Below, in pieces: positions 1 through 33,072 of a DNA stretch of 33,072 nucleotides. Source of the stretch: Gammaproteobacteria bacterium (lineage in GTDB: Bacteria > Pseudomonadota > Gammaproteobacteria > Steroidobacterales > Steroidobacteraceae); the NCBI GenBank assembly GCA_019247195.1, contig JAFAPI010000161.1:1-33072 (forward strand), in the 5' to 3' direction. A program made the position numbers and the translations under genes. The notes beneath the pieces were generated by a model that searched no databases, was not told where the DNA came from, and saw only the letters and a list, made by a program, of their open reading frames with translations. How positions within the stretch are numbered: position 1 is the first letter of the stretch; each line of letters opens with the position of its first letter.

Positions 1-152
1 TAGTCCTTGAGGAACTTCAGCAGCATGTTGAGCACGCCGAGCACCGCGCCGGTCGGCTCGCCGCGCGAGTTGCTCAGCGGCGGCAGCGCGTGAAAGGCGC
101 GATAGACATAAGACGAGGCGTCGACGAGAACCAGGTCGGGAGTTTGCGTCAT
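1..152 (-). CDS. polA: DNA polymerase I, N-terminal fragment (runs off the window)
   Basis: Only the first 50 codons are in the window; the gene continues to the left. The reading begins [20 protein letters not shown] and goes on through a '[22 protein letters not shown]' type segment, which is the start of the 5'-nuclease (FLAP/PIN-like) domain of bacterial DNA polymerase I. The [11 protein letters not shown] stretch carries the first metal-binding aspartate of that domain. Pol I fills gaps and removes RNA primers during replication and repair. The ATG at 152-150 is the only start that gives this family N-terminus. The gene diverges from the DUF1800 gene across about 110 bases. The polymerase domain cannot be assessed here. 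Confidence 0.9.
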
Positions 153-262
153 GCCGATGTAACCGCCGGGGGGCCGCGAGTATAAACGGCTGCGGCGCGG
201 CGGCGGCGTCAACGCACCCGCCGCTGGCGCGCTACAGCGACCAGGTCCACGCAGAGGTCCGC

Positions 263-1651
263 ATGTCGATCGCCGCACCCGCCGCCATCGCCGCCAACCG
301 CTTCGGGCTCGGTGCCCGCCCCGGCGAGCTGGAGCGCATCGGCTCGGCCGGCGCCGACTGGCTGCGCGCACAGCTGCGCGGCGGGCCGCCGCTGCTCGCC
401 GCGGACGAGCTGCAGGAGGCGGCGCAGACCCTGCGCGAGGCGCTCGCGCTGCGCCGCGAGCTGCAGGCCGAGCGCCGCGCCGCCGCCGACGTCGCCGCCG
501 CGCAGCAGCGCCTCGGCGCCTTCCTGCGCCCCATCTACGCCGCCGAAGCCACCGCGCGCCTGCGCGCCGCGGTCGGCAGCGAGCGCCCGTTTCTCGAGCG
601 GCTGGTGCATTTCTGGAGCAACCACTTCGCGGTCTCGGTCGACAAGCAGCTGCTCGCGGGACTGGCGGGCGGCTTCGAGCGCGAGGCCATCCGCCCGCAC
701 CTGCTCGGCCCGTTCCGCGAGCTGCTGCGCGCGGTCGAGATGCACCCGGCGATGCTGCTCTACCTCGACAACCACCTGTCGGTCGGCCCGCACTCGCCGG
801 CCGCGCTGCGGCGCGAGCGGCGCGACCCCGCGCACCGCGTCGGGCTGAACGAGAATCTGGCGCGCGAGATCCTCGAGCTGCACACCCTCGGGGTCGGGGG
901 CGGTTACACGCAGAACGACGTCACGCGCTTCGCCGAGGTGCTCACCGGCTGGTCGATCGGCGGCGGCGAAGGCCGCGCGGCCGGCGAGCCCGGTCGGTTC
1001 GTGTTCCGCGCCGAGCTGCACGAGCCGGGCGCGCGCGTCGTGCTCAACACGCGCTACGCGGACGCGGGACTCGGGCAGGGCACCGCGGTGCTCGATGACC
1101 TGGCGCGCCACCCCGCCACCGCGCACTTCATCGCCACCAAGCTGGCGCGGCACTTCATCGCCGACGAGCCGCCCGAGCCGGCGGTGCGCCGCATCGCCGG
1201 CGTCTTCACCGCGACCGAGGGCGACCTGCGCGCCGTGTACGGCGCGCTGCTCGAGGCCCGCGAGGCCTGGGCGCAGCCGCTCGCGAAGTACAAGACCCCG
1301 GCCGACTACGTGATCTCCGCCTACCGCGGTCTCGAGATCGCCCCGGAGGCCGGCAAGAACCCGCTCGCGCCCTTCGAGCTGCTCGGCCAGCGCACCTGGC
1401 AGCCCGGCTCGCCCGCCGGCTGGCCGGATCGCAGCGCCGACTGGGACGGCGCCTCCGCGCTCCTGAAGCGGGTGCAGTGGGCGGAGGCGCTCGGTGCGCG
1501 CCTCGGCAGCTCGCGCGCCGCCGCGACCCTCGCCCCGCAGCTGCTCGGGGCGAACCTCGGCGAGGCGAGCGCGCACGCGATCCAGCACGCCTCGAGCGGC
1601 GCACAGGCCGTGACGCTGCTGCTCGCCAGTCCCGAGTTCATGCGCCGCTGA
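263..1651 (+). CDS. DUF1800 family protein
   Basis: A 462-residue protein of the DUF1800 family. Family landmarks are visible: [14 protein letters not shown] near residue 115, a [16 protein letters not shown] segment near 195 followed by GGYTQNDV, and LTGWSIGG shortly after. The N-terminal [14 protein letters not shown] is the usual opening of the family. The biochemical function of DUF1800 is unknown. The protein is normally encoded next to a DUF1501 protein, as here, where only 10 bases separate the two genes, so they are very likely co-transcribed. No clear signal peptide is visible. The ATG at 263 has a purine-rich AGAGG a few bases upstream. The family call is secure; any role is not. 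Confidence 0.85.
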
Positions 1652-1661
1652 GGAGAGCGTC

Positions 1662-2864
1662 ATGGAAAACCTGCCGCGCCGCCGCTTCCTGCACCTCGCC
1701 CTCGCCACCTCGGGACTGCTCGCCACGCGCCTGTCCTTCGCGGGCGGACCGCGCGGCGAGCGCCGCCTGGTGCTGGTGGTGCTGCGCGGCGCACTCGACG
1801 GGCTCGCCGCCGTGCCCCCCTACGCCGATCCCGACTATGCCCGGGTGCGCGGGGAGGCCGCGCTCGCGGCGCCCGGCGGCGCGCAGGGCGCGCTGCCACT
1901 CGATGGCTTCTTCGGACTGCACCCCGCGCTCGGCTTTCTCGGCCGCTGCTACGCCGCGCGCGAGCTGACGGTGCTGCATGCGCTCGCGACCCCGTACCGC
2001 GAGCGCTCGCACTTCGATGGCCAGGACGTGCTCGAGAACGGCAGCCCGCGTCCGCACGCGCTGCAGAGTGGATGGCTGAACCGCGCGCTGGCGAGCCTGC
2101 CGGCACCGGGCGCGCGCGCGACGGGTGTGGCGCTCGGTCAGAACGTCCCGCTGGTCATGCGCGGACCGGCCGAGGTCGCCTCCTGGTCCGCGAGTCGCAT
2201 GGCGGCCCTCGACGAGGAGACGCTGCAGCGCATCACCGATCTCTACGCGTCCGATACGCTGCTCGCCGGGCGCTTCGCCGAGGCCCTGTCCACGCAGGCC
2301 CTGGCCGAGACGATGCCGGCGGAGGCCCCGGGCCCGCCGGACTACGCCGCGCGCTACGCCCAGGTGGTGCGCGCCGCGGCCGGGTTCCTGCGCCAGCCCG
2401 CCGGGCCGCGCGTCGCGGTGTTCGACACCACCGGCTGGGACACGCACGCCAACGAGGGCGCGGCCGAGGGGCAGCTCGCCGGCCGGCTGCGCGCACTCGA
2501 CGGGGGCCTCGCCCTGCTGCGCGAGGAGCTCGGCCCGGTGTGGGCCGACACCGCGGTGCTGCTGGTCACCGAGTTCGGGCGCACCGCAGCCGTGAACGGC
2601 ACGCGCGGCACCGATCACGGCACGGGCGCGGCGGCCTTCCTGGTGGGGGGCGCGGTGGCCGGCGGTCGCGTGGTGGCCGACTGGCCGGGTCTTGCGCCGC
2701 GCGCGCTCTACGAGGGACGCGACCTGCGCCCGACGCTCGACCTGCGTGCCGTGCTCAAGGGGCTGCTGGCGGAGGGCCTGGGCGTCAGCCCGCGCGCGCT
2801 CGAGTCCGACGTCTTCCCCGACAGCACGGCGGCGCGCGCGCTGCCGGGACTGCTGCGCGGCTGA
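1662..2864 (+). CDS. DUF1501 family exported protein (Tat-type signal)
   Basis: A 400-residue DUF1501 protein, a family in the alkaline phosphatase/sulfatase-like superfamily with no established reaction. The N-terminus has a twin-arginine-like signal, PRRRFLHLALATSGLLA at about residues 5-21, which suggests export of a folded protein to the periplasm. The body shows LVLVVLRGALDGLAAVPP, RSHFDGQDVLENG, FDTTGWDTHANEG, VLLVTEFGRTAAVNGTRGTDHGTG and a C-terminal DLRAVLKGLL. The histidines and aspartates in SHFDGQ, DTH and TDHGTG are the kind of residues that bind metal in this superfamily. It follows the DUF1800 gene after 10 bases with a GGAGAG ribosome-binding site. The next gene, lptM, is convergent and only 3 bases away. 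Confidence 0.87.
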   Translation: MENLPRRRFLHLALATSGLLATRLSFAGGPRGERRLVLVVLRGALDGLAAVPPYADPDYARVRGEAALAAPGGAQGALPLDGFFGLHPALGFLGRCYAARELTVLHALATPYRERSHFDGQDVLENGSPRPHALQSGWLNRALASLPAPGARATGVALGQNVPLVMRGPAEVASWSASRMAALDEETLQRITDLYASDTLLAGRFAEALSTQALAETMPAEAPGPPDYAARYAQVVRAAAGFLRQPAGPRVAVFDTTGWDTHANEGAAEGQLAGRLRALDGGLALLREELGPVWADTAVLLVTEFGRTAAVNGTRGTDHGTGAAAFLVGGAVAGGRVVADWPGLAPRALYEGRDLRPTLDLRAVLKGLLAEGLGVSPRALESDVFPDSTAARALPGLLRG

Positions 2865-2867
2865 GCC

Positions 2868-3083
2868 TCAGCGGCGCTGTCCGTCCGGGTCGTCGTCGGT
2901 GCGCGGCGCGGGCGGCGGTGGCGGCGGCGCGGGCGTGCTCGCGGCCGGTGCCGGCACGTTCTCGGCCGGCGCCGGCGTGGTGACGATGCCCGCCCCCTTG
3001 TCCGGCAGGTAGAGCGGGCCCTTCTGACCGCAGCCGCTCAGCGTCAGCAGCGGCACGAGCAGCCAGGCGAGCCGTGCGCTCAT
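2868..3083 (-). CDS. lptM: LptM (YifL)-type small outer-membrane lipoprotein
   Basis: A 71-residue lipoprotein. A short signal peptide (residues 1-17, WLLVPLLTLSG) ends in a lipobox with Cys18, and the mature N-terminus CGQKGPLYLPDK is the diagnostic LptM/YifL start. In E. coli LptM associates with the LPS translocon LptDE and promotes its oxidative maturation; the same role is inferred here. The rest is low complexity, rich in Pro and Ala with a run of prolines, then an acidic/basic tail. The ATG at 3083 overlaps the stop of the membrane-protein gene (ATGA), so translation is probably coupled. In many gammaproteobacteria this gene sits beside lysA/dapF. Here it closes a hotdog/membrane-protein operon. 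A longer upstream reading in the same frame lacks any family support. Confidence 0.88.
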   Translation of the reverse strand: MSARLAWLLVPLLTLSGCGQKGPLYLPDKGAGIVTTPAPAENVPAPAASTPAPPPPPPAPRTDDDPDGQRR

Positions 3084-3511
3084 ACGTACATCGGCCGGCG
3101 GTCGTGCAGCGCGAGCCAGCCGCGGATCACGCGGTAGGCGATCCAGATGCTGAGCGCGATCCAGCCGAAGATCACCAGCGGGATGCCGACGATCAGGAAC
3201 ACGAGCGGCCAGCCGACGCAGACGATCACCAGCCACCACAGCGCCGCGTACCAGAAGGTGCGGATCTGCCAGCGGAAGTGCGAGGCGAGGAAGGTGCCCT
3301 CGGTCGCGGCCCGGCGCGCGTAGTTCATGATGACCGCGACGATCGAGGGCAACCCCATGACGAAGCTGCCGACGATGGTGTGGGCGGTGCTCAGGCCGAT
3401 CAGCACCGCGAGCGCGTGCAGCGCGTAGATGATGTGGGTGTAGGTGAGCAGGGAGTCGTCCACCTGCGGCGGCGCCGCGAGCGGGGTCAGCGGGGGCACG
3501 GGCTCGTTCAT
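3080..3511 (-). CDS. Small integral membrane protein, DUF4870-like
   Basis: A 143-residue protein with hydrophobic segments at roughly 25-55, 82-105 and 105-125. It resembles the DUF4870 type: an N-terminal HIIYALHALAVLIG helix, then a cytoplasmic SHFRWQIRTFWYAALWW motif between helices. The function of this group is not known. The start is the ATG at 3511, which overlaps the TGA of the preceding thioesterase gene; the end overlaps the lptM start in the same way. The three genes therefore look like one translationally coupled unit. Longer in-frame readings upstream run through the thioesterase gene and are not protein-like. The membrane nature is certain from the sequence; the family name is less so. 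Confidence 0.75.
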   Translation of the reverse strand: MNEPVPPLTPLAAPPQVDDSLLTYTHIIYALHALAVLIGLSTAHTIVGSFVMGLPSIVAVIMNYARRAATEGTFLASHFRWQIRTFWYAALWWLVIVCVGWPLVFLIVGIPLVIFGWIALSIWIAYRVIRGWLALHDRRPMYV

Positions 3512-3945
3512 GGCGGGACTCCTTCGCGGGGCGGCAGGATGGCGAGCGTGAGGCGCGAGACGCACACCAGCCGCTCGGCTTCGTCGCGGATCTCGATGTG
3601 CCACACGTGGCTGCGCCGGCCGAGGTGAAAGGGACGCGCCGTGGCGGTCACGAGACCCTCGCGCACCGCGCGCACGTGGTTGGCGTTGATCTCCTGGCCG
3701 AGGCAGGTCTCCCCGGGCCCGACGCACAGCATGGAGGCAATGCTGCCGGCGGTCTCGGCGAGGGCCACCGAGGCGCCGCCGTGCAGCACCCCATAGGGCT
3801 GGTGCGTGCGCGGCCCGACCGGCATCGTGGCCTGCAGAAAATCCGCGCCGACCGCGGTGATGCGGATGCCGAGGTGCCCGGCGAGGCTGTGCCGGCCGCG
3901 CTCGGTCAGCTCGGCGGGGGAGGGTTCGACGCGCCAGATGCTCAT
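3508..3945 (-). CDS. Hotdog-fold acyl-CoA thioesterase (PaaI/YdiI/EntH type)
   Basis: A 145-residue hotdog-fold thioesterase. The core motif YGVLHGGASVALAETAGS (about residues 51-68) is the family signature: the HGG turn positions the acyl-CoA carbonyl, and the glutamate in LAETAGS is the expected catalytic residue, as in YdiI/EntH/MenI enzymes. A downstream NANHVRAVREG segment is also typical. Such enzymes hydrolyse aryl- or acyl-CoA or acyl-carrier thioesters; the true substrate cannot be read from sequence. It heads a leftward operon with a membrane protein and lptM, with 4-base stop/start overlaps. It diverges from the fumarylacetoacetase-family gene across 67 bases. Confidence 0.85.
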   Translation of the reverse strand: MSIWRVEPSPAELTERGRHSLAGHLGIRITAVGADFLQATMPVGPRTHQPYGVLHGGASVALAETAGSIASMLCVGPGETCLGQEINANHVRAVREGLVTATARPFHLGRRSHVWHIEIRDEAERLVCVSRLTLAILPPREGVPP

Positions 3946-4012
3946 CGCCGAGCTAGTCTAGCCGTTTCACCAGTGGCAATCTTCCCGCCGGTCCCCGCCG
4001 CAGGATGCCTCC

Positions 4013-4714
4013 ATGAGCGATTTCGTGTTCGCGCCCGCGCCGCCGCCCAGCGTCGCCGTGGCCGGCAGCCGCGCGCGCTTCCCCGTGCACCGCATCTACT
4101 GCGTCGGCCGCAACTACGGCGATCACGTGCGCGAGATGGGGGGCACGCCGCAGGCCGAGCCGCCGGTGTTCTTCAGCAAGCCCGCCGATGCGGTGCAGGA
4201 GAACGGCAGCGCGGTGCCCTATCCGCCCGCGACCACCAACCTGCACCACGAGATCGAGCTCGTCGTCGCGCTCGGCGCGGGCGGGCGCAGCCTGGCGCCG
4301 GGCGAGGCGCTCGGCTGCGTGTACGGCTACGCGGCCGGCAATGACCTGACGCGCCGCGACCTGCAGGCGGCGGCCAAGGAGCGCGGACAGCCGTGGGATG
4401 CCAGCAAGGGTTTCGATGCGTCCGCGCCGCTCGCGCCGCTGCGGCCGGTGGCGGCGGGCCACGTGACGCGCGGGCGCATCTGGCTCAAGGTCAACGGCAC
4501 GCTGCGCCAGGAATCGGACGTCGCCGAGATGCTGCTGCCGGTGCCGGAGATCCTCGCCGCGCTGTCCCGTCTCTACTGTCTGCGCGCGGGCGATCTCATC
4601 TTCACCGGCACGCCGGCCGGGGTGGGGCCGCTCAAGCCGGGGGATCGCATCGAGGGCGGTATCGAGGGCCTCGAGACCTTGCGTCACAGCATCGCGCCGG
4701 CGGCCGCCGGGTGA
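4013..4714 (+). CDS. Fumarylacetoacetate hydrolase-family protein (fumarylpyruvate hydrolase-like)
   Basis: A 233-residue FAH-domain hydrolase. The fold signature is clear: IYCVGRNYGDHVREMG (about 27-42), VFFSKPADAV, LHHEIELVVALG carrying the metal-binding glutamates, GYAAGNDLTRRDLQ with the third metal-binding Asp, and the C-terminal GDLIFTGTPAGVGPL. Its short length matches fumarylpyruvate hydrolase and other single-domain FAH proteins rather than the roughly 420-residue fumarylacetoacetase of tyrosine breakdown. It would cleave a C-C bond in a beta-diketo acid such as fumarylpyruvate or fumarylacetoacetate. It is followed without a gap by a glutathione-dependent isomerase gene, the enzyme that makes such a substrate. 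The ring-cleavage dioxygenase is not in this window, so gentisate versus homogentisate cannot be decided. Confidence 0.85.
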   Translation: MSDFVFAPAPPPSVAVAGSRARFPVHRIYCVGRNYGDHVREMGGTPQAEPPVFFSKPADAVQENGSAVPYPPATTNLHHEIELVVALGAGGRSLAPGEALGCVYGYAAGNDLTRRDLQAAAKERGQPWDASKGFDASAPLAPLRPVAAGHVTRGRIWLKVNGTLRQESDVAEMLLPVPEILAALSRLYCLRAGDLIFTGTPAGVGPLKPGDRIEGGIEGLETLRHSIAPAAAG

Positions 4715-4716
4715 CG

Positions 4717-5361
4717 ATGAAGCTCTACGGCTACTTCCGCAGCTCCGCCTCGTACCGGGTGCGCATCGCGCTGCACCTCAAGGACCTCGCCTACGAGGCC
4801 GTGCCGGTCGAGCTGCGCGCGCCGGTGAGCGCCCAGCACAGCGCGGCGTTTCTGGCCCTGAACCCGGAAGGACTGGTGCCGGTGCTGAGCGACGGGGCGC
4901 ACACCCTGCGCCAGTCCCTCGCCATCATCGAGTATCTCGAGGAGGTGCGGCCGGAGCCGCCGCTGCTGCCGCGCGAGCCCGCCGCGCGCGCCGCGGTGCG
5001 CGGCCTGACCCTCGCCATCGCCTGCGACATCCACCCGCTCAACAACCTGCGCGTGCTCGACTACCTGCGCGGGCAGTTCCGGGCGGAGCCTGCGGCGGTC
5101 GATGCCTGGTACGCGCACTGGGTGGCGCGCGGCTTTCGCGCGCTCGAGACCGAGGTGGCGCAGAGCTCGGCGGACGGGCGCCACATGTACGGCGCCGCGG
5201 TGACCCTCGCCGACGTCTGCCTCGTGCCGCAGCTCTACAACGCGCGCCGCTTCCACTGCGACCTCGAGCCCTATCCGCGCCTGCGCGCGATCGGTGCCCA
5301 CCTGGAGAGCCTGCCGGCCTTCGCGCGCGCGCGCCCGGAGGCGCAGCCCGAGTTCGAGTGA
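4717..5361 (+). CDS. maiA: Zeta-class GST: maleylacetoacetate/maleylpyruvate isomerase
   Basis: A 214-residue zeta-class glutathione transferase. The N-terminal thioredoxin-like domain opens MKLYGYFRSSASYRVRIALH; the SSxSxRVRIAL element is the zeta-class glutathione/catalytic motif. NPEGLVPVL and the QSLAIIEYLEE glutathione-binding segment follow, then a helical C-terminal domain with AAVTLADVCLVPQLYNARRF. It would isomerise maleylacetoacetate or maleylpyruvate to the fumaryl form, feeding the FAH-family hydrolase encoded directly upstream. The ATG at 4717 gives the family N-terminus. A GTG at 4711 overlapping the upstream stop would add two residues. The length fits the family (about 212). 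The stop is one base from that of the convergent flavin reductase gene. Confidence 0.87.
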   Translation: MKLYGYFRSSASYRVRIALHLKDLAYEAVPVELRAPVSAQHSAAFLALNPEGLVPVLSDGAHTLRQSLAIIEYLEEVRPEPPLLPREPAARAAVRGLTLAIACDIHPLNNLRVLDYLRGQFRAEPAAVDAWYAHWVARGFRALETEVAQSSADGRHMYGAAVTLADVCLVPQLYNARRFHCDLEPYPRLRAIGAHLESLPAFARARPEAQPEFE

Positions 5362-5362
5362 G

Positions 5363-5908
5363 CTAGCCGAGGAAGGCGACGAAGCCGGCGAGGAACTCGC
5401 GCAGCTTCTCCTCGAGCGCCGCATCCTTGAGCAGCCCCGCCTCGTCGAACACCGTGTTGGCGCGCGAGACCATGAGGCGCCCGCCGAACCAGGGCTGGGT
5501 GCCGAGCGTGCGCAGCACCGGCAGCCACGCGGCCTGGCTCAGCACCGTGCCGAAGTTGCCGGTCGAGGCGCCGAGCAGCGCCACGCGGCGGCCGCGGAAC
5601 ACGCGCGGCACGTCCGCCGGCGGCCGCGTCAGCCAGTCGATGGCGTTCTTCAGCACTCCCGGCAGGCTGTTGTTGTACTCGGGCGTGACGAGCAGCAGCC
5701 CGTCGGCCGCGACGATCGCCGCCTTCAGCTGCGTCACCGTGGCCGGGATCCCCTGCGCCTCGACGTCGCCGTCGTAGAGCGGGATGCCGCGGATCGAGGC
5801 GATCTCGAGCGTCGCGCCCTCGGGCATCAGGCGCTGCGCCGCGCGCAGCAGCGCGCTGTTATAGGAGCCGCGGCGCAGGCTGCCGGAGAGGCCGAGCACC
5901 TTGCTCAT
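5363..5908 (-). CDS. NADPH-dependent FMN reductase (flavodoxin-like)
   Basis: A 181-residue flavodoxin-like reductase of the NADPH_dep FMN_red family (ChrR/YieF type). The N-terminus KVLGLSGSLRRGSYNSALLR is the phosphate-binding loop for FMN, and TPEYNNSLPGVLKNAIDWLTRP (about 90-111) is the diagnostic flavin-binding segment. GASTGNFGT supplies a further flavin contact. Members reduce quinones, chromate, azo dyes or FMN. The physiological substrate is unknown. The ATG at 5908 is chosen because it starts directly at the beta-strand before the SGSLR loop; a longer in-frame version adds 14 residues without similarity. It lies 63 bases downstream of argH on the same strand and might be read through from the arginine operon, though nothing links the function. 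Confidence 0.85.
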   Translation of the reverse strand: MSKVLGLSGSLRRGSYNSALLRAAQRLMPEGATLEIASIRGIPLYDGDVEAQGIPATVTQLKAAIVAADGLLLVTPEYNNSLPGVLKNAIDWLTRPPADVPRVFRGRRVALLGASTGNFGTVLSQAAWLPVLRTLGTQPWFGGRLMVSRANTVFDEAGLLKDAALEEKLREFLAGFVAFLG

Positions 5909-5971
5909 GTGGGTCGTCCTCGGGGTCTTGCCGCAGCGTGCCCTGCGCACGCCGCGCTTGCAACCGCGCGG

Positions 5972-7153
5972 CTAGCGCTTGAGCTGCGCGGCGATGCGAC
6001 GGTAGGCGTCGCGAAAAGGGATCCCCTCGCTCGCCGCCAGGCGGTTGGCCGCCTCGGCGGCATGGATCCCCGCATCGAGCCGCACCCGCTCCGGGTGGAA
6101 GGTGAGGGCGCCGATCGCCCGCGGCGCGAGGGCGAGGGTCGCCTGCGCCAGGTCGATGCCGCGGAACAGCGGCGCCTTCAGCAGCTGCAGGTCGCGGTGG
6201 TAGCCGGAGGTGAGCTTCGCGGTGAGCGCGAGCGCCTCGAGCAGGCACGCCTGCGCGACCGCGCTCTGCCCGCGCAGCAGCTCGTACACGTCGGGGTTGC
6301 GCTTCTGCGGCATGATCGAGGAGCCGGTGGTGAAGGCGGCGGCGAGGCTCACGAACCCGAACTCCTGCGTCGCGAACAGCACCACGTCCGCGGCCCAGCG
6401 CCCGAGGTCCTGGATCAAGAGCGCGACCTCGAACAGCAGCTGCGCTTCGGCCTTGCCGCGCGAGAGCTGCACGGCCGTCACCGGCTCGTGCACCGCCGCG
6501 AAGCCGAGCTCCCGGCGCGTGGCCTCGCGGTCGAGGTCGAGGCCGGGGGTGCCGTAGCCGGCCGCGGAGCCGAGCGGGTTCTTGTCCAGGCGCCGGCCGA
6601 CCGCCTCGAGGCCGGCCGCATCATCGTCGAGCTCGGCGGCGAAGCCCCGCGCCCACAACGCCACCGAGCTCGGCATCGCCTGCTGCAGGTGGGTGTAGCC
6701 GGGCAGGGCGACGCTGCCCTGGCGGGCGGCGAGGGCCTCGAGCGCCGCGGCGCAGTCGCGGGCGCCCTGGGCGAGCCTCACGAGCACGTCCTTGAGGTAC
6801 AGGCGCAGCGCGGCGAGCACCTGGTCGTTGCGCGAGCGGCCCAGGTGCACGCGCGCCCCGGCCGCGCCGATGCGCGCGGTGAGCCGCTGCTCGAGCGCGG
6901 TGTGCACGTCCTCCTCCTCGGGGCCGATCTGCCACGCGCCGCGCGCGTGCTCCGCGCCGAGCGCGCCGAGGCCGGCCTCGATGGCCGCGAGGTCGGCGGC
7001 GCCGAGCAGCCGCTGGGCGTGCAGCATGCGCGCGTGCGCGATCGAGGCCCGCACGTCGTAGGGCACGAGGCGCGCATCGAGCGCCGCATCGGCCGCCGCG
7101 GTGAAGCGCAGCACCGCCGCATCGCCCGGCTCGCCCGCGTTCCACAGCGTCAT
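5972..7153 (-). CDS. argH: Argininosuccinate lyase, short form lacking the usual C-terminal tail
   Basis: Splits argininosuccinate into arginine and fumarate, the last step of arginine synthesis. The fumarase/aspartase-superfamily signature GSSIMPQKRNPD is at residues 277-288, with the catalytic-serine loop intact; VHLGRSRNDQ (102-111) and GYTHLQQAMP (152-161) are also typical. The protein is 393 residues, whereas E. coli ArgH is 457. The reading stops directly after GIPFRDAYRRIAAQLKR, where other lyases carry some 45-65 more residues. No continuation is visible in the other frames downstream, so this looks like a natural short form rather than a frameshift. It is the last arginine gene of the operon; its ATG overlaps the argB stop by 4 bases. 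Confidence 0.92.
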   Translation of the reverse strand: MTLWNAGEPGDAAVLRFTAAADAALDARLVPYDVRASIAHARMLHAQRLLGAADLAAIEAGLGALGAEHARGAWQIGPEEEDVHTALEQRLTARIGAAGARVHLGRSRNDQVLAALRLYLKDVLVRLAQGARDCAAALEALAARQGSVALPGYTHLQQAMPSSVALWARGFAAELDDDAAGLEAVGRRLDKNPLGSAAGYGTPGLDLDREATRRELGFAAVHEPVTAVQLSRGKAEAQLLFEVALLIQDLGRWAADVVLFATQEFGFVSLAAAFTTGSSIMPQKRNPDVYELLRGQSAVAQACLLEALALTAKLTSGYHRDLQLLKAPLFRGIDLAQATLALAPRAIGALTFHPERVRLDAGIHAAEAANRLAASEGIPFRDAYRRIAAQLKR

Positions 7154-8076
7154 GCGCCCGCGGCCTCCGCCGGCGGCAGCGCGTGCGCGTCGGCGACGAT
7201 GAGGGTGCCGGTGCCCTCGTTGGTGAACACCTCGCCGAGGATCCCCTCGGGCGCACGGTGCGAGACCACGTGCACGCGCCGCACCCCGCCGCGCAGGGCC
7301 GCCTCGATGGCGGTGGCCTTCACCAGCATGCCGTCCGCGAGGCAGCCCTCCGCGCGCAGCCGCGCCAGGCCGGCGAGGTCGGTATAGGAGATGAGTGAGC
7401 GCGGGTCGGCGCGGTCCTGCAGGATGCCGGGGGCGCCGGTGCAGACGATGAGCTTCTCGGCATCGAGCGCCGCCCCGAGGGCAGCCGCGACCGTGTCGGC
7501 GTTGATGTTGAGCAGCGTCCCCTCCGCGTCCGCGGACAGCGGGCTGACCACCGGCATCAGCCCGGCCTCGAGCAGCGTGCGCAGCGGCGCGGGCTCGACG
7601 GCGTCGATGTCGCCCACCAGCCCGAAGTCGACGCGCTCGCCGCCGACCGTCTGCGGCGGGCGGCGATGCGCCCGCACCAGCCCGGCGGCGACCCCGCTCA
7701 CGCCCACCGCATCGATGTTGAGGGCGCGGCAGATGGCGAGCAGGCGCGTGTTGATGAGGCCGTTGAGCACCATGGTGCTGACCTCAATGGCGCGCTCGTC
7801 GGTGACGCGCCGTCCCTCGACCCGCCGGGTCGGCACGCCGAGCGCGCGGCCGAGCTCGTCCTGCTGCGGCCCGCCGCCGTGCACCAGCACGACCCGGACG
7901 CCGAAATAATGCAGGATCGCGAGCTGCTCGAGCAGGGGGCGCGGGGCGCTGTCCTCGGCGAACAGGCCGCCGCCGGCCTTCACCACGAAGGTCCGCCCCT
8001 TGTAGAGGCGGATGTACGGCGCGGCGCCCTTGAGGGCGCGGATGGCGAGAGTGGGATCCAGGCGCGGGCTGATCAT
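7150..8076 (-). CDS. argB: N-acetyl- (or N-acyl-) glutamate kinase
   Basis: An amino-acid-kinase-fold enzyme of 308 residues that phosphorylates the gamma-carboxylate of N-acylglutamate. Visible motifs are FVVKAGGG with the catalytic Lys33, VVLVHGGGPQQDEL (62-75) for the substrate/phosphate loop, RRVTDE (89-94), the NINADTVAAALGAAL nucleotide-binding segment, and DGMLVKATAIEAALRGG. The N-terminal helix before the first strand makes it a 'long' NAGK. Unlike the Xanthomonas bifunctional enzyme, there is no GNAT acetyltransferase domain at the C-terminus, so it cannot make N-acetylglutamate itself. The ATG at 8076 is preceded by a strong GGAGAG ribosome-binding site; the larger open frame upstream overlaps argF' and is a shadow. 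It overlaps argH by 4 bases. Confidence 0.9.
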   Translation of the reverse strand: MISPRLDPTLAIRALKGAAPYIRLYKGRTFVVKAGGGLFAEDSAPRPLLEQLAILHYFGVRVVLVHGGGPQQDELGRALGVPTRRVEGRRVTDERAIEVSTMVLNGLINTRLLAICRALNIDAVGVSGVAAGLVRAHRRPPQTVGGERVDFGLVGDIDAVEPAPLRTLLEAGLMPVVSPLSADAEGTLLNINADTVAAALGAALDAEKLIVCTGAPGILQDRADPRSLISYTDLAGLARLRAEGCLADGMLVKATAIEAALRGGVRRVHVVSHRAPEGILGEVFTNEGTGTLIVADAHALPPAEAAGA

Positions 8077-8086
8077 GTCGCTCTCC

Positions 8087-9082
8087 TCAGTGCCGCAGCA
8101 GGCGATGCAGGACCGCCATCTGCGCCGGCAGGCGGTTGTGGGCCTCGCGCTGCACCACGCTGCGCGGCCCATCGAGCACGGCGGCGTCGATCGCGACGTT
8201 GCGGCGCACCGGGAGGCAGTGCATGACCCGGCACTGCGGCGCCGCGGCGAACCACTCCTCGCGCACGCACCACTCCCGCAAGGGGGCGCGCAACGCGGCG
8301 TCCGCGGCGGCATCCCCGTAGGCCGCCGTGGCGCCCCACTCCTTGACGTAGAGGACGTGCGCACCGGCGAGCGCCTCGTGCCGGTCGGCGGTCTCGCGCA
8401 CCGCGCCGCCGCTGCGCGCGGCGGCCTGGCGCGCGCGCTGCAGGAGCGCGGGCGGCAGCGCGAAGCCCTCCGGGCGCAGCACCACCACCTCCATGCCGCG
8501 CAGCGCCGCCATGTGCAGTGCCGCCGCCGGGACGGCGAGCGGCAGGGCGCGCGGGTGGTACGCCCAGCCGAGCACGAAGCGTCCGCCGCGCGGCACCCCG
8601 AGGTCATCGAGGGTCTTCCAGTCCGCGAGCGCCTGGCAGGGATGGTTCATCGCCGACTCGAGGTTGATGAGGGGCTTGTCGATGAGCGCGGCCAGGCGGG
8701 TGAAGTCGCGCTCGGCGAGGTCGGCGGCGAGATCCTGGCCGGCGGCGAAGAGGCGCACCCCGAGCGCGTCGCAGTAGCCGGCGAGCACCGGCAGACCCTC
8801 GCGCACGTGCTCCGCCGCCGCCCCATCCATCACCACCCCGTCACGCCACTCGAGCTGCCAGCTCCCCTGTCCCGGGGTGATGACGAACGAGGTGCCGCCC
8901 AGGCGCGCCATCGCCACCTGGCAGGAGGCGAGGGTGCGCAGCGACGGATTGAAGAAGAGCAGGCCGAGCACCCGCCCGGCGAGCGCGTGCGGCTCGGGCT
9001 GGCGCTCCAGGTGGCGCGCCAGCTCGAGGAGCGAGAGCACCTCCTCGCGCTCGAGCTCACCGAGATCGACGAAGCGCTTCAT
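8087..9082 (-). CDS. argF': N-acylornithine carbamoyltransferase (ArgF'; N-succinylornithine-like by key residue)
   Basis: A 331-residue transcarbamylase transferring the carbamoyl group to an N-acylated ornithine. The carbamoyl-phosphate site is seen in FFNPSLRT (43-50) and NHPCQALAD, and the C-terminal HCLPVRRNV is diagnostic of the N-acetyl/N-succinyl-ornithine group rather than ordinary ornithine transcarbamylase. In this group Glu92 of the Xanthomonas N-acetylornithine enzyme versus Pro90 of the Bacteroides N-succinylornithine enzyme sets the substrate; replacing Glu92 with Pro, Ser, Val or Ala is reported to switch specificity. Here the aligned loop reads VMDGAAAEH with Ala90. The ALPLAVP segment also matches the succinyl enzyme's PLPQAVP better than PLNTAVA. 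N-succinylornithine specificity is therefore inferred, not shown. Only 4 bases separate it from argC. Confidence 0.88.
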   Translation of the reverse strand: MKRFVDLGELEREEVLSLLELARHLERQPEPHALAGRVLGLLFFNPSLRTLASCQVAMARLGGTSFVITPGQGSWQLEWRDGVVMDGAAAEHVREGLPVLAGYCDALGVRLFAAGQDLAADLAERDFTRLAALIDKPLINLESAMNHPCQALADWKTLDDLGVPRGGRFVLGWAYHPRALPLAVPAAALHMAALRGMEVVVLRPEGFALPPALLQRARQAAARSGGAVRETADRHEALAGAHVLYVKEWGATAAYGDAAADAALRAPLREWCVREEWFAAAPQCRVMHCLPVRRNVAIDAAVLDGPRSVVQREAHNRLPAQMAVLHRLLRH

Positions 9083-9086
9083 GGGC

Positions 9087-10148
9087 TCAGGTCCACCCGG
9101 CCGCCGGGGCCGTGAGACCGCAGGTCTCGGGCAGGCCGAACAGCCGGTTCATCCACTGCAGCGCGCCGCCGGCGGCGCCCTTGGTCAGGTTGTCGATCGC
9201 GCACAGCACCGCCACGGTGCCCGCGCCGGTGCGCGCGGCGAGGTGCGCGTAGTTGCTCGCGGCGACGTCCTTGACCCGCGGCGGCTGCGACAGCACCCGC
9301 ACGAACGGCGCGCCCCGGTAGAACTCCGCGAGGTGCGCAGCCAGCGCCTCCTCGCCGAGGGGACGGCGCAGCCGCGCCTGCAGCGTGAGGTGAATGCCGC
9401 GCGCGTAGGGCCCGGAGTGCGGCACGAACTGGCACTCGACGCTCACCCCGGTCAGCGCCTGCAGCAGCGCCACGACCTCGGGCACGTGGCGGTGGGCGAG
9501 GGGGTTGTAGGCGTAGAGGTCGCCGTGGCGCAGCGGATGGTGCGTACCCTCGGCGGGGCGCCGGCCCGAGCCGGTGCTGCCGGTGACGCCACTGATGAAG
9601 AGCTGCGGCTCGATCAGCTCGCGGGCGATGAGCGGTGCGGCGGCGAGCAGCATGGCCGTCGCGAAGCAGCCGGGATGCGCGACGTGCGGCGCGCGCGGCC
9701 GCGCCAGGTGCTCGGGCAGCGCGCAGCAGAACTGAGCTAGCCGCGCGGGCGCGCCGTGCGGCTGGCCGTACACCCGCTCGTACGCGGCCGCGGAGCCGTA
9801 GCGGTAGTCGGCGGAGAGGTCGACCGCGCGGATCTCGCGCCCGGCCCGCTCGGCGGCGAGCAGCAGTCGGTCGATGAGCGCGGCGGACACGCCGTGCGGC
9901 GCCGCCCCGAACAGCGCGGCGCGCGGCGCCGCGGCGAGCGCGGCGCACGCCTCCGCCTCGGTGCTGAAGCGCGTCGCGGGGTAGGCACAGGCGAGGTGCG
10001 GGAAGGCGGTCGCGACCGGCTCGCCGGGTGCCCCGTCCGAGAGCACCGCCGCGAGGCGGAAGTGCGGGTGCGCGGCGAGCAGCCGCAGCAGCTCGCCGGC
10101 CACGTAGCCGGTGCCGCCGACCACGACCGCGGGCACGGTATCGCTCAC
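9087..10148 (-). CDS. argC: N-acetyl- (N-acyl-) gamma-glutamyl-phosphate reductase
   Basis: NADPH-dependent reduction of N-acyl-glutamyl phosphate to the semialdehyde, after ArgB. The 353-residue protein starts with the Rossmann motif VVVGGTGYVAGELLRLL (8-24). It carries the active-site cysteine Cys161 in HVAHPGCFATAM, then GVTGSTGSGRRP and FVPHSGPYARGIHLT typical of ArgC; DNLTKGAAGGALQWMN lies near the C-terminus. The start is a GTG at 10148 whose GTGA overlaps the stop of the upstream P-loop gene. The open frame extends far upstream through that gene, but the extension is antisense-like and without family similarity. Same operon and strand as the other arginine genes. Confidence 0.92.
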   Translation of the reverse strand: MSDTVPAVVVGGTGYVAGELLRLLAAHPHFRLAAVLSDGAPGEPVATAFPHLACAYPATRFSTEAEACAALAAAPRAALFGAAPHGVSAALIDRLLLAAERAGREIRAVDLSADYRYGSAAAYERVYGQPHGAPARLAQFCCALPEHLARPRAPHVAHPGCFATAMLLAAAPLIARELIEPQLFISGVTGSTGSGRRPAEGTHHPLRHGDLYAYNPLAHRHVPEVVALLQALTGVSVECQFVPHSGPYARGIHLTLQARLRRPLGEEALAAHLAEFYRGAPFVRVLSQPPRVKDVAASNYAHLAARTGAGTVAVLCAIDNLTKGAAGGALQWMNRLFGLPETCGLTAPAAGWT

Positions 10149-11209
10149 GCGACCGCCGCGGCCTGCAGCTGCAGTGCCTCGATGACCCGGTCGCCGAGCG
10201 CGGCGCCGCTGCTGAGGGCATTGAAGGCAGGCACGCCGAGCTGCTCGCGGATGATCTCCACCCCGACCGCGTTGTCGGTGGCCGGCCCGGTGACCGCGCA
10301 CGGCTCGACGTGGAACCGCTCGCGCAGCAGCCGCACGCCGCCCCAGGCGGCCACCGGATCGTTGGCGGAGAGGATCACCCCGCTCAGGGCGGCGCGGATG
10401 TCCGCGCACTCGAGGATGGCGTCGACGCCGTAGGTGCCGAGCAGGCCATCGCCGAGCTCGAACACCACCACGTCCGGCCGCCCCGCGGCGAGCTCGCTCA
10501 GCATGGTGCGGGTGAGCGCCGGCCCGTTGGCGCGGGTCGTGGTGACGACGCCCAGGTCGGTGAAGATGGCGCTGCGGCGCGCCCCGGCATCCTCCATCGC
10601 CAGGATGTCGCGCCGCAGCGAGACGCCGGTCGCCTTGAAGGCATCCACCGTCAGGCCCCGATGGCGCATGCGCGCGATCACGGCGCAGGCGGCGGCGGTC
10701 TTGCCCGCCTCCATGCAGGTACCGGCGAGCGCCACCACCGGCACGCCGCGCGTGTCGAGGCGGGCGGCGGCATCGAGCGGCGCGTGCCCGACGCGGGCGG
10801 GCACTCCGATGCGCTCGCCGAGGTAGGGGAAGTGCAGCGCCACGCCGAGCACGCGGCAGTCGAACGGCTTGCCCTTCTCCGGGTTGATCGAGTCGCACAC
10901 CCCGAGCACCCCGCCCATGTTCAGCATCTGGATGACATCGCCCGGGGCGAGCCGGGGCGGCACGTGGCCCGAGTAGCCGAACAGCGCCCTGCGGTGCCCG
11001 AGCGCGCCGGCGATCACGTCGCCCTTGCCGAGCTTGGCCATGCGGCCGCTGGTGAGCTCGAGGGTGTTGTAGGTGGATTTGTTGTTGAGCACCTCGGCCA
11101 CGACCACCACCCCCTCCTCGGCGGGGATGTCGGTGGCGATGCGCACCTCGTGCGACAGCGCGCACGCCTGCGTCACCGAGGCGAGCTTGTCGACCACCAC
11201 GCTGCGCAC
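10145..11209 (-). CDS. Unrecognised P-loop (SIMIBI-type) protein inside the arginine operon
   Basis: A 354-residue protein I cannot assign. The C-terminal half is a P-loop domain with Walker A GTCMEAGKT (163-171), FKATG (191-195) as a likely switch region, and a strand RPDVVVFELGDG (244-255) like a Walker B. This layout recalls dethiobiotin synthetase-like and DUF1611/DgcN-like ATPases, of which DgcN is a D-glutamate N-acetyltransferase. The typical GQTG and EGQGSL motifs of DUF1611 are not evident. The N-terminal part (about 1-135: LNNKSTYNTLELTSGRM, FGYSGHVP, QMLNMGGVLGVCDS) looks beta-rich and is of unknown type. Start: GTG at 11209, with GAGGG six bases upstream and two bases after the argG stop; the 3' end overlaps argC. 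The placement implies a role in arginine synthesis, perhaps glutamate N-acylation. That is a hypothesis. Confidence 0.75.
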   Translation of the reverse strand: MRSVVVDKLASVTQACALSHEVRIATDIPAEEGVVVVAEVLNNKSTYNTLELTSGRMAKLGKGDVIAGALGHRRALFGYSGHVPPRLAPGDVIQMLNMGGVLGVCDSINPEKGKPFDCRVLGVALHFPYLGERIGVPARVGHAPLDAAARLDTRGVPVVALAGTCMEAGKTAAACAVIARMRHRGLTVDAFKATGVSLRRDILAMEDAGARRSAIFTDLGVVTTTRANGPALTRTMLSELAAGRPDVVVFELGDGLLGTYGVDAILECADIRAALSGVILSANDPVAAWGGVRLLRERFHVEPCAVTGPATDNAVGVEIIREQLGVPAFNALSSGAALGDRVIEALQLQAAAVA

Positions 11210-11211
11210 GC

Positions 11212-12462
11212 TCAGCCCTCCGCGCCGGGGGCGGCGTCGCCGCCGGCACGCGCGTGGAACATCCCCGGCAGCGCGAGGATGCGCGAGAAGCCGAGGGCAT
11301 CGGCCGCCGACCATTCCCCGGCCGCCTCGCCGTACACCCCGCGCGAGGCCGCCATCAGCGAGTACGGCGAGCTCACCCCCTCGACGAACACCGCCCCGGT
11401 GTGCAGCAGCAGCCGCACCTCGCCGCTCACGCGCTGCTGCGAGGACAGCAGCAGCGCCTCGATGTCACGGCACACCGGGTCGAGCAGCTGGCCTTCGTGC
11501 ACCAGGTCGCCGTAGGGCTGGGCGAGGAGCTCCTTGGTGCGCTGCTGGCGCGCGGTGAGCACCAGCTTCTCCAGCTCGCGGTGCGCGCTCAGCAGCACCT
11601 CGGCCGCCGGAGCCTCGAAGGCGACCCGCCCCTTGGTGCCGAGGATGGTGTCCCCGAGGTGGATGCCGCGGCCGATGCCGAACGGCGCCGCGCGCGCCTC
11701 GAGCGCCTCGATGAGCTCCACCGGCGAGCGCGCCACCCCGTCGAGGGCGACGGGGCGCCCGGCGGCGAAGCTGAGCACCAGGCGCTCCTCGGGCCGCGCG
11801 GCGTCGAAGGCGCCGCGGGTGAGGAGCCAGGCCTCCTCCGGCAGACTGCCGGCGGAGGTGAGGGTCTCGCGCCCGCCGATGGTGACGCCCCACAGGCCGC
11901 GGTTGATCGAGTAGCGCGCGCCGCTCGGCGGCACCGGCAGGCCGCGCGCGCGCAGGTACTCGAGCTCCTGCTCGCGCCGCAGCCCCTCGTCGCGCACCGG
12001 CGCGAGCACGGTCAGGTCCGGCGCCAGGGTGCGCAGCGCCACCTCGAAGCGCACCTGGTCGTTGCCGGCGGCGGTGCAGCCGTGCGCCACGAGATCACTC
12101 CCCAGGGTGCGCGCCATGCGCGCGATGGTCTGCGCCTGCATCACGCGCTCGGCGCCGACGCACAGCGGGTATAGCCCGCCGCGGCGGACGTTGCCCATGA
12201 TGAGAAAGCGCAGTACCTGCTCGAAGTAGGCGGCGCGCGCGTCGACCTGGTGGTGGGCGAGGGCGCCGAGGGCCAGGGCGCGCTCGCGCAGGGTGCGCGC
12301 GGCGGCCGCATCGATGCCGCCCGTGTCCACCGTCACCGTGATGACCGGCCGCCGCTCGCGCTCGGTGAGCCACGGCACCAGGAACGAGGTGTCGAGCCCG
12401 CCGGAATAGGCGAGCACGATGGGCGCGACGCCCGCGGCGGGTGCCGGCGGGGCCACGCTCAC
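11212..12462 (-). CDS. argG: Argininosuccinate synthase
   Basis: Condenses citrulline and aspartate with ATP to argininosuccinate. The 416-residue protein has the N-type ATP pyrophosphatase loop SGGLDTS at 20-26, then VTVDTGG. MARTLGSDLVAHGCTAAGNDQVRFE is the family's nucleotide/citrulline segment. GARYSINRGLWGVTIGG and GIHLGDTILGTKGRVAFEAPA are typical of a full-length synthase. The gene order argR-argG-...-argC is like that of Bacteroidetes arginine clusters, not E. coli. The ATG at 12462 overlaps the argR stop (ATGA). A Pro/Ala-rich N-terminal extension of about 13 residues precedes the catalytic strand. Confidence 0.93.
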   Translation of the reverse strand: MSVAPPAPAAGVAPIVLAYSGGLDTSFLVPWLTERERRPVITVTVDTGGIDAAAARTLRERALALGALAHHQVDARAAYFEQVLRFLIMGNVRRGGLYPLCVGAERVMQAQTIARMARTLGSDLVAHGCTAAGNDQVRFEVALRTLAPDLTVLAPVRDEGLRREQELEYLRARGLPVPPSGARYSINRGLWGVTIGGRETLTSAGSLPEEAWLLTRGAFDAARPEERLVLSFAAGRPVALDGVARSPVELIEALEARAAPFGIGRGIHLGDTILGTKGRVAFEAPAAEVLLSAHRELEKLVLTARQQRTKELLAQPYGDLVHEGQLLDPVCRDIEALLLSSQQRVSGEVRLLLHTGAVFVEGVSSPYSLMAASRGVYGEAAGEWSAADALGFSRILALPGMFHARAGGDAAPGAEG

Positions 12463-12911
12463 ACCCCGAACAGGGTGCGCAGCCGGCCGAGCAGCTCGCC
12501 CTGCTCGCGCGCGCCGGCCGTGGCGATGAAGATCGTGTCATCGCCGGAGAGGGTGCCGGCCACCTCCGGCCACTGCGCGCGGTCGATCGCCACCGCGACG
12601 CTCTGCGCCGCGCCGATGGTGGTGCGCAGCACGGTGAGCGAGGGGCCGGCGCTGCGCAGGCCGCGCACGAACTGCGCCAGCGAGCCGAAGTCGCCGTTGG
12701 CGCGGCTCACCTCCTCGCCCGGCAGCACGTAGCGGCCGCTCGCCTTGAGCACGCCGAGATCGCGCAGGTCGCGGCTGACCGAGGACTGCGTGACCGCATG
12801 GCCGGCGCGCTTCAGCAGCCGCACCAGCTCGGCCTGGCGGCCGACGCGCCCGCCGCGCAGCAGGCGCACGATCGCGGCGCGGCGCTCGAGCTGCTGCGCA
12901 TCGCTCAGCAC
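12459..12911 (-). CDS. argR: Arginine repressor
   Basis: A 150-residue ArgR/AhrC-family regulator. The winged-helix DNA-binding half contains TQSSVSRDLRDLGVLK (41-56), the recognition-helix signature. The C-terminal arginine-binding, hexamerising half has GAAQSVAVAIDRAQWPEVAGTLSGDDTIFIAT with the GT-x-x-GDDT arginine-binding motif at 119-126. With arginine bound it should repress the operon it heads. The predicted start is a GTG at 12911, with AAGG ten bases upstream. Two palindromic ArgR-box-like sites and a sigma-70-like promoter lie 16-61 bases upstream, so autoregulation is very likely. Its stop overlaps the argG start, so the regulator is co-translated with the pathway it controls. Confidence 0.93.
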   Translation of the reverse strand: MLSDAQQLERRAAIVRLLRGGRVGRQAELVRLLKRAGHAVTQSSVSRDLRDLGVLKASGRYVLPGEEVSRANGDFGSLAQFVRGLRSAGPSLTVLRTTIGAAQSVAVAIDRAQWPEVAGTLSGDDTIFIATAGAREQGELLGRLRTLFGV

Positions 12912-12926
12912 CGGCGCAGGACCTTA

Positions 12927-12961
12927 TGCATAAACATGCACAGATTCTGCATTTTAATGCA
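12927..12961 (-). promoter_or_regulatory. Tandem ArgR operator (two ARG-box-like palindromes)
   Basis: Two perfect 14-base palindromes of the form TGCAT-N4-ATGCA lie in this otherwise GC-rich DNA: TGCATAAACATGCA at 12927-12940 and TGCATTTTAATGCA at 12948-12961. Their centres are exactly 21 bases apart. E. coli ARG boxes are 18-bp palindromes set 3 bp apart, which gives the same 21-base centre spacing and places both on one face of the helix for one ArgR hexamer. The half-site (TGCAT) differs from the E. coli TGAAT by one base. Function is inferred from symmetry, spacing and position directly upstream of argR. Confidence 0.82.
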
Positions 12962-12972
12962 CACGGGGTCAA
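12944..12972 (-). promoter_or_regulatory. Sigma-70-like promoter of the argR-argGCF'BH operon
   Basis: Read leftward, TTGACC (12972-12967, five of six bases of the -35 consensus) is followed after 17 bases by CAGAAT (12949-12944, four of six for the -10). The element lies between tamB and argR and overlaps both ARG-box-like palindromes: one fills the spacer, the other would cover the start site. ArgR bound there should block RNA polymerase. Confidence 0.6.
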
Positions 12973-13003
12973 GGGCCGGCGCCGCGCCCGGCGCGGGCGC
13001 GAC

Positions 13004-16000
13004 TCACTTGCTGATGGTGTAGACGAGGTCCGCGCCCTGCGCCTGGCCGACTTCGGCCTTCACGGTCCAGTGATCGCCGAGCGTGTAGCGCAGCTTGAAG
13101 GTGTTGAGCTGCTGGGTGAGGCTGATGCCGTAGCTGACGTAGAGGCGCGGCGAGAGGTAGCGGCCGATCACCAGCGAGGTCTCGTTGCTGATGTCCGACT
13201 CCAGGCTCACGTCCTGGATGCCAATGCGCGAGCCGAGCTGCTGCGCCAGCAGCGCCGCGCCCTGCGCGGCGGCGACCCCGTAGGCACTGCGGTTCTGCGC
13301 GGTCTCGAGCGAGCCGCCGGCGAGGATGAGCGAGACGATCTGCGCCTGCGGCAGCGGCGGATTGGAGAAGAAGAACATGTGCGGGCTGAGCAGGGTGCCG
13401 CGCACGTTCACCCCCGCGGTCACGTCGGGGAAGACCTTGACGGCGACGAGCTCGACCCCCGGGTTGTCGATCGGTCCGCCGTTGAACACCAGCCGCCCGC
13501 GCTGGATGTCGAGCTTGCGCGCGTAGGCGAGGTACTGGCCCTCCTGGATCGAGAGGTCGCCGGTGGCGCGGGTGATCGCGTCGTAGCCGCTGCGGATCTC
13601 GATGCTGCCGGTGAGCCGGCCGGTGAGCCCGAGGGTATCGAGGGTGACCTTGTCGCCGAGGCTCAGGGTGATGTCGCTGTGCACCTCGAGGCGCTTGGCG
13701 GGATCCTCCTCCTCGCTGCCGACGATCACCTCATCGTCCGAGGCGCGCACCGCGTTGGTGATGTCCTTGGGCACGATGCGCGCGTAGGGCACCAGCACCT
13801 TGCCGGTCACCTCGATGCGCCGCCCCTGCACGACGAAGTCGAGGTCCGGCGAGGCGTCGATCTGCGCCTCGGGGATGTCGGCCACGCGCAGGTTGCTGCC
13901 CTGCAGGTGAAACTTGCCGTAGGACTTGAGCTCGTGCCACTCGAGATGGCCGCCGGCGCTGACCGCGCCGGCGCCGACGTGGGCGTCGCCCTTGAAGTCG
14001 AGCCCGGCGTCGGAGAGGCGCGCCTCGGCCGCGAGCTGACGCAGCGCGAGATTGACCTGGTAGACGTCGATCGCCCCGTCGCTCACGCGCAGCAGCCCCG
14101 CGAGCCGCGGCGCGGCGAGCGTGCCGGCGAGCTGCGCATCGGCGCTGAAGTGCCCCGAGGCCCGGTCGATGTCGGGCACGTAGAGCGAGACCAGGCCGAG
14201 CTCGGCGCTCTGCGCGTGCAGCTCCCCGCTCAGGGGGTAGTCCTGCCAGCGCGCCGCACTGCGCTGCAGGTCGAGGCGCGCCTGGAGCGTACCCACCTCC
14301 CCGTCGCCGAGGCTGGCGCGGGCCTGGATGTCGCTCGCGGTGGCGATGACGCTGGCCGCGCCCGAGCCGATGCGGGTGTGCTCGATCTTGCGGCTCGCCA
14401 GGCGATGGGCGATCTCGGCGTCGGCGAGCTCGGCGCGCAGCGTGCCCTGCAGCGGCGTGCTGGCGTCCCCCGCGAGCCGCGCCAGCGCGTTGATCGTGCC
14501 GAGGTACTGCACCGAGGGGGTCATCCCCGCGGTCAGGGTCGCGAGCGGCAGCTCGTTGGTCATCACCGTGCTCGACCACGCCGCGGGCGTCCACTCCCCG
14601 TCGGCGCAGACGCTGGCGGGACTGCCACTCAGGCACAGCCACTCGACGCGCAGGTGCGCGGGGTCGAGGAGCAGTCCCACCGGTCGCTCGAGGGTGAGGC
14701 GCAGCGCGTCGTTGCCGGCCAGGGACAACGCCGTCAGCTGACCGCGGAAGCGCTCGTGCGCATAGGCGCCGTGGGCCTGGATCGTGCCGTTGATGCCCGG
14801 GGCGCTCAGCGTCAGTCGCGCGGTGTAATCCGCCGGCAGGCCGCCGAGGGTGAAGCTCGCCGAGTCCAGGGTGCGGTTGCGCACCGCGACCCCCTGCACG
14901 TGCACGGCGACCTTCGAGGCCTTCTGCGCTTCGGCGGGGTCGAAGTCGACGTCCGCGTCCACGTTCTTGATCTTGACCCCCGCGTAGTCGATGCCCCCGC
15001 CGTGCGCGGTAGCCACCAGCGCCGGCTCGGCGAAGGTGCCGTGCACCGTTCCGGCGGCGCGCAGCGTGCCGGCCGCATCGGGCGCGAGCAGGCTGAGGTC
15101 CTGGGTGCTGAGCGCGAAGCGCAGGTCGAGCCGCTCGCTCACGTGTCCGTCGAGGGCGAGCGTCGTGCCGCCGACGCTGACGCGCACCGCGCTGAAACCC
15201 CAGTCCTCGCCCGAGTGGCTGAGCGTGCCCGAGCCGCCGGCCTTCAGGCCCCGCAGCCGCCCGGACAGCTCGCCGAAGGAGGCGGTGAGCGGACTCGTCG
15301 GCTCGAAACCCCGCCCCGAGGCGTTGATGAGGAAGTTGAGGCTGCCGGGCAGGTCGGCGCGCAGCACCGAGGGATCGATGCCGCTGGCGCGACCGCTCAG
15401 CTGCCAGCTGTCCGTGGGCGACCAGGTGAGTCCCCCGTGCACGCTCGCGTGACCCTTGAGGAGATCCACCTCGGCGCGCTCGGCCGTCACGCCGTCCGCG
15501 CCGAGCGTGCCGGCGAGATCCGCGCTCATCACCGGCAGCGTGGCCGCCTGCAGCTCGCCCTGGTAGGTGACGCGGTACGGCAGCACTCCCTCGAGCGTGA
15601 AGCGCCCGGTGCGGCTGCGCAGCGCCGGGTCGCGTGAGGGCAGCGGCCAGCGGAAATCGCTCCAGCTGCCGCTTAAGGCGAGGCGCGGGCCGGGATCGGT
15701 GAAGGTGAAGGTACCGCTCGCCCGCGCGCTCGCGCCCGAGCCCAGGTGACGCGCCTCCATGCGCTGTGCGTAGAGCACCCGGGCGGCGTAGCGCCCCTCG
15801 AAGCTCACCGCGAAAGTCCCCGCGCGCAGGCCCGAGGACTCGAGCGGCCCCGCGGCGCGGAAAGTGTCCGCGTCGCCGCTGCCCTGCACCTCGCCGCGGA
15901 TGTGGCCGAGGAGCGGCGCGGAGACACCCCACGGGGTGAGGGTGAAGTCCTGCAGCGTCGCGCGCGCCGCCCAGTGGAAGTGCTCGGTGAGATCGAGGAG

Positions 16001-16741
16001 CTCGCCGCTGACGGCGGCGCTCAGCGGACTCAGCGCCTCGCCGCGCACCTCGAGCCGGTTGAGATTTCCCCTGGCGCTGCCGTCGACGATCCAGGCGGGC
16101 TGGCCGGGCAGGCGCCAGTCGATGTGGCCCTCCACCTCCATGCCCAGCGGGTCGGCGGCGATCAGCGTGCCGATGCCACGCAGCTGCGCCGTATCCCACG
16201 TGCCCTCGGCCTGGAAGAAACGCAGGGTGTGGGTACGCAGCACCGCCGCGCCGTGCACGGCACGCAGCTGCATGCGAAAGCCGGTGTAGACGCTGAGCGT
16301 CGCCTGATCGACGCGCGCGTCCTCGGCGATGATCAGCAGCCAGCGCGGCAGGAAGATGGGCGGGGACGGGGTGGGTGGCTGCGTGCGTTTCTTCACCTCG
16401 ATCCAGGCGCGCCCGACGCGGGTGTGGGGCGAGCGGATGGTCTGCAGCAGCAGCGGGGCGATCTGCACCGAGCCGTCGATGTCCTCGAAGGTGAGCCGCA
16501 CCAGCTGGTGCTCGATCGCGACGCGCTCGACGTGCAGCCCGCGCGCGGCGCTGCCGTGCACGCCGGTGATCACCAGGTGGACGCCGCCGAGCTGTGCCGG
16601 GATGTGACGCACCACGAAGCGCAGCCCGCTCTCGGTGTAGAGGGCCGCCCAGACGAGGAGCAGCGGGCCGAGGATCAGCGCCGGAATGAGCAGTGCGGCG
16701 AGGGCGAGCAGGCTGCGGCGCAGGAGGGTGCCGCGCGTCAT
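13004..16741 (-). CDS. tamB: Translocation and assembly module subunit TamB
   Basis: A 1245-residue AsmA/TamB-like protein anchored in the inner membrane by an N-terminal helix (residues about 9-34). A long repetitive beta-rich periplasmic body follows, and a C-terminal DUF490/TamB domain ends LRYTLGDHWTVKAEVGQAQG...DLVYTISK, the usual TamB terminus. TamB spans the periplasm and works with the barrel TamA in outer-membrane protein insertion and, in TamB-like bridges generally, phospholipid transport. The ATG at 16741 overlaps the tamA stop by 4 bases. The open frame continues hundreds of codons upstream, antisense-like within tamA, but the membrane anchor fixes the start. Length is close to E. 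coli TamB (1259). It is followed by the argR promoter region. Confidence 0.93.
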   Translation of the reverse strand: MTRGTLLRRSLLALAALLIPALILGPLLLVWAALYTESGLRFVVRHIPAQLGGVHLVITGVHGSAARGLHVERVAIEHQLVRLTFEDIDGSVQIAPLLLQTIRSPHTRVGRAWIEVKKRTQPPTPSPPIFLPRWLLIIAEDARVDQATLSVYTGFRMQLRAVHGAAVLRTHTLRFFQAEGTWDTAQLRGIGTLIAADPLGMEVEGHIDWRLPGQPAWIVDGSARGNLNRLEVRGEALSPLSAAVSGELLDLTEHFHWAARATLQDFTLTPWGVSAPLLGHIRGEVQGSGDADTFRAAGPLESSGLRAGTFAVSFEGRYAARVLYAQRMEARHLGSGASARASGTFTFTDPGPRLALSGSWSDFRWPLPSRDPALRSRTGRFTLEGVLPYRVTYQGELQAATLPVMSADLAGTLGADGVTAERAEVDLLKGHASVHGGLTWSPTDSWQLSGRASGIDPSVLRADLPGSLNFLINASGRGFEPTSPLTASFGELSGRLRGLKAGGSGTLSHSGEDWGFSAVRVSVGGTTLALDGHVSERLDLRFALSTQDLSLLAPDAAGTLRAAGTVHGTFAEPALVATAHGGGIDYAGVKIKNVDADVDFDPAEAQKASKVAVHVQGVAVRNRTLDSASFTLGGLPADYTARLTLSAPGINGTIQAHGAYAHERFRGQLTALSLAGNDALRLTLERPVGLLLDPAHLRVEWLCLSGSPASVCADGEWTPAAWSSTVMTNELPLATLTAGMTPSVQYLGTINALARLAGDASTPLQGTLRAELADAEIAHRLASRKIEHTRIGSGAASVIATASDIQARASLGDGEVGTLQARLDLQRSAARWQDYPLSGELHAQSAELGLVSLYVPDIDRASGHFSADAQLAGTLAAPRLAGLLRVSDGAIDVYQVNLALRQLAAEARLSDAGLDFKGDAHVGAGAVSAGGHLEWHELKSYGKFHLQGSNLRVADIPEAQIDASPDLDFVVQGRRIEVTGKVLVPYARIVPKDITNAVRASDDEVIVGSEEEDPAKRLEVHSDITLSLGDKVTLDTLGLTGRLTGSIEIRSGYDAITRATGDLSIQEGQYLAYARKLDIQRGRLVFNGGPIDNPGVELVAVKVFPDVTAGVNVRGTLLSPHMFFFSNPPLPQAQIVSLILAGGSLETAQNRSAYGVAAAQGAALLAQQLGSRIGIQDVSLESDISNETSLVIGRYLSPRLYVSYGISLTQQLNTFKLRYTLGDHWTVKAEVGQAQGADLVYTISK

Positions 16742-18594
16742 AGCTTGGGCGAGAAGTTGATGTGCAGCCGCGGGCTGTGCGGCGCGCAGTTGCTCTGGGT
16801 GAAGGGCGCCTGGCAGGGCTCGTAGAGCGGCTCGGCGACGTCGATGCCGAGGGTCAGCACCGGCAGCCGCACCCGCAGCCCCACCCCGACCGAGTAGGCG
16901 AGCTTGGTGCCGAAGCGGTCGAAGGCGTTGCCGTAGTCGAAGAAGGTGGCGATGCCGAGGTTGCGCGGCAACTCGCGCACGAACTCGACCGTGCCGGTGA
17001 TCTCGTCCTTGCCGCCCACCTTGATGTAGGTGTAGGTCGTGCAGCCCCCGCCGGCGGCCGGCACCGCGCACACCGAGGTCTGCTGGGTGGGGGAGAGGTT
17101 GTTGTAGGCGAAGCCGCGCACGCTGTTGTCGCCGCCGGCGAAGAAGCGGAACACCGTGGGGAGCTGGCTGAACTGCGAGACGAAGGTGGCGCCGACCTCG
17201 CCGCGCAGCAGCAGGTGCCACTTGCGGCCGAGACGGAACACCCGCTCGGCCTGCAGGTGCGCCTGCACCCAGTTGGAGTTCGAGCCGAGCGCCGCCTGCG
17301 AGCCCTTGAGCTGGATGAACAGCGGGTGCTCGAAGAGCGGCTCGCCGAGGTAGCCCTTGGGTACGGAGGCGAGATCGAGCTCGGGCACCAGCAGCCGGTC
17401 GGTCTCGGTGCCGAGGAGCGATTCGCTGGTGGTGCGCACCGCGTTCACCGCCCACACGTGCTGCCAGCCGCCGGTGACCGCCGTGATGGCCGGCCCGACC
17501 GCGAAGGTGCGCGTGGTCACGTCGCCCCAGTCGCGCTGCTCGATGGTGCCGCGCAGGCTGAAGTTCTCCACCGCCGGGTCGCCGATCGGGATCGTGTAGC
17601 GGCTCTGCAGGCTGTAGCGGTTGACCTTCGAGGCCTGCAGCTCGACCGAGAGGCTGTGGCCGCGCTCATTCACGCGGCGATCCTCGTAGCCGAAGGACAC
17701 GCGCGGCCCGGTATCGGTCGCATAGCCCGGGCCGAGCAGGTAGCGGTGGCGGCGCGCCGGGTCCGCCTTGATGCTGACCGGCACGGTGTGCGTGTCCCGG
17801 TCGGGGGTGCCGGGCAGCACCTCGAGGTTGGCGAAGTACTGGGCGTCGTCGAGGGCGAACTGCGTGCGCAGCACCTGCGTGAGGTCGAAGGGATCGCCCT
17901 CGCGGTAGCGCAGGTAGCGGCGCACCAGGCTCTCGCGCACCACCTCCTGGCTGATGGTCGTCGGCCCGAAGTGGTAGCGCTCGCCGGTGTCGAGCTCGAG
18001 GGCAATGTTGGCCTTGTGGTTGGGCGGATCGACCACCAGCTCGTTGCGGATCAGTCGTGCGTCCAGGTAGCCGTAGGTGGCGGCGGTTCGCTGCAGGTCG
18101 CTCTTGATGTCCTCGTAGGCGCGGTGGCTCAGCGGCTGCCCCGGCCGCAGCGGCAGGTGGCGCAGGATGCGCTCGAACAGCGGGTCGTGCTCGCCCGGCC
18201 CATCGACGCGCACGTCGATGTGCTCGACGCGCACCGGCTCGCCGGGGGTGATGTCGACTCTGACCCGCCAGGTGCCGCTGCCGTCCCGGGTCACGCTCGA
18301 CTGCACCTGCGGGGCGTACAGCCCGAACGGACGCAGCGCCGCGTCCACCTCCCGCTCGATGCGGTTCTGCAGCCGCTCGACCGTGTCGGCGTTGAGCTCG
18401 ACGCCGCCCTTGCGGTAGCGCTCGAAGCTCAGGTAGGCGAGCACATTGTCCCGCAGCTCGTCATTGACGCCGTGCACCTCGACGTTGACGGCGTTCGCGC
18501 CGTGGGTGAGGGGTGCGACGAGCAGGCACAGCACGACCACCGGGGTCCGCCAGAGCCGTCGACGAACCCGCGGCCGGGGAATGCGCTGCCTCAT
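16738..18594 (-). CDS. tamA: Outer-membrane barrel assembly protein TamA
   Basis: A 618-residue Omp85-family protein. A signal peptide (about 1-33, VVLCLLVAPLTHGANA) leads into POTRA domains starting VNVEVHGVNDELRDNVLAYL; a C-terminal 16-stranded barrel follows. The Omp85 lid-lock motif region is seen as RFFAGGDNSVRGFAYNNLSP from residue 483, with VRGF binding inside the barrel. It partners TamB, encoded directly downstream with a 4-base overlap, in outer-membrane assembly. An oddity is two short cysteine pairs, Cys509/Cys518 just after the VRGF region and Cys594/Cys603 before the last strand, which could form disulfides in exposed loops. The start is the ATG at 18594. The NRDE-family gene lies 81 bases upstream on the same strand. 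Confidence 0.92.
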   Translation of the reverse strand: MRQRIPRPRVRRRLWRTPVVVLCLLVAPLTHGANAVNVEVHGVNDELRDNVLAYLSFERYRKGGVELNADTVERLQNRIEREVDAALRPFGLYAPQVQSSVTRDGSGTWRVRVDITPGEPVRVEHIDVRVDGPGEHDPLFERILRHLPLRPGQPLSHRAYEDIKSDLQRTAATYGYLDARLIRNELVVDPPNHKANIALELDTGERYHFGPTTISQEVVRESLVRRYLRYREGDPFDLTQVLRTQFALDDAQYFANLEVLPGTPDRDTHTVPVSIKADPARRHRYLLGPGYATDTGPRVSFGYEDRRVNERGHSLSVELQASKVNRYSLQSRYTIPIGDPAVENFSLRGTIEQRDWGDVTTRTFAVGPAITAVTGGWQHVWAVNAVRTTSESLLGTETDRLLVPELDLASVPKGYLGEPLFEHPLFIQLKGSQAALGSNSNWVQAHLQAERVFRLGRKWHLLLRGEVGATFVSQFSQLPTVFRFFAGGDNSVRGFAYNNLSPTQQTSVCAVPAAGGGCTTYTYIKVGGKDEITGTVEFVRELPRNLGIATFFDYGNAFDRFGTKLAYSVGVGLRVRLPVLTLGIDVAEPLYEPCQAPFTQSNCAPHSPRLHINFSPKL

Positions 18595-18675
18595 GCTCGA
18601 CGTGTGCCCGCAAAAAATACCTGCAAATTCTAGAGCCTGAAGCGCCGGCCCGCCTGTGAGACTCGTGGCGGCGCC

Positions 18676-19467
18676 TTACGGTTCCAGCGCCGGCCACTCA
18701 CCGGGGGCGAGCACGTAGCGTCGCTCGCCGAGAGGCACGCCCTGGGCGTCAAAACGCCGCTCGGTGAGGCGCAGTTGACCGGTGGGCTCGAGGCGCAGGA
18801 CCGTCGAGCAGCGCGTGCCGTACTGCGGGTGCAGCACGAAGGGCGCGGACAGCACCTGCTGCCACTCGGCGGTGAGCCCGGGCACCTCGGGGCGCGCCGG
18901 CGCGCTGACCCGGGTGCGGTCGGCGAGGAGCTCGAACAGCGCCTCCTCCGGCGCCTCCTCCTGCGCCAGCCAGGCGGTGAAGCCTGCGCGCACCCGCACG
19001 AGTTTGGGCCACGGCGCATCGAGGTGCTCGTTGGAGATGCCGTGCACGCCCGCGGGCAGCGGCCGCGCCGCGGGGCTCGCCCGGTTGCCGACGTACCAGA
19101 GCTGCGCCTCATCGGCGAGCAGCAGGTTGAAGCCTGCGTAGGCGGCGGCGCGCGGCGCGAGCGCCTGCGCGTAGTCGGCCGCCCGCGCCGCACCGGCCAG
19201 GAACTGCGGGATCAGCCCCCCGCGCGAAGGGGCACCCGGCGGGGTGGCCTGCAGGTCACGGAAGTTGGTGATGACGGCGAAGCGCCGCGCGCGGTCGAGC
19301 CCGAGCCAGGTGCCGCCGGCGCTCAGGTCGCGTCCGGCGAGCAGGTCCTGCGGCGGGCCCCAGCGCGCGAGCGGCGCGGCGGGACGCGCGTGGTACTCGT
19401 CGCGATTTGCGGCGACCACCAGGCGATAGCGCGGGTGGGCCTGCCAGGCGAGCACGAGCAGGCACAC
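18676..19467 (-). CDS. NRDE-family protein (TANGO2 homologue)
   Basis: A 263-residue NRDE-domain protein named for the AANRDEYHARPA motif near residues 19-30, which is present and intact. MCLLVLAW at the N-terminus places Cys2 at the tip, as in the N-terminal nucleophile-like layout of the family. GGTWLGLDRARRFAVITNFRD and GTRCSTVLRLEPTG near the end also match. Eukaryotic TANGO2 has been linked to heme and lipid metabolism; the bacterial role is unsettled. The gene begins 4 bases after the nudC stop and is probably co-transcribed with it. Length is normal for bacterial members. Confidence 0.87.
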   Translation of the reverse strand: MCLLVLAWQAHPRYRLVVAANRDEYHARPAAPLARWGPPQDLLAGRDLSAGGTWLGLDRARRFAVITNFRDLQATPPGAPSRGGLIPQFLAGAARAADYAQALAPRAAAYAGFNLLLADEAQLWYVGNRASPAARPLPAGVHGISNEHLDAPWPKLVRVRAGFTAWLAQEEAPEEALFELLADRTRVSAPARPEVPGLTAEWQQVLSAPFVLHPQYGTRCSTVLRLEPTGQLRLTERRFDAQGVPLGERRYVLAPGEWPALEP

Positions 19468-19471
19468 GCGC

Positions 19472-20368
19472 TCAGCTCGCGCCCTGCAGCCAGGCCTCGA
19501 TCAACCGCCACGAGATCGATTGCGAGGGCGGCACCAGAGCTGCGCCGCTCTCCAGTTCCGCGCGCGAGAACCAGCGCGCGTCCTCGAGCTCACCGCCGAC
19601 TGCGACAGCCGCGCCCGCGGCGGCGCGGGCAAAGAATCCGAGCATGAGCGAGGCGGGGAACGGCCAGGGCTGCGAGGAGTGATAGCGCACATCGTGCACC
19701 GCGACGCCGGTCTCCTCGCGCACCTCGCGCCGCACGGCATCCTCGAGGCTCTCGCCGGGCTCGACGAACCCGGCGATGGTCGAGTAACGCCGCGCCGGCC
19801 AGCTCGCCTGCCGGCCCAGCAGGGCGCGCTCCCCGTCGCTCACCAGCACGATGATCGCGGGGTCGAGACGGGGGAAGAATTCCTGCGCACACTCGGGGTT
19901 GCTGCACACCAGACAGTGGCCGGCCTGCACCGCCGCGGTGGGTGCACCGCACGCGCCGCAGTGGCGCTGACGTGCGCGCCAGCCACTGAGCGCACGCGCA
20001 TAGGCGAGCAGTCCCGCCTCGTCAGACCCGAGCAGCGGGGCGAGCGGGCGCAGCTCCTGCAGCTGCGTGTCAGGCGGCAGCGGGAAGGTCTCCTGCGCCG
20101 GCAGGTCGATGAACACCAGGCGCGCGGCGCCGCGCCAGCCGAGGAGCACCCAGTTAGCCGGGTGCACCTGCTGCACCAGCGCGGAGCTGTTGTCGAGCAG
20201 GGCAATGCGCGGCGCGTGCACGTGCAGCAGCTGCAGACTCCCCTGGCCGATCAGATAGCGCGTCGCCGGGTCGGCGCGCGCCGCCTCACTCCAGTCCTCC
20301 TGCGTGCGCGCCTCGGCCCGCCGGTCGAGGTCGTGCCCGGCGAAGAAGTTGGGCCGTTCCTCTGGCAT
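19472..20368 (-). CDS. nudC: NADH pyrophosphatase / NAD-cap hydrolase NudC
   Basis: A 298-residue NudC-type Nudix hydrolase that cleaves NADH to NMNH and AMP and can remove NAD caps from RNA. An N-terminal NUDIX-like domain is followed by a zinc ribbon with Cys137, Cys140, Cys155 and Cys160 (CGAC...CLVCSNPEC), and by FFPRLDPAIIVLV. The Nudix box runs from Gly200 to Val222 with the expected EPGE and REVREETG elements. The NudC-specific SQPWPFPASLM is at 232-242. The second zinc pair is spaced C-x4-C rather than the C-x2-C of E. coli. The ATG at 20368 gives the family start. It lies just upstream of the NRDE gene. Confidence 0.92.
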   Translation of the reverse strand: MPEERPNFFAGHDLDRRAEARTQEDWSEAARADPATRYLIGQGSLQLLHVHAPRIALLDNSSALVQQVHPANWVLLGWRGAARLVFIDLPAQETFPLPPDTQLQELRPLAPLLGSDEAGLLAYARALSGWRARQRHCGACGAPTAAVQAGHCLVCSNPECAQEFFPRLDPAIIVLVSDGERALLGRQASWPARRYSTIAGFVEPGESLEDAVRREVREETGVAVHDVRYHSSQPWPFPASLMLGFFARAAAGAAVAVGGELEDARWFSRAELESGAALVPPSQSISWRLIEAWLQGAS

Positions 20369-20426
20369 GCGTGGCTCGGCGGCTGCGGGCCGACGATTCT
20401 AGCAGCGCCAGTGCGGCCAGCCCCCG

Positions 20427-21857
20427 CTACGGGGTGGGTGCGGTGGCCGCGCGCTGGGCGCGCCGGTAGATGAGCACGGCGACCGCATTCATGAGCAGGG
20501 GCAGGGCGGCGACCTTGAGCGCATAGCGCCGTGGATCCGCGACGGCCACCACCGGCACGAAGGAGAACACCACGGCGAGGAGGGTCACGGCCGCTCCGCA
20601 CACGCAGCCGGCGCGCAGAAGCGCCGAGGGCGTGGCCGCGAAACGCCTGCCGGCGGCGAGCGGCACGGCGAACATGAAGAGGTAGTTGATGCAATAGCAG
20701 ACGTTGGCGCTGGTGACGATGACCTGGAAGGCCTCCTGGGCGCCCGCATCCGCCGAGGAGAGGAGCGCGACCGCGAGCGCGAGGCCGACGATGACCGTCA
20801 GCGAGCGCGTCGGCGTGCGGTAGCGCGGGTGCAGCCGCATGAAGGCCGCCGGCAGCAGCCGGTCCCAGGCCGCGACCAGCGGCAACCGGGCGGTCTCGGC
20901 CACGATGACCGCGTACTGCGCCACGGTCGCACTCGCCAGCAACAGGATGGCGGCACGGCCCAGCCAGACCGCCGCGGGCGCTGCGCCGCCGGTAAAGGCA
21001 GCCGCCAGCAGCTGCGGGATGGGGCCGTTGAGGTCGATCTGCGCCGCGGGGGTGTAGGCGAGGAGCGCGCCGGTGGTGAGGATGTACATGAGGGCCACGA
21101 GCGGCGCGGCGATCCACGCGGAGCTGAGAATGCTGCGGGCCGGGTCGCGCGTCTCGCCGGCGAACACCGCGACCTGCTCGAGCCCGGTGAGACCATTGAA
21201 GGTCAGCTTGGCGAAGAGGTTGAGACTGAGCGCGGTGAGCGCCGGCCAGGCGAGCGCAAAAGGTCGCTGCGCCCCAACGGGCGGGTGGCCCTGCCGCGCG
21301 GCGGGATGCACGACGAGCAGCACCACCACGAGCGCGACGACCAGGAGGGTCACCGCGGTGCCGAAATGTCCGACCCAGCGGCCGATGCCCAGGCCCCGCA
21401 CGTTCACCAGCAGGATCAGCCCGAAGATGAGCAGGTTCAGCACCGCGATGAGCCAGGTGCTCTCGGCCATCCACGCCGCGGGCGGACCGAGCGCGTAGCT
21501 CAGGCTCGTGGCCGTGATCAAGCCGAGGCTCGCCACGACCAGCAGGGCCCACAGGCCGAAGTTCCAGGCGGCGAGAAAACCGGGCAATGGCCCGAGCGCG
21601 TGCCGGGTCCATTGGTAGACGCCCCCCTCGAGGGGCCAGATGCGGCTGCAGTACTGCACCACGCCGGCCACCGGCAACAGCAGCAGCAGGATCCCGGCGA
21701 GCCAGAAGACCATGTGCGCGCTGCCCTGGCGTGCGGCGAGCCCCGCCCAGGTCACTCCGTACACGAGGAGCACCTGCATCAGCACCAGGTCACGCCGCCC
21801 CAGCTGGCGGCGCAGCGCATGCCCGGCGGCGGGCGCGTCCGATGCCGCATGCGTCAC
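20427..21857 (-). CDS. APC-family amino acid permease
   Basis: A 476-residue integral membrane protein with about 12 hydrophobic segments and the APC (amino acid-polyamine-organocation) pattern: an early helix broken by glycines, then YCSRIWPLEGGVYQWTRHALGPLPGFLAAWNFGLWAL, and FNGLTGLEQVAVFAGETRDPARSI in the middle. A proton-coupled uptake or exchange of an amino acid is likely, but the substrate is not readable. I prefer the GTG at 21857 because AGGTGAT lies just upstream. A GTG at 21932 is possible but would add a polar, family-unlike leader. It stands between an FlhC-like gene and nudC on the same strand. Confidence 0.82.
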   Translation of the reverse strand: MTHAASDAPAAGHALRRQLGRRDLVLMQVLLVYGVTWAGLAARQGSAHMVFWLAGILLLLLPVAGVVQYCSRIWPLEGGVYQWTRHALGPLPGFLAAWNFGLWALLVVASLGLITATSLSYALGPPAAWMAESTWLIAVLNLLIFGLILLVNVRGLGIGRWVGHFGTAVTLLVVALVVVLLVVHPAARQGHPPVGAQRPFALAWPALTALSLNLFAKLTFNGLTGLEQVAVFAGETRDPARSILSSAWIAAPLVALMYILTTGALLAYTPAAQIDLNGPIPQLLAAAFTGGAAPAAVWLGRAAILLLASATVAQYAVIVAETARLPLVAAWDRLLPAAFMRLHPRYRTPTRSLTVIVGLALAVALLSSADAGAQEAFQVIVTSANVCYCINYLFMFAVPLAAGRRFAATPSALLRAGCVCGAAVTLLAVVFSFVPVVAVADPRRYALKVAALPLLMNAVAVLIYRRAQRAATAPTP

Positions 21858-21942
21858 TGCATCACCTGCTCCCGGGTTGCGCGGCACGTCGTCGGCCGCG
21901 CAGGCGACCTGTGGCGCGACTCTAACACGCACTCCGCGGCCT

Positions 21943-22479
21943 TCAGGCCCGCAGCGGGGTCGTGGTGCAGAAGGGGCAGCGCAGCGCGCGCAGCGCGATC
22001 GGCTCGGTCACGACCAGCCCGCCGCACAGCCCGCACCAGCCGATGCGCAGCCGCTCTCCGCGCGCAAGCACGGCGGCGAGGAAGACGGTGTGCTCGAAGG
22101 AGATCTGCGCGTGCGGGTGCGCGAGGCGGTGGGCCTCGAAGGCCTGGCAGAGGAGGGTGCCGCGCTCGAGCGTCACCGGCGCCGGCGCCGGCGCCTGCAG
22201 CGCCCCGAGCACCCACAGCCGGCTCGCCAGCGCCACGGTCTCCTCGATGAGCCGCGTCGAGCGGCTGAAGTAGGCGATCTGATGCGGGCTCTTGCCGCGA
22301 TGCCGCGTCAGCGCGCCGCGCAGCGGGCCGTAATAGGACCGGTACAGCTTGCGGATCCGGTCATCGCTCAGTCCGGTCCAGGCGCGGATCGTCTGCGTGC
22401 GCGCCTCGTGGCGCAGGAAGCGCAGCGCCACCTCCATGCGGCTGCGCTCGCGGTGGTAGCGGTCATCAGAGATGCGCAT
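21943..22479 (-). CDS. Orphan FlhC-like transcriptional regulator
   Basis: A 178-residue protein resembling FlhC, the DNA-binding subunit of the FlhD4C2 flagellar master activator. The N-terminal region RMEVALRFLRHEARTQTIRAWTGLSDDRIRKLYRSYYG (about 14-50) matches the FlhC opening, with a helix-turn-helix-like GLSDDRIRKLY. The C-terminus has WCGLCGG...RCPFC, a C-x2-C...C-x2-C zinc site like that of FlhC. The middle is divergent, with an APAPAP stretch encoded by a GGCGCC repeat. No flhD and no flagellar gene is nearby, so it may regulate something else. The ATG at 22479 is chosen; a GTG nine bases upstream is also possible. It diverges from an unknown gene across a 151-base region with an AT-rich palindrome. 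Confidence 0.72.
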   Translation of the reverse strand: MRISDDRYHRERSRMEVALRFLRHEARTQTIRAWTGLSDDRIRKLYRSYYGPLRGALTRHRGKSPHQIAYFSRSTRLIEETVALASRLWVLGALQAPAPAPVTLERGTLLCQAFEAHRLAHPHAQISFEHTVFLAAVLARGERLRIGWCGLCGGLVVTEPIALRALRCPFCTTTPLRA

Positions 22480-22547
22480 CGGGCTCACCCGCGGCGGACG
22501 GTCAGGCCCGGGCATTGTGCGGCGGCCCGCGCCACAAGGCCATCGCG

Positions 22548-22575
22548 CAAAATTGGGTGAAAAACACCAATTTTG
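22548..22575. promoter_or_regulatory. AT-rich palindrome between divergent genes (candidate operator)
   Basis: The arms CAAAATTGG and CCAATTTTG form a perfect inverted repeat. Allowing one bulged G, the stem extends to 11 pairs around an AAAAA loop. It sits 68 bases upstream of the FlhC-like start and 55 bases upstream of the unknown rightward gene, in otherwise very GC-rich DNA. There is no T-run on either side typical of a terminator, and both flanking genes point away from it, so an operator is more likely. A partial -35-like TTGAAC overlaps its right edge. The binding protein is unknown; the FlhC-like product is the obvious candidate. Confidence 0.55.
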
Positions 22576-22630
22576 AACGGGCCCGTCCGTGGCGCTGAGC
22601 TAGGATAGTGAACCCTCGGGAGCGAGTGCC

Positions 22631-23314
22631 GTGCTGCTGCAGTGTGAGACCGAAGCGGACCCCGGCGACACCGGCTGGCTGTCGGCGGCCACCCTCGCCT
22701 CGCTCGCGGAGTTGAACGAGGAGGGTCTGGAGCTGCTCGCGGCGCAGGCGGAGCTCTCTGCCGCCGATCTGCCGCTGCAGCAGCTCGCGGCGCGCTGGCG
22801 CACGCTCGAGCCGGCTGCGCGGCGCCGCGCGGGCGCATGTCCCTACCTGCTGCTCGACGCCGACTTCGCCGCGCCGGAGCGCTGGGATCTGAGGGCGCAC
22901 GAACCGCTGCATCCCTTCTTCACCGTCGCCGCGGCGCGCCCGCTGACCCAGGCGATCTTCGCCTTCGCTTGGCACCTGAGCCGCTGTCAGCCCGCCGCCG
23001 CGGCTTTGCTGCTGGCGCTCGCGCCCGCCGGCACCGCGCGTCTCGCGGCCTGTACCTGGCGCGAGGCACGTGCGCTCGCCGCCAGCCAGACGGGGCGGTT
23101 GCGGCCGCGCTGGTGGCAGCGCCCGGGATTCTGGCGCGCGCTGCTCGCCGCGGCGGCCGCCACGGAGTTTCAGACCCTCGAGCGCGTGCGGGCACACGGG
23201 CAGATCCTCTTCGCCGCGAGCCTGCATCGCGCGCCCGCGAGGGCGCCCGCGCCGCTGCGGCGCCCGGCCGGCGTGCCGGCCGCGCAGGCCCCCTCGGCCC
23301 CCAGCGCCGCTTAA
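22631..23314 (+). CDS. Hypothetical protein divergent from the FlhC-like gene
   Basis: A 227-residue protein I do not recognise. It begins at a GTG preceded by GGGAG at a good distance. The N-terminal half is acidic and helical (WLSAATLASLAELNEEGLELL near 20-40), then RRAGACPYLLLDADFAAPERW (about 66-86). A Trp/Arg-rich stretch RPRWWQRPGFWRALL lies near 157-171, with a Pro/Ala-rich tail of low complexity. No signal peptide or clear membrane helix is visible. Its amino-acid make-up and third-position GC look like those of a real gene, and it is followed by a good intrinsic terminator. It shares a divergent control region with the FlhC-like regulator, which suggests a joint function, possibly as a partner or target. 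That is inference. Confidence 0.65.
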   Translation: MLLQCETEADPGDTGWLSAATLASLAELNEEGLELLAAQAELSAADLPLQQLAARWRTLEPAARRRAGACPYLLLDADFAAPERWDLRAHEPLHPFFTVAAARPLTQAIFAFAWHLSRCQPAAAALLLALAPAGTARLAACTWREARALAASQTGRLRPRWWQRPGFWRALLAAAAATEFQTLERVRAHGQILFAASLHRAPARAPAPLRRPAGVPAAQAPSAPSAA

Positions 23315-23364
23315 ACCTTTCCGCTCCCGCGCTGCTCCATCCATCGGGGCCCAGCGGTCCCCCG

Positions 23365-23386
23365 CGGCCATTTGATGGCCGTTTTT
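23365..23386 (+). terminator. Rho-independent terminator
   Basis: A 7-base-pair stem CGGCCAT / ATGGCCG with a TTG loop is followed at once by TTTTT. It lies 50 bases after the stop of the unknown 227-residue gene and would end its transcript before the isochorismatase-like gene. Confidence 0.8.
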
Positions 23387-23467
23387 GCCCTATTGAAGTC
23401 GCAACAACGCTGGAACAAGGCTATATCTCTGCATCAACATCAGGCCGAATATAAACGGGAGAGACGT

Positions 23468-24025
23468 ATGAAGCAGGCGCTGATCGTCATCGACGTGCAG
23501 GAGTCGTTCCGCAGTCGTCCCTATTTCACCGCCGAAGAGGTGCCGGGCTTCCTGCGCAACGTGCAGTCGCTCATCAACCGCTGCGCCGCGCGCGGCATCG
23601 CGGTCGTACAGGTGTTTCACTGCGAGGGCGGCGATGCCGCCAACCCCTTCACGCTCGCCTCCGGCCAGGTGCGCGCCATGGCCGAGCTGGCGCTGCAGCC
23701 CGACCTGGTGGTGCACAAGTCGGTGCACTCCGCGCTCCTCGGCCGCACCGCCGAGGGCGAGACGCTCGAGGCCTGGCTGCGCGCGCGGGGCATCGGCGAG
23801 CTGCTGATCAGCGGGATCCGCACCGAGCAGTGCTGCGAGACGACCGCGCGGCACGCTTCCGACCTCGGCTTCAAGGTGCGCTACGTCACGGATGCGACGC
23901 TCACCTTCCCGATGCACACGCGCGGGGGGCGGCGCGTGTCGCCGGCGGAGATCCGCGAGCGCACGGAAATGGTCCTCGACGAGCGATTCGCCACGATCGT
24001 CTCGACCGCGGGCGCGCTCGCCTGA
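23468..24025 (+). CDS. Isochorismatase-family cysteine hydrolase
   Basis: A 185-residue isochorismatase-like hydrolase. The expected catalytic triad is visible: Asp9 in ALIVIDVQ, Lys84 in LVVHKSVHSALLG and Cys122 in GIRTEQCCETTARHA. A second cysteine follows directly, where many relatives have valine. Members cleave isochorismate, nicotinamide or other amides, so the substrate is open. The ATG at 23468 has a strong GGGAGAG ribosome-binding site eight bases upstream; the longer open frame lacks similarity. The roughly 80-base leader after the terminator is AT-rich (TATATC, TATAAA) and probably holds the promoter. The gene's TGA overlaps the ATG of the following GlxA-type regulator (TGATG), so the two are coupled and the regulator may control the hydrolase. 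Confidence 0.87.
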   Translation: MKQALIVIDVQESFRSRPYFTAEEVPGFLRNVQSLINRCAARGIAVVQVFHCEGGDAANPFTLASGQVRAMAELALQPDLVVHKSVHSALLGRTAEGETLEAWLRARGIGELLISGIRTEQCCETTARHASDLGFKVRYVTDATLTFPMHTRGGRRVSPAEIRERTEMVLDERFATIVSTAGALA

Positions 24026-24993
24026 TGGGGGCGGGGGGCACCCGCGAGGTCCTCTTTGTCCTGCAGCCGCAGCTGGTGCTGCTGGACCTGGCCGGTCCGG
24101 CCGATGCGTTCCGCAATGCCAACCAGCAGCAGCCCGGCAGCTACCGGCTGCGCTTCGTGGCCGCGCAGCGCGAGCTCACCGCGGCCGGCGGTCTGACTCT
24201 CGCCGCCCTCGAGCCGCTGCCGGCGCGCGTCGGTGCCGAATGCATCCTGGTGCTGCACGGGCTGGTCGGCGAGCCCGTCGACCCGACCCGCCCCGGGACG
24301 CGCGAGGTGATCGACTGGCTGCGCTCGGCTGCGGTGCGGCCCGGTACCCTCATGTGCGTATGCGCCGGGAGCGTACTCGCGGCACACGCCGGCCTGCTGG
24401 CGCGCCGCACCTGCACCACCCATCACGTGCACCTCGAGGAGCTGCGCCGCGTCGAGCCGAGCGCGCAGGTGCTCGCGAACCGCATCTTCGTCGAGGACGG
24501 CCCGGTGTTCACCAGCGCCGGGGTGACGGCCGGGCTGGATCTCGCGCTGCACCTCATCGGCGTGCAGCTCGGCGCCCGCATCGCCGCCGACATCGCCCGC
24601 GACCTGGTCGTCTACCTGCGCCGCTCCGGCACCGACCCGGCCCTCTCGCCGTGGGTGATGCACCGCAACCACCTGCACCCGGCCGTGCACCGCGTCCAGG
24701 ACGCGGTGACGCGCGATCCCGCTGCACGCTGGAATGCCGCCGCGCTCGCCGCGGTTGCCTGCACCAGCCAGCGCAACCTGACGCGCCTGTTCGCCGAGCA
24801 CGCGCGCTGCAGCCCGCTCGATTACGTGCAGCTGATCCGCTTCGCGCTGGCGCGGCAGCTGGTCACGCAGAGCCGCCTGGACCTGGAGCGCGTGGCGCTC
24901 AGCGCGGGGTTCCACTCGGCGCAGCACCTGCGGCGGGTATGGGCGCGCTGGGAGGCGCGGCCGCCGAGCGCCCTGCGACCGCCGCGGGCCTAA
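24025..24993 (+). CDS. GlxA-family AraC-type transcriptional regulator
   Basis: A 322-residue regulator with an N-terminal DJ-1/PfpI-like (class I glutamine amidotransferase-like) domain and a C-terminal AraC helix-turn-helix domain. The first is seen in EVLFVLQPQLVLLDLAGPADAFRNAN and in the nucleophile-elbow-like TLMCVCAGSVLAAHAGLLARR with its cysteine. The second is seen in WNAAALAAVACTSQRNLTRLFAEHARCSPLDYVQLIRFALA and VALSAGFHSAQHLRRVW, containing both HTH units. Such proteins usually sense a small nitrogenous compound and activate neighbouring catabolic genes. The ATG at 24025 overlaps the stop of the isochorismatase-like gene. A longer open frame to the left is an artefact of the other gene. 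The convergent peptidase gene ends 15 bases away. Confidence 0.87.
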   Translation: MGAGGTREVLFVLQPQLVLLDLAGPADAFRNANQQQPGSYRLRFVAAQRELTAAGGLTLAALEPLPARVGAECILVLHGLVGEPVDPTRPGTREVIDWLRSAAVRPGTLMCVCAGSVLAAHAGLLARRTCTTHHVHLEELRRVEPSAQVLANRIFVEDGPVFTSAGVTAGLDLALHLIGVQLGARIAADIARDLVVYLRRSGTDPALSPWVMHRNHLHPAVHRVQDAVTRDPAARWNAAALAAVACTSQRNLTRLFAEHARCSPLDYVQLIRFALARQLVTQSRLDLERVALSAGFHSAQHLRRVWARWEARPPSALRPPRA

Positions 24994-25008
24994 CGGCGGG
25001 TCAGGGTC

Positions 25009-25920
25009 TCAGTAGATGGCGATGTCGCGGCGGCCGTTCGAGTCGCGCGCGCCACGGAACATCCCCTCGGTGCTGAAATCCATGACGATGCGCCCGGCGT
25101 GGTCGAGCGCGATCAGCCCGCCGTCGCCGCCGAGCGCGGGCAGCACCTGGTGCAGCAGCTCCGCCACCGCCGCCTCGAGCGTCAGGCCGCGGTGCTCTAC
25201 CGCGGCGCAGACGTGGTGCGCCGCCACGGCACGGATGAAGTACTCGCCGTGGCCGGTGGCCGAGACCGCGCAGACGCCATTCTTCGCGTAGGTGCCCGCG
25301 CCGATGATCGGCGAGTCGCCGACGCGCCCGGGGCGCTTGTTGGTCATGCCGCCGGTCGAGGTGGCGGCGGCGAGATTACCGGCCGCATCGCGCGCCACCG
25401 CTCCGACCGTGCCCTGCGCGGCCGGCGGCACGAGGTCCGACACGCGCGTACCGCGCTGCTCGGCGTCGAGCTGCTCGAGCCGCTCGGCGGTGCGGAAGTA
25501 CTGGTTGGGCACGAGCGTGAGGCCCTGCTCGAGCGCGAATTCCTCCGCGCCGGCACCCACCAGCAGCACGTGGCGCGACTTCTCCATCACGTGCCGGGCC
25601 AGCTCGATCGGGTTCTTCACGTGCCGTAGCGAGGCGACCGCGCCGGCGCGCATCTGCCGCCCGTCCATGATCGCCGCGTCGAGCTCCGCCGCGCCGTCGC
25701 GCGTGAGCGCCGCGCCGTGGCCCGCATTGAAGCTGGCATCGTCCTCGAGCAGCCGTACCGCGGCGCACACCGCATCCAGCGCGCTGCCGCCTGCCTCGAG
25801 CAGCGCGTAACCCGCATCGAGCGCGCGCTCGAGACCCGCGCGGTAGCGTGCCTCGCGCTCCGCCGCGAGGCTCGCACGCGGCACGGCGCCCGCTCCGCCG
25901 TGGATGGCGATGGCGTGCAT
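25009..25920 (-). CDS. iaaA: Isoaspartyl peptidase / plant-type L-asparaginase
   Basis: A 303-residue N-terminal-nucleophile hydrolase. The N-terminus HAIAIHGGAGAVPR is diagnostic. The autocleavage site is in AAQGTVGAVARD with Thr171 as the nucleophile of the mature beta-subunit. GNLAAATSTGGMTNKRPGRVGDSPIIGAGTYA and SATGHGEYFIR follow, as in E. coli IaaA. It removes isoaspartyl residues from peptides and hydrolyses asparagine. No export signal is seen. The ATG at 25920 puts the family start at residue 2; an extended in-frame version adds only an arginine-rich shadow. It diverges from the pyruvate carboxylase locus across about 180 bases and is convergent with the GlxA-type gene. Confidence 0.9.
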   Translation of the reverse strand: MHAIAIHGGAGAVPRASLAAEREARYRAGLERALDAGYALLEAGGSALDAVCAAVRLLEDDASFNAGHGAALTRDGAAELDAAIMDGRQMRAGAVASLRHVKNPIELARHVMEKSRHVLLVGAGAEEFALEQGLTLVPNQYFRTAERLEQLDAEQRGTRVSDLVPPAAQGTVGAVARDAAGNLAAATSTGGMTNKRPGRVGDSPIIGAGTYAKNGVCAVSATGHGEYFIRAVAAHHVCAAVEHRGLTLEAAVAELLHQVLPALGGDGGLIALDHAGRIVMDFSTEGMFRGARDSNGRRDIAIY

Positions 25921-26102
25921 CAGGGCGTCTCGCGCGCGGCGCTCGTCTGCGGCGCGAGCGGCGGCTCGGCGCCGCACGCGACGGCCCACGGAGACGTTAT
26001 CGCGAGCCAGCTGCGGCGCGACATGTCACCCTCCAAAGCGGCTATGATCGCCACGCCGTTTCCGCGCGGGCTCCCGCGCCGGCGCGGCCCCCCGACACGA
26101 CG

Positions 26103-26726
26103 GTGCATCTTAAAGTGAATCCCGCCCACCCGCAGCGGATCCGCAGCCTGCTGGTCGCCAACCGCGGCGAGATCGCCATCCGGGTGCTGCGCGCGGCGAG
26201 CGAGCTCGGGCTGCGCACCGTCGCGGTGTACTCGCACGAGGACCGCTTCTCGCTGCACCGGACCAAGGCCGACGAGGCTTACCCGGTCGGCGCGGGGCGC
26301 GGGCCGATCGAGGCCTACCTCGACGTGCCGGACCTGCTGCGTATCGCCCACGCGGCGCAGGTCGATGCGGTGCACCCCGGCTACGGCTTCCTCGCCGAGC
26401 ACCCGGAGTTCGCCGCCGCCTGCGAGGCGGCCGGGCTGATCTTCGTCGGCCCGAGCCCGCAGACCCTGCGCGTGCTGGGCAACAAGGTGAGCGCGCGCGC
26501 GCTCGCGGCGGGAGCCGGCGTGGCGGTGATGCCGGCGACCGGACCCCTGCCGGCGGACCCGGCGGCCGTCGCCCGCCTCGCGGCCGCCATCGGCTACCCG
26601 CTGATGCTCAAGGCGAGCTGGGGCGGGGGCGGGCGCGGCATGCGTCGCATCGAGGACGCGGCGCAGCTCGAGGAGCTGCTGCCGCTCGCGCGGCGCGAGG
26701 CGCGCGCCGCCTTCGGCAACGACTAG
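26103..26726 (+). pseudogene. pyc: Pyruvate carboxylase, N-terminal fragment ended by an in-frame TAG
   Basis: This is the first 207 codons of a single-chain pyruvate carboxylase. It contains the biotin-carboxylase N-domain (SLLVANRGEIAIRVLRAA, AVHPGYGFLAEHPEFA) and the start of the ATP-grasp domain (GNKVSARALA, LMLKASWGGGGRGMRRI). The reading stops at TAG 26724-26726 in AAFGND-stop-VYLEKLV, where relatives have GNDEVYLEK; GAG to TAG is one base. The coding frame simply continues after the stop, so this is a nonsense interruption and not a domain boundary. The start is uncertain: GTG at 26103 or 26115 give plausible lengths, with no good ribosome-binding site. A TATGAT at 26043 may be part of the promoter. 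Alone, this fragment cannot be active. Confidence 0.8.
26724..26726 (+). other. Premature amber codon in pyc
   Basis: TAG replaces the GAG expected for glutamate in the conserved GNDEVYLEK stretch, four codons before the glutamate equivalent to the ATP-grasp residue of E. coli AccC. The next codon is GTG, which could in principle restart translation, but no ribosome-binding site precedes it. Neighbouring genes (argH, the P-II gene, qor, ilvH) use TAG as their true stop, so the codon is not reassigned in this genome. Confidence 0.9.
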
Positions 26727-29585
26727 GTGTACCTCGAGAAGCTGGTGGGCCGGGCGCGGCACGTGGAAGTGCAGATCCTCGGCGATGCGCACGGCAACCT
26801 CGTGCACCTTTTCGAGCGCGACTGCACGGTGCAGCGCCGCAACCAGAAGGTGGTCGAGCGCGCCCCCGCGCTCTTTCTCAGCGAGGCGCAGCGCGCCGAG
26901 CTGTGCGCGGCGGCGCTGGCGATCGGCCGCGCCGCCGAGTACCGCAACGCCGGCACCGTCGAGTTCCTGCAGGACGCCGACAGCGGCCGCTGCTACTTCA
27001 TCGAGGTGAATCCGCGCATCCAGGTCGAGCACACGGTCACCGAGTGCGCGACCGGCATCGACCTGGTGAAGGCGCAGCTGCGCATCGCGGGCGGGGCGCG
27101 CCTCGGCAGCGCCGCCAGCGGCGTGCCGGAGCAGGCGCAGATCCGCCTCCACGCCCACGCCCTGCAGTGCCGCATCACCACCGAGGACCCGGAAGACAAC
27201 TTCGTCCCCGACTACGGTCGCATCAGCGCCTACCGCAGCCCGGCAGGCTTCGGCATCCGGCTCGACGCCGGCACCGCCTACACCGGCGCGATCATCACCC
27301 GCTCCTACGACTCGCTGCTGGTGAAGGTGACGGCCTGGGCGCCGGAGGCGGAGGAGACCATCGCGCGCATGCACCGGGCGCTCGCCGAGTTCCGCATCCG
27401 CGGCGTCATGACCAACCTGCGTTTCCTCGACCAGCTGATCACGCACCCACGCTTCGCCGCCGCCGACTACACCACGCGCTTCATCGAGGAGACGCCCGAG
27501 TTGCTGCGCGCGCCGCGCAAGCGCGACCGCGCCACGCGCATCCTCACCTTCATCGCCGACACCATCGTCAACGGCAACGCCGAGCTGCGCGGCCGGCCGC
27601 GGCCGGCGCCGACCGAGGTGCGCCTGCCGCCCGGGGCGCTGGCGGCGCCCGCGCCCGGTACGCGCCAGCGCCTCGAGGCGCTCGGGCCGGAGGGCTTCGC
27701 GCGCTGGATGCTCGCCGAGGAGCGGGTGCTGGTCACCGACACGACGCTGCGCGATGCGCACCAGTCCCTGCTCGCCACGCGCCTGCGCACCCGCGACATG
27801 CTGGCGATCGCCCCCTACTACGCGGCGCGGCTGCCGCAGCTGTTCTCGCTCGAGTGCTGGGGCGGAGCCACCTTCGACGTGGCGCTGCGCTACCTGCGCG
27901 AGGATCCCTGGCAGCGCCTCGTGGCGCTGCGCGCGGCGGTGCCGAACCTGCTGCTGCAGATGCTGCTGCGCTCGGCCAACGCGGTGGGCTACACCAACTA
28001 CCCGGACAACGTCGTGCGCTTCTTCGTGGCGCGCGCCGCGGCCAACGGCATCGACCTGTTCCGGATCTTCGACTCGCTCAACTGGGTGGAGAACATGCGC
28101 GTCGCGATCGAGGCGGTGCGCGAGTCGGGCAAGCTCGCCGAGGGGGCGCTCTGCTACACGGGGAACCTGAGCGATCCGCGCGAGCGCAAGTACACCCTCG
28201 ACTACTACGTGCGCCTGGGGCGCGAGCTCAAGGCCGCCGGTGTGCACCTGCTCGGCATCAAGGACATGGCGGGCCTGTGCCGACCGCGCGCCGCCTATGA
28301 GCTGGTGCGCGCGCTCAAGCAGGAGACGGGCCTGCCGGTGCACTTTCACACCCATGACACCTCCGGGATCGGCGCGGCGAGCGTGCTGGCGGCGGTCGCC
28401 GCCGGGGCGGACGCGGTCGATGCCGCGATGGATGCCCTGAGCGGGCTCACCTCGCAACCGAACCTCGGCTCGCTCATCGAGGCGCTGCGCTTCTCGCCGC
28501 GCGACACGCAGCTCGACCCTGACGCGGTGCGCGCCCTCTCCGCCTACTGGGAGCAGGTGCGGCGCCAGTACGCGGCCTTCGAGAGCGAGATGCGCGCCGG
28601 GGCCTCCGAGGTCTACGTCCATGGCATGCCGGGCGGTCAGTACACCAACCTGCGCGAGCAGGCGCGTGCCCTCGGCATCGAGGCCGCGCGCTGGCCGGAG
28701 GTCGCGGCCGCCTACGCGACGGTGAACGAGCTGCTGGGCGACCTCATCAAGGTGACGCCGACCTCGAAGATGGTCGGCGATCTGGCCCTGCTCATGGTGA
28801 GCGCCGGCCTGACGCGCGAGCAGCTGCTCGACCCGCACACCCCGGTGGCATTCCCGGCTTCGGTGGTGCAGTTCTTCCGCGGCGATCTCGGCCAGCCGCA
28901 CGGCGGCTTCCCGCAGGCGCTGGCCCGCAAGGTGCTGCAGGGCGAGGAGCCGAGCCGTGCGCGTCCGGGGGCGCGGCTCGCGCCGGTCGACCTCGCCGCC
29001 GAGCGCACCCGCATCCAGGCCGAGCTGCCGCGCCCGGTGAGCGATGAGGATCTCGCCTCGCACCTCATGTACCCGCGCGTCTGGCAGAGCTACGCGCGCG
29101 AGCGCGCCCGCCACGGCGACCCGAGCATCCTGCCGACGCCGGTGTTCTTCTACGGCATGGAGCCCGGCCAGGAGATCGCGGTCGATCTCGAGCGCGGCAA
29201 GACCCTCATCGTGCGCTACCTCGCCAGCAGCGAGCCGCACGAGGACGGCACGCGCACGGTGTTCTTCGAGCTGAACGGACAGCCGCGCTCGGTGCGCACC
29301 GCGGACCGCAGCATCGCGCCGCGGGCGGCACCGCCGCGTGCGGCCACCGATAACCCCGCGCACGTCGGCGCGCCGATGCCGGGGGTGGTGGCGAGCGTGG
29401 CCGTCCAGGCCGGCGCCGCGGTGGCGCCCGGCACGCTGCTCGTCACGCTCGAGGCGATGAAGATGGAGACCGCGGTGCGCGCCGAGCGCGCCGGCACGGT
29501 CGAGGAGGTGCTGGTGCGGGCCGGGCAGACGGTGGAGGCGCGGGACCTGCTGCTGCGACTCGCTACGCCCGCGCCGCCTCCCTGA
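26727..29585 (+). CDS. pyc: Pyruvate carboxylase, remainder after the TAG (rest of biotin carboxylase, carboxyltransferase, biotin carrier)
   Basis: 952 codons continuing pyruvate carboxylase in the same frame. They hold the second half of the biotin carboxylase (VYLEKLVGRARHVEVQILGD, CTVQRRNQKVVE, IEVNPRIQVEHTVTE), then the carboxyltransferase (TTLRDAHQS from 338, FDSLNWVENM, Lys512 in GIKDMAGL, SGLTSQPN). At the end is the biotin carrier domain with EAMKMET and the biotinylated Lys912. With the upstream fragment the total is about 1160 residues, the normal length, and no other defect is visible. The enzyme would carboxylate pyruvate to oxaloacetate. Whether it is made depends on amber readthrough, reinitiation at the adjacent GTG, or the TAG being a sequencing or assembly error. 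The 3' end overlaps the convergent flavoprotein gene by 23 bases. Confidence 0.85.
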   Translation: MYLEKLVGRARHVEVQILGDAHGNLVHLFERDCTVQRRNQKVVERAPALFLSEAQRAELCAAALAIGRAAEYRNAGTVEFLQDADSGRCYFIEVNPRIQVEHTVTECATGIDLVKAQLRIAGGARLGSAASGVPEQAQIRLHAHALQCRITTEDPEDNFVPDYGRISAYRSPAGFGIRLDAGTAYTGAIITRSYDSLLVKVTAWAPEAEETIARMHRALAEFRIRGVMTNLRFLDQLITHPRFAAADYTTRFIEETPELLRAPRKRDRATRILTFIADTIVNGNAELRGRPRPAPTEVRLPPGALAAPAPGTRQRLEALGPEGFARWMLAEERVLVTDTTLRDAHQSLLATRLRTRDMLAIAPYYAARLPQLFSLECWGGATFDVALRYLREDPWQRLVALRAAVPNLLLQMLLRSANAVGYTNYPDNVVRFFVARAAANGIDLFRIFDSLNWVENMRVAIEAVRESGKLAEGALCYTGNLSDPRERKYTLDYYVRLGRELKAAGVHLLGIKDMAGLCRPRAAYELVRALKQETGLPVHFHTHDTSGIGAASVLAAVAAGADAVDAAMDALSGLTSQPNLGSLIEALRFSPRDTQLDPDAVRALSAYWEQVRRQYAAFESEMRAGASEVYVHGMPGGQYTNLREQARALGIEAARWPEVAAAYATVNELLGDLIKVTPTSKMVGDLALLMVSAGLTREQLLDPHTPVAFPASVVQFFRGDLGQPHGGFPQALARKVLQGEEPSRARPGARLAPVDLAAERTRIQAELPRPVSDEDLASHLMYPRVWQSYARERARHGDPSILPTPVFFYGMEPGQEIAVDLERGKTLIVRYLASSEPHEDGTRTVFFELNGQPRSVRTADRSIAPRAAPPRAATDNPAHVGAPMPGVVASVAVQAGAAVAPGTLLVTLEAMKMETAVRAERAGTVEEVLVRAGQTVEARDLLLRLATPAPPP

Positions 29586-30792
29586 GAGGTACCGCCGGGT
29601 CGGCGAGCCGCGTCGCATCGACGCGCGCATGCGCGGCGATGAGCTTGCGCGCCGCGAGCTGCTCGCGCGGACTGTTGACGGTATCGATGGCGATCAGCTC
29701 GTCCCCGCGCAGGTAGCAGGCGCAGAAGCTGCGCGTCGCCGGGTCCCCGCGCAGCACCAGGCGGTCATAGCCGGCGTTGACCCCCACGATGATGAGCTTC
29801 AGGTCGTACTGATCCGACCAGAACCAGGGCACCTTCTCGTGCGGCGTCGGCGTGCCGAGCAGGTTGAGGGCGACCGTGGTGCCCTGCTCGAAGGCGTTGT
29901 CGACCGACTCGAGCCGCAGGTGCCGCCCGTACTGGCGGTTGAGATGGTTGGCGCAGTCGCCGGCGGCGTACACGTCGGGAGCGGAGCTGCGACAGTGCGC
30001 ATCCGTTACCACGCCGTTCTCGCACTCGAGCCCCGCCGCGCGCGCGAGCTCGTCCGCGGGGGCGACCCCGACGGCGAGCAGGACCAGGTCGGCCGGGTAC
30101 TCACCCCCGTCGCGGGTGAGGACGATGCGCACGCGCCCGCTGCGCGCATCGGCGTGCAGCGCCGCCACCTGCGCGCCGCAGTGGATGCGCACCCCCGCGC
30201 GCCGGTGCTCGGCCTCGTAGAACGCGGACACCTCCGGGCACGTCACCCGCCCCATGACCCGCTCGGCCATCTCGAGCACGTCGACCTCGAGGCCCAGCTC
30301 GCGCACGGTGGCCGCCACCTCGAGCCCGATGTACCCCCCGCCCAGGACCACCAGGCGCGCGCCCGGACGGCACTCGGCGCGGATGCGATCGACGTCCGCG
30401 ATGCTGCGCAGGCTGTACACGCCGGGCAGGTCGATGCCCGGCACCGGGAGCGAGCGCGGCCGGCTGCCGGTGGCGAGCAGCAGCGCATCGAAGGACAACG
30501 CCGCCTCGTCCTCGAGCCGCACCTGCCGCTCGCGCGGGTCGATCGCGCTCACGCGCCGCCCGAGGAGCGTCGTGACCTTGTGCTCGGTATAGAAGTGCGC
30601 CGGGCGGATCAGCAGCCGCTCGCGCTCGAGGCTGCCGGCCAGGTACTTCTTAGAGAGCGGCGGACGCTGGTAGGGAAGCCACGGCTCCTCGCCGACGAGC
30701 GTGAGCGAGCCGGTGAAGCCGCGCCGCCGCAGCGTGTCGATGGCCTGCACCGCGACCTGACCGGCGCCGACGATCACGATGTGCCCGAGCAT
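29563..30792 (-). CDS. FAD-dependent NAD(P)H:ferredoxin/rubredoxin reductase
   Basis: A 409-residue two-dinucleotide-binding flavoprotein of the putidaredoxin/rubredoxin reductase type. FAD binds at IVIVGAGQVAVQAID (4-18), though the third glycine of the GxGxxG is alanine. LVGEEPWLPYQRPPLSKKYL (35-54) is diagnostic for this subgroup. The NAD site is LVVLGGGYIGLEVAATV, and the second FAD motif is VYAAGDCANH. The C-terminal VPWFWSDQYDLKLIIVG is also characteristic. It passes electrons from NAD(P)H to a [2Fe-2S] ferredoxin or rubredoxin; no such partner is in the window. The ATG at 30792 gives the expected N-terminus. The 3' end overlaps the pyruvate carboxylase gene tail to tail. It diverges from the P-II gene. 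Confidence 0.87.
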   Translation of the reverse strand: MLGHIVIVGAGQVAVQAIDTLRRRGFTGSLTLVGEEPWLPYQRPPLSKKYLAGSLERERLLIRPAHFYTEHKVTTLLGRRVSAIDPRERQVRLEDEAALSFDALLLATGSRPRSLPVPGIDLPGVYSLRSIADVDRIRAECRPGARLVVLGGGYIGLEVAATVRELGLEVDVLEMAERVMGRVTCPEVSAFYEAEHRRAGVRIHCGAQVAALHADARSGRVRIVLTRDGGEYPADLVLLAVGVAPADELARAAGLECENGVVTDAHCRSSAPDVYAAGDCANHLNRQYGRHLRLESVDNAFEQGTTVALNLLGTPTPHEKVPWFWSDQYDLKLIIVGVNAGYDRLVLRGDPATRSFCACYLRGDELIAIDTVNSPREQLAARKLIAAHARVDATRLADPAVPLREAARA

Positions 30793-30805
30793 GACCGAAG
30801 GATAG

Positions 30806-31285
<480 letters not shown>

Positions 31286-31292
31286 GGCTGCC

Positions 31293-32270
31293 ATGTCGCG
31301 CGCCATCCGCTTCCACAAGACCGGCGGCCCCGAGGTGCTCACCCTGGAGGAGCTCGAGGTCGGCCCGCCGGGCCCCGGCGAGGTGCAGATCCGTCACACC
31401 GCGATCGGCCTCAACTACATCGACGTCTACGACCGCACCGGCCTCTACCCGGTGGCCTCGCTCCCGAGCGGCCTGGGCCGCGAGGCCGCGGGGGTGGTGA
31501 GCGCGCTCGGCCGCGGGGTGCGCACGCTGCGGGTCGGCGAGCGCGTCGCCTACGTCTGGCCGGTGCCGGGCGCCTACTGCGAGGTGCGCAACGTGCCCGC
31601 CGAGCGCGTGGTGCGCGTGCCGCGCGGCATCGCCGACGAGCAGGCGGCGGCGCTGATGCTGAAGGGCCTGACCGCGCACTTCCTGCTGCGGCGCACGCAC
31701 CGCGTGGCCCGCGGCGAGACGCTGCTGGTGCACGCCGCGGCCGGCGGGGTCGGACTGCTGCTGTGCCAGTGGGCGCGCGCGCTCGGCGCGCGGGTCATCG
31801 GTGTCGTCGGCAGCGAGGCGAAGGCCGAGCTCGCCCGCCGCCACGGCTGCCGCCACGTGCTCATCTCGGGGCGCGACGAGCTCGCCCCCTCGGTGCGCGC
31901 GCTCACCAAGGGTCAGGGGGTGCGCGTGGTCTACGACGCGGTCGGCAAGGACACCTTCATGGAGTCCCTCGACTGCCTGCAGAAGCTCGGCCTGATGGTG
32001 AGTTACGGCAACGCCTCCGGCGCCCCGCCGGCCATCAGCCCGCTCGAGCTCTCGCGCCGCGGCTCGCTGTTCCTCACCCGGCCGACGCTCTTTCACTACA
32101 CCGGCACGCGTCCCGAACTCGAGCGCGCCGCGCGCGAGCTCTTCGCGGTGGTGCGCGCGGGCAAGGTGAAGGTGCTGATCGGCCAGCGCTATCCGCTCGC
32201 CCAGGCCGCGGACGCCCAGCGCGACCTGGAGGGCCGGCGCACCACCGGCGCCACGGTGCTGCTGCCCTAG
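31293..32270 (+). CDS. qor: NADPH:quinone oxidoreductase (zeta-crystallin type)
   Basis: A 325-residue zinc-independent medium-chain dehydrogenase/reductase close to E. coli QorA (327). The start RAIRFHKTGGPEVLTLEELEVG and the segment IGLNYIDVYDRTGLYP are characteristic. The NADPH-binding motif is VHAAAGGVGLLLCQWARALGA, followed by VVYDAVGKDTFMESLDCL. It reduces quinones with NADPH, usually one electron at a time. The zinc ligands of alcohol dehydrogenases are absent. It starts 7 bases after the P-II gene with AGGG upstream and probably shares its sigma-54 transcript. Its TAG stop and that of the convergent ilvH lie in one CTAG palindrome. Confidence 0.9.
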   Translation: MSRAIRFHKTGGPEVLTLEELEVGPPGPGEVQIRHTAIGLNYIDVYDRTGLYPVASLPSGLGREAAGVVSALGRGVRTLRVGERVAYVWPVPGAYCEVRNVPAERVVRVPRGIADEQAAALMLKGLTAHFLLRRTHRVARGETLLVHAAAGGVGLLLCQWARALGARVIGVVGSEAKAELARRHGCRHVLISGRDELAPSVRALTKGQGVRVVYDAVGKDTFMESLDCLQKLGLMVSYGNASGAPPAISPLELSRRGSLFLTRPTLFHYTGTRPELERAARELFAVVRAGKVKVLIGQRYPLAQAADAQRDLEGRRTTGATVLLP

Positions 32271-32803
32271 CCCTCGCCCGCCCCGCGCGCGGGCTCGGGG
32301 CGCGGGGCCCGCGCCCGCAGCGGACGGGCACTGCGGCTGAGGCCGAGCGCGCCGCTGCGCACCACCTCGAGCAGCTGCGCGCGCCGCCCGAGCTCCTCGA
32401 GGAACGCGTCGATCTCCGCCTCGCTCGCCGTGAGCTCGACGATGAAGCCCTCGAGCGCCGGGTCGAGCACCCGGCCGCCGCTGCGCACCACCTGGCCGCG
32501 CACCGCATCCGTCTGCCCCGCCTCCACCTTGAGCTTGAGCAGGATGAGCTCGCGCTCGACGTGCTCCCCGCGCGTCATGTCGAGCACGTTGACCACGTCG
32601 ATGAGCTTGTTGAGCTGGTTGAGGATCTGCTGGATGACGGCATCGGAGCCGGAGGTCACCAGGGTGAGGCGCGAGACGGTGGGATCATCCGTCGGCGCCA
32701 CCGACAGCGACTCGATGTTGTAGCCGCGGGTGGAGAAAAGACCCGCCACGCGGTTGAGCGCGCCGGCCTCGTTCTGCAGCAGGATGGCGATGATATGGCG
32801 CAT
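32267..32803 (-). CDS. ilvH: Acetolactate synthase small (regulatory) subunit
   Basis: A 178-residue regulatory subunit of acetohydroxyacid synthase. The N-terminal ACT domain (1-75) begins MRHIIAILLQNEAGALNRVAGLFSTRGYNIESLSVAPT, the classic IlvH/IlvN start, with the valine-binding region. The ALS_ss_C domain follows (RELILLKLKV...FIVELTASEAEIDAFLEEL). About 15-20 residues of Arg/Pro-rich tail extend past the usual E. coli length of 163. It stimulates the large subunit and confers valine feedback. Unlike in most bacteria it is not downstream of the large-subunit gene; it lies head to head with one across 140 bases. The ATG at 32803 is the family start. Confidence 0.92.
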   Translation of the reverse strand: MRHIIAILLQNEAGALNRVAGLFSTRGYNIESLSVAPTDDPTVSRLTLVTSGSDAVIQQILNQLNKLIDVVNVLDMTRGEHVERELILLKLKVEAGQTDAVRGQVVRSGGRVLDPALEGFIVELTASEAEIDAFLEELGRRAQLLEVVRSGALGLSRSARPLRARAPRPEPARGAGEG

Positions 32804-32943
32804 GAAATTCGTTAAGGAGCGGGTAAGGAAGCGCCTGCAGAATAAGGGATCGGCTCAAGTTTGCACCATCAGGGCAAGCTGCTAGGCTCGATGGTTCCGG
32901 TGCGTTCCGCCCCGGTGAGCTCACCGACGACACTGGGTTCCCG
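32804..32943. promoter_or_regulatory. Divergent control region between ilvH and the acetolactate synthase large-subunit gene
   Basis: 140 bases, less GC-rich than the genes on either side, that must hold the promoters of both subunit genes. Rightward, TTGCAC (32861) and TAGGCT (32883) are 16 bases apart but are weak matches to sigma-70. I see no convincing leader peptide with a branched-chain-residue run and no attenuator hairpin with a T-run. Confidence 0.4.
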
Positions 32944-33072
32944 ATGACCGATTCCCTCACTCAGCCACGCCCCGGGGGCCACCCGCTCGCCGGTCAGCGC
33001 ATGAGCGGCGCCAGCATGATCATGCAGGTGCTGGCGGATGAGGGCGTGACCGCCATCTTCGGCTACAGCGGC
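32944..33072 (+). CDS. Acetolactate synthase large subunit, N-terminal fragment (runs off the window)
   Basis: The first 43 codons of a thiamine-diphosphate-dependent acetohydroxyacid synthase. After a polar N-terminal leader of about 20 residues, MSGASMIMQVLADEGVTAIF runs into GYSG, the beginning of the TPP-binding pyrimidine domain (compare MNGAE-LVRAL-EGV-VFGYPGG in IlvB/IlvI/IlvG). The catalytic glutamate lies beyond the window. Its match to an adjacent regulatory-subunit gene supports a biosynthetic enzyme for valine, leucine and isoleucine rather than a catabolic one. The ATG at 32944 is chosen; an in-frame ATG at 33001 is also possible. Which isozyme (ilvB, ilvG or ilvI) cannot be told. 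Confidence 0.83.
   Translation, partial: MTDSLTQPRPGGHPLAGQRMSGASMIMQVLADEGVTAIFGYSG

Follow-up and report, generated by a model that had tools for sequence, protein, structure and literature searches.

A P-loop protein of a gammaproteobacterial arginine operon as a candidate N-acyl-L-glutamate synthase

The arginine operon described here contains a gene for a P-loop protein that is probably the first enzyme of arginine synthesis, an N-acyl-L-glutamate synthase of non-GNAT type with succinyl as its preferred acyl group. Arginine synthesis via N-acylated glutamate needs a synthase for its first step, and a gap at this step makes self-sufficient bacteria look auxotrophic, as set out in the relevant part of PMC7311316. 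The original prediction for this gene, an N-acylglutamate-forming enzyme, is supported by the gene context, and the residues of the neighboring transcarbamylase make a succinyl group more likely than an acetyl group. If the first step is indeed carried out by a P-loop protein, a known reaction would have acquired a new and unrelated enzyme. Such a role would also account for the operon in those 109 genomes of our sample in which an ortholog occurs.

A compact arginine operon

The window, by which we mean the whole stretch of 33,072 nucleotides that was analyzed, carries on its minus strand an operon in the order argR-argG-P-loop gene-argC-argF'-argB-argH, in which adjacent genes overlap or are separated by no more than about ten bases. 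Its features are as follows.

12459..12911, minus strand: argR, arginine repressor gene at the head of the operon (PF01316, PF02863; best NCBIfam model TIGR01529, below cut-off)
11212..12462, minus strand: argG, argininosuccinate synthase (PF00764, PF20979; TIGR00032 over cut-off)
10145..11209, minus strand: P-loop gene, 354 amino acids, GTG start; candidate N-acyl-L-glutamate synthase of a new P-loop family
10697..10723, minus strand: Walker A motif GTCMEAGKT of the P-loop protein, residues 163-171, from the translation
9087..10148, minus strand: argC, N-acyl-gamma-glutamyl-phosphate reductase (TIGR01850 over cut-off)
8087..9082, minus strand: argF', knotted transcarbamylase, its residues of the succinylornithine type (over cut-off for NF003384, a model that bears the name N-acetylornithine carbamoyltransferase)
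7150..8076, minus strand: argB, N-acylglutamate kinase without an acetyltransferase domain (from the frame and its length of about 308 amino acids)
5972..7153, minus strand: argH, argininosuccinate lyase (TIGR00838 over cut-off)

As originally predicted, the P-loop gene lies between argG and argC; argG ends at 11212, leaving a gap of 2 bases, and argC begins with a GTG codon at 10148, which gives an overlap of 4 bases. The translated frame runs from a GTG start codon (11209-11207) to a TGA stop codon (10147-10145) on the minus strand, and a start codon occurs at the identical residue in the loci of all 80 relatives compared (ATG in 76, GTG in 4). The match of ArgB to TIGR01890 covers the kinase part alone (positions 3-281).

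The junction of argC and argF' (9083-9086) is without the argD-like aminotransferase gene that is usual there in relatives; an ArgD match is found in 93 of 100 ortholog loci. On the plus strand, a gene that by eye resembles pyruvate carboxylase (25848-29585) has an in-frame stop at about 26724-26726, reflecting either a broken gene or a sequence error.

Conservation and gene neighborhood

We scanned GTDB contigs and obtained 376 relatives of the P-loop protein, the best 80 of which were examined; with 20 more chosen from seven families of the order, these make up our set of 100 orthologs. In the best 80 of the 376 loci the P-loop protein has a mean identity to the window protein of 81.9%, the highest among the seven operon genes (ArgG 77.3%, the remainder 64.0-74.1%), in a ranking of loci that had been picked by the P-loop protein itself. 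In the 20 further loci the P-loop protein and ArgG are equally well conserved (65.7% and 65.4%, respectively), and the identity of the P-loop protein exceeds that of ArgC and ArgF' in 20 of 20, ArgB and ArgR in 19 of 19 and ArgH in 16 of 19. The Walker A motif, found at the residues first proposed for it, is invariant across 81 rows except for Thr164, which is conserved in at least 90%. Conservation across the three P-loop families, complete or nearly so (23 rows), also makes Lys192, Asp201, a DAGA motif, Asp218 and Glu251 candidate active-site positions.

The original prediction would have been contradicted by homologs lying mostly outside arginine clusters. This is not what the orthologs show: each of the 100 is next to argG or argC, and 98 are next to both. 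Clustering by BLAST of 31 diverse loci places argR, argG, the P-loop gene, argC, an argD-like gene (whose aminotransferase label rests on a model score under cut-off), argF', argB and argH on the same strand in 29 to 31 of the loci, while other same-strand neighbors occur in 16 at most. Distant paralogs of the P-loop gene lie outside arginine clusters.

Orthologs are rare outside the order. Four genomes matched in a phylum sample of 398, namely the own genome, G268 with an ortholog, G244 with a paralog and G271 at E 5e-4. The ortholog in G268, which is labeled as another class, is 69.5% identical and belongs to the set argR-gene-argC-argB, with no ArgG, ArgF' or ArgH match within 20 kb. The best transcarbamylase match in this genome is unlinked, and its motifs, read by eye, look like those of an ordinary OTCase. 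Since G268 keeps the repressor and the acyl-glutamate steps together, it fits a first-step role for the P-loop protein and fits a citrulline-linked role poorly.

Two MAG records titled Klebsiella pneumoniae (L073, L076) carry the operon of this order, with a P-loop gene 76-78% identical to that of the window, so these titles look wrong.

Fold and family relationships

The P-loop protein scores below cut-off with every Pfam and NCBIfam model. In particular, it has no GNAT-domain match in either collection and no match to PF01960 (ArgJ), and a sequence search of the PDB gave no credible relative, its two matches standing at E 1.2. The carboxy-terminal half is a SIMIBI P-loop domain, which bears out the SIMIBI-like assignment made earlier: the Walker A motif has the form G-x4-GKT and follows the first beta strand of a P-loop alpha/beta fold. 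By fold comparison this half is nearest to CTP synthase, then to DUF1611 and dethiobiotin synthetase, with HypB also among the near folds. The amino-terminal domain is poorly modeled in both AlphaFold2 runs (24 and 81 close relatives), and a weak match of this region to EF-G domain II (E 0.02) occurs in one relative only.

The kinship to DUF1611 and DgcN that had been suggested for the protein holds for the fold of the carboxy-terminal half (PF07755; 2obn, 2g0t) and is weak by sequence. PF07755 scores 16.1 bits over 41 residues only, against a gathering cut-off of 25, and gives 20.1, 15.6 and 13.9 bits with three of four relatives and no match with the fourth. In hhalign, the P-loop family profile is no nearer to DUF1611 (6%) than to MobB (79%) or BioD (28%), with PyrG at 2% and reversed DUF1611 at 0.09%; these tests were pairwise, with single E. 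coli sequences as controls, and the scores therefore show merely that no one SIMIBI family stands out. Membership of the P-loop protein in DUF1611 was rejected because of the Pfam cut-off and the hhalign value. The profile of the distant paralogs, however, reaches 54% with DUF1611, and one paralog, in G550, scores 28.0 bits with PF07755, above the cut-off of 25, so that a distant kinship between the P-loop family and DUF1611 is likely. The DUF1611 set omits L180, which is without the motif used to pick rows and is by eye a paralog. Likeness in sequence to the amidoligase domain of CTP synthase and to dethiobiotin synthetase is confined to the P-loop region, and the substrates and gene contexts of these enzymes differ from those of the P-loop gene.

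The missing first enzyme

The operon had been described as containing no N-acylglutamate synthase and no acyltransferase fused to ArgB, and our analysis extends this to the genome from which it comes (assembly 92% complete), where a synthase encoded elsewhere might have accounted for the first step. This genome has no ArgA, the sole TIGR01890 match at E up to 10 being ArgB itself; no ArgJ (PF01960); and no acetyltransferase (NAT) domain of the NAGS/K type (PF04768). It has 15 GNAT matches, and none of the 14 scanned against NCBIfam reaches a synthase (NAGS) model, the best scores being 25.8 of 280 bits for CG3035 and 28.3 of 180 bits for PRK07922; the scan left out the fragment C48 and took C129:25-204 as a 60-residue piece. 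The P-loop gene would thus fill a first step for which no other synthase is recognized in its own genome.

The same pattern is seen across the order. Among 147 genomes, an ortholog (E below 1e-60) occurs in 109, five of these as fragments, and the NAT domain in 21; no genome has both and 17 have neither. Within the 147, six genomes other than the 109 have a distant paralog only. ArgA over cut-off and ArgJ are absent from all 147. Of the 17 genomes with neither, G497 and G528 have an ArgF' of the window type, G439 has one of the acetyl type, and in the remaining 14 no ArgF' match falls below E 2e-6. The order has a sister operon type, where N-acylglutamate would be supplied by NAGS/K, the Xanthomonas-type bifunctional synthase-kinase. 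These operons have the acetyltransferase domain in the ArgB frame, an acetylornithine-type ArgF' and, in 17 of 20 loci, argE, and in all of this the P-loop operons differ. One family (f94) contains both types, with the NAT domain in G534 and the ortholog in many others. The gene order differs between the two types, and their ArgF' proteins are 33-40% identical. Because the types differ throughout, exchange may have involved entire operons, and independent switches may have been few.

Could the protein instead be an NTPase that serves the arginine enzymes as regulator, chaperone or scaffold, with N-acylglutamate made by an unrecognized GNAT elsewhere? SIMIBI proteins include regulators and metallochaperones, and the nearest sequence profiles and folds of our protein include MobB and HypB, respectively. 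Besides the 15 GNAT matches in the own genome, several genomes with an ortholog have, among the matches listed, a short GNAT with a weak likeness to the acetyltransferase portion of TIGR01890, at about 27-36 of 203 bits. We nevertheless consider this improbable, as no scanned GNAT of the own genome reaches a NAGS model, not one of the 147 genomes combines the ortholog with the NAT domain, and the gene in G268 is accompanied by argR, argC and argB alone.

A GNAT gene in G426 (L153:1475-1993) lies about 300 bases after argH and scores 30.9 bits against the acetyltransferase part of ArgA, below every cut-off. It has no homolog in the other 119 operon loci and was rejected as a general synthase.

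The acyl group

The residues of ArgF' suggest which acyl group the pathway uses. The part of PMC4581275 that concerns these enzymes gives Glu92, Asn185 and Lys302 (X. campestris numbering) as the marks of acetylornithine transcarbamylase, and A/S/P/V/Q at 92, P at 185 and V/I/E at 302 as those of the succinylornithine enzyme. GapMind, as described in part of PMC7311316, takes any one of the residues S, P, A and V in the first of these positions to mean that the succinyl substrate is preferred. To locate the positions we used PDB chains (3kzc and its mutants), and the sequences of the crystallized mutants agree with the numbering. The window ArgF' has Ala92, Pro185 and Ala302, with residues of the SOTCase type at 92 and 185. 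Beside the P-loop gene, Ala92 and Pro185 occur in 90 of 90 loci and position 302 is Ala in 74, Val in 15 and missing in one, with no Lys; beside NAGS/K, Glu92 and Asn185 occur in 17 of 17 and position 302 is Lys in 14 and Gln in 3. The counts exclude the window copies L001, L090 and L091, and the ArgF' stretch is beyond the reach of the contig in 10 of 100 ortholog loci and in 3 of 20 NAT loci, the latter taken from 20 of the 21 genomes. This split suggests that N-succinyl intermediates, and hence N-succinylglutamate as the first product, are likely. In G268, the ordinary-looking OTCase points to neither acyl group.

A P-loop first enzyme that transfers acetyl, or both groups, would be an N-acetylglutamate synthase comparable to DgcN and acting on L-glutamate. 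The operon context and the first-step evidence apply to it equally, argC and argF' score over the cut-off of N-acetyl models, ArgF' as a whole matches the acetyl enzyme of X. campestris (200 bits) better than the succinyl enzyme of B. fragilis (167 bits), and DgcN, which forms a D-glutamate system with DgcA, is reportedly an acetyl-CoA-dependent enzyme. We regard acetyl as unlikely all the same, since the uniform Ala92 and Pro185 point to N-succinylornithine by the rules in the cited parts of PMC4581275 and PMC7311316. A succinyl enzyme of Bacteroides is likewise misnamed as an acetyl enzyme in Swiss-Prot, according to the GapMind account (PMC7311316, in part).

Another source of acetyl intermediates is conceivable in the own genome. 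Besides the operon P-loop gene, it contains a true DUF1611 gene, distinct from the former, whose neighbor looks by eye like a member of the enolase superfamily (L243:1376-3258, contig C240), a pair that we take to resemble the DgcN-DgcA pair for D-glutamate. N-acetylglutamate might then come from D-glutamate by this DgcN-like route, leaving another step to the P-loop gene. This seems extremely improbable, as the route would yield acetyl and not succinyl intermediates and no arg gene is seen by eye on the 3.3-kb contig of the pair.

Two loci (L210 and L211, in G439 and G460) contain a second knotted transcarbamylase, 47-50% identical to the window ArgF'; its 176/178 sites are occupied by Asp and Glu, and position 302 is Ser.

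Proposed pathway and its relation to known synthases

We infer the reaction itself, the succinyl group and its donor. In the proposed pathway, the P-loop (SIMIBI-fold) synthase would replace the GNAT-type synthase and convert L-glutamate and a succinyl donor to N-succinylglutamate, which would pass through ArgB, ArgC and an ArgD; the succinylornithine-type ArgF' would then carbamoylate the acylated product. The donor may be succinyl-CoA, by analogy with DgcN, or succinate and ATP through succinyl phosphate, by analogy with the nearest folds, since several of these are ATP-driven formers of C-N bonds. A more specific version of the second option, in which the protein is an ATP-dependent ligase that joins ATP-activated succinate to L-glutamate and not an acyl-CoA transferase, is put forward tentatively, and we think it somewhat doubtful. 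If true, arginine synthesis would have a third chemical entry in addition to acyl-CoA transfer and recycling by ArgJ, and Gammaproteobacteria would have a succinyl arginine pathway that starts with an enzyme of its own.

The final deacylation would be performed by an enzyme outside those found in the operon. An ArgE-like gene occurs in 2 of 100 ortholog loci, several kilobases off (many contigs are short), as opposed to argE within the operon in 17 of 20 NAT loci. Because no deacylase was found in the operon, a transacylase that also releases the acyl group stays a live rival: it would return the acyl group from N-acylcitrulline or N-acylornithine to glutamate, in an ArgJ-like cycle replacing both argA and argE. 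A cyclic transacylase should need no P-loop, however, and a separate deacylase may be encoded elsewhere in the genome; we judge this rival very unlikely.

The probable P-loop synthase has no described counterpart in the sources consulted. Named synthases include ArgA, ArgJ, ArgO, S-NAGS and the Corynebacterium type (PMC3827942), NAGS/K (PMC4490483), and ArgA2 and the hydrolase-like ArgA3 (PMC9026213); none is described as a P-loop protein in the parts of these papers that treat them, and apart from ArgJ and ArgA3 the named synthases are GNATs. Among the matches listed in our literature search, whose scope lay outside preprints and subscription papers, none links such a P-loop protein to arginine synthesis. 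The nearest parallel is ArgA2 (BT3761), the probable N-succinylglutamate synthase of Bacteroidetes, with which the window protein would share the step, the succinylated intermediates and a succinyl-type ArgF' (PMC7311316 and PMC9026213, in part). ArgA2 is a GNAT, whereas the window protein is a P-loop protein without a GNAT match. The ArgF' residues predict that the succinyl pathway described in Bacteroidetes also operates in this order, which by the titles of the records belongs to Gammaproteobacteria.

Distant paralogs

The paralog family (for example L095:9133-10158) is homologous to the P-loop protein over 308 columns (hhalign 99.96%) at about 30% identity. Common to both are the GR, G-R-A, Walker A, K-G, D, DAGA and F-D-G motifs. 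Unlike the P-loop gene, the paralogs have no ArgR, ArgG, ArgC, ArgF', ArgB or ArgH match nearby. Their operon (L095:9133-11967, L127-L146) has an M20 deacylase-like neighbor in 17 of 17 loci and a flavin-reductase-like neighbor in 16. A third, distant P-loop family occurs in L137, L141, L143 and L144, where the neighboring genes, judged by eye, resemble those for ABC transporter, alpha/beta hydrolase and porin proteins.
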